A stretch of 49,981 nucleotides of DNA. Origin: Deltaproteobacteria bacterium (GTDB lineage Bacteria > Desulfobacterota > Deferrimicrobia > Deferrimicrobiales > Deferrimicrobiaceae). Where the stretch lies: positions 1 through 49,981 of the forward strand of contig JAKALO010000003.1 of NCBI GenBank assembly GCA_021824125.1. The letters run 5' to 3'. The stretch's first letter is position 1. Every line of letters starts with the position of its first letter. Shown here piece by piece: positions 1-49,981 of this stretch. The position numbers and the translations under genes were made by a program. The notes under the pieces are model-generated. The model worked only from the letters and a program-made list of their open reading frames with translations, had not been told where the DNA came from and searched no databases.

Positions 1-1
1 A

Positions 2-517
2 ATGAAGAAAGCATATATTTTCTTCATGGTGTTTTTCGTGTTTATTCTAACATCGTGTGCTGAGACGCGATATATGATGGGCAGTTTCCGTAAAGTTGCC
101 GACGTCGCTCCAAAAAATAAACACAGAAAAACTGCAATTATAACGATGGGTGATATACCGTTTAAATTGAATCAGTTCGAAAATGATCTTCGTGCTCTGG
201 GGTATAATTATATTGGAAATATCTCAAATTGTTACACCCCAAAATATAATAGCCTTTTCGGAAAACGGGGCACAGTTACATCTGAAGTCATTTATCATTC
301 AGCAATGAATTGTGGGGAAAAAGTCGGAGCAGAGGTCGTTATTAAACTCCATGGGGGTGCAAGAGAGCGACAACAGTATCACTCTCCCGGGAAAGTATTG
401 GTTTATACCCAAATAGAGCTCTGGGTTGACATATTTGATATAAAGAAAGGCAAATGGTTGGTTCATAATGATACTGTCCCACTAGAGTATGATAAATTCT
501 TGAGAACTTTGGAATGA
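2..517 (+). CDS. Unrecognised lipoprotein in AT-rich DNA
   Basis: I do not recognise this 171-residue protein. It starts with a lipoprotein signal peptide: MKK, a hydrophobic stretch, then a lipobox ending at Cys19 (LTSC). It is therefore probably exported and lipid-anchored. The mature part is mixed alpha/beta in character with no motif I can name. Four Cys remain (Cys19, two near the middle around 'SNCYT' and 'MNCGE'), so a disulphide is possible. Codons are strongly A/T-biased, quite unlike the G/C-rich genes that follow, which suggests recent transfer or a foreign segment. The ATG lies at the very edge of the window, so the ribosome-binding site and any promoter are not visible. It is the only gene in this AT-rich segment. 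Confidence 0.75.
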   Translation: MKKAYIFFMVFFVFILTSCAETRYMMGSFRKVADVAPKNKHRKTAIITMGDIPFKLNQFENDLRALGYNYIGNISNCYTPKYNSLFGKRGTVTSEVIYHSAMNCGEKVGAEVVIKLHGGARERQQYHSPGKVLVYTQIELWVDIFDIKKGKWLVHNDTVPLEYDKFLRTLE

Positions 518-686
518 GTAGGGGAGATTAACTCTTTTATATTTGAATGTGTTGACAATTTAAATATTAGTTTTGTATATATATTTTGGATTAGTGTTCT
601 TATTTAATGATTGATTCTATCTTTATTTGAGTTTAGCCAGACCGTTGTGTTAGGATAGAAGGGCTACAAATTGAAAAAACGTCTGA
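518..686. other. AT-rich non-coding segment to junction
   Basis: No gene is visible. The stretch keeps the low GC content of the lipoprotein gene until about position 690, where composition switches abruptly to high GC. A TTGACA (552-557) with an 18-bp spacer to TATATA (576-581) resembles a sigma-70 promoter pointing right. Such matches are common by chance in AT-rich DNA. I see no inverted repeat or target-site duplication marking the boundary, so how the segment came to be here is open. Confidence 0.5.
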
Positions 687-866
687 TTTGATTCCGCAGC
701 TTTCCAGCAGGATCGCCGCTACGGGGACCGGCGCGACTGGATGGCCCTCTCCGCGTCGCTGTCACTGGGGCGGAGGGGGATGCTACCCCCCCTCGTGGCG
801 GCCTGGATGCCGGACGCGCTGTTCGCCTTCGCCGGGGCGCTGCTGTTCCGCCGCCGGCACGCATAA
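687..866 (+). pseudogene. 3' remnant of an LptF/LptG permease gene
   Basis: Reading codons from 687 to the TAA at 864-866 gives a C-terminal tail with an Arg-rich stretch (QQDRRYGDRRDW), then GMLPPLVAAWMPDALF, a hydrophobic helix and RRRHA at the end. This is the pattern of the last transmembrane helix of LptF/LptG, the membrane permeases that pull LPS out of the inner membrane with LptB. An in-frame TGA at 684-686 and the switch to AT-rich DNA cut the gene off, so only about 54-60 codons remain. It could instead be the true end of a gene whose 5' part was lost in a rearrangement or an assembly join. It converges on ahcY. The family call rests on a short tail only. Confidence 0.6.
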
Positions 867-875
867 CCGTCGTTG

Positions 876-894
876 GTCCCGCGGTTACCGGGAC
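876..894. terminator. Small hairpin between convergent genes
   Basis: A 6-bp inverted repeat (GTCCCG / CGGGAC) with a 7-base loop lies between the LptF/G remnant and the end of ahcY. There is no T-run on either side, so it is only a weak terminator candidate. Confidence 0.25.
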
Positions 895-904
895 GGAGGA
901 TCCC

Positions 905-2173
905 CTACGTCCCCATTTCCCAGGAGGCGAGATATTTTTTCTGCTCGGGGGTCAGGCGGTCTATGCGCACGCCGGTGGCCATGAGCTTCAGCCGCGCGAT
1001 TTCCCGGTCGATCGGCTCGGGGACGTCGTATACCTTATCTTCCAGTTTTTTCCGTTGGCGCACGAGGTATTCCACGGAAAGCGCCTGGTTGGCGAAACTC
1101 ATGTCCATCACGTTGGAGGGATGACCCTCCGCGGCGGCCAGGTTGATGAGCCTCCCCTCCGCCAGCACGTGGAGGGCCCTCCCGTCGCGCATCCGGTACT
1201 CCTCGACGAACGGCCGGATTGTCCGGACCGACTTCGACAGGCGGGCGAGCGCGGGGATGTCGATCTCGACGTTGAAGTGGCCGGAGTTGCAGACGATCGC
1301 GCCGTCCTTCATCTTCTCGAAATGCTCGCGCCGCAGCACGTGGAGGTTCCCGGTAAGCGTGCAGAAGAAGTCCCCCACCTTCGCCGCCTCGGTCATCGGG
1401 ACGACTTCGAACCCGTCCATCAGCGCCTCGAGCGCCGGAAGCGGATCGACCTCCGTCACGAGGACCCGTGCGCCCATGCCCCTTGCGCGCATCGCGAGCC
1501 CGCGGCCGCACCATCCGTACCCCGCTATGACAAAGCATGAACCGGCGAGCAGCCGGTTGGTTGCGCGGAGGATCCCGTCGATCGTGGACTGCCCTGTTCC
1601 GTAACGGTTGTCGAAGAAATGCTTGGTCCGGGCCTCGTTGACCGCGACGATCGGGTAGCGCAGCACCCCCTTGTCCGCCATGGCGCGAAGCCGGATGACC
1701 CCGGTGGTAGTCTCCTCCGTGCCGCCGATCACGTTGTCAAGGTATTCCCTCTTGCCCGTGTGAATCACGGTGACCAGGTCCGCCCCGTCGTCCATCGTCA
1801 CGTGCGGGGCGATGGCGAGCGCCCGGAGTATGTGGCCATAGTAGGTTTTCCGGTTTTCCCCCTTGACCGCGAAGACCCGGATGCCGTCGTGCCGAACCAG
1901 CGATGCGGCGGCGGCGTCCTGCGTGGAGAGCGGGTTGGACGCGCACAGGGACACGGTCGCCCCCCCCGCGGACAGCACCTGCATCAGGCCCGCGGTCTCG
2001 GTGGTCACGTGCAGGCACGCGGCGATGCGGATCCCCTTGAGCGGCTTCTCCTTCGCGAACCGGTCCCCGATGGACCGGAGTACGGGCATGTCCTTCTTCG
2101 CCCACTCTATGCGGTCGCGCCCGGCCGCCGCCAGGCGCACATCCTTCACGTCGTAACCGTTTCCGCGTGCCAT
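905..2173 (-). CDS. ahcY: Adenosylhomocysteinase
   Basis: This cytosolic enzyme splits S-adenosylhomocysteine into adenosine and homocysteine, removing the inhibitory product of SAM-dependent methylation. The 422-residue product carries the SAHase signature GTEETTTGV (151-159), the segment around Lys/His184-185 and the NAD-binding Rossmann loop GYGWCGRG (218-225), and [10 protein letters not shown] follows at about 296. The length fits the shorter prokaryotic form. The ATG at 2171-2173 gives a natural N-terminus. The open frame continues further upstream across metK, but only as an out-of-frame shadow. It lies 20 bp downstream of metK and is very likely co-transcribed, so one unit makes SAM and recycles its by-product. 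Confidence 0.95.
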
Positions 2174-2193
2174 GACCCTCTTCTCCTTTTCTC

Positions 2194-3357
2194 TCACGCC
2201 TTGAACCCCGCATGCTTGCGGAGCGATTCCTTCCTGTCGGTCCTCTCCCAGGTGAATTCGGGAAGCTCCCGCCCGAAGTGGCCTAGTGCCGCGGTCTTCC
2301 GGTAGATGGGACGGAGCAGGTCCAGGGTTTTCGTGATCATCCCGGGGCGGAGATCGAAGATGTCCCGTATCGCCAGCTCGATCTTCTTCTCCGGGACCCG
2401 CGACGTTCCGAAGGTGTCCACAAGCACCGACACCGGCTCGGCAACCCCGATCGCGTAGGCGAGCTGGAGCTCGCACTTCCTGGCAAGCCCCGCAGCCACC
2501 ACGTTCTTGGCCACGTACCGGGCCATGTACGCCGCCCCCCGGTCCACCTTGGAGGGATCCTTGCCGGAGAAGGCTCCGCCGCCGTGACGGCTGTACCCGC
2601 CGTAGGTGTCGACGATGATCTTGCGGCCGGTCAGGCCCGTGTCGCCGTGGGGGCCGCCCACCACGAACCGGCCCGTGGGGTTTATGTAGTATTTCACGTT
2701 TTTCGCCAGGAGCTCCTTCGGGATGGATTTTTTCACGACCATCTCGACGATTCCCTCGGTGAGCGCCTTCCGGCTGACGTTCTCGGCGTGCTGCGCGGAG
2801 CAGACAACCGCGGTAACCTCCCGGGGGGACCCGTCCACGTAGCGGACCGTCACCTGGCTCTTGCCGTCCGGACGGAGCCACGGGAGCGCCTTCTTTTCCC
2901 TCGCATCGGTCAGCCGGGCGCAGATCCTGTGCGCGAAGGAGATCGGCATCGGCATCAGTTCCTTCGTCTCGTCGCAGGCGTACCCGAACATCATCCCCTG
3001 GTCCCCCGCCCCCTGCTTCTCGTTCGTCCCACGGTCGACCCCGCGCGCGATGTCTTGGGACTGCCGGTCGATCGCGGTGACGACCGCGCAATTGTGGGCG
3101 TCGAACCCCTTGGCGTCGCCTGTATATCCGATGCCCGTTACCGTCTCCCGGACGATTCCGGGGATGTCCAGCATGGCGGTCGTCGTGATCTCCCCGGCGA
3201 CGATCACCAATCCGGTGGTCACCATCGTCTCGCAGGCCACCCTGCCCCTGGGGTCCTGGCGGATGATCTCGTCGAGGACGGCGTCGGAAATCTGGTCCGC
3301 CACCTTGTCCGGATGCCCTCCCGTCACCGATTCCGAAGTGAAAAGAAATTCGCTCAT
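2194..3357 (-). CDS. metK: S-adenosylmethionine synthetase
   Basis: It makes SAM from methionine and ATP, releasing phosphate and pyrophosphate, as a cytosolic homotetramer. The 387-residue protein has the family hallmarks: ATP-binding GHPDK (14-18), [12 protein letters not shown], and the phosphate-binding loop [15 protein letters not shown]. The length is typical. The ATG is followed by the standard start [18 protein letters not shown]. It is first in a metK-ahcY pair; a perfect TATAAT lies 42 bp upstream. I see no SAM riboswitch: the leader from that box is only about 35 nt. Confidence 0.97.
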
Positions 3358-3398
3358 GCCGCACCGCTCCTGGGAAACAGGGTTTGCCCAACCGACGA

Positions 3399-3427
3399 AT
3401 TATACGTCAAAAGCGCTCTTCAGGAAA
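3399..3427 (-). promoter_or_regulatory. Candidate metK-ahcY promoter
   Basis: On the minus strand a perfect TATAAT (3399-3404) lies in the short gap between ptsI and metK. The -35 position at 17 bp spacing (3422-3427, TTTCCT) is poor and lies inside the end of ptsI. The -10 match is good but the promoter as a whole is unproven. Confidence 0.4.
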
Positions 3428-5146
3428 CATGTCCTCGAGTTTCTTGCGCAGTATCCTGCCGATCTCGGCGGCGGTCCCGTGGAGCAGCAGGCCACCGACG
3501 AATTCCTTCGCCTCGTATGCGACCGACTTACGCAAGATTCGTTTGACCAGCGGGATCGAGGTCGCGTTCATGCTGAGCTCGTCCATGCCAAGACCCAGGA
3601 GGACAATCGCGTAGAAGGGCTCGCCCGCCATCTCCCCGCACATCGACACGGGAATCCTCGCGTCGTGGGCCCCTTCGACTATCCGCCGGATCAGGCGCAG
3701 GATCGCGGGGTGGAGCGGTTCATAGAGGTACGACACGTGCTCGTTAACGCGGTCGATGGCCAGGGCGTACTGGATAAGGTCGTTCGTCCCTATGCTGAAG
3801 AAATCGGCCTCCTTTGCGAGAAGGTCTGCGACCATCGCCGCGGAGGGGATCTCCACCATGATCCCTATCGGTATCTCCTTGTTGAACGCGACCCTCTTCT
3901 TCCGGAGCTCGGCCTTCGCCTCGTCGACGACGGCGAGCGCCGACCGAAGTTCCGCCACCCCCGAGATCATCGGGAACATCATCCGTACCATCCCGTGGCT
4001 GGACGCCCGCAGGATGGCGCGGATCTGCTGCTTGAAGATATCCTTCTCCTTCAGGCAGAACCGGATGGCCCGCAGGCCCATCGCGGGGTTCATCTCTTCG
4101 GCCAGGTCGATCTGCGAGGCGAACTTGTCGCCTCCGAGGTCGAACGTCCGTATCGTGACCGGGCGTCGCACGAACTTCTCCGCCACCCGCCGGTAGGTCT
4201 GGTATTGCTCCTCCTCGGAAGGAAGGTCTTTCCGGTTCAGGAACAGGAATTCGGTGCGATATAGCCCGATCCCTTCCGCGCCGCGCCGCAGCGCGGCATC
4301 CGCCTCTTCGGGGAATTCGATGTTCGCATGCAGCCGCAGGATCCTGCCGTCCCGGGTGACGGCCGGAAGCCTTGCGAACCGCGCCAGTTCGCGGATGCGG
4401 TGCAGGTACAACTTCTGCTTCTCCGTGTACTCGAGGACCGTCTCGGGAGTGGGCCGGAGGATCACGATCCCCTCCTCGCCGTCGAGGATGACCTCCTCGT
4501 GCTCCGAGTGCTCGTCGGTCACCCGCTCCAGGCCGACCACCGCGGGGATCCCGAGGGACCGCGCGGTGATTGCCGTGTGGGACGTCTTGCTCCCGACGTC
4601 CGTGGCGAAACCCAGGACCGGGCTCTTCAGGATCTGCGCCGTGTCGGCGGGGGAAAGGTCGTGGGCGATAACGATCACCGGATCGCGGATGGACGCGACC
4701 GAGTCGACGGCGCGGCCGGCCAGGTTCTCCAGCACCCGGTGACCGATCTGCCGAAGGTCGTGCCCCCTCTCGCGCAGGTACTGGTCCTCGATGCGGTGGA
4801 ACGTCTCCAGAAGGTTCTGGAGGACCTTGTTGAACGCCCAGTCGGCCTTGAACTGGTTCTCGCGGATGAGCCGGACCGTCTGGTCGACGAGCATCGAGTC
4901 CTCGAGAAGCGCCAGGTGGACGGAGAGAATCTGGTAGTGCTCGGAGGATTGATCCTTCACGCCTTCGCGGATCGCCGAGATCTGGTCCCTGGACCGTGAC
5001 ACCGCCCGCAGGAACGCCGTGACCTCCTCCTCGACCTTCTCCCGCGGGACCGTCGAGTGAACGGAGGACGGCATCGTCCGGTTCAGGAAATACCCCGTGC
5101 CGATCGCGACCCCGGCCGAGGCGGGTATCCCCCGCAGGACTTTCAT
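3407..5146 (-). CDS. ptsI: PTS Enzyme I
   Basis: Enzyme I takes phosphate from phosphoenolpyruvate and passes it through its own His to HPr, starting the phosphotransfer chain. The 579-residue product has the N-terminal domain with the phosphorylated His190 in SKTSHTAITARSLG. The usual GG before TSH is GS here. The C-terminal PEP-binding barrel carries DFFSIGTNDLIQYALAIDR and the active Cys in PVSMCGEMAGEP. Start choice: ATG 5144-5146 opens on the family start MKVLRGIPASAGVAIG but has no clear ribosome-binding site. A TTG at 5168-5170, preceded by GAGGAG, would add 8 residues and is a real alternative. It sits just after HPr, with the mannose-class PTS genes upstream. Confidence 0.95.
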   Translation of the reverse strand: MKVLRGIPASAGVAIGTGYFLNRTMPSSVHSTVPREKVEEEVTAFLRAVSRSRDQISAIREGVKDQSSEHYQILSVHLALLEDSMLVDQTVRLIRENQFKADWAFNKVLQNLLETFHRIEDQYLRERGHDLRQIGHRVLENLAGRAVDSVASIRDPVIVIAHDLSPADTAQILKSPVLGFATDVGSKTSHTAITARSLGIPAVVGLERVTDEHSEHEEVILDGEEGIVILRPTPETVLEYTEKQKLYLHRIRELARFARLPAVTRDGRILRLHANIEFPEEADAALRRGAEGIGLYRTEFLFLNRKDLPSEEEQYQTYRRVAEKFVRRPVTIRTFDLGGDKFASQIDLAEEMNPAMGLRAIRFCLKEKDIFKQQIRAILRASSHGMVRMMFPMISGVAELRSALAVVDEAKAELRKKRVAFNKEIPIGIMVEIPSAAMVADLLAKEADFFSIGTNDLIQYALAIDRVNEHVSYLYEPLHPAILRLIRRIVEGAHDARIPVSMCGEMAGEPFYAIVLLGLGMDELSMNATSIPLVKRILRKSVAYEAKEFVGGLLLHGTAAEIGRILRKKLEDMFPEERF

Positions 5147-5177
5147 CTTCGAGCGAGCGCTGTCCGTCAAGATGCCC

Positions 5178-5453
5178 CTACTCCTCTCCGAATCTTGCGG
5201 CGATAAGGTCGCCGATGGCGGCGACGGCCTGCTCCGCGTCGGGGCCGTCCGCGCTGACGATGATGCGGGACTCCCGGGGAGCCGCAAGCATCAGCACCCC
5301 CATGATGCTCTTTCCGTTGACCTCCACGTCGTCCCTGGAAAGCCGTATCTCCGATGCGAACCGGTTCGCGAGATGGACAAGCCTGGCTGCCGCGCGGGCG
5401 TGCAGCCCCAGGCGGTTCGCGATCTCGAATTCGCGGCTGACGGTCATCGCCAT
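5178..5453 (-). CDS. ptsH: HPr phosphocarrier protein
   Basis: HPr carries phosphate from Enzyme I to the IIA domains. The 91-residue protein shows the phospho-His site GLHARAA (His18 from the first ATG, canonical His15) and the regulatory serine in NGKSIMGVL (Ser49, canonical Ser46). The serine is the target of HPr kinase, encoded in the same gene run, so both sites needed for catalytic and regulatory phosphorylation are present. Two ATGs two codons apart are possible; the second (5445-5447) overlaps the IID stop as ATGA. It is coupled to the upstream IID gene and followed by ptsI. Confidence 0.93.
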   Translation of the reverse strand: MAMTVSREFEIANRLGLHARAAARLVHLANRFASEIRLSRDDVEVNGKSIMGVLMLAAPRESRIIVSADGPDAEQAVAAIGDLIAARFGEE

Positions 5454-6202
5454 ATGAAGATCGTCCCGATGACCAGCAGGAACAGCATGATCTCCGACGG
5501 TGAAACCGCCTTCCGGAACAGGACCGTGACGATATGGACCGCCAGGAGAGCGACGATGAAGAACCCGACGGCCGACGGCCCTTCTCCCGACATAAAGGCG
5601 GTCTTGCTCGACAACACCCCCGCGTAGGCGCCTCCCAGGATCGCCGCGAGGATCTTGCGGTCTTCGGTCCTCCCCGTGAATCCCGCTTCCTTGAGAAACC
5701 GGACCGCGCTCTCCTCCCCGTCCATGCCCGCCGCGAATCCCTTGAGCCTGACCAAAACGTGCGAAAGGTTGTACAGAAGGAGGAGCGCCGCGATCCCGAG
5801 GGCCGGGTGGATGAGGGACAGGATCGCCCCCGCCACCGAAGCCATGGGTTTCAGCGCCCCCCAGAAGTAGGAGTCACCTATCGCCCCCAGCGACCCCATG
5901 AGGGCGACCTTGAACGTCCCGATCGCGCGCGGGTCCGCCTCACCCGAGGCGACCCGCTCCTCGATCCGCGCCGTCGCCCCCAGGATCACACCCCCCATGG
6001 CAGGGTGCGTGTTGAAGTACTCCAGGTTGCGCTTGAGGGACTTGATGAGGTCCTCGGGCCGCTCGCGGTAGTAGTGCCGCAGCGCGGGAAGGATGCCGTA
6101 TGCGAAACCGACGTTCTGCATCCCCTCGTAGTTCCAGCATCCCTGGAGAAGGAACAGGCGCCACCAGACCTTGCGCCGGACCGAATGCGTCAGCCCGCCC
6201 AT
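5444..6202 (-). CDS. PTS mannose-family IID membrane component
   Basis: It is the IID subunit of a mannose/sorbose/fructose-class PTS, which forms the inner-membrane sugar channel with IIC. The 252-residue product starts MGGLTHSVRRKVWWRLFLLQGCWNYEGMQN, the typical IID opening, and has FAYGILPALRHYY, a central GSLGAIGDSYFWGALKP motif and two hydrophobic segments at the C-terminus. The ATG at 6200-6202 shares a base with the IIC stop (TGATG), which fixes the start; the open frame upstream of it is not family sequence. The sugar cannot be told from sequence. It lies between IIC and HPr. Confidence 0.9.
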   Translation of the reverse strand: MGGLTHSVRRKVWWRLFLLQGCWNYEGMQNVGFAYGILPALRHYYRERPEDLIKSLKRNLEYFNTHPAMGGVILGATARIEERVASGEADPRAIGTFKVALMGSLGAIGDSYFWGALKPMASVAGAILSLIHPALGIAALLLLYNLSHVLVRLKGFAAGMDGEESAVRFLKEAGFTGRTEDRKILAAILGGAYAGVLSSKTAFMSGEGPSAVGFFIVALLAVHIVTVLFRKAVSPSEIMLFLLVIGTIFIWR

Positions 6203-6900
6203 CAGCCGGCCCACCGGAAGAACAGTGTGGCCGCGAACACCGTCCACATCGTCAGGTAGAACGCGGGGGCCGTGCGGTCGGTGCGGGTGCAGGAGAAGAC
6301 GGAAGCCGCCCCGATGAGCGGGAAGAGGGGAAGCATGACCGCGAACCGGGCCTTGCTCGCAGGGCCGAAACATGGCAGTAGAAGCTTGCCCGCCGCAAGG
6401 CCAAGACCGGAAAACGACAGGGCGAGGACCGTCCCCGAGATGGCGAAAAGGGCCACGCCCGCGAGCAGTCCGTGCTCCACGGCCTGGGAGTCCCCCCGTT
6501 CCACAGACTCGATTGTGAGCGCGGCGATCCTTCCGTTGACGCGTCGGACGAGGCGGTCCACTGCTTTTCCCGTTTCCGCGCAGGGCACCGAGAGGAGCAG
6601 CACGGCGCTGAAGCTGCCCGCGTCGAGGCCTATGGAAGAGGAGGCGACGGCGGCCGCCGCGCCGCCGAACATGGCCGCCCCCGTGTCGTCGGGGGGGGTC
6701 GACGCGCCCACCGGAAGCCGGACGAGGTACAAAAGCTCCAGCACCGCGCCGACCTGCGCGCCTGCAAAAGCGTTTCCGAACACCGCCCCCATCGCGGTGG
6801 CCACGACAAGGGGGCGGTGAAGCATCAACTGGAAGGCGGCCGTCCGGTCAATGTACGCGACTGCCCCGATCGCCGCCACAAGGAGGAGCTGCCAAACCAT
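6202..6900 (-). CDS. PTS mannose-family IIC membrane component
   Basis: It is the IIC subunit of the same mannose-class permease, an inner-membrane protein of 232 residues with several long hydrophobic segments. The GAVFGNAFAGAQVGAVLELLYL region and the LPVGASTPPDD loop match the family pattern. The loop before TPPDD is where IIC proteins usually contact substrate. It is directly followed by IID (one-base overlap) and preceded by IIB (2 bp), so all components should be made in step. Substrate is unknown. Confidence 0.88.
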   Translation of the reverse strand: MVWQLLLVAAIGAVAYIDRTAAFQLMLHRPLVVATAMGAVFGNAFAGAQVGAVLELLYLVRLPVGASTPPDDTGAAMFGGAAAAVASSSIGLDAGSFSAVLLLSVPCAETGKAVDRLVRRVNGRIAALTIESVERGDSQAVEHGLLAGVALFAISGTVLALSFSGLGLAAGKLLLPCFGPASKARFAVMLPLFPLIGAASVFSCTRTDRTAPAFYLTMWTVFAATLFFRWAG

Positions 6901-6902
6901 GC

Positions 6903-7379
6903 CTATTTCCGCCCGGGCTCACAGGTAGTCCCGGCCTCGAAGGGGGTGGCGCGCACATTAACCTCGACGCCGTGGTCGCGGAAGTTGTGGACCGCCTCGA
7001 AATCCTCCGGGGAGAAGAACACGGACGGGGAGATTTCCACCTTGCCGGCGGCGTAGTGGAGGTTCCCGATGTTTATGGATGAAAAACGCGTGCCGGAGTT
7101 GTAGACCCGGAGCGCGTCCGAGAAGGTCGAGCAGAGGAGGATCGCCTTCTCCTCGTGGCTGTCGATCCTCTCGAGCTCCTTCGCGACCTCGTCCAGCCGG
7201 CAGAAAACCATGTGGATGGACGGCGGGACCGCAAGCTCCATGACCGACCTGAGGAAGGGGTTCCCGGCCAGGTCGTCGTTGGCCACGACCACGCAGTTGG
7301 CGCCGGTGTGGGGGAGCCAGGTCTCCACCACCTGCCCGTGGATCAGCCGGCAATCCACACGCACCAGCACCAGAGGCAT
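6903..7379 (-). CDS. PTS mannose-family IIB component
   Basis: This cytosolic IIB protein accepts phosphate from IIA on a histidine and hands it to the sugar at the IIC/IID channel. The 158-residue protein opens MPLVLVRVDCRLIHGQVVETW; His14 in RLIHGQV is the expected phosphorylation site. The rest follows the IIB fold with the FSSINIGNLHYA stretch near the centre. It follows IIA by 2 bp and precedes IIC by 2 bp. Confidence 0.92.
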   Translation of the reverse strand: MPLVLVRVDCRLIHGQVVETWLPHTGANCVVVANDDLAGNPFLRSVMELAVPPSIHMVFCRLDEVAKELERIDSHEEKAILLCSTFSDALRVYNSGTRFSSINIGNLHYAAGKVEISPSVFFSPEDFEAVHNFRDHGVEVNVRATPFEAGTTCEPGRK

Positions 7380-7381
7380 GG

Positions 7382-7795
7382 TTACTTCTTCTCCGCCTTT
7401 TTCTTCAGCATGTCCCCGGGAATGGCGATGTTCCGCTGGCCGTACTCCTGGATATGCCGCGCCAGCTCCGGCAGGGACATCGTCGCGCGGGACGCCGGCA
7501 GCTTGATCATCATCGGGAGGTTGACCCCCGTCACCACCTCGACCTGGTGGGTCCCGAGGAACGACAGGCCGATATTGGACGGGGTGCCCCCGAACATGTC
7601 TACCAGGAGAAGAACCCCTTTCCCCAGGTCGACCGTCCGGATCGCCCCCTCCATGGACTGGCGGATCTCGTCCATGCCGGATTTCGGGTCGATGTCGACC
7701 GCGATCGAGTTCTCTATCTTCCCGACGATTCCCTCGGCGACGTTGAGCAGCTCCGAGGCCAGCCTGTTATGGGACACCACGACGATGCCGATCAT
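7382..7795 (-). CDS. PTS mannose-family IIA component
   Basis: It is the IIA subunit, phosphorylated by HPr and passing phosphate to IIB. The 137-residue protein begins MIGIVVVSHNRLA; His9 is the likely phospho-site. It has the family motif DMFGGTPSN about 65 residues on. The Lys-rich tail (KKKAEKK) is not typical. The ATG at 7793-7795 overlaps the rapZ stop (ATGA), so translation is probably coupled to rapZ. In Geobacter-type genomes a lone IIA often sits here; in this window IIB, IIC and IID follow, so the transporter looks complete. Confidence 0.92.
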   Translation of the reverse strand: MIGIVVVSHNRLASELLNVAEGIVGKIENSIAVDIDPKSGMDEIRQSMEGAIRTVDLGKGVLLLVDMFGGTPSNIGLSFLGTHQVEVVTGVNLPMMIKLPASRATMSLPELARHIQEYGQRNIAIPGDMLKKKAEKK

Positions 7796-8697
7796 TTCGG
7801 GCTCCTGCCGGGGACGGACGACCGGCCGATATCGCGGTGGATCACGGCGGACCCCGCGGGCAGGCCGGGCCTTTTGGAAAGGGCCTCGGCGACCGCCACG
7901 GACCGGTGCCTCCCGCCCGTGCAACCGATCCCCAGAGTGAAGTATGCCTTCCCTTCCTTTGTATAGAGAGGAAGGAGGAATTGCAAGATGGAGGTCAGCA
8001 GGCGCAGGAACCTGCGCGTGTTCTGCGCCGAAAGGACGTATTCGGCGACCCTACGGTCCAGGCCCGTGAGGTGCTTCAGGCCGGGAACGAAGTTGGGGTT
8101 GGGGAGAAAACGCACGTCCATGACCATGTCCGCCTCCAGGGGTATCCCGTGCCTGTAGCCGAAGGAAACGATGCTTACGTGCAGGCCTTCCGCCTCCTTG
8201 CCGCTGAAGCGGCGAAGGAGCTCGTCGCGGAGCTGGTGGACCGTGAACTCAGACGTGTTGAGCACCGTGTCGGCCATCTCGCGCAGCGGGGTCAGGACCC
8301 GACGCTCGCGCCGGATGGCCTCCTTGGCCCCGCCCCGCCCCGACAGGGGGTGCTTCCGCCGGGTCTCGCTGAAACGGCGCAGGAGCACATCGTCGCCCGC
8401 GTCCAGGAACAGCACCTGCATCCCGTGGCCCTGCCGACGCAGATCCTCGGTCACCCGGGCGAAGTCCGGCAGGAACTCGCGGCCCCGGACGTCGGCGACG
8501 AGCGCGATCCTGGCCCCCTCGCCCCGCGCCTCCGAGACCACGTCGACGATCTTGGGCAGCAGCACCGGGGGGAGGTTGTCGACGCAGAAGTAGCCGACAT
8601 CCTCGAACGCCTTGATCGCCGTGCTCTTCCCCGAACCGGAGACGCCCGTGAGGATGACGACGCAGGCGTGGGTCCGGGCGTTACTGTCGGCCTTCAT
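7792..8697 (-). CDS. rapZ: RapZ-family nucleotide-binding protein
   Basis: The 301-residue product has Walker A GVSGSGKS (18-25), the GYFCVDNLPP stretch and a C-terminal domain with GCTGGRHRSVAVAE. This is the RapZ/YvcJ family. In E. coli RapZ guides RNase E to the small RNA GlmZ and so controls glucosamine-6-phosphate synthesis for the cell envelope; whether that holds here is unknown. It starts at ATG 8695-8697, overlapping the hprK stop (ATGA), and its own stop overlaps the IIA start. Its location between HPr kinase and PTS genes is conserved in many proteobacteria. Confidence 0.94.
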   Translation of the reverse strand: MKADSNARTHACVVILTGVSGSGKSTAIKAFEDVGYFCVDNLPPVLLPKIVDVVSEARGEGARIALVADVRGREFLPDFARVTEDLRRQGHGMQVLFLDAGDDVLLRRFSETRRKHPLSGRGGAKEAIRRERRVLTPLREMADTVLNTSEFTVHQLRDELLRRFSGKEAEGLHVSIVSFGYRHGIPLEADMVMDVRFLPNPNFVPGLKHLTGLDRRVAEYVLSAQNTRRFLRLLTSILQFLLPLYTKEGKAYFTLGIGCTGGRHRSVAVAEALSKRPGLPAGSAVIHRDIGRSSVPGRSPK

Positions 8698-9632
8698 CGG
8701 GAGGAGTTTTCCTCCGCCCGGCGGGCGTGCCGCTCCACCAGGTCGCGGGCCGAATGGAATCCCTGGCTCTTCAGGATGTGGTTCCTGACAGCCACCTCCA
8801 CGATCGTCGCCAGGTTGCGGCCGGGGGAAACCGGGATGAGAAGCGTCGGTATGGAGACCCCGAGGAAGACGGTCCCCCTGTCCGTAAGGCCGAGGCGGTC
8901 GTACTCCTTACCCGGATCCCATTCCTCGATCTGTATTACCAGCCCCACTTTTTTCAAATCGGAGATCGCTGATAGCCCGAACAGGTCCCGTAGGCTGAGG
9001 ATCCCCAGCCCCCGGATCTCCATGTGGTGCCGGGTGAGCTCGCTCCCGCTCCCGAGTATGGTCGCGGGGCCGCGCTTTTCGAGGATGATGACGTCGTCGG
9101 CGACGATGCGGTGCCCGCGCAGGATGAGGTCCAGCGCGCATTCGCTCTTCCCTATGCCGCTTGGACCCATGAGCATGACACCCAATCCGAGAACATCCAT
9201 CAGCACGCCGTGGACCGTTGCGGTTTCGGCGAAGAGCTGCCCGAGGTGCTGGATGGTTTCCTCGATCAGCCCGGAAGTCGGAAGACCCGACGAAAGGAAG
9301 GGGATGGAGTACCGCTCGGCGGCTTCAACCAGGACGCCCGGAACCCGCACGGAGCCGCACACTATGGCGCAGGCCAGCGGCCCCGAGAAGAAGAAATCGG
9401 CGATCTCCTTCTGCCGCTCCGGGGCCTGGTTGTCGAAGTACGTGATCTCGGTGTCCCCCAGGACCTGGATGCGCCCCTCGTGGATCGACTTCACCTCCCC
9501 GGTCATCGCCAGTCCGGCCTTCTGGACCCGCTGGTCGGAGATTTCCCGCGCCAGGCCGCCGGCTCCCGCGAGCAGCCGTATCCCCAGCGACGCCGCACAG
9601 GACTGCAAAAAACGGTCGACCGTTATGGGCAC
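8694..9632 (-). CDS. hprK: HPr kinase/phosphorylase
   Basis: It phosphorylates and dephosphorylates the regulatory serine of HPr. The 312-residue product has an N-terminal regulatory domain, Walker A GPSGIGKS (about 156-163) and the later LFGLSAI and VSPGRNLATIVEVAVRNH segments of the catalytic domain. I chose the GTG at 9630-9632: GGAGG lies 6 bases before it and the resulting length is typical. The open frame further upstream reads through the ptsN end and is not family sequence. It lies 31 bp after ptsN. In Firmicutes this enzyme feeds CcpA regulation; here its output is more likely tied to PTS activity or other HPr partners. Confidence 0.94.
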   Translation of the reverse strand: MPITVDRFLQSCAASLGIRLLAGAGGLAREISDQRVQKAGLAMTGEVKSIHEGRIQVLGDTEITYFDNQAPERQKEIADFFFSGPLACAIVCGSVRVPGVLVEAAERYSIPFLSSGLPTSGLIEETIQHLGQLFAETATVHGVLMDVLGLGVMLMGPSGIGKSECALDLILRGHRIVADDVIILEKRGPATILGSGSELTRHHMEIRGLGILSLRDLFGLSAISDLKKVGLVIQIEEWDPGKEYDRLGLTDRGTVFLGVSIPTLLIPVSPGRNLATIVEVAVRNHILKSQGFHSARDLVERHARRAEENSSR

Positions 9633-9663
9633 TTCCCGCCTCCCTGGGCCCGGTTTAAACCCT

Positions 9664-10125
9664 TCACACCCGGTCGTCTTCCTCCTGGAGGACTCTCCGG
9701 AACTCGCCGGCGTTCCCGGCGGCAAGGAGCGACTGACGGAACCTCTGGTCCTTGAGCAGCCTGGATATTCGGGCCAGCGCCTTCAGGTGCATCCCGGCCG
9801 ACTGCTCCGGAGCCACGACGAGGAAGAACAGGTGGGTCGGCTTGCCGTCGAGGGACTGGAACTGCACGCCCGAACGGCTGCGGCCGACGACCGCGACGAG
9901 CCGGTCGAGGCCGGGGACTTTCCCGTGCGGAATAGCCACGCCGTCCCCGATCCCGGTGCTGCCCAGGCTTTCCCTGCCCATCAGGATCGCCGTCAGGCCT
10001 TGTGCCGAAAGCGACGGAACCCCGGCGGCCACCGCTTCCGACATTTCGCGCAGAACCCCTTCCTTCGTATCCGCCCGGAGGTCTTCCAGCACTCCCCCCG
10101 GCGTGACGATGTCCAGGATCTTCAT
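9664..10125 (-). CDS. ptsN: Nitrogen-type PTS IIA protein
   Basis: PtsN (IIA-Ntr) is a signalling IIA protein phosphorylated from PTS components; it regulates rather than transports sugar. The 153-residue protein has the family phospho-His in GVAIPHGKV (His67) and the expected FFLVVAPEQSAGMHLKALARIS stretch. The ATG at 10123-10125 overlaps the hpf stop (ATGA). Its neighbours hpf, rpoN and hprK form the classic rpoN cluster, linking nitrogen-type PTS to sigma-54. Confidence 0.94.
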   Translation of the reverse strand: MKILDIVTPGGVLEDLRADTKEGVLREMSEAVAAGVPSLSAQGLTAILMGRESLGSTGIGDGVAIPHGKVPGLDRLVAVVGRSRSGVQFQSLDGKPTHLFFLVVAPEQSAGMHLKALARISRLLKDQRFRQSLLAAGNAGEFRRVLQEEDDRV

Positions 10126-10664
10126 CGGGCGGACGGCTCCGTGAACCCGATGTTGCCGTCCTGCTGCCGGAAGACGACGCTGTGCTGGTTCGTGTCCTGG
10201 TTGACGAACATCACCACGTCCACCTTCAGGAGATCGAGGTGACGTGCGGCCTCCTCCACGCTCATCGGCTTGGTAAGAAAGTTGTCAGACCGGATTATCT
10301 GCGGGCCGCCGCTATCGTTCTCCCGGATCGTCAGGGATGAGCCCGAAACGATCAGCGCGGGGAGACCTCCCTGTCCCTTTTCTTTCCGTTTTTCCCGATA
10401 TTTCTTCAGTTGCCGCTCGACCTTGTCGCACACCAGGTCGATGGCGGAGTAGAGGTCGTCGGTGGACTCGAACGCCTTTATCGTGATCCCCTTGCCGGTC
10501 GCGAACACCTCGGCGATGTGCCGGTATTTCTCCACCGACAGGGTGACGTTCGCGTCGAACGAGTTGTCCACGACCTTCTGTATCCTTCCGAGTTTCTCCA
10601 CGACGTAATCCTTGAGGGCCTTGCTCGGATCCACATGGCGGAAAGTGACATTGATATTGCTCAC
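10122..10664 (-). CDS. hpf: Long-form ribosome hibernation promoting factor
   Basis: HPF binds ribosomes in slow growth and makes inactive 100S dimers. The 180-residue length indicates the long form: an N-terminal S30AE domain (about 1-100) beginning MSNINVTFRHVDPSKALKDY and a C-terminal dimerisation domain (about 125-180) with KPMSVEEAARHLDLL and FRQQDGNIGFTEP. The start is GTG (10662-10664) with AAAGGAGGG upstream. It lies between rpoN (37 bp gap) and ptsN (overlap). Confidence 0.94.
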   Translation of the reverse strand: MSNINVTFRHVDPSKALKDYVVEKLGRIQKVVDNSFDANVTLSVEKYRHIAEVFATGKGITIKAFESTDDLYSAIDLVCDKVERQLKKYREKRKEKGQGGLPALIVSGSSLTIRENDSGGPQIIRSDNFLTKPMSVEEAARHLDLLKVDVVMFVNQDTNQHSVVFRQQDGNIGFTEPSAR

Positions 10665-10701
10665 CTTTTCGCCCTCCTTTGCTTTAGCGTAATCTTGCGG
10701 T

Positions 10702-12177
10702 CTAGAACAGCTTCTTTCTTCTCGACGACGGGAGCATCCCGAGTTTGGCGCGGTACTTGGTCACGGTCCGGCGGGCGATCCGGATCCCCTGGTCCCGCAG
10801 CATTCGCATCAACTCCTGGTCGCTCAACGGCTTATCCTCACCCTCGGAAGCGATGATGTCCCGGATCTTTTCCTTCACCGACTCGGATGCGATGTCCTCC
10901 TTGCCGCCGTCGCAGTTCAACCCCGAGTTGAAGAAGTATTTCAGCTCGAAAATACCCAGCGGAGTGTAAACATACTTGCCGCTCGTCACCCTGGATACGG
11001 TGGACTCGTGCATCGAGATGTCCTCGGCGACGTCCCGGAGAGTCAACGGCTTCAGGTGCTCCGGCCCCCGGTCCAGGAAGTCGCGCTGGAGCTTCATGAT
11101 GCTCTCCACCACCTTGTAGATGGTCCTTTGCCGCTGCTGGATGCTCTTGATGAACCACAACGCCGCGTTGATCTTCTGCTTCAGGAACTCCCTGTCTTCC
11201 TTCGGCAGCGAATCCTCGGAGGAGAGGAGCCTGCGGTAATAGGAACTGAGCCGCAGGCGAGGCTGTCCGTCCTCGTTCAGGGTGATCACCCACTCGTTGT
11301 CCACCTTGAAGATATAGACGTCGGGGGTGATGTAGTTCACGTCCTCCCCCGAGAAGCCACGCGCCGGCTTGGGGGAGAGGGAAACGATCTTCTGGTAGGC
11401 ATCCTTCACGGCTTCGCGGGAGACCTTGAGCCGGCGGGAGACACCCGCCAGGTCGCCGCGCGAGAAGAGGTCGAAGTGGTCGGCGAGGATCTTCATGGGG
11501 AGGGCGAAATCGTCCCCCTTCTCCCGCGCCTGGATCATCAGGCATTCCCGCAGGTCGCGGGCCCCGACGCCGGAAGGGTCCAGCGACTGGAGCTTCGCGA
11601 TCGCCCGCTCCACCGTCTCCTGCGGTTTCGAGAGGGCTTCGGCGACCTCCCCTGCGGTGGTCCTCAGGTAGCCGTTGTCGTCGAGGTTGCCGATCAGGTA
11701 GGCGGCTATCTCCCGCAGCGACTCGTCCGGCTCGTAGAGGTTGATCTGCGTCTCGAGATGTTCGGCGAGGGTGGGCTTCCGGGTCAGGAGGTTCTCGTAG
11801 TACGGCCTGCCGTCCTCCTCTTCCTGGTCCCGCTCGACGTGCCCTTCCGACTTTGCGCCGTCCCCGAAATAGTAGTCCCAGTCGACCCGGTCGATCAGGC
11901 TGTTTTCATCCCGGGTCCGTGGTTCCTCCGTAACCGGCGCAGCGCTCTCCCGAGAGGCCCCCTCTTCCCCGGGCTTTGCCTCCTGCGCGGGGGACGCCTC
12001 TTCATCCGCCCCCCCCTCCTGCTCCTCTTCGAGGATGGGATTCTTCTCCAGCTCCTCGCGGACCGCCTGCTGGAGCTCCAGGCGCGAAAGTTGCAGGAGT
12101 TTTATCGCCTGCTGGAGCTGTGGCGTCATGACCAGCTGTTGGGAAAGCTTCAGGGATTGTCGTAATTCCAGCGCCAT
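10702..12177 (-). CDS. rpoN: RNA polymerase sigma-54 factor
   Basis: RpoN directs RNA polymerase to -24/-12 promoters and needs enhancer-binding ATPases. The 491-residue protein has the Gln-rich N-terminal region I (LSQQLVMTPQLQQAIKLLQL), an acidic spacer (about 55-130), the core-binding domain, and the C-terminal RpoN box ARRTVTKYR (about 471-479). Length and order of regions are standard. ATG 12175-12177 lies 15 bp after lptB. I found no convincing -24/-12 promoter in the window, so its targets are elsewhere. Confidence 0.97.
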   Translation of the reverse strand: MALELRQSLKLSQQLVMTPQLQQAIKLLQLSRLELQQAVREELEKNPILEEEQEGGADEEASPAQEAKPGEEGASRESAAPVTEEPRTRDENSLIDRVDWDYYFGDGAKSEGHVERDQEEEDGRPYYENLLTRKPTLAEHLETQINLYEPDESLREIAAYLIGNLDDNGYLRTTAGEVAEALSKPQETVERAIAKLQSLDPSGVGARDLRECLMIQAREKGDDFALPMKILADHFDLFSRGDLAGVSRRLKVSREAVKDAYQKIVSLSPKPARGFSGEDVNYITPDVYIFKVDNEWVITLNEDGQPRLRLSSYYRRLLSSEDSLPKEDREFLKQKINAALWFIKSIQQRQRTIYKVVESIMKLQRDFLDRGPEHLKPLTLRDVAEDISMHESTVSRVTSGKYVYTPLGIFELKYFFNSGLNCDGGKEDIASESVKEKIRDIIASEGEDKPLSDQELMRMLRDQGIRIARRTVTKYRAKLGMLPSSRRKKLF

Positions 12178-12192
12178 TCCAGCCCCGAACCG

Positions 12193-12915
12193 TCAGAGTG
12201 TAAACCCGTCCCCCAGGTAGATTTCCCGCACCCGCGCCGATGCGGCGATCTCCCCGGGGTTCCCCGCGAGGAGGATCTCCCCATCCGAGATGATGTATGC
12301 CCGGTCGCACACCCTCAAGGTGTCGCGCACGTTATGATCAGTTATTATAACCCCGATCCCCTTCTCTTTTAACCTCAGGATAATCTGCTGCAGGTCGGAC
12401 ACGGAGATCGGGTCGATCCCTGCGAAGGGCTCGTCAAGGAGCAGGAAGGACGGCGACATCACGAGCGCCCGGGCGATCTCCACCCGCCGGCGCTCCCCCC
12501 CGGAAAGGGAAAATCCCATCGTTTCGCCGACGTGGGAAATGCGCATCTCCCCGAGCAGGCGGGAAAGCCGCTCCTCGCGCTCGCCCGCCGTGAGTTCCGT
12601 TTCCTCGAGAAACGCGAGTATGTTGTCCCGTACCGTCAGTTTTCGGAACACCGACGGCTCCTGCGGAAGATACCCGAGCCCCATCCGGGCCCGGCGATGC
12701 ATCGGCAGGCGGGTGACGTCCTGCCCGTTCAGATCCACCGTCCCGCGGTCCGGCGAAACAAGGCCGACGATCATGTAGAAGATCGTGGTCTTCCCCGCCC
12801 CGTTGGGGCCCAGGAGGCCTACGACCTCACCCGACCCGATATCTAGCGCGACATCTTTCACCACCTCACGGTGGCGGTACCGTTTCGACAGGCCACGGAC
12901 GGTGAGCGATTTCAC
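12193..12915 (-). CDS. lptB: LPS export ABC ATPase LptB
   Basis: LptB powers extraction of LPS from the inner membrane by the LptFG permease. The 240-residue ATPase has Walker A GPNGAGKT (36-43), signature LSGGERRR, Walker B LLLDEPFAGIDP and switch His in ITDHN. The GLGYLPQEPSVFRKLTV segment is typical of LptB. ATG 12913-12915 overlaps the lptA stop. Its partner permease genes are not intact in this window; only a 3' LptF/G-like remnant lies near the left end. Confidence 0.95.
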   Translation of the reverse strand: MKSLTVRGLSKRYRHREVVKDVALDIGSGEVVGLLGPNGAGKTTIFYMIVGLVSPDRGTVDLNGQDVTRLPMHRRARMGLGYLPQEPSVFRKLTVRDNILAFLEETELTAGEREERLSRLLGEMRISHVGETMGFSLSGGERRRVEIARALVMSPSFLLLDEPFAGIDPISVSDLQQIILRLKEKGIGVIITDHNVRDTLRVCDRAYIISDGEILLAGNPGEIAASARVREIYLGDGFTL

Positions 12916-13436
12916 GGGCCTGCCTTCTCCTTCGGGTCCATCAACCCTTTCGGCTGGATGACCGCCCTGACGCGGCCCCCTTCCCCGCCGGTCACCACGG
13001 ACCGGTTTTCCCTCAGGAAAATGGTCACCGTCTCGCCCTTCAGGGTGTTCCCCCCCTGTGCGAGTTCCGCGCCCCCCGAAAGGACGATCCGCTGCTCCAT
13101 GTTGAAGAACACGGCCCGCGCGGCGCGAGCCTCCCGCCCTTCCTGGTTGACGCGCACGCTCCCCTCCGCCACGATCTTCTCGATTGCGCCCGATCCACGG
13201 GAATATTCCGAGAACAGGCGGTCCGACGACAGGGTCACGTCGCCCTGCTTCGCCACGACGTTCCCCTCGAAGGTCACCGAGTTCCCGACGCTGTCGGCGG
13301 ACAGGCGGTCGGCGGTGATCTCGATCGGGAGTGTCCCGAGTTCCTCGGACCCGGGAATCCTGCGTTCCTGGCCGAAGACCGTGGAAGCGGCGAGTACGAG
13401 GAACAGGAAAACCCGGAGCGCGATCCGTTTTCGCAT
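12912..13436 (-). CDS. lptA: LPS periplasmic bridge protein LptA
   Basis: LptA carries LPS across the periplasm between LptC and LptD. The 174-residue protein has a Sec signal peptide (about 1-22, ending VFGQ) and an OstA-type domain with ITADRLSADSVGNSVTFEGNV, GDVTLSSDRL and repeated beta-strands ending in NTLKGETVTIFLRENRSVV. It lies 4 bp after lptC and overlaps lptB. The pattern lptC-lptA-lptB-rpoN is widespread in proteobacteria, which supports the call despite low sequence conservation in this family. Confidence 0.9.
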   Translation of the reverse strand: MRKRIALRVFLFLVLAASTVFGQERRIPGSEELGTLPIEITADRLSADSVGNSVTFEGNVVAKQGDVTLSSDRLFSEYSRGSGAIEKIVAEGSVRVNQEGREARAARAVFFNMEQRIVLSGGAELAQGGNTLKGETVTIFLRENRSVVTGGEGGRVRAVIQPKGLMDPKEKAGP

Positions 13437-13440
13437 CGCC

Positions 13441-14016
13441 TCACCTCATCCCGCGTAAAGCCCGGGGGGACTCCACCCGGGTCCTTGTGTTCGATAGCGC
13501 CAGCTTGCCCTCCCGCCATCCCCAGACCATGTTGTCACCCGCCACCTGGAGGCCGGGTCCCGAAAGCCTGACGTTCCCGGCGGCCGACATCTCGCGGTTC
13601 GGCAGGGACAGGCTTGCCGCGGCGACTATGGCGGACCACCCGGCGGCGTTCCCGGCGGCACCCCCCTCGTCAAGGAGGATCGTGCCGGCCTCCATGTCCC
13701 ACGAGGCCTTCGGGGCCCTTACAACGATGCCGTTGGAAATCCCCGGAAGGAAAAGTGTGACGCCTGCCGCGGACAGCCTCCGCGCATTGAGAAGGTATGA
13801 AACCCGATCGGAGGTCAGCCGGGACTGCGGCTCCCCTTCCCGGATCTCCCGCACCTCGACTTCCCGGAGTATGAGCTCGGGGCCGTCCGGGCGTTCCACT
13901 GCCTTCCACACTGCGTCGTGCGGTCCCTGTTCCATCGTCGAAACCGCGGCCAGGAGCCCGATGCCCCCCAGGATCGCGAGCAACGCACCAAGGGAGAGGA
14001 TCCTCCTGCGGCTCAT
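13441..14016 (-). CDS. lptC: LPS export protein LptC
   Basis: LptC is a bitopic inner-membrane protein that receives LPS from LptBFG and passes it to LptA. The 191-residue product has one N-terminal membrane segment (about 7-25), then a beta-rich periplasmic part with ELILREVEVREI, RLTSDRVSYLLNARRLSAAGV and AAGNVRLSGPGLQV. This is an LptC-type strand pattern but weakly conserved, so context between kdsC and lptA carries much of the weight. The ATG directly abuts the kdsC stop. Confidence 0.85.
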   Translation of the reverse strand: MSRRRILSLGALLAILGGIGLLAAVSTMEQGPHDAVWKAVERPDGPELILREVEVREIREGEPQSRLTSDRVSYLLNARRLSAAGVTLFLPGISNGIVVRAPKASWDMEAGTILLDEGGAAGNAAGWSAIVAAASLSLPNREMSAAGNVRLSGPGLQVAGDNMVWGWREGKLALSNTRTRVESPRALRGMR

Positions 14017-14568
14017 TTACGCACCGCCGGCGAAATACCTGGAGGCGACCTTTTCCCAGGCCCCGCTGGAGCGCATGACGAACTCTATGATTTCCCGGAC
14101 CGCCCCGTGCCCCCCGGTGCGCAAGGAGACGAAATCGGCCGCCTCGAGCACATAACCCTCGGCATCCGCCACGGCCGCGGCGAACCCCACCTTGCGCATG
14201 AGGGGCACGTCGACTATGTCGTCGCCCACGTAGGACGTCTCCGCGGGTGAAAACCCCGTCTCCTCGAGAATCCGGCGCCAGGCCTCAACCTTGTCGACCG
14301 CGCCCTGGCGGACAAGGGAGATTCCCAGCTCCTTCGCGCGAACCTCGACCACCTCCGATTTCCGTCCCGTGATGATGCCCACCTCGACGCCGGCGCGTTG
14401 AAGCATCTTGATGCCGTGCCCGTCGCGGACGTGAAACCGCTTGATCTCCCGCCCTTCGGAGTCGTAGGCGATCCCCCCGTCGGTCAGGACGCCGTCCACG
14501 TCGGTCAGGAACAGGCGGACTCTCGCGGCCTTTTCGGCGGCCCCGGGCCGGAGCGTCGGGCCTTTCAT
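14017..14568 (-). CDS. kdsC: Kdo-8-phosphate phosphatase
   Basis: KdsC is a HAD-family phosphatase that releases Kdo from Kdo-8-phosphate. The 183-residue protein has the catalytic DVDGVLTDGG (Asp23, Asp25), GIITGRKSEVV and YVGDDIVDVPLM motifs and lacks a cap domain, as KdsC does. The true start is ATG 14566-14568, overlapping the kdsD stop. The open frame extends far upstream only because of high GC. It works with KdsD, KdsA and KdsB in this window, so the full route from ribulose-5-phosphate to CMP-Kdo is present. Confidence 0.94.
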   Translation of the reverse strand: MKGPTLRPGAAEKAARVRLFLTDVDGVLTDGGIAYDSEGREIKRFHVRDGHGIKMLQRAGVEVGIITGRKSEVVEVRAKELGISLVRQGAVDKVEAWRRILEETGFSPAETSYVGDDIVDVPLMRKVGFAAAVADAEGYVLEAADFVSLRTGGHGAVREIIEFVMRSSGAWEKVASRYFAGGA

Positions 14569-15536
14569 CCCCCGCCCGCCTTCAGGATGTCGTGGATGTG
14601 CACGATTCCGGCCAGCCGGTCCGGATCCTTCGCATCGAAGACGAAAAGGCTCGTGATCGAATGTTTCTGCATCTTGCGCAGGGCGGAAGCCGCAAGCTCC
14701 GATGAGGACAGCCGCTTGGGATTGGAGGACATCAGCTCTTCGGCTCGCGTTGAGAACAGGTCGATGCCCCTCGCCATCGCCCGCCGTACGTCCCCGTCCG
14801 TGATCACCCCGACCAGCGCGCCGGACCCGTTCACGACGCCGGTGACCCCCAACCGCCTGGCGCTGATCGTGAAGAGGGTGTCCTTGAGCGGCGTGTCGCA
14901 TGAAACCAGGGGAATGTCGTCCCCCGTGTGCATCAACTCCTCGACCGTCAAAAGCTTCCTGCCCAGCACCCCGCCCGGGTGGAGCATCGCGAAGTCCTGC
15001 GCTGAGAATCCCTTCTCCTCGAAGAGGACGACCGCGAGGGCGTCCCCCATCGCCAGCGCCGCCGTGGTGGACGCGGTGGGGGCCAGCCCCATCGGGCACG
15101 CCTCTTCCCGGACCCCGACGTCGATCGCGGCGTCGGCATGCCGCGCCAGAGTGGAATCCCGACTGCCCGTAAGTGCGATGAGGGAGAGCCCCAGGCGCTT
15201 GAAGACCGGCAACAACCGCAACACCTCATGGGTCTCCCCCGAGTTGGACAGCGCGATGACGATGTCGCCCTCCAGGACCATCCCTATGTCGCCGTGAAGC
15301 CCCTCCGCCGGGTGCAGGAAAAACGCCGGCGTCCCCGTGGATGCCAGGGTCGCGGCGATCTTGCGGCCGATGAGGCCCGACTTTCCCATTCCGGTCACGA
15401 TCACCTTCCCGGATGCGGAGAGCAGAAGCTCGATGGCCCGGGTGAAGTTTGCGTCGAGCTTGTCCCGCAGCCCCAGGATCCCGTCCGCCTCCACGGAAAG
15501 AACCTTTCCCGCCCGCTCCGCCAGGTCGCGGCTCAT
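14565..15536 (-). CDS. kdsD: Arabinose-5-phosphate isomerase
   Basis: KdsD converts ribulose-5-phosphate to arabinose-5-phosphate, the first step of Kdo synthesis. The 323-residue protein has an N-terminal SIS domain with VTGMGKSGLIGRKIAATL, HPAEGLHGDIGM and ALSNSGETHEVL, followed by two CBS domains (about 205-323). ATG 15534-15536 overlaps the kdsA stop and its own stop overlaps kdsC, so the enzymes are translationally coupled. Confidence 0.95.
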   Translation of the reverse strand: MSRDLAERAGKVLSVEADGILGLRDKLDANFTRAIELLLSASGKVIVTGMGKSGLIGRKIAATLASTGTPAFFLHPAEGLHGDIGMVLEGDIVIALSNSGETHEVLRLLPVFKRLGLSLIALTGSRDSTLARHADAAIDVGVREEACPMGLAPTASTTAALAMGDALAVVLFEEKGFSAQDFAMLHPGGVLGRKLLTVEELMHTGDDIPLVSCDTPLKDTLFTISARRLGVTGVVNGSGALVGVITDGDVRRAMARGIDLFSTRAEELMSSNPKRLSSSELAASALRKMQKHSITSLFVFDAKDPDRLAGIVHIHDILKAGGG

Positions 15537-16384
15537 GCGACGCTTCCTCCCGCGGGGCTCCCGGCATCCACCGCACGCCGGATCGCCATAAGGGTTTGCA
15601 GCAGGGGTTCCAGGCCGGCGAGCGGCAGGCTGTTTGGGCCGTCGGAAAGCGCGCGGTCCGGGTCAGGGTGGACCTCCAGGAACACCCCGTCCACCCCGGC
15701 CGCCACGGCCGCCCTGGACAGGGGCGCGACGAACCGCCGGTCCCCCGAGGAGGCCTTTCCGGCGCCGCCGGGCAACTGGACGCTGTGCGTGGCGTCGAAG
15801 ATAACGGGGCATATCGTCTCGCGGATCGCGGGGATCCCCCGGAAGTCGACGACCAGGTTGTTGTAGCCGAACGTGGTGCCACGCTCGGTGACGACGACGT
15901 TGCGGTTCCCGGTCGAGGTCACCTTCTCCACGGCGTTCTCCATGTCCCAGGGGGCCATGAACTGCCCTTTCTTTATGTTGACCGGAAGCCCCGTCTTCCC
16001 GGCGGCCGTCAGCAGGTCGGTCTGCCGGCAGAGGAACGCCGGGATCTGGAGCATGTCGACCACCGCGGCCGCGGCCGAGGCCTGGCGCGGATCGTGGACG
16101 TCAGTGGTCACGGGTATCCGGAACCTCCGCCCGACTTCCCCGAGGATGCGCAACCCTTCTGCCTCTCCGGGTCCGCGGTAGGAACTCTTCGAGGAGCGGT
16201 TCGCCTTGTCGAAGGACCCCTTGAAGATGAAGGAAACCCCCATACGGGACGACAGGCCTGACAGGAAATCGGCCACGGCAAACGCCAGCGCCTCGGATTC
16301 CAGGACGCATGGCCCGGCGATGAATACGGGGGGGTTTCCCCGCCCGATTTTCAGACGCCCCGCGATTTCGACCTGTCGGATCAC
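15533..16384 (-). CDS. kdsA: Kdo-8-phosphate synthase
   Basis: KdsA condenses phosphoenolpyruvate with arabinose-5-phosphate. The 283-residue product has [10 protein letters not shown] near the N-terminus, [12 protein letters not shown], the [10 protein letters not shown] segment and [11 protein letters not shown]. This identifies KdsA rather than DAHP synthase. I chose the GTG at 16382-16384, which overlaps the pyrG stop as GTGA and gives a normal length. The 39 in-frame codons upstream are out-of-family and lie within pyrG. The Cys in GPCVLES and the metal-site pattern may reflect either of the two KdsA types; not resolved here. Confidence 0.94.
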
Positions 16385-18012
16385 GTCGGAACCTGCCCCC
16401 GGGAGAACGCCTGCGCCGCACCGACGAAATCGCGGAACAGGGGGTGGGGAGCCATCGGCCGCGACTGGAACTCCGGGTGGAACTGGCAGCCCAGGAACCA
16501 TGGGTGGTCCTGGATCTCGACGATCTCGACCAGGCGTCCGTCCGGTGAGATTCCCGTGATCCTGAGCCCCCCGGCGGCCAGCGCTTCACGGAACTCGTTG
16601 TTGAACTCGTAGCGGTGCCGGTGGCGCTCCGAGACCTCCGGGACGCCGTATGCCTTCCGGGCAAGCGATTTCTCGGAAAGACGGCAGGGGTAGGCCCCGA
16701 GCCGCATCGTCGCCCCCTTCTCCACCACGCTCCGCTGGTCCGGCATGAGGTCGATGACCGCGCATCCGCTCTCGGCGTCGAGCTCCCTGCTGGTGGCCTC
16801 CGCGAGCCCGCAAACGTTCCTCGCCAACTCGACCACGGCGACCTGCATCCCGAGGCATATGCCAAGAAAGGGCACGTTGTTCTCCCGCGCGTACTTCACG
16901 GCGGCGATCTTGCCCTCCACCCCGCGCGACCCGAACCCCCCGGGGACGAGGATCCCGTCCGCGCCCTTCAGGAGCGCTTCGGCGCCCTGGCGTTCGACCT
17001 CCTCGGAGTCCACGTACCGGTGGAGGACCCGGACCGAGTGGGAGATCCCGCCGTGCGTAAGCGCCTCGTTCAGGCTCTTGTAGGACTCCCTCAGGTTCAC
17101 GTATTTACCCACGATGGCGATCGTGACCTCGCCCACCGGGTTCTTCCACTTTTCCACGACCTTCGCCCAGGCGTCGAGCCGGGGCTCCCCCGCCCAGATG
17201 TTCAGCAGCTCCATGATCTTGCCGTCCAGCCCCTCCTGGTGGAAGACCAGCGGCAGCTCGTAGATCTGCTCCACGTCACGCGCCGTGATGACGGCGTCCT
17301 CGGTCACGTTGCAGAACAGCGCGATCTTCGCCTTGATGTCCTTGGGCAGCGGCCGGTCGCAGCGGCACAGCAGGATGTCCGGCTGGATGCCGATGGAACG
17401 CAGTTCCTTCACGCTGTGCTGGGTGGGCTTGGTCTTGAGCTCCCCCGCCGTCCCGATATACGGGACGAGCGTAACGTGGACGTAGAGGACGTTCTCCTTC
17501 CCGCGGTCGGTCCGCACCTGCCGGATCGCCTCGAGGAACGGGAGGCTCTCGATGTCGCCCACGGTGCCGCCCACCTCCACGATCGCCAGGTCGTACCCCT
17601 GGGCAGCCACCTTGATGACCCGTTTGATCTCGTCGGTGATGTGGGGGATCACCTGGATCGTGCCGCCGAGGTAGTCGCCCCGCCGCTCCTTCGTGATCAC
17701 CGAGTGGTAGATCTTGCCGGTCGTGCAGTTGTTCTTCTTGCCCATCCGGGAGGAGACGTACCGTTCGTAGTGGCCAAGGTCGAGGTCGGTCTCGGCGCCG
17801 TCGTCGGTCACGAAAACTTCGCCGTGCTGGAACGGGTTCATCGTGCCGGGATCGACGTTGATGTAGGGGTCGAGCTTGAGCATCGTGATCTTCAGGCCGC
17901 GTGCCTCGAGGAGCGCGCCGATCGTTGCGGCAGCCAGCCCCTTCCCCAGCGAGGAAACCACTCCCCCCGTCACGAAGATGAACTTCGGCTTTACCGTTCG
18001 TTCCGCCCGCAT
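16381..18012 (-). CDS. pyrG: CTP synthase
   Basis: PyrG aminates UTP to CTP with glutamine as donor. The 543-residue protein has the synthetase domain with P-loop [14 protein letters not shown] and a C-terminal glutamine amidotransferase domain with nucleophile Cys in FLGICLGMQ and the HPEFQ segment. The ATG at 18010-18012 has GGGAGAG upstream and overlaps the end of kdsB by 22 bp. CTP is also the substrate of KdsB and CdsA, both in this window, so the position next to kdsB and kdsA makes metabolic sense. Confidence 0.97.
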
Positions 18013-18740
18013 AGTCTCTCCCTGACGGCGCTCAAATCCTCGGGGGTGTCCACCCCTACCGAGTCGAACTCCACGTCGACGACGCGGATCCTGTAGCCGT
18101 TATGCAGAACCCGGAGCTGCTCCAGCCGCTCCGCCTCTTCCAGCGCCGCCGTGGGGAGCGCGGCGACCGTGAACAGGAAACCCTTTCGGTACCCGTAGAT
18201 TCCCAGGTGCTTACGGTACTTGCCGGTTCCGGCGTCCCGGTAATGCGGGATGGGGGACCGTGAGAAATAGAGCGCATCCCCGCGAACGTCGGTGACCACT
18301 TTCACCACGGAGGGACTCAGGAACTCCCCCGGGTCCTCCCGTGGAAGGGCCGCCGTCGTCATCGAAACCGCCGGGTCGGAGAGCAGTGGCGCAGCCACCG
18401 CGTCGATCACCGAGGGGTGCATCATCGGTTCATCGCCCTGAAGGTTGACGATGACCTCTTCGTCAAGGCTCCGCGCAGTCTCGGCTACCCGGTCCGTACC
18501 CGAAGCGCAACCGGGCGACGTCATCCTCGCCTCGCCCCCGAAATCGCGTACCGCCTCCACGATGCGCAGATCGTCGGTGGCCACGACGACGCGGGAGACA
18601 AGCAAGGATTTCCTCGCATTTTCCCAAACATACCATATCATCGGACGACCGTCTATTTTGGCCAGGGGCTTCCCGGGAAGCCGGGTCGACGCGTACCGGG
18701 CGGGTATCACCACCGCCACGCCTTTCCGGGAAACGCTCAC
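17991..18740 (-). CDS. kdsB: CMP-Kdo synthetase
   Basis: KdsB activates Kdo with CTP for lipid A glycosylation. The 249-residue product has [43 protein letters not shown] and [11 protein letters not shown], all KdsB landmarks. GTG 18738-18740 overlaps the argC stop (GTGA). A second GTG seven codons later (18717-18719) has GGAAAGG just before it and would give MAVVIPARY; either may be used. It is followed by pyrG with a 22-bp overlap. Confidence 0.94.
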
Positions 18741-19777
18741 GGGAATAGGGGGGTATAGGGGAGTCCGTTCCCCTCCGGGAATCCCATCATCAGGTTGAAG
18801 CACTGCACGGCCGCGCCCGAGGCGCCCTTCACGAGGTTGTCGATCGCCGAAACCACGATCAGCCTGCGGGTCTTCTCGTCCGCCCGGAAGGCGATGTCGC
18901 AGAAGTTGCTTCCCGAGACGTCCTTGGTGGACGGCAGGACGCCGGGGGGGCACAGCCTGACGAACGGCTCGCCCGCGTAATGCTTCCGGTAAGCCGATTC
19001 CACCGCCCCCGCGGCGACCCTGGGCCGGATCGTCGCGTAACAGGTGGCGAGAATACCGCGGACCATCGGAACCAGGTGGGGGACGAAGGTGATCGAGACC
19101 TTCTCCCCCGCGGCCAGCGACAGTTCCTGGTCCATCTCGGGGTTGTGGCGGTGCTTCGGCAGCCCGTAAGGTCGGACCCCCCCCTCGACCTCGGGGTAGT
19201 GGAACCCCAGGGACGGGTTCCTCCCCCCTCCGGAGACCCCGGTCTTGCAGTCGGCGACGATTCCCTTGAGATCAATCAGCCGTTCCGCGAGCAGCGGGTA
19301 CAGCCCGAGGATGACCGACGTCGGAAAGCAGCCGGGTACCGCCGCGAGCCGGGTCTTCCTGAGCAAACCCCGGTAGACCTCGGGCAGACCGTACACTGCC
19401 TTCGCGGACAAGGACGGACTCCCGTGCCGGACTCCGTAGACGGATTCGTACAGGGCGACGCTCCGGAAACGGAAGTCCGCCGACAGGTCGATGACCGGGA
19501 CCTTTCGGGATATGAGCTTCACGGCCACGGACGCGGAAACGGTGTGGGGAAGAGCGAGGAAGGCGGCGTCGAAGCCGGCGGAAAGCGCATCGTCCGTTTT
19601 CACGAAAGCCGCCCCGGCCAGCCTCCCGCGGAACGGGGGGAAAGCCTGGTCGACCGGCAGGCCGGAATACTGCTCGGAGGTGAGAACGGAGATCTTCACG
19701 CGGGGGTGGGACAGGAGGAGCCGCACGAGCTCGAACCCGGTGTACCCCGTCGCGCCGAAAATAGCCACTTTCTTCAT
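18737..19777 (-). CDS. argC: N-acetyl-gamma-glutamyl-phosphate reductase
   Basis: ArgC reduces N-acetylglutamyl phosphate to the semialdehyde with NADPH in arginine synthesis. The 346-residue protein has the NADP-binding GATGYTGFEL (8-17) and the catalytic Cys150 in AAVPGCFPTS. AAGGAGA lies just before the ATG. It is preceded by the strong terminator of the rplM-rpsI unit, so it needs its own promoter or read-through; I see no clear promoter in the short gap. argJ lies separately at 41898. Confidence 0.96.
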   Translation of the reverse strand: MKKVAIFGATGYTGFELVRLLLSHPRVKISVLTSEQYSGLPVDQAFPPFRGRLAGAAFVKTDDALSAGFDAAFLALPHTVSASVAVKLISRKVPVIDLSADFRFRSVALYESVYGVRHGSPSLSAKAVYGLPEVYRGLLRKTRLAAVPGCFPTSVILGLYPLLAERLIDLKGIVADCKTGVSGGGRNPSLGFHYPEVEGGVRPYGLPKHRHNPEMDQELSLAAGEKVSITFVPHLVPMVRGILATCYATIRPRVAAGAVESAYRKHYAGEPFVRLCPPGVLPSTKDVSGSNFCDIAFRADEKTRRLIVVSAIDNLVKGASGAAVQCFNLMMGFPEGNGLPYTPLFP

Positions 19778-19806
19778 CGCGGTCTCCTTATATCAAACCG
19801 AGCGTG

Positions 19807-19844
19807 CAAAAAAGAAGGGGAAGGCGTTGGCGGCCTTCCCCTTC
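19807..19844 (-). terminator. Intrinsic terminator of rplM-rpsI
   Basis: A perfect 12-bp inverted repeat (19814-19825 with 19833-19844) and a 7-base loop lies 34 bp past the rpsI stop. On the minus strand it is followed by six T's, complementary to the A-run at 19808-19813. This is the clearest intrinsic terminator in the window. Confidence 0.9.
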
Positions 19845-19878
19845 GGGAACCGATCGAGGGGGCAAACGCCCTCGGTTC

Positions 19879-20271
19879 TTACCGCTTGGAGAACTGGAAC
19901 CGTTTCCTCGCTCCCGGCTGGCCGTATTTCTTCCGTTCCTTGATCCGCGCGTCCCGGGTAAGGAAGCCGGCGCGCTTGAGAACCGCGCGGAGCTCGGGGT
20001 TTTCCGCCTGCAGCGCCTTGGCTAGACCGAACTTAACCGACTCGGCCTGGGAAGCCGGGCCGCCGCCGTTGACGTTGACCTCCACGTCGACCGCCTGACG
20101 CCTGCCGGTGAGCACCAGCGGCTGTACGGCGACCGCACGCAGCGCAAGGACCGGGAAATAGTTCTCGAACTCCCGTCCGTTGACGCTTATCCGCCCGCTG
20201 CCAGCCTTCATGTAGACGCGCGCGATCGCCGTCTTCCTCTTTCCCGTGGCGTATATCTTCGTCTGGGCCAT
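19879..20271 (-). CDS. rpsI: 30S ribosomal protein S9
   Basis: S9 is a small-subunit protein whose C-terminal tail reaches the P-site tRNA. The 130-residue protein has YATGKRKTAIARVY, GRISVNGREFENYF and the basic tail KERKKYGQPGARKRFQFSKR, ending with the invariant SKR. ATG 20269-20271 was chosen because upstream codons in frame are not S9. It follows rplM by 16 bp, the usual pairing. Confidence 0.98.
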   Translation of the reverse strand: MAQTKIYATGKRKTAIARVYMKAGSGRISVNGREFENYFPVLALRAVAVQPLVLTGRRQAVDVEVNVNGGGPASQAESVKFGLAKALQAENPELRAVLKRAGFLTRDARIKERKKYGQPGARKRFQFSKR

Positions 20272-20287
20272 TTCGACGGATCCTCTC

Positions 20288-20728
20288 TTATTCGTTGACG
20301 GCCAGCGCCTTGGGCTGCTGGGCCTTGTGGGGATGGTCCGGGCCGGCGTAGACCTTGAGCTTAGTGAAAAGCCGGTCGCCAAGGCGCGTCTTCGGAAGCA
20401 TCCCGCGCACCGCCCATTCGACGACGCGCTCCGGGTGCTTCGAGGCGAACACCTTGTCGGGGGTGGTGGACTTCAGCCCCCCCATGTAGCCGCTGTGGTG
20501 GTAATAGGTCTTGTCGGACATCTTCTTCCCGGTCAGCTTCACCTTGTCGGCGTTGACCACGATGACGAAGTCGCCGATGTCGGCGTTGGGCGTGAACGTC
20601 GGCTTGTGTTTCCCCCGCAGCACCTCGGCCACCCTGGTGGCCAGGCGGCCCAGGACCTTGTCCCTTGCGTCAACCACGTACCAGGCCTGATCCGCATCGT
20701 CTCTCGTGAAGTACTCTGTCTTCTTCAT
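20288..20728 (-). CDS. rplM: 50S ribosomal protein L13
   Basis: L13 is an early-assembly large-subunit protein. The 146-residue product contains [31 protein letters not shown], the [12 protein letters not shown] loop and [13 protein letters not shown], all hallmark segments. The ATG is preceded by AAGGGGAAAGG. A good sigma-70 promoter lies about 37 bp upstream, and the unit ends at the terminator after rpsI. Confidence 0.98.
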
Positions 20729-20764
20729 CCGGGCAAACCTTTCCCCTTGAAAATCAAAAGAATC

Positions 20765-20793
20765 ATTTAATCCTACACTGGCCGGGTCGTCAA
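20765..20793 (-). promoter_or_regulatory. Sigma-70 promoter of rplM-rpsI
   Basis: On the minus strand TTGACG (20788-20793), a 17-bp spacer and TTAAAT (20765-20770) fit a sigma-70 promoter. Predicted start is about 30 nt before the rplM ATG. Confidence 0.6.
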
Positions 20794-20859
20794 GGGAAAT
20801 TCGCCGTCAACCCCGGGGCGTGGCACCCGTCGTGTGACCGGCGAGTGTCCGTGCGCGCC

Positions 20860-21993
20860 TCAGCGGACGCGGCTGCCGCTTTTGCGCCGCGCGCTCTTCG
20901 AAGCGGCAGTCCCGGTCTCCTGCTCCTGCCAGCGTATCGCCTCCTCGTGGATGTACTCGAAGAGATGATGAACGAAATACGGATCGAGTTCATGGGTCAC
21001 GCCGTGACGTACACGGTCCTTGAGGATGGCGCGCCAGCGACGCGGCTGAAAGGTGGAAACGCCGTGTTTTCTCTTGTAGTGGCTTATCTCCCGGACGATC
21101 TCCATCCGCCTGGCCAGGCAATCCACGAGCTGCCGGTCGAGACCGTCTATCTCCTTGCGAAGACCGAAGACGCGGCTGACATATTCCGGCTCGTTCGTGA
21201 TCTCCTTCTTGGGCTTGAGGCTCGCCAACAGGCTGCGGAGCCTCGCCGGCGTGACCTGTTGATCGCAATCGCTCAACGCTTTCGCGGGATGCGGATGCAC
21301 CTCGATCATCAGCCCGTCGTAAAGATGATCCATGGCCTCCTGAGCGAGGGGCCTGATCAGTTCGATTGACCCTGCCATGTGGCTTGGATCGCACAGGAGC
21401 GGGATCTCCGGCATCCGGCGGCGCAGTTCCATGGGAATCCTCCAGATCGGCTCGTTGCGATAGACCGTCTGGCGCGCCGTCGAAAACCCGCGATGTATGC
21501 CGACGATCCTGGTGACGCCCGCCCGCCGCAGCCGCTCGATCGCGCCGATCCACAATTCGATGTCCGGGTTGATCGGATTCTTCACCATCACGGTCACGTC
21601 CACCCCGCGCAACCGGTCCGCCAGCGCCTGGACGGAGAACGGGTTGACGGTCGTGCGCGCCCCTAACCACAGCACGTCTATACCGTTTTCGAGGCAGGCG
21701 TCGACGTGCGAGGGTTGGGCGACTTCGCATGCCACCGGAACCTTCGCGGCCTTCCCGGCGGCCTTGAGCCACGGGAGGCCGAGCTCGCCGACGCCCTGGA
21801 AAGAGCCTGGACGGGTCCGCGGCTTCCAGATCCCCCCGCGCAACGCGCTGATTCCGAGTTTGCCGAGCCGGAGCGCGATCTCCATCATCTGCGCTTCGGA
21901 CTCCACGCTGCACGGTCCGGCCACGACGATTTTTCCTTTAAGGCAGGCCCCGCGGCCCTGGAGCCTGCGAAGTCCTCCGTCGATTGCGATCAC
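20860..21993 (-). CDS. DAHP synthase-chorismate mutase fusion
   Basis: The 377-residue protein joins two shikimate-pathway activities. Residues about 1-262 are a type I-beta DAHP synthase (KIVVAGPCSVESE, GGIWKPRTRPGSFQG, IVGIHRGFS, LLCDPSHMAGS, IEVHPHPAKALSD), which condenses phosphoenolpyruvate and erythrose-4-phosphate. Residues about 275-360 match an AroQ chorismate mutase helical domain (LRKEIDGLDRQLVDCLARR, then KRKHGV and EEAIRWQ). The mutase may act catalytically or as a sensor giving prephenate/chorismate feedback. I chose GTG 21991-21993: AAGGAGA precedes it and it overlaps the truA stop (GTGA). The Lys/Arg/Ser-rich tail (about 362-377) looks disordered. Confidence 0.9.
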   Translation of the reverse strand: MIAIDGGLRRLQGRGACLKGKIVVAGPCSVESEAQMMEIALRLGKLGISALRGGIWKPRTRPGSFQGVGELGLPWLKAAGKAAKVPVACEVAQPSHVDACLENGIDVLWLGARTTVNPFSVQALADRLRGVDVTVMVKNPINPDIELWIGAIERLRRAGVTRIVGIHRGFSTARQTVYRNEPIWRIPMELRRRMPEIPLLCDPSHMAGSIELIRPLAQEAMDHLYDGLMIEVHPHPAKALSDCDQQVTPARLRSLLASLKPKKEITNEPEYVSRVFGLRKEIDGLDRQLVDCLARRMEIVREISHYKRKHGVSTFQPRRWRAILKDRVRHGVTHELDPYFVHHLFEYIHEEAIRWQEQETGTAASKSARRKSGSRVR

Positions 21994-22745
21994 GCTGTCT
22001 CCTTTATACGGTAGGTGACTTTCCACAGGAACAGCCCCTGGGGAGGGGCGTTCGGCCCGGCCAGGGCGCGGTCCCGCAGTTCCAACAGCTCCCGCATCCG
22101 GCCAGGCGGCATCTTACCCTTCCCTATGTCGACGAGCGTCCCCACGATGTTGCGTACCATGTGCCGCAGAAAACCGTTCCCGGCTATCCGTATGAAGTGC
22201 AGGGGAGGCATCTCCCCGGAAAGCTCCGCGCGGAAGATCGTCCGCACGGTGGTCTTCGCGGTGCAGCCCTGTCCGCGGAAGGAGGCGAAGTCGTGCTCCC
22301 CCGCCGCGTGCGAGAGTCCCTCCCGCAGCGCGTCGAGGTCGAGGGGCTTCTCTATATGCCAGGCGTAGCGCGTGAAGAACGGGGAAGCGACCGGCGACAG
22401 GTGCAGGAAGTACCGGTACTCCTTTTCCCTCGCGTCCCTGCGAACGTCGAATCCCGGCGGGGCTTCCTCCGCGGACAGGATCCGGATGTCTTGAGGCAAC
22501 AGGGCGTTGCCTCCTTTCCGGATCGTCTCGAGCGGGCGTTTCCCCGAATCCGAGAAATCGACCACCTGCTCCCGCGCATGGACACCCGCGTCCGTGCGCC
22601 CGGCCGCCCCGACCCGCACCTTCTCGCACAGCAGGCGGGAAAGCGCCTCCTCCACCGCCGACTGGATAGTCGGCCCGTTCGGCTGTACCTGGAACCCCCG
22701 GTAGGCGGTCCCATCGTAGGCCAGTATCAGCCGGACCCGTCGCAT
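21990..22745 (-). CDS. truA: tRNA pseudouridine synthase TruA
   Basis: TruA makes pseudouridine at positions 38-40 of tRNA anticodon stems. The 251-residue protein has LAYDGTAYRGFQ, the catalytic Asp in AAGRTDAGVHA, FASFRGQGC and IRIAGNGFLRHMVRNIVGTL. The ATG lies 25 bp after the asd stop. It overlaps the aromatic fusion gene by the GTGA arrangement. Confidence 0.96.
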   Translation of the reverse strand: MRRVRLILAYDGTAYRGFQVQPNGPTIQSAVEEALSRLLCEKVRVGAAGRTDAGVHAREQVVDFSDSGKRPLETIRKGGNALLPQDIRILSAEEAPPGFDVRRDAREKEYRYFLHLSPVASPFFTRYAWHIEKPLDLDALREGLSHAAGEHDFASFRGQGCTAKTTVRTIFRAELSGEMPPLHFIRIAGNGFLRHMVRNIVGTLVDIGKGKMPPGRMRELLELRDRALAGPNAPPQGLFLWKVTYRIKETA

Positions 22746-22770
22746 TCCTTCCGAAATCCCGCGTCTGCGC

Positions 22771-23793
22771 TTACAGGTGCTTCTTTGCCAGCACCTCGGC
22801 GATCTGTATGGCGTTGAGCGCCGCGCCCTTGCGCAGCTGATCGCCGCACACCCAGAAGTTCAGGCAGTTCTCGGCGCTGTCGTCCTCCCGGATGCGCCCC
22901 ACGTAGCAGTCGTCCTTCCCCGCGCAGAACAGCGGCATCGGGTAGACGTTGTTCGCCGGGTCGTCCATCACCTGGCAGCCGGGGAACTTCGCGATAAGCT
23001 CCCTGGCCTTCTCGCGGGTGATCTTCTTCGCGAACTGGGCGTTTATCGAGATCGAGTGCGCGGTGAGGACCGGCACGCGCACCGTGGTGCAGGTGACCCG
23101 CAGGTCGGGGATCCCCATGATCTTGCGCCCCTCGTTCGTCATCTTCATCTCTTCCTTCGTGTAGCCGTTCTCCAGGAAGGCGTCGATGTGCGGGATCACG
23201 TTGAAGGCGATCTGGTGCTTGAACGCCGCTATTTCCATCTTCTCACCCCTGGCGTAAGCCTTCGTCTGCGCGATGAGCTCCGCCATCGCCTTTGCCCCCG
23301 CGCCCGAGGTCGCCTGGTAGGAGGAGGCCACCACCCGCTTCAGGGTCCCGTAGTCGTGCAGGGGCTTCAGCGGCATGATGGCGACGATCGTCGTGCAGTT
23401 CGGGTTGGCGATGATCCCCCGCTTCTTGTACTGACCGATGGCGTCAGGGTTGATCTCCGGGACCACGAGGGGTATGTCCGGCTCCATCCTGAAGGCGGAG
23501 GAGTTGTCCACGACGACCGCGCCCGCTTCCCATGCGGACGGCGCGAACTCCTTGCTGCGGGAGGCGCCCGCCGAGAACAGGGCGATGTCGATCCCCTTGA
23601 ATGCGCTCTTCTGGAGCAGTTCGACCGGGAGGTCCTGTCCCTTGAACTTCAGCTTCTTGCCGACCGAGCGCTCGGACGCCAGCAGGCGGAGGCTCTTAAC
23701 GGGGAACTTACGCTGTTCCAGTATCTGCATCATCACTTCCCCTACCGCCCCGGTCGCGCCCGCAACTGCGACGTTGTAACTTTTCGAGCTCAT
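22771..23793 (-). CDS. asd: Aspartate-semialdehyde dehydrogenase
   Basis: Asd reduces aspartyl phosphate to the semialdehyde, a branch point to lysine/diaminopimelate, methionine and threonine. The 340-residue protein has [12 protein letters not shown] (9-20), catalytic Cys133 in IIANPNCTT, and the [10 protein letters not shown] segment. It starts at ATG 23791-23793, overlapping the leuB stop (ATGA), so it is coupled to leucine genes although in another pathway. Confidence 0.96.
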
Positions 23794-24896
23794 CGTTTCA
23801 CCTCTCCTTGTGTGTTGGTCATGATGTTTTTCCGGACCACGTCTCCCATTTCAACCGTCCCGACCCTTCGCACCCCCGAACCCGCGCGGTATATGTCCCC
23901 GGTCCTGTACCCGTCGGCAAGCGCCTTCTCCACCGCCCGCTCGATCCACCCGGCCTCGGCGTCCCTGTTGAACGAGTACCGGAGCATCATCGCAACCGAG
24001 AGGATCGTCGCAAGCGGATTCGCGACACCCTTCCCCGCGATGTCGGGCGCGCTGCCGTGGATAGGCTCGTAAAGCCCCACCCGCCCCCCGAGGGAAGCCG
24101 AGGGCAGCATCCCGATCGACCCGGTGATCATCGACGCCTCGTCCGTCAGGATGTCCCCGAACAGGTTCGTCGTGACGATGACGTCGAACTGCTTAGGGTG
24201 CCGGACCAGCTGCATCGCGCAGTTGTCCACCAGCATGTGGGAAAGATCCACGTCCGTGTACCCGCGGCCGTGGACCTCGGTTACGATTTTGCGCCAGAGT
24301 TCGGAGGACTCCAGGACGTTGGACTTGTCCACCGAGGTCACCCTCCGGCTTCTCTTCCTGGCCAGGTCGAAGGCCACCCGGGCGACCCGCTCGATCTCCG
24401 GCCGGGTGTAGACCTCGGTGTTGATCCCGGTCTCGACTCCGTTCTCCGTCCGTATCCCCCGCGGTTCGCCGAAGTATATCCCGCCGGTCAGCTCCCGGAC
24501 GACCATGAGGTCGATCCCCTCCACCAGCTCGCGGCGCAGGGGCGAGGCGTCCAGCAGGGGCGCAAAGACTTTTGCGGGGCGAAGGTTGGCGAACAGGCAC
24601 AGGTTCTTGCGCAACCCCAGGAGCGCACGCTCGGGCCTCACCTCGAAGGGCAACGGGTCCCATTTCGGCCCGCCGACCGCGCCCAGCAGGATCGCATCGG
24701 ACGCGCAGGCAAGCCCCATCGCCTTGTCCGTCATCGGGACCCCGTGGACGTCGTAGGACGCTCCGCCCAGGAGCTCCTCCTCGGTCTCGAACGACCGGGC
24801 CCCGGAGATTTCCTCGATCGCCCGCAGGACGGCCAGGGCCTCCCTCACGACCTCGGGCCCGATCCCGTCTCCGGGGAACACGCAGATCTTAGGCAT
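23790..24896 (-). CDS. leuB: 3-isopropylmalate dehydrogenase
   Basis: LeuB oxidatively decarboxylates 3-isopropylmalate with NAD in leucine synthesis. The 368-residue protein has [11 protein letters not shown], the RERLL-like substrate segment as [27 protein letters not shown], and the metal-binding DAMSMQ region as [27 protein letters not shown]. It lies 5 bp after leuD. NAD rather than NADP use is expected from the family but not tested. Confidence 0.97.
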
Positions 24897-24901
24897 CGCG
24901 G

Positions 24902-25399
24902 CTACTTGCCTTTCCGGCGCCCGGCCATGTAGTTTAACAGCCCGCCCGCCGCGACAAGCTCCCGCATGAAAGGCGGAACGGTGGCGATCCCGTATTCCCT
25001 CTTTTTCGTCTCGTTGCGCAAGATCCCGTTCTCCATGTCCACCGCAAGGACGTCCCCGGAATCGATCCCGTCGACCGCCTGGGGGGCCTCGATGATGGGA
25101 AGCCCCATGTTGAACGCGTTCCGGTAGAAGATCCGCGCGAAGGACCCGGCGATGACCGCCCGCGCCCCCGACGCCTTGATCGCGATGGGAGCGTGCTCAC
25201 GGGACGAGCCGCAGCCGAAGTTCTTACCCGCGACGATGAAGTCGCCTGCGGACACTCCCGAGGCGTAGTTCCCGTCGATGTCCTCCATGCAGTGCTTCGC
25301 AAGCTCCGCCGGGTCGCTCGTGTTGAGGTACCGCGCCGGGATGATGACATCCGTATCGACGTCATCCCCGTATTTCCACGCCCGCCCGTTCAGTATCAT
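24902..25399 (-). CDS. leuD: 3-isopropylmalate dehydratase small subunit
   Basis: LeuD pairs with LeuC to isomerise 2- to 3-isopropylmalate. The 165-residue product has [16 protein letters not shown], the [12 protein letters not shown] signature and [16 protein letters not shown]. This is the short archaeal/bacterial type. The start ATG 25397-25399 has GAGGAAA 8 bases upstream; in-frame codons further up are not family sequence. It follows leuC after a 112-bp gap with no gene. Confidence 0.96.
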
Positions 25400-25511
25400 G
25401 TCGATTTCCTCATCCGTGTTTTCAGTGCTGCGGGCGTGTCCGCCGTAGCCCCGAAGCGTCGGTTTTTCCCGGCGCAAGGGGCGAAGGGGGACAGGCCTGA
25501 CAACATTTCGT
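25400..25511. other. 112-bp gap between leuC and leuD
   Basis: No gene is seen. It is unusually long for this tightly packed run. It contains GGGGGACAGGCCTG near 25486-25499, reminiscent of but not matching the 95-bp repeat ends described at 31481, and a short GC-rich stem candidate. No regulatory element is identified. Confidence 0.4.
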
Positions 25512-26777
25512 CTAAAGCCCCAGTTCGTCCGGGCCGCCTATGCGGCCCAGCACCGCGGATGCCGCCGCGATGGCGGGGTTGGCGAGGTAGACCTCGCTCT
25601 CCGGGTGACCCATCCGCCCCACGAAGTTGCGGTTCGTCGTGGCGATCGCCCGCTCTCCCTTGGCGAGAACCCCCATGTGTCCGCCCAGGCACGGCCCGCA
25701 GGTCGGGGTGGAAAATGCGGCCCCCGCTACCACGAACGTCTCCATCAGCCCCTCCCGCATCGCCTGCAGGTAGATCTCCTGTGTGGCGGGAAAGATGAGC
25801 ATCCGGACGCCGTCGTGCACCTTGCGTCCACGGATCACGGCGGCCGCGCTGCGAAGGTCCTCGATCCGCCCGTTGGTGCAGGACCCGACGACCACCTGGT
25901 CTATCGGTACGTTTCCCACCCGGGACAGCGGCCTCGTGTTCGACGGGAGGTGGGGGAACGCCACCTGCGGCTCGAGCGAGGAGAGGTCCACGCTCATCTC
26001 CGCGGCGTACCCGGCGTCCTTGTCGGCGGCGACAACCTCGTATTTCCGCTTCGCGCGCGCGTCCGCGTAAGCCCTCGTGATCCCGTCGAAGGGGAAGATG
26101 CCGTTCTTGGCGCCCGCCTCGATCGCCATGTTGGACATCGTGAAGCGCCACGCCATCGGGAGGGAGGAAAGCCCGTCCCCCGCGTACTCCATCGCCTGGT
26201 AGAGCGCCCCGTCCACCCCGATCTTCCCGATGATGTGGAGGATGACGTCCTTCCCTTCCACCCATTTCCCGGGCTTCCCGGTCAGAACGATGCGGAGGGA
26301 GGAGGGCACTTTCAGCCACACCTCCCCGGAGATCATCGCCGCGGCCAGGTCGGTGCTGCCGACGCCGGTGGAAAAGGCGCACAGCGCGCCGTAGGTGCAG
26401 GTGTGGCTGTCGGCGCCGATCACGAGGTCCCCGGGGACCACGAGCCCTTCGTCCGGCAGGAGAACGTGCTCGATCCCCATCCGGCCGACCTCGAAGTAGT
26501 TCACGATGCCGTACTCGCGGGCGAACTCCCGCATCTTCTTCATCTGCTCAGCGGACTTGATGTCCTTGTTGGGGGCGAAATGGTCCGGGACAAGGGCGAT
26601 CTTCTCCCGGTCGAACACCGCCTTGACCCCCATCCTCCGGACCGCGTCTATGGCGATCGGGCTCGTCACGTCGTTGCCAAGGGCGAGATCCACCTTCGCG
26701 AGGATCAGCTCCCCGGGCTCGACACGGTCCTTCCCGGCGTGCCTAGCGAGGATTTTCTCTGTAAGTGTCATGCCCAT
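25512..26777 (-). CDS. leuC: 3-isopropylmalate dehydratase large subunit
   Basis: LeuC is the [4Fe-4S]-containing large subunit of isopropylmalate isomerase. The 421-residue protein has [23 protein letters not shown] and the cluster ligands in [14 protein letters not shown] and [14 protein letters not shown]. Length fits the homoaconitase-like short type paired with a short LeuD. Two starts are possible, ATG 26775-26777 or the ATG two codons later (MTLTEKIL). Both overlap the end of pssA by about 30 bp. No leuA lies between pssA and leuC in this window. Confidence 0.96.
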
Positions 26778-27540
26778 CCGGGTGTTTCTCGCTTTCCGTG
26801 ATTTTCCCCCGCCGGCGCCGCGCGAAGCCGACCAGTTCCCCGACCGGCCCCGAGACGACGTAGGCCGATGAGAACACGAAGATCATGACCTGCGGCTCCG
26901 CGGCGAGCAGGAGCGACAGGAAGATGAACACCACCAGCGTGTTGAACGGGCGCTTCCGGAACGCCTCCAGGTCCTTGAAGCTGTTGTAACGGACCGTGCT
27001 TACCATCAGGAACGCGAGGACGTATATGGCCAGGAGCAGCGCCAGGTGCCGGAAGCTGCCCGAGCCCCCGAGGTAGTAGAAGAGCAGGATGATCGACGCG
27101 ACGAAGGTCGCGGCCGCGGGAATCGGAAGCCCGTTGAACTTCCCCTTTTCGACGGTGTTCACCTGCACGTTGAAGCGGGCCAGGCGCAGCGCCCCGCATA
27201 TCAGGTAGAGGAAGGCCGCGAGCCAGCCCCACCGCCCGAACTGCGAGAGCGCCCAGCCGTAGACCAGGAAGGCCGGCGCGACGCCGAACGAGACCAGGTC
27301 GGCCAGCGAGTCGTACTCCACCCCGAACTGGGTGGTGGTCTTCGTCATGCGCGCCACGCGGCCGTCCAGCCCGTCGAGAACGACCCCCACGATGATCGCA
27401 ATCGCCGCCTTCTCGAACTGGCCGTTGTAGGTGGCCGCGATCGAATAGAAGCCGGCGAACAGCGAGCCCGAGGTGATCAGGTTGGGGAGAATGTAGATCC
27501 CCCGGCTGATCCCGTCCCTCCTTCGTTCCCTTTTCTTCAC
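26743..27540 (-). CDS. pssA: Phosphatidylserine synthase
   Basis: PssA joins CDP-diacylglycerol and serine to phosphatidylserine in the inner membrane. The 265-residue product has the CDP-alcohol phosphotransferase motif DGRVAR...GVEYDSLAD (family pattern DG-x2-AR-x8-G-x3-D-x3-D) and about six to eight hydrophobic segments. The start GTG 27538-27540 overlaps the psd stop (GTGA) and puts the family start [13 protein letters not shown] at residue 18. Its CDP-diacylglycerol comes from CdsA, also encoded here. Confidence 0.94.
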
Positions 27541-28169
27541 TTGAGCACCCCCACGACGCTCTCGCCGGCCCGCACCCGGTCTCCCATCCGGACCCTGAGC
27601 GCGGCGGACTGCGGCAGGAAGATATCCACCCGCGATCCGAACCGGATCATTCCCACACGCTGACCCTGTTTCACCATGTCGCCCTCCGAAAGGCGGCACA
27701 CGATCCGCCGGGCGATCAGCCCCGCGATCTGTACATACGAAACCGTTTGCCCCCCCGGGGTTTCAAGGGACACGCCGTTTTGCTCGTTTTCGAGCGACGC
27801 CTTGTCGACGCTCGCCACGAAAAACTTCCCCGGGTTGTATCGCACTGCGGTCACTTTGCCCGAGACCGGCGCCCGGTTGACGTGGACGTCGAAGACGGAC
27901 ATGAAGACGCTCACCTTCTTTCCGGGCTCCGCGTTGTATCTCCCCGGCGGGCATTCGCCGCAAAAAACGACCCTGCCGTCCGCGGGCGAGATCACGGCGC
28001 CGGGCTCGCCCGGTGTGACCCGCTCGGGGTCGCGGAAAAACCACGCCACGAAGGCGGTCAGGAGGAGCCCCGTGACCGCGAGCGGCACGCTCTTCGGCCA
28101 GACGAAATAGACGGCCACGGTCGCCGCCGCGGTCGCGAGAACGAATGGGACGCCTTCCAGGGCGATCAC
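27537..28169 (-). CDS. psd: Phosphatidylserine decarboxylase, short type
   Basis: Psd makes phosphatidylethanolamine from phosphatidylserine. The 210-residue proenzyme has two hydrophobic segments near the N-terminus (about 7-24 and 29-45), SPADGRVV, FDVHVNRAPVSG, and IRFGSRVD, where the chain is cut before Ser179 to create the pyruvoyl cofactor. It is the short, archaeal-like type rather than the E. coli LGST type. It precedes pssA in the same run by a GTGA overlap, so both steps of PE synthesis are linked, and it follows ilvC by 12 bp. Confidence 0.95.
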   Translation of the reverse strand: MIALEGVPFVLATAAATVAVYFVWPKSVPLAVTGLLLTAFVAWFFRDPERVTPGEPGAVISPADGRVVFCGECPPGRYNAEPGKKVSVFMSVFDVHVNRAPVSGKVTAVRYNPGKFFVASVDKASLENEQNGVSLETPGGQTVSYVQIAGLIARRIVCRLSEGDMVKQGQRVGMIRFGSRVDIFLPQSAALRVRMGDRVRAGESVVGVLK

Positions 28170-28181
28170 GCGGCCGCCGCC

Positions 28182-29201
28182 TCAATTCTTCGTCTTGTCC
28201 ACCAGCCTTCCCTTGGCGATCCACGGCATCATGGCGCGGAGCCTTCGCCCCACCTCCTCTATCGGGTGCTCCTCGCCGCGCCGCGTGAGCGCGTTGAAGA
28301 CTGGCCGGTTGGCCTGGTTCTCCAACATCCACTCCCTGGCGAACGACCCGTTCTGTATTTCCTCGAGCATCCGCTTCATCTCCCTGCGGGTCTCGTCCGT
28401 GATGATCCGCGGGCCGCGGGTCAGGTCGCCGTACTGCGCCGTGTTGCTGATGGAGTAACGCATCGTGGAGATCCCGCCCTCGTAGACGAGGTCTACGATG
28501 AGCTTTAGCTCGTGGAGGCACTCGAAGTACGCCATCTCGGGTGCGTAGCCCGCCTCGACCAGCGTCTCGTACCCGGCCAGGATCATCGCCGTGACCCCGC
28601 CGCAAAGGACGGCCTGCTCCCCGAAGAGGTCGGTCTCGGTCTCCTCGCGGAAGGACGTCTCGATGACCCCCGCGCGGGCGGCCCCGATCGCCGCCGCGTA
28701 GGCCAGCGCGACCTCCTTGCTCTTTTTCGAGGGGTCCTGGTGGACGGCGATGAGGGCCGGCACCCCTTCCCCCCTCAGGTACTGCGCCCGCACAAGGTGC
28801 CCGGGGCCCTTCGGGGCCACCATGAAGACGTTGATGTCGGGCCTGGGAACGATCTGGCCGAAGTGGATGTTGAACCCGTGGGCGAACATGAGGAACGCGC
28901 CCTTCTTGAGGTTCGGCGCGACCGACTCCCGGTAGATCCGCCCCTGCAGCTCGTCGGGGAGGAGCATCGACACCACGTCCGCCTTCCCGACCGCGGTCGA
29001 CGCGTCGTGGACCTCGAACCCCGCGTCCTCCGCCTTCTTCGCGGCGGCGCCGCCGGGCAGCTCCCCGACGATCACGCTCATCCCGCTCTCCTTCAGGTTG
29101 TTCGCGTGCGCGTGCCCCTGGCTGCCGTATCCCAGGATCGCGATCGTCTTTCTCTTGAGGGACGCCGGCTTCGCGTCCTTCTCACGGTAGATCTTGACCA
29201 T
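28182..29201 (-). CDS. ilvC: Ketol-acid reductoisomerase
   Basis: IlvC rearranges and reduces acetohydroxy acids in valine/isoleucine synthesis. The 339-residue class I protein has [17 protein letters not shown] (24-40), [17 protein letters not shown], and the metal-binding [14 protein letters not shown] and [12 protein letters not shown]. The cofactor loop after the second strand reads GELPGGAAA (46-54). It lacks the Arg and Ser that commonly bind the NADPH phosphate and has a Glu instead, so NADH preference is possible (see findings). ATG 29199-29201 lies one base after the ilvN stop, with AGGGAGGGG upstream. Confidence 0.96.
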
Positions 29202-29202
29202 G

Positions 29203-29724
29203 TCATCCCCTCCCTTGATGCGGCATCTTGTCCGCTTGTGCCACGACATTCCCCCCGCGCGCGATTGACACCAGGCCCGTCCGCACCACCTCCCGGATCC
29301 CGATCGGCCGGAGCAGCTGGAGGAAGGCGTTGACCTTCGCCTCGTCCCCCGTCATCTCTATGGTGTAGCAGCGGGGCGCCACGTCGACGATCTTCGCGCG
29401 GAAGATGTCGACGAGCCGAAGCACCTCCGGCTTGGTCTCGGGCTCCGCGTTTACCTTGACCAGCACCAGCTCCCGGTCGACGGTTTCGACCCCCGTCAGG
29501 TCCACGACCTTGATGACCGAGATGAGCTTGTTCAGCTGCTTGAGGATCTGCTCGATGATCTGGTCGTTGCCGCTGGTCACGATCGTCATCCGGGAGACGG
29601 ACGGATCCAGCGTCTCGGCCACCGAGAGGGACTCGATGTTGAACCCCCGGCCGGAAAACAGGCCCGAGACCCGGCTCAACACCCCGAACTCGTTCTCCAC
29701 CAGGACGGATATCGTGTGGCGCAT
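29203..29724 (-). CDS. ilvN: Acetolactate synthase small subunit
   Basis: IlvN is the regulatory subunit that gives acetolactate synthase its valine feedback. The 173-residue protein has an N-terminal ACT domain ([31 protein letters not shown]) and the second ACT-like domain ending in [16 protein letters not shown]. It follows ilvB by 31 bp and precedes ilvC by one base. Confidence 0.96.
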
Positions 29725-29755
29725 CGCGCGTTCTCCTTGCGGCCGGCTGAAAAAC

Positions 29756-31453
29756 TCAGACGAGCAGCATCTTCGTCAAAGGCGCCCCGGCCGGCACCAT
29801 CGGGTACACCATCTCGTTCGGGTCCGTCAGGATGTCGATGAACGCCGGCCCATCGACCGCGAACCCCTTTTTAAGCACCCCCTTCACCTCTTCCGTGCGG
29901 GTAGCGCGGAACCCGGCGGCGCCGTAAGCCTCCGCCAGCTTTACGAAGTCCGGGATCCGGGGCAGGCAGGTCTGGGAGTACTTCCCCTGGTAGAAGAGCT
30001 CCTGCCACTGGCGGACCATCCCCAGCGCCCCGTTGTTGAGGATCACCACCTTGACCGGGAGGCGGTACTGTACGGCCGTAGCCAGTTCCTGGATGTTCAT
30101 CTGGATGCTCCCGTCTCCGGCCACGTCGACCACGAGTTTGCCCGGCATGGCCACCTGGGCGCCGATCGCCGCGGGGAAACCGTACCCCATCGTCCCCAGC
30201 CCCCCGGAGGAGAGGAAAGTGCGCGGGCTGTCGTACTTGTAGAACTGGGCGGCCCACATCTGGTTCTGCCCGACCTCCGTCGTTATGATCGCCTGACCCT
30301 TGGTCAGGGCGTAGATCTGCTCCACCACGTACTGCGGCTTGATTTTCCCCTTGGGCTCATGCTTGTAGGAGAGAGGGTGTGTCCTGGCCCACTTCCGGAC
30401 CTGCTCGCGCCACGGGGTGATCTTCTCCCGGAACGAAGCCGCCTCCTTCGTCCCCTTGGTGAGCTTGATCATCTTCTTGAGCACGTCCTTGAGGTCTCCC
30501 ACGATCGGGATGTGGACCGGCACGTTCTTCTGGATCGAGGTGGGATCTATGTCCACGTGGACGATCTTGGCGTGGGGCGCGAACTCGTCGATCTTGCCCG
30601 TCACCCGGTCGTCGAACCGCGCCCCGAGGGCGAGGATCAGGTCGCAGTGGGAGATCGCCATGTTCGCGCAGTAGGTGCCGTGCATGCCGAGCATCCCCAT
30701 GTACAGCGGGTCGGTGCCCGGGAAAGCCCCCATCCCCATCAGCGTCGTCGTGACCGGGATGCCGAGAATGCCGGCGAACTCGGCCAGCTCCGACGAGGCC
30801 CCGGAAAGGATGGCGCCTCCTCCGGTGTAGATAACCGGGCGCTCCTTCTCCTTGAGAAGGCGGATGGCGCTTTCCACCTGCTTCGGGTGCCCCTCGTAGG
30901 TGGGGTGGTAGCCACGGACGTGTGCCTCCTTCGGGAGAACGTACTCCTCGGCGGAGGCCAGGACGTCCTTGGGGATGTCGACGAGCACCGGCCCCGGCCT
31001 GCCCGTCGAGGCGAGGAAAAAGGCCTCCTTGATGATCCGTGCCAGGTCCTTCGTATCCTTCACCAGGTAGTTGTGCTTGGTGCACGGCCGCGTTATCCCG
31101 ACGATGTCCGCCTCCTGGAAGGCGTCGTTCCCGATCATCAGGGTCGGAACCTGTCCGGAAAAAACGACTATGGGGATGGAGTCCATGTAGGCGGTTGCGA
31201 TCCCGGTGACCGTGTTCGTCGCGCCGGGGCCGGAAGTCACCAGGCAGACTCCGGTTTTTCCCGACGCGCGGGCGTAGCCGTCCGCCATGTGGACGGCCCC
31301 CTGTTCGTGGCGGGTCAGGATATGGCGCAGCTTCGTGCTCTTGAACAGCTCGTCGTAAATGTTCAGGACGGCGCCCCCGGGGTAACCGAACACAACGTCC
31401 ACCCCGAGGTCGGTCAACGCCCTGACCAAGATTTCCGCTCCTGTCATCTTCAC
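29756..31453 (-). CDS. ilvB: Acetolactate synthase large subunit
   Basis: This thiamine-diphosphate enzyme condenses two pyruvates, or pyruvate and 2-oxobutyrate. The 565-residue catalytic subunit has [15 protein letters not shown], the activating Glu in [24 protein letters not shown], a central FAD-binding domain with [10 protein letters not shown], and the ThDP motif [15 protein letters not shown]...NN. ATG 31451-31453 has AAGGGGGAAG upstream. Two tandem repeat elements and a U-run lie between it and ilvD. Confidence 0.97.
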
Positions 31454-31471
31454 GGCTTCCCCCTTGTAACT

Positions 31472-31493
31472 AAAAAAACCGGGACGGTCCTGG
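31472..31493 (-). terminator. Possible terminator or attenuator ahead of ilvB
   Basis: On the minus strand the outer end of repeat copy 1 can fold as a short imperfect hairpin (CCAGGACCGTCCCGG) and is directly followed by seven T's (complement of A31472-31478). The full element could also pair end to end. This could reduce transcription from ilvD into ilvB or act as an attenuator. I see no leader peptide rich in branched amino acids. Confidence 0.35.
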
Positions 31494-31572
31494 CGTCCCC
31501 TGTTCCTTCATCATCCTCGGTCGTGTGACTGCGATCCCTTTATTGTTCTGCCAAGCCCTCCTACAGGACCGT
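31481..31572. repeat. Terminal-inverted-repeat element, copy 1 (3' end clipped)
   Basis: Copy 1 is identical to copy 2 over its 92 bases but lacks the last three C's of the right terminal repeat, which here reads GTTAC. With five preceding bases (AAACC) it forms a direct tandem repeat of period 100 bp with copy 2. It lies wholly in the ilvD-ilvB gap. Confidence 0.9.
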
Positions 31573-31580
31573 TACAAACC

Positions 31581-31675
31581 GGGACGGTCCTGGCGTCCCC
31601 TGTTCCTTCATCATCCTCGGTCGTGTGACTGCGATCCCTTTATTGTTCTGCCAAGCCCTCCTACAGGACCGTCCC
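31581..31675. repeat. Terminal-inverted-repeat element, copy 2 (95 bp)
   Basis: The element begins GGGACGGTCCTG and ends CAGGACCGTCCC, perfect 12-bp inverted repeats, with a 71-bp interior. Each end also contains a small palindrome (GGACGGTCC). On the minus strand the left arm is followed directly by GTAG, a tetranucleotide seen beside REP hairpins of RAYT-type transposases. The right end overlaps ilvD: the ilvD stop codon (31661-31663) and its last codons lie inside the element. It has no coding capacity of its own, so it is a non-autonomous MITE- or REP-like repeat. Confidence 0.88.
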
Positions 31676-33322
31676 TAGAACGGCGCCGGTTCCGGCGGAG
31701 CCGACGAGCTTCGAGTAGCGCGCCAGGTACCCGGTCCCGACCTTGGGCGCCGGGGCCTTCCAGGCTTTCCTGCGCCGGGCGAGCTCCGCCGCCGGGACGT
31801 CGAGGGTGAGCTTCCTCCCCGGGATGTCCAGGACGACCGGATCCCCGTCCCTCACCAAGGCGATCGGCCCCCCCTCCATCGCCTCCGGTGAGACGTGGCC
31901 GACGCACGGACCGTGCGTCCCGCCGGAGAAGCGTCCGTCGGTGATGAGCGCGACCTTCGTGCCCAGCCCCATCCCCATGATCGCGGATGTCGGGGAAAGC
32001 ATTTCGCGCATCCCCGGCCCTCCCTTCGGCCCCTCGTACCGGATGACCACGACCATCCCCGGCGTGACCCTCCCCGCCATGATCGCGGCCATCGCGGCGT
32101 CCTCGGAACCGAACACCTTCGCCTTCCCGCGGAACCGGAACATCGAGGGGTCGACGCCGGACTGCTTGATGACCGCGCCGCCGGGGGCGAGGTTGCCGGT
32201 CAGGATGGCGATCCCGCCCTCGGGCCGCACGGGCGCGTCGAGGCGCCGGATGACCGCGTCGGAAAGCGCCCGCCCTCTCCGCGCTATCCTGGTAATGTCC
32301 TCTCCGGACACCGTCGGATTCTTTTCAAGCATGGGGAGCAGGCGGTTGAGGACCGCCGGTATCCCGCCCGAGAATTCCACGTCCTCCATCATGTGTGGCC
32401 CCGCCGGGGTCACGGTGGTCAGCTGCGGCGTCTCCCGGGATAGCCGGTCGAACTCCGACAGGGGGAGCCGGACCCCCGCCTCGCGCGCGATGGCAAGCAG
32501 GTGCAGGACGGAGTTTGAGGACCCCCCGAGCGCCATGTCCACCCTGACCGCGTTCTTGAACGCAGCGCGGGTCAGGATCTTGCGCGGGGTGATCCCCTTC
32601 CTGACCAGCTCGACTATCCGCCGGCCCGTCGAGTACCCGATGTGCCGTTTCCTGGACATCCCCGCCAGGGCGGTCGCACAGCCCGGCAGCGACATCCCGA
32701 GCGCTTCCGTAAGGCATGCCATCGTGTTGGCCGTGTAAAGCCCCTGGCAGGACCCCTCGCCGGGGCACGCCTCCGCCTCCAGACGCGAAAGCGTCCGGGC
32801 GTCGATCTCCCCGCGCTGGAAACGGCCCACCGCCTCGAAGGTGTCGGTGACCAGGGAGAGCCGGCGGTCGCCCATCCGGCCCGAAAGCATGGGGCCAGCG
32901 GTCAGCACGATGCAGGGGATGTCCAGGCGGGCCGCGGCCATGAGCATCCCGGGGGTGATCTTGTCGCAGTTGGTGAGCAGGACCAGGCCGTCGAGCGCGT
33001 GGGCCTCGGCGACCGACTCCACCATGTCGGCGATGAGCTCGCGCAGCGGCAGGGAGTAGTGCATCCCCCTGTGCCCCATGGCGATCCCGTCGCACACCGC
33101 GGGGACGCCGAACAGGAACGGGTAGCCGCCCGCCGAGTGCACGCCGTTTTCGACGACCCGCTCAAGGCTCCGCATCCCCACGTGCCCCGGCACAAGGTCG
33201 GTGAACGAGGTCGCGACGCCGATGAAAGCCTTCCCCATCGCGGCCTGCGGCACACCCGCGGCGCAATAAAGCGCGCGGTGCGGCATCCGTTCCAATCCCT
33301 TTTTCGTCCGGTCACTTCGCAT
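31661..33322 (-). CDS. ilvD: Dihydroxy-acid dehydratase
   Basis: IlvD dehydrates dihydroxy acids to the keto acids of isoleucine and valine with an Fe-S cluster. The 553-residue protein has [32 protein letters not shown], the [14 protein letters not shown] segment and [23 protein letters not shown] chose ATG 33320-33322; earlier in-frame codons have no family match. The last codons (about GTVL) and the TAG stop are provided by the terminal repeat of copy 2, so insertion of the element has probably rewritten the extreme C-terminus. Confidence 0.96.
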
Positions 33323-33429
33323 CGTCTTCCCTGATCCCCTTTCCCGGATAAAAAAAACCCCCGTGCGAGCGTTCCCGCCCAAGGGTAGTCCTGTTCCTGA
33401 CTCGAACGGTCTTCCGGTGGGTCGGCTGC
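33323..33429. other. Gap upstream of ilvD with possible terminator
   Basis: On the minus strand a GC-rich stretch (33357-33386) is followed by eight T's (complement of A33350-33357). A small stem GGGCG-GGAA-CGCTC and an outer ACCC/GGGT pairing can form. This could terminate the upstream YdcH-like transcript, or be an attenuator for ilvD 28 bp downstream. The fold is not strong, and I see no leader peptide. Confidence 0.35.
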
Positions 33430-33645
33430 CTATTGCCCGGTGAGCATCTTGGCGATCTGGTCCTTCTTGACCAGCTTCAGCTTCTGCAGCCGCTTGCGCT
33501 CCATCTCCTCTTCGGCCGTAAGGTACACCTTCCGGTCGAATTCCTTCAACTTATCGTCCAGCGTCCGGTGTTCGTGAACCAGGCTCCGGAACTCCGGGTT
33601 CTTTTCGACGAGCGCCGCCATCTTCTCTTCCTGTGGCTGGGCCAT
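33430..33645 (-). CDS. Small DUF465/YdcH-like coiled-coil protein
   Basis: The 71-residue, charged, helical protein begins [19 protein letters not shown] and contains the DUF465 pattern [21 protein letters not shown] followed by LKKEKL-type [13 protein letters not shown]. Function of the family is not known. The ATG 33643-33645 has GGAGG five bases upstream; a GTG two codons earlier overlaps that site and is less likely. A good sigma-70 promoter lies just upstream, so it is probably transcribed on its own. Confidence 0.85.
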
Positions 33646-33674
33646 CGGCACCTCCGGTTTTTAGATGGTTTTTC

Positions 33675-33702
33675 AGTCTATCAGAGGATGGGAAATTGTC
33701 AA
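33675..33702 (-). promoter_or_regulatory. Sigma-70 promoter of the YdcH-like gene
   Basis: On the minus strand TTGACA (33697-33702), a 16-bp spacer and TAGACT (33675-33680) lie in the gap between tsaB and the YdcH-like gene. Predicted start lies about 20 nt before the ribosome-binding site. Confidence 0.6.
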
Positions 33703-33748
33703 TTCGCGGCCGCGCACCCGGTTTGGGCATCCGTTCCCCATGGGGGGG

Positions 33749-34471
33749 CTATTTTCGCCATCGAGTGCCATTCTCCGCCTCTGAACGGCGCAGGTATGCG
33801 GGCACAAGCGAGCGTATGTCGGCCGCAGCCCCCTGGCGCGCAAGCCTTGCCGCGAAAAGCCCGACCGTAGAGGCGCTGGGCAGCCCCTCCCCTTCCGGTG
33901 CGAAGGTGGCCCGGTCCCCAAGCCTGTCCCGGAACAGGGGCCCGAAGGGGATCGCGCCGTCGCCGCAGAAGAACACCCTTCCTTCCGGCAACGTCCCGGG
34001 AAGCGCCTCCGGGGAGATAGCCGCGTCCGGGGAAAGCCGTTTCCACTCGCCCCCCTCCCGGCGGAACAGGGCTGCGTACAACTCCTGTTTCCGGGCGTCC
34101 AAAACCGGGCAGATGGAAACACCTTCGACGGGGAACCGCATCGCGAGCGCGTGGAGCGTCGGTACCGGGACGATCGGCACGCCCCACCCGAAGCAAAAAC
34201 CTTTTGCGGCCGCCATCCCCACGCGCAGCCCGGTGAACGAGCCCGGACCCGCCGAAACCGCGACCCGGGTTATGTCCCCCGGCCCGCGCCCCGTTTCCCG
34301 TAACAGGTCGGAAACGGCGGACAGGACCGTCGCGGACGCCTGCCGCCCGCAGGGCAGCGAGATTTCCGAGAGGACTTTGCCCTCCGAAACCAGCGCGACG
34401 CTCCCGTGCGGCGTCGCCGTCTCGATCGCGAGGATCAAGGATAAACAGGGACGGTCCTGGCGGCCACTCAC
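33749..34471 (-). CDS. tsaB: tRNA threonylcarbamoyladenosine protein TsaB
   Basis: TsaB partners TsaD and TsaE in making t6A in tRNAs. The product has the ASKHA fold pattern: ILAIETATPHGSVALV near the N-terminus, then VSAGPGSFTGLRVGMAAAKG and PTLHALAMRF. Start is uncertain. The family start would be TTG 34436-34438 (229 residues), but no ribosome-binding site precedes it. GTG 34469-34471, inside repeat copy 3 and preceded by GAGGATGAG, gives 240 residues with an extra MSGRQDRPCLS. Insertion of the repeat seems to have replaced the original translation start region. It is last in the rpsB-to-rseP run. Confidence 0.88.
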   Translation of the reverse strand: MSGRQDRPCLSLILAIETATPHGSVALVSEGKVLSEISLPCGRQASATVLSAVSDLLRETGRGPGDITRVAVSAGPGSFTGLRVGMAAAKGFCFGWGVPIVPVPTLHALAMRFPVEGVSICPVLDARKQELYAALFRREGGEWKRLSPDAAISPEALPGTLPEGRVFFCGDGAIPFGPLFRDRLGDRATFAPEGEGLPSASTVGLFAARLARQGAAADIRSLVPAYLRRSEAENGTRWRK

Positions 34472-34542
34472 AGCTCATCCTCCCCGGTCGTGTGACTGCG
34501 ATCCCTTTGCTGTTCTGCCAAGTCCTGCTACAGGACCGTCCC
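34448..34542. repeat. Terminal-inverted-repeat element, copy 3 (95 bp)
   Basis: It has the same length and the same perfect 12-bp ends (34448-34459 and 34531-34542) as copy 2. By my alignment about 14 of 95 bases differ, concentrated in the left third. It fills the gap between rseP and tsaB. Base 34542 is part of the rseP TAG stop, and the left end lies 9 bases from the family-like TTG start of tsaB. Confidence 0.88.
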
Positions 34543-35636
34543 TACCGGGTGACGATGCGGGCGATGTCGTTGTAGAAGACGAGCGCGGTCAGCATCAGGA
34601 TGATGGCCAGCCCCACCTGCTGCGCGATCGCCTTCGCCTGCGGAGACAGCGGCTTGCGCCGGATCGCCTCGATCGAAAAGAAGAGGATGTGCCCGCCGTC
34701 CAGGATCGGGATGGGAAGCAGGTTCAGGATACCCAGGTTGACGCTCAGCAGGCCGAGGAAATAGGCGAACGGGGAGACACCCTGCCGCGCCTGGTCGCCG
34801 GCGAGCTGGGCGATGAGGATCGGGCCGCCGAGGGTCTCGGACGGGAGGACGCGCGTCACCAGCTTCACGACCGTCATGACGGTCAACTCGATGAGCTTTC
34901 CGGTCTCTTTCCCGGCGCGCAGGAACGCGGAGACCGGGCCCAGCTTCCTGCGCACGATCTCCTGGCCGGCGATTATGCCGATCTTGGGCTCCCGGATCTT
35001 CTCCCCGAAGATGCTCGTACCCTCGCGGATCTCCGGGGAAACCTTGAATGCCATCTCCTTCCCATCCCTGCGAACGGTCAGTTCGAGCTCCCTCCCCGCG
35101 CCCTGCTGCTTTATCCGCACGGCAAGGTCCTCCCACGTCGCCACGGGTTCCCCCCCGACCCGCAGGACAACGTCCCCGCCGGAAAGGCCCGCCCGCGCCG
35201 CCGGTGAATCCGCCACCACGTCCCCGATCACGGGCAACAGCACGGGGACCCCGCCCAGGAAGACGACCCAGAAGACAAGGACCGCGAAGATGAGGTTCCC
35301 GAGAGGGCCAGCCGCCACGACCGCCATCTTCACCCCGAGGGATTTGTGCGAGAACGAACGCTCCCGAAGTTCGGGCGGAATTTCCTCCCCTTCGCTCTCC
35401 CCGACGAGTTTCACGTACCCGCCCAGCGGGATGGCGGAAACCATGTATTCCGTCTCTCCCCGCCTGAAGCCGAAAAGCCTCGGCCCGAAGCCGAAGGAAA
35501 ACTTCGTGACGCCGACGCCGAGCCGGCGCGCGACGAGGAAATGCCCGAATTCGTGGACGAAGATCAGGATGCCCAGGACCACGATGAAGGCGGCGGGAGT
35601 CGTCAGGAAATTTGCCGTGGCTGCCAGCGCGTTCAT
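34542..35636 (-). CDS. rseP: Site-2 intramembrane metalloprotease RseP
   Basis: RseP is a zinc protease in the inner membrane that cuts within membrane segments, classically the anti-sigma factor RseA. The 364-residue protein has the zinc site FVHEFGHFLVARRLG in the first membrane segment, the LDG motif in PIPILDGGHILFF near residue 310, and a single PDZ domain (about 120-195). The E. coli form has two PDZ domains. The ATG 35634-35636 overlaps the dxr stop (TGATG). Its stop codon TAG abuts repeat copy 3. Confidence 0.94.
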   Translation of the reverse strand: MNALAATANFLTTPAAFIVVLGILIFVHEFGHFLVARRLGVGVTKFSFGFGPRLFGFRRGETEYMVSAIPLGGYVKLVGESEGEEIPPELRERSFSHKSLGVKMAVVAAGPLGNLIFAVLVFWVVFLGGVPVLLPVIGDVVADSPAARAGLSGGDVVLRVGGEPVATWEDLAVRIKQQGAGRELELTVRRDGKEMAFKVSPEIREGTSIFGEKIREPKIGIIAGQEIVRRKLGPVSAFLRAGKETGKLIELTVMTVVKLVTRVLPSETLGGPILIAQLAGDQARQGVSPFAYFLGLLSVNLGILNLLPIPILDGGHILFFSIEAIRRKPLSPQAKAIAQQVGLAIILMLTALVFYNDIARIVTR

Positions 35637-36811
35637 CACCTCTCCGGGGTTCTCATCTTGGAGATCCGCCTCTCGGCGTCCTGCCTGGCCTCCGTGTCGG
35701 CGCGGATCACGTCGGAAAGTGTAACGGGACGCGACTTCCGCCGCCAGCCGGCCAGCACGTTCCCGACGATCCCCACTATCTCCGTGAACCGGATCCTTCC
35801 CGACAGGAACGCGCCGACGGCGGCCTCGTTGGCGGCGTTCATCACCGCCGGGGCCGTCCCACCGGACTCCGCGGCGGCGTATGCCAGCGCGAGGGCCGGG
35901 AACCGCTTCCGGTCCGGGGGCTCGAAAATCCACCCGTCCATCCGATGCCGCGCGAGCCGGGGTAGTTCCAGGGGCAGCCGTTCCGGCCAGGAGAGCGCGT
36001 ACCCGATCGGGATCCGCATGTCGGGGACTCCCAGCTGCGCGATGAGGCTGCCGTCTATGTACTCGACCATGGAATGAACCACCGACTGCGGGTGGATGAG
36101 CACGTCTATCTTAGAGGGGGGAAGCCCGAAGAGCCACGTCGCCTCGATGACTTCCAGCCCCTTGTTCATGAGCGTCGCGGAATCGACCGTGATCTTCGAC
36201 CCCATCCGCCACGTGGGATGGCCGAGCGCCTGGGTCACGGTCGCGTCCCGCATCGCCCGCAACGTGCTGTTGCGGAACGGCCCCCCCGAGGCGGTGAGGA
36301 TGACCCGCAGGATGTCCTCGCGACGGTGCCCCTGGATGGACTGGAACACGGCCGAATGCTCGCTGTCGACCGGGATGATCTCCGACCCGCCGGACCTTGC
36401 GGCTTTCACGAGGAACCTGCCCGCCATCACGAGGAGTTCCTTGTTGGCCAGCGCGATCCGCTTACCGCGGGTTGCCGCCGCGATGACGGGCCGGATCGAG
36501 GAAACCCCCGACGCCGCGGCAAGGACTATGCCGGTCGAGTCCGAGCAGGCCGCCTCGGTCATCCCCTTCTCGCCGAAGACCACGCGGGTCCTCGATGGGA
36601 GGCGCCCCAGGTCTCCGGCGTAGCGTTCCTCCGAGAGACAGACGATGAAAGGGGAGAACCGGCGCGCCTGCTCGCCGAGCCTCTTCGCGTTCCTCCGCGC
36701 GCACAGCGCCGTCACCCGGAACTTCCCCGGGAAGCGGGCGATCACATCGAGGGCGCTCCGGCCCACCGAGCCGGTGGAACCCAGTACGGCCACTCCCCTG
36801 GGGGGTCTCAC
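35636..36811 (-). CDS. dxr: 1-deoxy-D-xylulose-5-phosphate reductoisomerase
   Basis: Dxr commits carbon to isoprenoids by making MEP with NADPH. The 391-residue product has GSTGSVGRSALDVI, ALANKELLVMAG, the substrate/metal region VDSEHSAVFQ, LTASGGPF, HPTWRMGSKITVDSATLMNKGLEVIEA and the VHPQSVVHSMVEY-like IHPQSVVHSMVEY. GTG 36809-36811 overlaps the cdsA stop (GTGA) and gives the right length; the long in-frame extension upstream is shadow of cdsA. Its pathway feeds UppS. Confidence 0.95.
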   Translation of the reverse strand: MRPPRGVAVLGSTGSVGRSALDVIARFPGKFRVTALCARRNAKRLGEQARRFSPFIVCLSEERYAGDLGRLPSRTRVVFGEKGMTEAACSDSTGIVLAAASGVSSIRPVIAAATRGKRIALANKELLVMAGRFLVKAARSGGSEIIPVDSEHSAVFQSIQGHRREDILRVILTASGGPFRNSTLRAMRDATVTQALGHPTWRMGSKITVDSATLMNKGLEVIEATWLFGLPPSKIDVLIHPQSVVHSMVEYIDGSLIAQLGVPDMRIPIGYALSWPERLPLELPRLARHRMDGWIFEPPDRKRFPALALAYAAAESGGTAPAVMNAANEAAVGAFLSGRIRFTEIVGIVGNVLAGWRRKSRPVTLSDVIRADTEARQDAERRISKMRTPER

Positions 36812-37626
36812 CCTGAAACCCCCGTTGCCTGCCGGGACAGGACCGCTATCAGGTGGAGGACCGGCCCCACGGCGATTATGCCGTCCGCGCGGTCCAGAAG
36901 GCCGCCGTGGCCGGGCAGCAGGGCTCCGCTGTCCTTCACTCCGGCCGCCCGCTTGAGCATCGACTCGAACAGGTCTCCAGCCTGCCCGACCAGGCCGAGG
37001 ACCGCGGCGGCGACGAGGGCGTACCATGCCGGGACGCCGGGAAGGAAAACCGCGGCGTATCCGGTCGCGCAAACCACGCTGGCGACAAGACCTCCGACGG
37101 CCCCTTCCACGGTCTTCTTCGGGGAGAACCGGGGCGACAGGGGGCGCTTACCGATCGCCCGGCCGACGAAGTATGCGCAGGTGTCGCCGGCCGCGACCGC
37201 CAGTATCCCCAGGAGCACCCAGTGCTCCCCGCCGGGCAGGGAAAGGGTCCGGGGGTATGCCGACAGGAAGCCGCCGACGTATACGACCCCAAGGGCGGAG
37301 GTCGCGGCGAGCCGGAAACACTCCCCGGGAGCGCCCTCCGAGGCGAGGAAGTGGAACGCCGCCATCGCGACGCAGAGTAGTACGGCGGAAACGGCCGCCG
37401 GAAACGGCAGCATCGCCCCCGACAGGTAGGCCAAAACCGTCACCGCCATCCCCGACCATCTATCCCGGGAGGAAGTGAAGAACATACGGAAGTACTCCCT
37501 GGCGCACAACAGCACCGCCGCGCCCGTGAGCAGCCCGAACGGCCATCCCTTTCCATGCAGGACGGTCCCGACAAGGAGCGGAACGAGGACGGCGCCGGAA
37601 GCGATTCTTCTCCAGAGCACGATCAC
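36808..37626 (-). CDS. cdsA: Phosphatidate cytidylyltransferase
   Basis: CdsA makes CDP-diacylglycerol from phosphatidic acid and CTP in the inner membrane. The 272-residue protein has about eight hydrophobic segments and the C-terminal signature as KRAAGVKDSGALLPGHGGLLDRAD. GDTCAYFVGRAIGKRPLSPRFSPKKTVEG precedes it. GTG 37624-37626 overlaps the uppS stop (GTGA), which sets the start. It feeds PssA at 26743. Confidence 0.94.
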   Translation of the reverse strand: MIVLWRRIASGAVLVPLLVGTVLHGKGWPFGLLTGAAVLLCAREYFRMFFTSSRDRWSGMAVTVLAYLSGAMLPFPAAVSAVLLCVAMAAFHFLASEGAPGECFRLAATSALGVVYVGGFLSAYPRTLSLPGGEHWVLLGILAVAAGDTCAYFVGRAIGKRPLSPRFSPKKTVEGAVGGLVASVVCATGYAAVFLPGVPAWYALVAAAVLGLVGQAGDLFESMLKRAAGVKDSGALLPGHGGLLDRADGIIAVGPVLHLIAVLSRQATGVSG

Positions 37627-38384
37627 CCACCGTTCGACGGAGGCTCCGCCTGCTCCGTCGTCAGTCCGAACCGGCGATGCCGGCGGGAATACACCTCGAG
37701 AGCGTGCAGGAATTCCGCCTTCCCGTAATCGGGCCAGAGAACGTCGGTGAACACGAACTCGGCGTATGCGGCCTGCCACAGCAGGAAATTGCTGATGCGA
37801 AGCTCGCCGCTGGTGCGGATGACCAGGTCGGGGTCGGGCATCCCCGCGGTGTCCAGTCGCAGGGCGATCTCCTCCTCGGTGATCTTCTCCGGCTGGATGT
37901 TCCCGGAAGCGGCCTCGGATGCCAGCTTCCTCACCGCCCGGACGATCTCGTTTCTCCCAGCGTACGACAGCCCCAGGGTCAGCGTCATCTCCGCGTGGGA
38001 CTCGGTGGCGGCGAGGATCCGCTGCAGGACTTCCCGGACGGCGGCCGGGAGCTTCCAGGTCTCCCCGATGACGTTCAGCCGGATCCGGTGACGCACGAGC
38101 TCCGGAAGTTCCCGGATGAGGAACTCCCGGAGCAGGCTCATCAGCGTTTCGACCTCGGCCTCGGGCCTTCCCCAGTTTTCCACGGAGAAGGCGTACAGGG
38201 TCAGGTAGGGGATCCCGAGCTCGCGCGCGCACTCCACCACCGCGCGGACCGAACGGACCCCGGCCCGGTGCCCCTCGACGCGCGGAAGCCCGCGAAGCCC
38301 GGCCCATCTCCCGTTTCCATCCATGATGATGGCGACATGACGGGGAAGCGCGGCCGCGTCGGTTCCGCCCTTATGGCTAGGCAT
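37623..38384 (-). CDS. uppS: Undecaprenyl diphosphate synthase
   Basis: UppS extends farnesyl diphosphate to the C55 carrier for peptidoglycan and O-antigen. The 253-residue cis-prenyltransferase has HVAIIMDGNGRWA (catalytic Asp22), GHRAGVRSVR, TLYAFSVENWGRP, and the C-terminal DLVIRTSGELRISNFLLWQAAYAEF and WPDY motifs. It is followed by cdsA and dxr in the usual order, but a ferredoxin gene sits before it. Confidence 0.97.
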   Translation of the reverse strand: MPSHKGGTDAAALPRHVAIIMDGNGRWAGLRGLPRVEGHRAGVRSVRAVVECARELGIPYLTLYAFSVENWGRPEAEVETLMSLLREFLIRELPELVRHRIRLNVIGETWKLPAAVREVLQRILAATESHAEMTLTLGLSYAGRNEIVRAVRKLASEAASGNIQPEKITEEEIALRLDTAGMPDPDLVIRTSGELRISNFLLWQAAYAEFVFTDVLWPDYGKAEFLHALEVYSRRHRRFGLTTEQAEPPSNGG

Positions 38385-38417
38385 GCGGCCTTTCTGTCCC
38401 GGGTCCGCGGAAACGCA

Positions 38418-38582
38418 CTAGTTCTGGACGATCGCTCCGGTCGGGCAGGCATCGACGCAGGCGAGACAATCCGAACAGGTGTCGTTCACCTTGTACTTTT
38501 CGCCTTCCTCGATGGACCCGGTGGGGCAGGTTTCCATGCAGGCTCCACACGCGGTGCACTCGTCGGTTATGCGTACTGCCAT
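38418..38582 (-). CDS. 2[4Fe-4S] ferredoxin
   Basis: The 54-residue protein has two complete cluster motifs: Cys9, 12, 15 and 19 (CTACGACMETCP) and Cys36, 39, 42 and 46 (CSDCLACVDACP). It is a small soluble electron carrier of clostridial type. AAGGAGG lies 8 bases before the ATG at 38580-38582. It sits between frr (59 bp) and uppS (33 bp), breaking the otherwise standard frr-uppS pair. Its partner is unknown; the later iron-sulphur MEP-pathway enzymes IspG and IspH would be plausible acceptors, but that is speculation. Confidence 0.94.
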   Translation of the reverse strand: MAVRITDECTACGACMETCPTGSIEEGEKYKVNDTCSDCLACVDACPTGAIVQN

Positions 38583-38641
38583 GGCTCTTTCCTCCTTGCT
38601 CTTCGTCGTTGTTCCTGACAGTGATGCCCGGGAAAAACACC

Positions 38642-39196
38642 TCAGACTTCCATGATCTCCTGTTCCTTGGCCTTCAGGATTTCGTCGATCTTCCTGATGA
38701 ACGCGTCGGTCTCCTTCTGGATCCGGTCCTGGCCGCGCTTCATGTCGTCCTCGGAGATCTCCTTCTTCTTCTCCTTCTCCTTTATTCGCTCGATCGCCTC
38801 GCGCCGGACGTTGCGGACCGCCACCCTGGCGTCTTCCGCCATCTTCTTCACCAGCTTGACCAGGTCCTTGCGGCGCTCCTCGGTGAGCGGCGGGATGGGA
38901 ATCCGGACTATCTTCCCGTCGTTCACGGGGTTGAGACCCAGCCCGCTGGACTGGATCGCCTTCTCGATCGGCCCGATCATCTTCGCGTCCCATGGCGTGA
39001 CCGTTATGAGCCGGCTTTCCGGGACCGAGAGCGTCCCCACCTGCTGCAGCGGCGTAAGGGTCCCGTAGTAATCCACCTTGATGCCGTCCACGAGGGAGAA
39101 GGAGGCGCGCCCCGTGCGGACCTTCCCCAGCTCCTTCCTGAACGACTCGATGCTCCGGGTCATTTTCCCGGAGGTGTCCTTCTGCAGGGCCTCCAT
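38642..39196 (-). CDS. frr: Ribosome recycling factor
   Basis: Frr splits post-termination ribosomes with EF-G. The 184-residue protein has KMTRSIESFRKELGKVRTGRAS, YGTLTPLQQVGTLSVPE, GLNPVNDGKIVRIPIPPLTEERRKDL and a helical C-terminal bundle. Two adjacent ATGs exist. The first (39197-39199) overlaps the pyrH stop; the second (39194-39196), used here, lies 6 bases after GGAGG. Confidence 0.97.
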   Translation of the reverse strand: MEALQKDTSGKMTRSIESFRKELGKVRTGRASFSLVDGIKVDYYGTLTPLQQVGTLSVPESRLITVTPWDAKMIGPIEKAIQSSGLGLNPVNDGKIVRIPIPPLTEERRKDLVKLVKKMAEDARVAVRNVRREAIERIKEKEKKKEISEDDMKRGQDRIQKETDAFIRKIDEILKAKEQEIMEV

Positions 39197-39921
39197 CATG
39201 GGCCTCCGTGGACCACGGTGCCGATCTTCTCCCCACGCACCACGCGGACGACGTTCCCCCTCCTCGTCATGTCGAAGACCACGATCGGGAGGTCGTTGTC
39301 CATGCAAAGGGAGATCGCCGTCGCGTCCATCACCTTCAGTTTTTTTCGCAGGACGTCGATGTAGCTCAGCTCCTGGAACTTCTTCGCGTTCTTGTGGATC
39401 ATCGGGTCCCTGTCGTAGACGCCGTCGACTTTCGTCGCCTTGAGGATCGCTTCCGCGTTGATCTCCATCGCACGCAGCGCCGCCGCCGTGTCGGTCGTGA
39501 AGTACGGGTTCCCGGTGCCGGCCGCGAAGATGACCACCCTCCCCTTTTCCAGGTGGCGCAGGGCGCGCCGCCGGATGTACGGCTCCGCGATGGCCCGCAT
39601 TTCGATCGCGGAAAGTACCCGCGTCTTCACCCCGTCCCGCTCGAGTCTCTCCTGCAGGGCGAGGCTGTTGATGACCGTCGAAAGCATACCCATGTAGTCC
39701 GCGGAGGCGCGGTCGATGCCGTAATCCCGGCTTGTCCGGATGCCGCGGAAAATGTTTCCGCCCCCGACGACCAGGGCCACCTCGACGCCAAGCTTGACGA
39801 CCTGCTTAACCTCGGCCGAGAGGACGGCGAGCACCTTCTGGTCGATCCCGAATTCCCGCTTCCCCATCAGGGCCTCCCCCGACAGCTTCAGCAGGATCCT
39901 GCCGTAAACCGGTTTCCCCAC
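39196..39921 (-). CDS. pyrH: UMP kinase
   Basis: PyrH phosphorylates UMP to UDP and is a hexameric, GTP-regulated enzyme of the amino-acid kinase family. The 241-residue protein has [52 protein letters not shown] and [16 protein letters not shown]. It lies 19 bp after tsf. Confidence 0.97.
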
Positions 39922-39940
39922 GATTCCTCCGGGACGGGCC

Positions 39941-40861
39941 TCAGCCTTTCCCGAGCTGTTTGGCCACCTCGGCCGCGAGGTCGTCGGAGCGCTTTTCCAT
40001 CCCCTCGCCGACCTGGAAGCGGGCGAAGGCGGCCACGCTCACCCCCGTCCCCGTCTTCGCGGCCATCGCCTTCAAAAGGTCACTCACCTTGCGGTCGGGG
40101 TCCTTGATGAACGCCTGTTCCACCAGGCAGAAGTCCCCGTAGAACTTTTCGAGCTTCCCGGCCGCTATCTTGTCGAGGATCTTCTCCGGTTTGCCCGCCG
40201 CGAGCGCCTGTTCCCGGTAGATGGCCTTCTCCCGCGCGATCACGTCGGCGGGGACGTTCTCGCGGCTGACGTACGAGGGATTGGCGGCTGCAACCTGCAT
40301 CGCCAGGTCCTTCCCAAGAGCGGTGAACTCCGGATTGTCCGCGCCGGCGCCGCGCAGTTCCACGAGAACCCCGATCTTTCCCCCGGCGTGTATGTAGGAA
40401 ACCAGCGCTCCCTTGACCCCCGGCGGCAGCGCATACCGTACGAACCGCCGGAACGAGATCTTCTCCCCTATCTTCGCCACACGCTCGTTCAGCCTGTCGG
40501 CCAGCGTTCCTCCGTCCGAGGGCAGGGCCAGCGCGGCATCCGTGTCTTTCGGCGCCTTCGCGTGCACCAGCGCCGCTACCTCCCGGACGAATCCCTGGAA
40601 GTCGTCTGTCTTGGCTACGAAATCGGTTTCGCAGTTGACCTCCACGAGGACCCCCGAAGCCGGGTCCACGCGGGCGGCGACGATCCCCTCGGAAGCTATG
40701 CGGGACGCCTTCTTGGCCGCGGCCGCCAGGCCCTTCTTTCGCAGGCAGTCGACCGCCTGCTCCAACGAGCCCCCGGACTCCGCGAGGGCCCTCTTGCAAT
40801 CCATCATCCCCGCGCCGGTCTTCTCGCGCAGTTCGCGTACCATCTCCGAAGTTATCTGCAT
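39941..40861 (-). CDS. tsf: Elongation factor Ts
   Basis: EF-Ts is the GDP/GTP exchange factor for EF-Tu. The 306-residue protein starts [26 protein letters not shown], with the UBA-like domain first, then [16 protein letters not shown] and two core domains with [12 protein letters not shown]-like [13 protein letters not shown]. It follows rpsB by 44 bp. Length is typical of the long form. Confidence 0.97.
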
Positions 40862-40905
40862 GGCGATTTCTCCTGGTCGAGTGTCGATGCGGTTCTTGCC
40901 GCGGG

Positions 40906-41730
40906 CTATTCCTGCGCCGCCGCGGGGACCCCCGAAGGCTTTTCCGCGGGTTCGTCCTCGGTGGAGATCAACGACATGGTCACCTCGGGGGCCTGGGATT
41001 CCTTGTCCCCCTCGGAAGCCGTCCTCTCGGCGTAGGCCGCCTTACCCTCGATGATCGCGTCGGCGACCTTCGAGAGAAAGAGCTTGATCGCCCGGATCGC
41101 GTCGTCGTTGCCCGGGATGATGTAGTCGACGAGGTCCGGGTCGCAGTTGGTGTCCACTATGGCGATGATCGGTATCCCGAGCCGGCGGCCTTCCTGGATC
41201 GCGATCTGCTCCCGGGAGGGATCCACCACGAAGAGGGCGTCGGGTACGCGCCGCAGCTCGCGGATCCCCCCGAGGACCTTCTCCATCTTGACGCGTTCCT
41301 TCTCAAGCTTCAGCACTTCCTTCTTCGGGAGCTTGTCGGCGGTCCCGTCGGTGCCCATCTCGCTCAGGCGCTGTAGCCTGTCGAGGCTCTTGCGGATCGT
41401 CTGGAAGTTGGTGAGCATCCCGCCCAGCCAGCGCTGGTTCACGTAGGGGGCGGAAGCGCGCCGGGCCTCCTCCTCCACGGCCTCCTGCGCCTGCTTCTTG
41501 GTCCCGACGAAGAGGACCGTCTTCCCGTCGGCGGCCATGTCCCGCACCACGTCGTACGCCTGGCGGAACATCTTGACCGTCTGCTGCAGGTCGATGATGT
41601 AGATCCCGTTGCGGGCGGTGAAGATGTACCTCTTCATCTTCGGGTTCCACCGCTTGGTCTGGTGCCCGAAGTGGACGCCCGCCTCCAGCAGCTGCTTCAT
41701 CGTGATGACCGAGCCTTGTCCGTTCGCCAT
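40906..41730 (-). CDS. rpsB: 30S ribosomal protein S2
   Basis: S2 is a small-subunit protein on the back of the 30S head. The 274-residue protein has [55 protein letters not shown] and [32 protein letters not shown]. Its C-terminal tail (about 230-274) is longer and acidic. ATG 41728-41730 has AAAGGAGAG upstream; in-frame codons further up are leader sequence. A long leader and a strong promoter precede it. Confidence 0.97.
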
Positions 41731-41852
41731 GCCTTGCTCTCCTTTTCGCCTAGGGGTTGTTCCTCCGGGCGTTCCGCCCCTCCCCATACACCCCGGCCGC
41801 AAAGCCAGGGCACCCCGGGGAAAGTCCCGCCCGTGGGAGATAATTGCCGAAC
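41731..41852 (-). promoter_or_regulatory. rpsB 5' leader with possible hairpin
   Basis: About 120 nt separate the predicted transcription start from the rpsB ATG. The leader is GC-rich and can pair CCCCGG with CCGGGG across an 18-nt loop. In some bacteria S2 represses rpsB-tsf through the leader. I cannot match this one to a known structure, so autoregulation here is inference. Confidence 0.35.
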
Positions 41853-41858
41853 CGTGTA

Positions 41859-41888
41859 TTTATATCACAACGGAGGATGTTTTTTCAA
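41859..41888 (-). promoter_or_regulatory. Sigma-70 promoter of the rpsB run
   Basis: On the minus strand TTGAAA (41883-41888), an 18-bp spacer and TATAAA (41859-41864) lie just past the argJ stop. It should drive rpsB-tsf-pyrH-frr and perhaps the genes after them. Confidence 0.65.
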
Positions 41889-41897
41889 CCACACGCG

Positions 41898-43091
41898 TTA
41901 CGTCCGGTACCCCGCGTTTATCCGTATGTAGTCGTGGTTCAAGTCGGAGAAGTAGAGGTGGTGGCTCCCCTTCCCCAGTCCCAGGTCCACCTCGATCCCG
42001 TAGGCATCCTTGCGGATCTTCGGCGCGGCGCGGCGCTCGGCGGCCCGGTCGATCCGTAATCCCCGACGCAGCACCTTCTCCCCCGCGAACGTAAGTTCGA
42101 CCCTGGACGGATCGACCCGGATGCCCGCCCTGCCCACGGCGGCGACGACCCGTCCCCAGTTGGGGTCCGCCCCGAAAACCGCCGTCTTCACGAGGGGGGA
42201 AGTGGCAACCGCCCGCGCACCCTTTTCCGCGTCGCGGGCGCTCGCGGCGCCCGTCACCGCCACCCGGACGACCTTCGTCGCACCCTCGCCGTCCCGCACG
42301 ATCATGAGCGCAAGGTCCAGCAGCAGGGACCGGAGCGCCTCAGAGAAGGCCGACAGGTCCTTCCCCGAGAGGGGGGGGAGGCCGCAGGCGCCGTTGGCGA
42401 AGACCGCGGCGGTGTCGTTCGTGCTCGTGTCGCCGTCCACAACGATGCGGTTGAAGGATAGGTCCACCGCTCCCCGGAACGCCTTCCTCAAATCGGCCGG
42501 CCGCAACGCGGCGTCCGTGAACACGTAGGCAAGCATCGTCCCCATGTTCGGGGCGATCATCCCGGCCCCCTTTGCGATCCCTCCCAGGGTGACCGTTTTT
42601 CCCCGTACCTTGACCTTCCGGATTCCCCGTTTCGGCCAGGCGTCGGTGGTGAGGATCGCATCGCCCGCCCGGGCGATCCCGCCGGCGGAAAGCGAGGCGC
42701 AAAGCCGGGGGAGCGCCGCGACGATCTTTCCCGCGGGCAGAGGCACACCGATCACCCCCGTCGACGAAACCAGCAGCGAATCCCGGGGCAGCCCCAGCGC
42801 CGCGCAGGCCGCTTCGGAAGTCGTGCGGACCGCGGAGAGCCCTTCCTTACCGGTACACGCGTTGGCGTTGCCGCTGTTGACGATCACGCCCCGGAGGGCG
42901 GAACGGTTCCGAAGCGCCTTCCCCCAGGCCACCGGGGCCGCGAAAATCCGGTTACGGGTAAAAACAACGTCGGAAACGCAGGGGGTCTCGCTCACCACGA
43001 GGGCCAGGTCGGCCTTACCCGCCTTCTTTATCCCGCAGGCCGCGCCGGCCCCCCGGAAACCCTGGACGAGGATCGTTCGCACGGGTTTCAT
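41898..43091 (-). CDS. argJ: Glutamate N-acetyltransferase ArgJ
   Basis: ArgJ moves acetyl from N-acetylornithine to glutamate, recycling the acetyl group in arginine synthesis; some forms also use acetyl-CoA. The 397-residue precursor is cut before a Thr that becomes the nucleophile: here GAGMIAPNMGTMLAYVFTDA, with Thr185. The residue before Thr is Gly instead of the more common Ala. STGVIG and GDTSTNDT are present. ATG 43089-43091 lies 5 bp after secA. ArgC is encoded separately at 18737. Confidence 0.95.
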   Translation of the reverse strand: MKPVRTILVQGFRGAGAACGIKKAGKADLALVVSETPCVSDVVFTRNRIFAAPVAWGKALRNRSALRGVIVNSGNANACTGKEGLSAVRTTSEAACAALGLPRDSLLVSSTGVIGVPLPAGKIVAALPRLCASLSAGGIARAGDAILTTDAWPKRGIRKVKVRGKTVTLGGIAKGAGMIAPNMGTMLAYVFTDAALRPADLRKAFRGAVDLSFNRIVVDGDTSTNDTAAVFANGACGLPPLSGKDLSAFSEALRSLLLDLALMIVRDGEGATKVVRVAVTGAASARDAEKGARAVATSPLVKTAVFGADPNWGRVVAAVGRAGIRVDPSRVELTFAGEKVLRRGLRIDRAAERRAAPKIRKDAYGIEVDLGLGKGSHHLYFSDLNHDYIRINAGYRT

Positions 43092-43096
43092 CCCCT

Positions 43097-45634
43097 TCAC
43101 ACCCCCGCGCCACAGCACTTCTTGTACTTCTTTCCCGACCCGCAGGGACAGGGGTCGTTCCGCCCCACCTTTACCTTCGTGTGCCGCTGGGTCGTCTCCC
43201 CGGCCCGGGAGATGTCGCCACGGGAGAGGTTGACCCTCCGTGGCGCCGGCGAATGGACGGCGGCGCCCCTTTCCTCCTCCCGCTGCACCTTCACATGGAA
43301 GAGACGCTTCAGCGACTCCTCCTTGATCCGGTGCACCAGGTCGGAGAACATGTCGAACCCCTCGCGCTGGTATTCCTTCAACGGGTCCTTCTGGGCGTAC
43401 CCGCGCAGGCCGATCCCTTCCTTCAGGTGGTCCATGGACAGCAAGTGGTCTTTCCAGAGGGAATCGATCGTGGAAAGGAGGAACATCCGCTCCAGGTAGC
43501 GGATCGCGTCCGCGCCGTAATCCTTCTCTTTCCTGTCGTATGCGGCCACCGCCCCTTCGCGGATCCGCTCCGCGAGGGAGTCCTGCGTGAGCTTGGCCAC
43601 CTCCTCCGGCGGGATGGCGGGCCGGAACCCGAACTGGGCGTACGTCGCGTCGCCAAGCCCGGAGAGCTCCCACTGCTCGGGGTGCTCCCTGGCGTCGGAA
43701 AACCGGCCGGCCAGCTCCTCGGCCACCTCGCCGGTCATCTCCATCACCATATCCCGCAGGTCCTCGCCCGCGAGGACCTCCCTGCGCAGGTCGTAGACGA
43801 CGGTGCGCTGCCTGTTCATCACGTCGTCGTACTCGAGGAGATGCTTCCGGATGTCGAAGTTGTGGCCCTCCACCTTCTTCTGCGCGTTCTCGACCGCCTT
43901 GTTGATGAGGTTGTGCTCGATCGGCTCGCCCTCCTGCATCCCGAGCTTGGCCATGATCGGCGCGATCCGGTCGGACCCGAAGATCCGGAGCAGGTCGTCC
44001 TCGAGGGAGAGGTAGAACCGGGATGAGCCGGGATCGCCCTGGCGCCCCGCGCGCCCCCGCAGCTGGTTGTCCACCCGGCGGGACTCGTGACGCTCGGTGC
44101 CGATGATGTGCAGGCCGCCCTTCCCCACGACCCCTTCGCCCAGCTTGATGTCGACGCCGCGCCCCGCCATGTTGGTGGCGATGGTCACCCTCCCCGGGTA
44201 GCCGGCCTCGGCGATGATCTGCGCCTCCTTCTCGTGGTGCTTCGCGTTCAGCACGTTGTGGGGGATCCCGTGCCTCGAAAGGAGCGCGGAAAGCCTCTCG
44301 GACTTCTCGATGGACACGGTCCCCACCAGGACCGGGCGCTTTTGCTCGTGGAGGATCTTGACCTCGTCGAGCACGGCCTGGAACTTCTCCCGCTCGGTGG
44401 CGTAGATCTGGTCACCGTGGTCCTCCCGGATCATAGGCTGGTTCGTGGGGACCACCACGACGTCGAGCTTGTAGATCTGCTTGAACTCCACGGCCTCCGT
44501 GTCGGCGGTGCCGGTCATCCCCGCCAGCTTTTCGAACATCCTGAAGTAGTTCTGGAAGGTGATGGTCGCGAGCGTCTGGTTCTCGTTCTCGATCTTGACG
44601 CCTTCCTTGGCCTCGACGGCCTGGTGCAGCCCGTCCGACCAGCGCCGGCCCGGCATCAGGCGGCCCGTGAACTCGTCGACGATGACGACTTCGCCGTCCT
44701 TGACCATGTAGTCGACGTCCCGCTTAAACAGTACGTGCGCCTTCAGGCCCTGGTTGACGTGGTGGAGGATCTCGATGTTGCGGGGCTCGTAGAGGTTGTC
44801 CACGCCCAGCAGGCGCTCGACCTTGGGGATCCCGGAGTCCTCCGTGAGCATGACGGTGCGGGCCTTCTCGTCGACCTTGTAGTCCGTGTCCTTCTTCATG
44901 TACCCGATGATCGAGTTGACCCGGACGTACTTGTCGGTGGCCTCCTCGGCCGGCCCCGAGATGATGAGCGGCGTGCGCGCCTCGTCGACGAGGATCGAGT
45001 CCACCTCGTCCACGATCGCGTAGTGGAGGTCCCGCTGGACCATGTCCTCGATGCGGAACTTCATGTTGTCCCGCAGGTAGTCGAACCCGTACTCGTTGTT
45101 CGTTCCGTAGGTTATGTCGCAGTTGTAGGAGGCTTTCCGCTCCGCGTCGTCCATCCCGTGGACGATCACTCCCACCGACAGCCCGAGGAACCTGTAGATG
45201 GTCCCCATCCACTCGGCGTCCCTCTTGGCGAGGTAGTCGTTGACCGTGATCAGGTGCACCCCGCGGCCTGTCAGGGCGTTGAGGACGACGGGAAGCGTGG
45301 CGACGAGCGTCTTCCCCTCGCCGGTCCGCATCTCGGCGATCTTACCCTCGTGCAGGACCGCGCCGCCGATCAGCTGGACGTCGAAGTGCCGCATCGACAG
45401 AACGCGCTTCGAGACCTCCCGCACGGTGGCGAACACCTCGGGGAGGAGCGAATCGAGGGATTCCCCGTTCCCGAACCGCAGGCGGAACTCCGCCGTTTTC
45501 GCCGCAAGCCGGTCGTCGGGCAGCGCCGCCACCTGCGGCTCAAGCTCGTTGACCCGGCGGACGATCGGGGCTATCCGCTCCAGCACGCGCTCGTTTTGCG
45601 TGCCGAAAACCCTTTTGAGAATATTTCCGATCAT
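43097..45634 (-). CDS. secA: Preprotein translocase ATPase SecA
   Basis: SecA drives export of unfolded proteins through SecYEG. The 845-residue motor has Walker A as [11 protein letters not shown] (about 102), the [20 protein letters not shown] helicase segment, [23 protein letters not shown] and [24 protein letters not shown]. It ends in the zinc-binding SEC-C tail [18 protein letters not shown] that contacts SecB. No Shine-Dalgarno is visible within 15 bases of the ATG, so initiation may be weak or coupled to the M23 gene ending 26 bp upstream. Confidence 0.98.
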
Positions 45635-45660
45635 GAGGTGTTTTTGATGTGTCCCGCCCT

Positions 45661-46560
45661 TTAATCCAGGAAGCGGGATGGGTTTACCGCCAGGCCGTTT
45701 ACGTGAACCTCGTAGTGCAGATGGGGACCGGTGGTCCGGCCCGTCGCTCCCACGGCGCCGAGGGACTCTCCCTTCGAGACGACATCCCCGGTGGCCACGG
45801 CGCGCTCTCCCAGGTGGGCGTAAAGCGTACTGAACCCGTACCCGTGGTCGACGACCACGACGTTCCCGAAAAGGGACTCGTAGCCGCTTCGGACCACGAC
45901 TCCCCCCGAAGCCGCCACCACCGGTGCGCCCGGCCTCCCGATGATGTCCAGCCCGTGGTGAAACACCTTGGTTTCCGTAAATGGAGACAGCCGGACGCCG
46001 AAACTGGACGAAATGATGCCGCGCACGGGCCAGATGGAGGGGGCGCTTTCCAGCACGATCCTGCGGCCGTCAAGCTCCTCGCAGATCACTTCCAGATCCT
46101 TTACGTCCACGAGGACGTCCTTTTTCAACTGATCGAACCTCAGGTCGAGCAGGCGGTCGAGGCGGGCCTGCGCGGCCGTCTCCTGGGTTTCCAGCCCGCC
46201 GAGTCCGGTCTTCCGGACCGTCTTGCCGGCCACTCCCGGCCCCAGCGAATTGTTGATCCGGACAAGCGACCTCAACCGCGCGTCGAGGGCGCGCAACCGC
46301 TCCACCTCGGTTTCCAGGTTTTCGAATTTGGAGTGGAGGTTGTAGAGGGTCAGGTTCTGCTCGCTCACGCGTTCGCGGAGGGCACGCAAGTCCCTGAGTT
46401 TCGAGAGGTTCTCCCGGTAGTCATACAGGAATTGCGTAAGGGCGAAGAACAGGAGGGCGCAGGCGGTCACGGCGACCGCCAGGCCGGTCCGCCCTATCCG
46501 GATCTCCCTTGCCTTCCCTTCGTAACCGATCCGGAACAGGAACTTGTGACGATCGCGCAC
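45661..46560 (-). CDS. Membrane-anchored M23 family peptidase
   Basis: This is a LytM/M23 metallopeptidase-domain protein, probably a peptidoglycan endopeptidase or an amidase activator in the periplasm. The 299-residue product has one membrane segment (about 27-47), a coiled coil (about 50-150) and the M23 domain (about 185-299) with zinc ligands in HHGLDI and HLHYEVH. The main metal-site residues look present, so it may be active. Start is GTG 46558-46560 with AAGGAAA upstream. A TTGACA-18-TACGGT promoter lies about 40 bp upstream. It precedes secA. Confidence 0.9.
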
Positions 46561-46575
46561 CAGTTTCCTTGCCTC

Positions 46576-46597
46576 CCCCTACCGAAAGGTAAGGGGT
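46576..46597. other. GAAA-loop hairpin in the M23 leader
   Basis: The sequence pairs CCCC-TACC with GGTA-(A)-GGGG around a GAAA tetraloop, a stable-looking stem with one bulged base. It lies between the predicted promoter and the M23 GTG start, so it would be in the 5' leader. A role in translation control or transcript stability is possible but not shown. Confidence 0.35.
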
Positions 46598-46627
46598 ACC
46601 GTAGCACACAAGCCCGGATGGTGTCAA
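46598..46627 (-). promoter_or_regulatory. Candidate promoter of the M23-secA-argJ unit
   Basis: On the minus strand a perfect TTGACA (46622-46627), an 18-bp spacer and a weak TACGGT (46598-46603) precede the M23 gene. Confidence 0.45.
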
Positions 46628-46666
46628 CGTGACATAAGGCATCAGAAAACAAGGTGTTTCCTGTCT

Positions 46667-46852
46667 TCAACCCATCACCCGCTTCTTGGCTTTCTTCTCA
46701 GTGCCGCGATTCCGGGCCACAACGGGGTCCACGATTTCCCCGCAGTTCAGGCATCGCCAGGCATAAAACAGCTGGAGCATGTCCTGGAACCGTTCGTATA
46801 CCATCGCACCGTTGCACCGGGTGCATTTCATCTTCCGTTCTCTGCCGGCCAT
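46667..46852 (-). CDS. Small zinc-ribbon protein
   Basis: The 61-residue protein has two Cys pairs spaced as in a zinc ribbon: CTRC near residue 10 and CLNC near residue 34, with a hydrophobic linker, then a basic tail (KKAKKRVMG). Function is unknown; small ribbons of this type can bind nucleic acid or protein. ATG 46850-46852 has GGGAGG four bases upstream. It is divergent from the secretion ATPase gene, which also carries extra zinc ribbons. Confidence 0.8.
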   Translation of the reverse strand: MAGRERKMKCTRCNGAMVYERFQDMLQLFYAWRCLNCGEIVDPVVARNRGTEKKAKKRVMG

Positions 46853-46956
46853 AAAACCTCCCTTTCCCCTTCTCCTTTCTTCTCCCTATTCTTTTCGATG
46901 CCCGGCCGGGGACGGGGTTTCGCGTGGAAATATTCGGGATACTAAAAAATTAATTT

Positions 46957-46964
46957 GGTAAAAT
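46957..46964 (+). promoter_or_regulatory. Candidate extended -10 promoter for the GspE/PilB gene
   Basis: TGGTAAAAT gives an extended -10 box (TG, one base, TAAAAT at 46959-46964) about 33 bp before the ATG. No good -35 is present, so this is tentative. Confidence 0.35.
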
Positions 46965-46997
46965 GCTCGGGATGGACCTGTGGGAGGAGTTTATTTA

Positions 46998-48890
46998 ATG
47001 GGGAAAAAGCGTCTTGGGGAGCTTCTCGTGGAAACGGGCCTGCTCACCGAGGAGAACCTCACGCGGGCGCTGACGGAGCAGCGGTCCAAGCGCGGCAAGC
47101 TGGGGGAGGTGATCGTCACCCTCGGGATAGCCACCGAGGAGGAGATCGCCCAGATGCTTTCCATCCAGCTCGGCATTCCCTACGTCGAGCTGAAACAGAC
47201 CCCCGTGGAGCCCCACGCGATCGAGCTGATCTCCGAAAAGGTCGCGCGGAAGCACCTCATCCTGCCGATCTCGCTGGAGCAGAAGGACCTCCACCTCGCC
47301 ATGGCGGATCCCATGAGCTTCGAGGCGTTCGAGGACGTCCGGTTCGCCTCCGGTTACACCATCAAGCCGGTCATCGCGACCCGCACGGACATCCTGTGGG
47401 GAATCGACCAGCACTATCACCTCGGCTCATCCCTGAACACCATCGTCAAGGACATCGCGGAAGAGCGGTCCGTCGAGGTCGTACAGGACGGGAAGGAGGG
47501 AGACGGCCGGGACACGGACGACCTCCGCAAGAAGAGCGAGGCGGCCCCGATCATCCGCATGGTCAACCTGATCGTCGCCGAGGCGGTCGACCAGGGCGCC
47601 TCCGACATCCACGTCGAGCCGACCAAGAGCAACCTCCTGATCCGTAACCGTGTCGACGGCGTCCTTAGGAAATCGCTCGAGCTGCCGAAGTGGGTGCAAG
47701 GGGCGGTCATCTCGCGTGTCAAGATCATGGCCAAGATGGACATCGCGGAGAAGCGCCTTCCACAAGATGGCCGGATCGGGGTCCGCGTCGGGTCGAAGGC
47801 GCTGGACCTCCGGGTTTCGACGATGCCCACCTCCTACGGGGAGAAAGTCGTCGTCCGGATACTCGATTCGGCGAATTCCCACATCCCGCTGGAACAGATG
47901 GGGATGCCGCCGGAAGCCCTCGCCCAGATGGAGGTGCTCGTCCGCCGTCCCCAGGGGATCGTCCTCGTGACCGGTCCCACCGGCTCCGGCAAGACGACCA
48001 CGCTCTACAGCATCCTCCACCGGGTAAGGAGCGTCGAGCGGAACATCACGACGGTCGAGGACCCGATCGAGTACGAGCTTGCCGGCGTGAACCAGGTGGC
48101 GATCCAGGACAAGATCGGGATGACGTTCGCCTCGACCCTGCGGGCGATGCTTCGCCAGGACCCGGACATCATCATGCTCGGCGAGATGCGCGACCTGGAG
48201 ACGACCACTATCGCGATGCAGGCGGCGCTGACGGGGCACCAGGTCTTTTCCACCATGCACACCAACAGCTCGACAGCCACGATCACCCGGATGCGGAACC
48301 TCGGTGTCCCCTCCTACCTCATCGCATCGACGGTGAACGGCGTCGTGGCGCAGCGGCTGGTCCGGGTGATCTGCCAGAAATGCCGCGTCAAGTACGAGCC
48401 ATCCGAATACGACCTGTCCAAGATCGGGGCCGGCCGTAAAAGGGGGGATGCGGTCTTCTACCGCGGGGAAGGGTGCGTGGCATGCGACGGGACGGGGTAC
48501 CGGGGACGTACCGGCCTCTTCGAGATCCTGCCCTTCACGCAGCAGGTCCGCGACATGGTCGCCTCGGACGCCTCCGAAACGGACATCCGGCAGTCGGCCA
48601 TCGCCGGGGGTATGGTGACCCTGGCGCGTGCGGCGCTCGACAAGGTCAAGGCCGGCGTAACGACCCTGGACGAACTGTACCGAGTGGTGGAGACCGAGGA
48701 GGATTTCGGGACGACGTGCCCCCAGTGCAACGCGGCGCTTGGGTCGGGATTCGTCATGTGCCCGGCATGCGGCCATTCCCTGCAGGCCACCTGCGCATCC
48801 TGCCAGAAAATCGTCTCCCCTGCATGGAAGTTCTGCCCCTACTGCCGGTGCGACTTCAAGGCGCCGGCCTCCGGACGGTCCTTCGCCTGA
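46998..48890 (+). CDS. GspE/PilB-type secretion ATPase with double zinc ribbon
   Basis: This hexameric ATPase class drives assembly of type IV pili or type II secretion pseudopili at the inner membrane. The 630-residue protein has an N-terminal MshEN domain (about 1-150), Walker A GPTGSGKT (326-333), Walker B region IIMLGEMRD (391-399), the His box STMHTNSS (418-425) and the family zinc site Cys459, 462, 493 and 496. After residue 570 it adds a tail with eight Cys: 574, 577, 588, 591 and 599, 602, 613, 616, a double zinc ribbon not typical of these ATPases. ATG 46998-47000 has GGGAGGAG upstream. No pilT or pilC neighbours are seen, so pilus versus secretion cannot be decided. Confidence 0.92.
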   Translation: MGKKRLGELLVETGLLTEENLTRALTEQRSKRGKLGEVIVTLGIATEEEIAQMLSIQLGIPYVELKQTPVEPHAIELISEKVARKHLILPISLEQKDLHLAMADPMSFEAFEDVRFASGYTIKPVIATRTDILWGIDQHYHLGSSLNTIVKDIAEERSVEVVQDGKEGDGRDTDDLRKKSEAAPIIRMVNLIVAEAVDQGASDIHVEPTKSNLLIRNRVDGVLRKSLELPKWVQGAVISRVKIMAKMDIAEKRLPQDGRIGVRVGSKALDLRVSTMPTSYGEKVVVRILDSANSHIPLEQMGMPPEALAQMEVLVRRPQGIVLVTGPTGSGKTTTLYSILHRVRSVERNITTVEDPIEYELAGVNQVAIQDKIGMTFASTLRAMLRQDPDIIMLGEMRDLETTTIAMQAALTGHQVFSTMHTNSSTATITRMRNLGVPSYLIASTVNGVVAQRLVRVICQKCRVKYEPSEYDLSKIGAGRKRGDAVFYRGEGCVACDGTGYRGRTGLFEILPFTQQVRDMVASDASETDIRQSAIAGGMVTLARAALDKVKAGVTTLDELYRVVETEEDFGTTCPQCNAALGSGFVMCPACGHSLQATCASCQKIVSPAWKFCPYCRCDFKAPASGRSFA

Positions 48891-48896
48891 GCAAGG

Positions 48897-48932
48897 CCCG
48901 AAGGGATCCTCGGCCCCGGCCGGTATCCCGGG
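48897..48932. terminator. Nested hairpin between convergent genes
   Basis: The 42-bp gap between the ATPase stop and the outer-membrane gene stop can fold as CCC/GGG and GGGAT/ATCCC around an inner GGCC/GGCC stem. There is no T-run, so it may be a weak bidirectional terminator. Confidence 0.4.
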
Positions 48933-49981
48933 CTAGAAATTCTTCCCCAGCGAGAGGACCGCGGAGGCGCCCCGGTAGCTGCGCGCAGTGCGGAATTGCG
49001 GGAAGTTCGCCTCGTCGTCGTGCATCGTGAACCCCTTGAGGTTCAACCCCGCCTCGATCCCATCCCCGAGGTCACGCGCCACTCCCACCCCGAGAGCCAC
49101 CTTCCAGCGTTTCCCGACGTGACGCGCGGAGTCCCCGGGGTAGCCGTTTTCGGCCACGAAGAGCCCCGTCAGGTCTGAAGAGAGGGTGGTCTTCCCGTCC
49201 AGCCGGTGCAGAAGGTTGGCGAGGACCCACCACTCGTCGCCGTGAATGTTGTTCGACTCCGGGGAGAGACCCCCGGAACCGTCCGAGATGCGGCTCTTCC
49301 GGCGCAGGACCGCCTTGAGCGTGACCCCCGCGGAGGTGTTTTCCCACGACCGGTCGAGTCCCGCACCCACGGCGTAGAAATCCCCCTCCCTGTAGAGAGC
49401 GGCTCCCTGCGCGGTCTCCTTCCGGTACCACGCGGCGCTCCCGAAGAAACGGGCGCTCCACCCCGGCGCGAAAGCGTATTTCCCCACCGCGTTGGCCGTG
49501 ATGATGTCTCCCGGCTCGAAATCCTTCATGCCGATGTCGGTGCTGAAGTCGTACTTCCCGCGAAAGGCGTAGCCGACCCCCAGCCCCGCGATCCAGTCAT
49601 TCCACGCCTTCGCGACGGAGACGGACGGGTTGACGTTGAACCCCTCGCCGAAGCCATTTATCGAGACGAGCTCCGGGTCCATGAGGAGGACGAGGTCCTC
49701 CTGTGCGAGGTCGGTCTTCCCGGTGGGCACGTTGAGATCGAGCCCCAGGAGTACGTCCACGGGGAACTTCCCGAGAATGGCGCAGGACGACATGACCTTC
49801 GTGTCGAGGGCGCTCGACAGACTCCTGCTGCCCTGCCCGTCCCGTTCGAACCGCGTGTGCTGGATCCCCGAGAGCAGCCCCAGTGTGAATTCATTGCGCT
49901 TCATCTCGAGCCGGACGGGGATATAGGCCTGCTGGCCGGTGCCGTCCTTTGTATCTTTCCACCAGTCGTAGGCGAACCCCG
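48933..49981 (-). CDS. Outer-membrane beta-barrel protein (5' end beyond window)
   Basis: I do not recognise a specific family. The open frame runs past the window edge, so the signal peptide and N-terminus are missing; an internal ATG at 49902-49904 is not the start because the upstream codons continue the same strand pattern (AYIPVRLEM). At least 349 residues show alternating hydrophobic/polar strands, aromatic girdle residues, short turns and a final Phe (SLGKNF), the usual C-terminal signal for outer-membrane assembly. Segments such as WIAGLGVGYAFRGKYDF and GVTLKAVLRRKS look like barrel strands. It may be a porin or channel. It converges on the secretion ATPase gene. Confidence 0.75.
   Translation of the reverse strand, partial: GFAYDWWKDTKDGTGQQAYIPVRLEMKRNEFTLGLLSGIQHTRFERDGQGSRSLSSALDTKVMSSCAILGKFPVDVLLGLDLNVPTGKTDLAQEDLVLLMDPELVSINGFGEGFNVNPSVSVAKAWNDWIAGLGVGYAFRGKYDFSTDIGMKDFEPGDIITANAVGKYAFAPGWSARFFGSAAWYRKETAQGAALYREGDFYAVGAGLDRSWENTSAGVTLKAVLRRKSRISDGSGGLSPESNNIHGDEWWVLANLLHRLDGKTTLSSDLTGLFVAENGYPGDSARHVGKRWKVALGVGVARDLGDGIEAGLNLKGFTMHDDEANFPQFRTARSYRGASAVLSLGKNF

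Follow-up and report, generated by a model that had tools for sequence, protein, structure and literature searches.

A PilB-like ATPase with an extended C-terminus

The window, by which we mean the whole 49,981-nucleotide stretch of DNA that was analysed, contains at positions 46998-48890 (+) a gene for a PilB-like ATPase of 630 residues that ends in a double zinc ribbon. The translation was taken from the ATG at 46998, which is preceded by the sequence GGAGGAG, through to the stop codon at 48888-48890; in the list of open reading frames the same frame begins at a GTG at 46980. Gene maps here and below consist of open frames picked by scripts, with no gene finder. Pfam searches of the translated protein identified three domains, MshEN (residues 58-143), T2SSE (residues 180-562) and DZR (PF12773, residues 574-616), and an AlphaFold model of the whole protein reached a mean pLDDT of 82.8.

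The first-pass annotation had described the gene as standing alone, beside a divergent gene for a small zinc ribbon. The divergent gene is real: it encodes a 61-residue zinc-ribbon protein (46667..46852, -), and on the same side lie genes for an M23 peptidase and a SecA-like protein (SecA judged from sequence). Isolation of the ATPase gene held within the window, with the downstream side hardly visible because only about 1.1 kb of contig remains beyond the gene. Adjoining it on that side is a 323-residue open reading frame (48933-49904, -) that has no Pfam match; this frame ends in Phe, and it may encode an outer-membrane barrel. Among the genes flanking the ATPase we found neither a signalling nor a pilus link.

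The motor core is complete

The T2SSE motor core (residues 180-562; 47535..48683, +) matches PF00437 with an E-value of 2.4e-133 and contains the Walker A sequence GPTGSGKT at residues 326-333. The family's own four-cysteine zinc site (C459/C462/C493/C496; 48372..48485, +) is invariant in an alignment of 46 sequences. Ten positions that we take to represent the Walker A, Walker B/Glu and His boxes and the family arginines were followed across the family (G326, G331, K332, E354, G395, E396, H414, H421, R272 and R287). Conservation at these positions is 98-100% among 50 short tailed rows and 99-100% among 81 tail-less rows, counts that leave out rows L060, L198 and L209-L211. Because this catalytic set is kept, the window protein is very probably a working motor, presumably in the form of a hexamer. 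The candidate reading that it is a dead motor was rejected on the same grounds. The core of the structural model matches Geobacter PilB (5tsh) with a Z-score of 47.5 and an rmsd of 1.9 over 385 residues.

Membership of the T2SSE/PilB-GspE superfamily is clear from the PF00437 match and from conservation of the key boxes. Narrower assignments gave scores below each model's cut-off: 616 bits against 675.65 for the PilB equivalog TIGR02538, 593.1 bits against 630.25 for the GspE equivalog TIGR02533 and 468.8 bits against 850 for TfpB (NF053534). By sequence, the window protein is nearer PilB than GspE. The label 'GspE/PilB' given in the first-pass annotation is thus right at the level of the superfamily only, since the protein scores under both NCBI equivalog cut-offs.

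The N-terminus carries a predicted c-di-GMP module

Upstream of the motor lie two copies of a 24-residue c-di-GMP motif. The first (residues 5-28; 47010..47081, +) matches every defined position of the pattern RLGxx(L/V/I)(L/V/I)xxG(L/V/I)(L/V/I)xxxxLxxxLxxQ, as given in the relevant passage of the reference (PMC5013675), and the second (residues 34-57; 47097..47168, +) shows three departures from it (K for R34, A at 45 and I at 50). The MshEN domain as defined by Pfam then occupies residues 58-143 (47169..47426, +; PF05157, E 1.2e-22). The model of the tandem motif, NF053729, has a cut-off of 38 bits; the whole protein scored 58.4 bits and residues 1-81 alone scored 63.2 bits, and the motif was likewise above cut-off in four of four further short-form members scanned. 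Residues 3-140 of the structural model match MshE with c-di-GMP (Z 19.7, rmsd 1.8, 138 residues).

The tail matches a double zinc ribbon and is conserved

After the motor the protein continues with eight cysteines in four CxxC pairs, at residues 574/577, 588/591, 599/602 and 613/616 (48717-48845, +), followed by a ninth cysteine at residue 618. Translation placed the pairs exactly where the first-pass annotation had located them, and they are separate from the family's own four-cysteine site, as it had also proposed. Its reading of the tail as a double zinc ribbon was borne out by the domain search: the match to DZR PF12773 scored 41.6 bits against a cut-off of 27.3 (E 1.4e-10) and covered model positions 1-44/45. 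The tail would be expected to bind two zinc ions.

In an alignment of 18 tails the invariant columns comprise the eight cysteines, one proline and one tryptophan (W610) and nothing else; no conserved basic patch was found in this alignment. Within the tail, dN was lower than dS in all five pairs compared (dN/dS about 0.17-0.41), a ratio that exceeded that of the core (about 0.09-0.23) in each of the five. Structure prediction gave short strand pairs whose confidence was low to moderate (pLDDT about 56-77), both in context and with the tail modelled alone (mean pLDDT 69). Comparison of the whole model with known structures barely covered the tail, and a PDB sequence search with the tail alone returned weak matches, the best being RING-type fingers (E 0.0024).

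The possibility that the tail is a frameshift, a chimera or an assembly artefact was rejected, as independent genomes share both the type of tail and its approximate end point, and dN stays under dS in the tail. In open-licence full-text literature, no such tail on PilB or GspE and no described role for one was found among the matches listed; the closest mention among them, in an excerpt of one study, was an archaeal Cys-rich domain in pilus loci that was likened to DZR (PMC5847659). Passages from the literature on Geobacter PilT and on myxobacterial pili do not mention a tail of this kind.

Distribution of the tail across the family

Searching 24 genomes of the same family, the window's own included, gave a match at E<=1e-150 in 21; no match at this threshold was found in G006, G020 and G022, and the match in G023 is a fragment. 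All 20 full-length same-family orthologues carry four CxxC pairs after the motor, and the tail is present in both genomes searched from a sister family of the class. Across the phylum, 297 genomes including the window's own were then searched with a profile of the motor end plus tail, and at least 53 gave a match at E<=1e-45, each with at least one match reaching profile position 176 or beyond, of 187. As no more than 11 top candidates were scored in any genome, 53 may be an undercount. The search also read through stops, and one of the 53, G298, has an open frame that stops after two of the four CxxC pairs.

Forty loci from many families were then fetched, and 36 of them have the four CxxC pairs, with a tryptophan shortly before the last pair (judged by eye). 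The remaining four are L192, with two CxxC pairs, and L209-L211, with none. In L192 (G298:C8, near 340 kb) the frame ends after the second pair and its close relative L185 has four, so the short tail of L192 reflects either decay or a sequencing error. A tailed match was also present in two of the seven genomes of the small phylum to which locus L061 belongs. The Eisenbacteria MAG of L061 and the 'Gemmatimonadetes' MAG of L053 fall in this one small phylum, and the name attached to the latter is probably wrong.

Of 34 genomes reached via named loci, the six reached via tailed loci have full-length matches, and no tail-spanning match at E<=1e-40 was found in the 28 reached via loci outside the tailed set. 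Canonical PilB/GspE rows, four from the window's own genome among them, lack the tail. The idea that it is simply the standard end of PilB/GspE proteins was rejected, since it is missing from the canonical rows and from those 28 genomes. The first-pass annotation had allowed that the tail might prove standard in the lineage with a known role: it is standard in the orthologous subfamily, but it is absent from the canonical rows examined, and no described role was found among the literature matches listed. Four further genomes (G307, G226, G174 and G060) encode long PilB-like ATPases without a tail, with 36-37% identity and frames of about 773-813 residues that end near query residue 563-568.

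A tree of 108 motor cores, built without the tail, requires four changes to account for its presence and absence. All 41 canonical tail-less rows lie on one side of a branch with support 88, and the tail-less L209, L210 and L211 nest among tailed rows (support 98 and 100). As the tree was made by a quick method and is unrooted, gain and loss look alike in it; rows L025 and L053 carry the label 'long' wrongly, owing to long open frames. By sequence, then, presence of the tail goes with one part of the family, and the tail would be dispensable for some members, because L209-L211 nest inside the tailed group.

A long sister form with a predicted second input

Beside the short form of about 630 residues, the tailed group includes a long form of about 800-860 residues (L194, L196, L197 and L199-L207). 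All four long forms scanned combine a receiver domain, in front, with MshEN and T2SSE. Three of these four also gave a Pfam DZR match; the fourth, L194, has four CxxC pairs and no Pfam match at the threshold used. Scores for the c-di-GMP motif in the four were 36.3, 30.9, 25.6 and 42.5 bits, three of them under the cut-off of 38. Because of the receiver domain and the low motif scores, the long form is predicted to have gained a phospho-input while its second-messenger motif weakened.

Histidine kinase and receiver genes lie within 6 kb in all 12 long loci, and an MglA gene, assigned via a PDB match (3t12, E 4e-46), lies within that distance in 11 of them. HDOD genes are present in the same 6-kb range at three long loci and at two short ones, the query having been confirmed as HDOD. 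In L194, L196, L197, L199-L202 and L204-L207, which come from several families, histidine kinases, receiver proteins, MglA and the receiver-MshEN-T2SSE-DZR fusion recur together, and this cluster looks like a coherent signalling module. In passages of published work on prokaryotic Ras-like GTPases, relatives of MglA are linked to two-component systems in general and not to this cluster.

Neighbourhoods of the short form vary between lineages

The small zinc-ribbon gene adjoins the ATPase gene and is divergent from it in all 16 same-family loci, the window included. Of the two sister-family loci, one has it divergent and the other has it on the same strand. At the other tailed loci examined, which lie outside these two families of the class, no such gene was found. 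A role as functional partner across the subfamily was rejected for this reason, and the pairing is probably local synteny. On the other side, the window's family has a binding-protein-dependent ABC transporter cluster (one permease scanned). The SecA-like, M23 and ABC transporter context tells nothing of function.

Across the short form, genes of interest within 6 kb were sparse: a histidine kinase in 9 of 48 loci, a receiver in 3, HDOD in 2 and a secretin in 2. This is no richer than the tail-less loci, where histidine kinases were found in 14 of 68, receivers in 12 and secretins in 27. In G067 a single run of genes comprises PilC, PilB, PilM, a trio of small genes occupying the PilN-P positions (position being the sole basis for these names), a secretin, pilin-type genes, a histidine kinase, a sigma-54-type response regulator and, last, the tailed ATPase; a tail-less and a tailed motor thus share one pilus cluster. 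In L186-L188 the tailed gene is followed by a gene with a zinc-finger match (a B-box, 24.5 bits against a cut-off of 24.1) and then, two genes after the tailed gene, by a pilin-type gene; one of each was scanned. The short-form loci L056-L059 and their kin have genes for RNase J, a DUF362 ferredoxin-type protein and a c7-type cytochrome as neighbours; SSB-type genes (7 loci) and RadC-type genes (8 loci) lie further off, one member per cluster having been scanned. In this lineage a cytochrome c7-match gene directly follows the tailed ATPase (L056:8001-8573, +), and the cluster is present in 8 loci. The nested, tail-less L209 lies after a gene with Mg_chelatase domains, presumably ComM/YifB-like.

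Tailed ATPases are encoded away from pilus partner genes

PilB is usually, though not universally, encoded with the platform protein PilC. No PilC homologue was found within 6 kb at any of the 48 short or 12 long tailed loci, as far as their contigs reach, and the tail-less loci had one in 41 of 68 cases and showed none in the other 27. These counts carry some redundancy and uneven reach: the 48 short loci include contigs fetched twice (L056/L176 and L058/L174) as well as numerous near relatives, at several loci (including the window) less than 6 kb lies between the gene and the end of the sequence, the tail-less controls have unequal flanks, and in the tail-less set L060 and L209 are the same contig. 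Six loci (L071, L073, L181, L190, L198 and L208) had been set aside as 'other' before the count; two of them have receiver genes, two have histidine kinases, and no MglA or PilC was found in them. The window's contig likewise gave no PilC/GspF match.

The window's own genome encodes four full-length PilC/GspF proteins (on C56, C3, C177 and C175, with T2SSF in all four), each with a tail-less PilB or GspE adjoining or next but one. The other platform matches in this genome, on C183 and C210, consist of paired short frames that were judged Tad-like by reading the sequence. In G012, which consists of one contig, three ATPases pass E<=1e-60. Two of them lack the tail and sit no more than 1.5 kb from PilC/GspF, near 2.27 and 2.04 Mb; the third, with the tail, is located at 0.72 Mb, more than 1 Mb from any PilC/GspF. 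G078 has one PilC and two ATPases at E<=1e-60, and its tail-less ATPase is the one that lies 1.4 kb from the PilC. In a set of 28 genomes, for 11 of which PilC matches at E<=1e-8 were listed, the nearest PilC among the matches listed was about 11 kb away in G067, about 13 kb in G113 and about 19 kb in G080. The PilC of G067 belongs to the same gene run as the tailed ATPase, and that of G080 has its own adjoining tail-less ATPase.

We class the tailed ATPases as orphans, since their genes stand apart from those of the usual pilus partners. Motors with no tail can be orphans too, because two tail-less MshEN/T2SSE proteins of the window's own genome, on C37 (L218:5411-6973, -) and C187 (L220:5685-7430, -), also lack a PilC match on their contigs. 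Orphan status is also no proof of an accessory function, because pilus genes are described as often scattered in Deltaproteobacteria, according to part of one study (PMC6060248).

A possible signal-gated motor acting in trans

The conserved zinc-ribbon tail together with the location away from pilus partner genes suggests an auxiliary, signal-controlled pilus motor. We tentatively propose that these proteins, PilB-DZR, constitute a conserved subfamily among the extension-type ATPases of type IV pili and serve as auxiliary, signal-gated motors in trans, with the ribbon used for docking. The N-terminal MshEN region would bind c-di-GMP and thereby determine which state the PilB-like hexamer adopts. 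At the C-terminus, the double zinc ribbon, holding two zinc ions, would be a protein-docking handle that attaches the motor to a partner, which may be a protein of polarity or signalling or a pilus machine whose genes lie elsewhere. For the sister form, the weakened c-di-GMP input and the added phospho-receiver would make the input of the motor swappable. The motor fold (as predicted), the catalytic residues, the c-di-GMP motif, conservation of the tail, orphan status and the context of the sister form can all be read from sequence. The hexamer, zinc binding, docking by the ribbon and action in trans on pili are what we infer.

There are precedents for parts of this scheme. Acinetobacter uses two extension ATPases, TfpB and PilB, for one pilus, and PilB of M. 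xanthus acts as a signalling protein for exopolysaccharide (PMC11656802). Also in M. xanthus, part of one report describes how SgmX with MglA positions PilB, and how two-hybrid analysis showed no direct MglA-PilB contact (PMC7519303). The first-pass annotation had suggested protein or nucleic-acid contacts for such ribbons; of these, gene context, mainly that of the sister form, favours protein contacts in signalling; the short form itself would be linked to MglA and kinases solely by homology with the long form. A fuller version of the proposal is possible but held with greater reserve, namely that PilB-DZR motors are a distinct subfamily in which a common docking head is paired with an interchangeable input (c-di-GMP for the short form, phosphorylation and MglA for the long one), and that they switch or place pilus assembly, or a signalling output, in trans, with no pilus operon of their own.

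The tailed ATPase might instead be the main motor of a conventional pilus or secretion machine, the remaining genes of which are unlinked to it, with the ribbon acting as a stabiliser of the C-terminus specific to the lineage or replacing another contact to the platform. Its complete catalytic residues and PilB fold would fit such a role, as would the pilin-type gene near the tailed gene in L186-L188 and the dispersal of pilus genes in this part of the tree, as described in part of PMC6060248. However, no platform is left over in the window's own genome, G012 or G078, the short Tad-like pairs aside, because each PilC/GspF has a tail-less ATPase within about 1.5 kb, and the G067 pilus run that includes a tailed gene already holds its own PilB. 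We therefore consider this reading unlikely.

A second account, to which we assign a similarly low probability, makes the protein a signalling ATPase that no longer assembles pili and passes its c-di-GMP/ATP state (in the sister form, its phosphorylation state) via the ribbon to an enzyme or regulator. Such a role accords with the lack of a PilC match within 6 kb at the 60 tailed loci, with the receiver domain, histidine kinases and MglA of the long form and with the precedent of PilB as a signaller (PMC11656802). Yet the catalytic and zinc-site residues are kept, which a pure adaptor would not obviously need, and in some lineages pilin or secretin genes adjoin the tailed gene.

Could the tail be a neutral or merely stabilising decoration with no specific partner? 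Three nested members do without it and its dN/dS lies above that of the core in every pair, but the eight ligands and one tryptophan are invariant in 18 tails and the four CxxC pairs recur in 36 of 40 further loci from many families, making this improbable. Least probable is a ribbon that binds nucleic acid, as zinc ribbons of other proteins do, for example to link a DNA-uptake pilus to incoming DNA: the SSB-type, RadC-type and RNase J genes of one short-form region and the ComM/YifB-like gene before the tail-less L209 would fit it, but the SSB and RadC neighbours are confined to the synteny of that one lineage, and besides the ligands the tail keeps only a tryptophan and a proline, with no basic patch.

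An extra motor or motor-like signaller that acts in trans, gated by c-di-GMP and using the ribbon as its docking site, remains the most economical account. The choice, placement and gating of extension motors is still an open matter in the biology of type IV pili, and here a widespread subfamily has a complete motor apart from platform genes, an extra docking-type domain with invariant ligands and two forms of input. Because the extra domain is shared and the inputs differ, docking and input would be separable, and this can be tested by removing one small domain. For annotators, the label 'pilB' or 'gspE' on such genes does not imply a pilus operon.

Comparison with known systems

One close counterpart is PilB (Geobacter 5tsh/5zfr; TIGR02538), with which the window protein shares the N-terminal MshEN region, the T2SSE motor, the four-cysteine site and the catalytic residues; it differs in adding a double zinc ribbon and in having no PilC match on its contig. 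With GspE (TIGR02533) it shares the motor core and the four-cysteine site, and no GspF match was found on the window's contig. MshE, a c-di-GMP-binding extension ATPase, resembles it in the first motif exactly, in the second nearly and in the N-terminal fold, whereas the window gene differs by its orphan status and zinc tail, and c-di-GMP binding is here predicted from sequence. The likeness to TfpB of Acinetobacter (NF053534) lies in the idea of two extension ATPases per pilus, and the window protein is no TfpB. Finally, the tail has the same four CxxC pairs as the Double zinc ribbon domain (PF12773), a domain that is itself known from other proteins.
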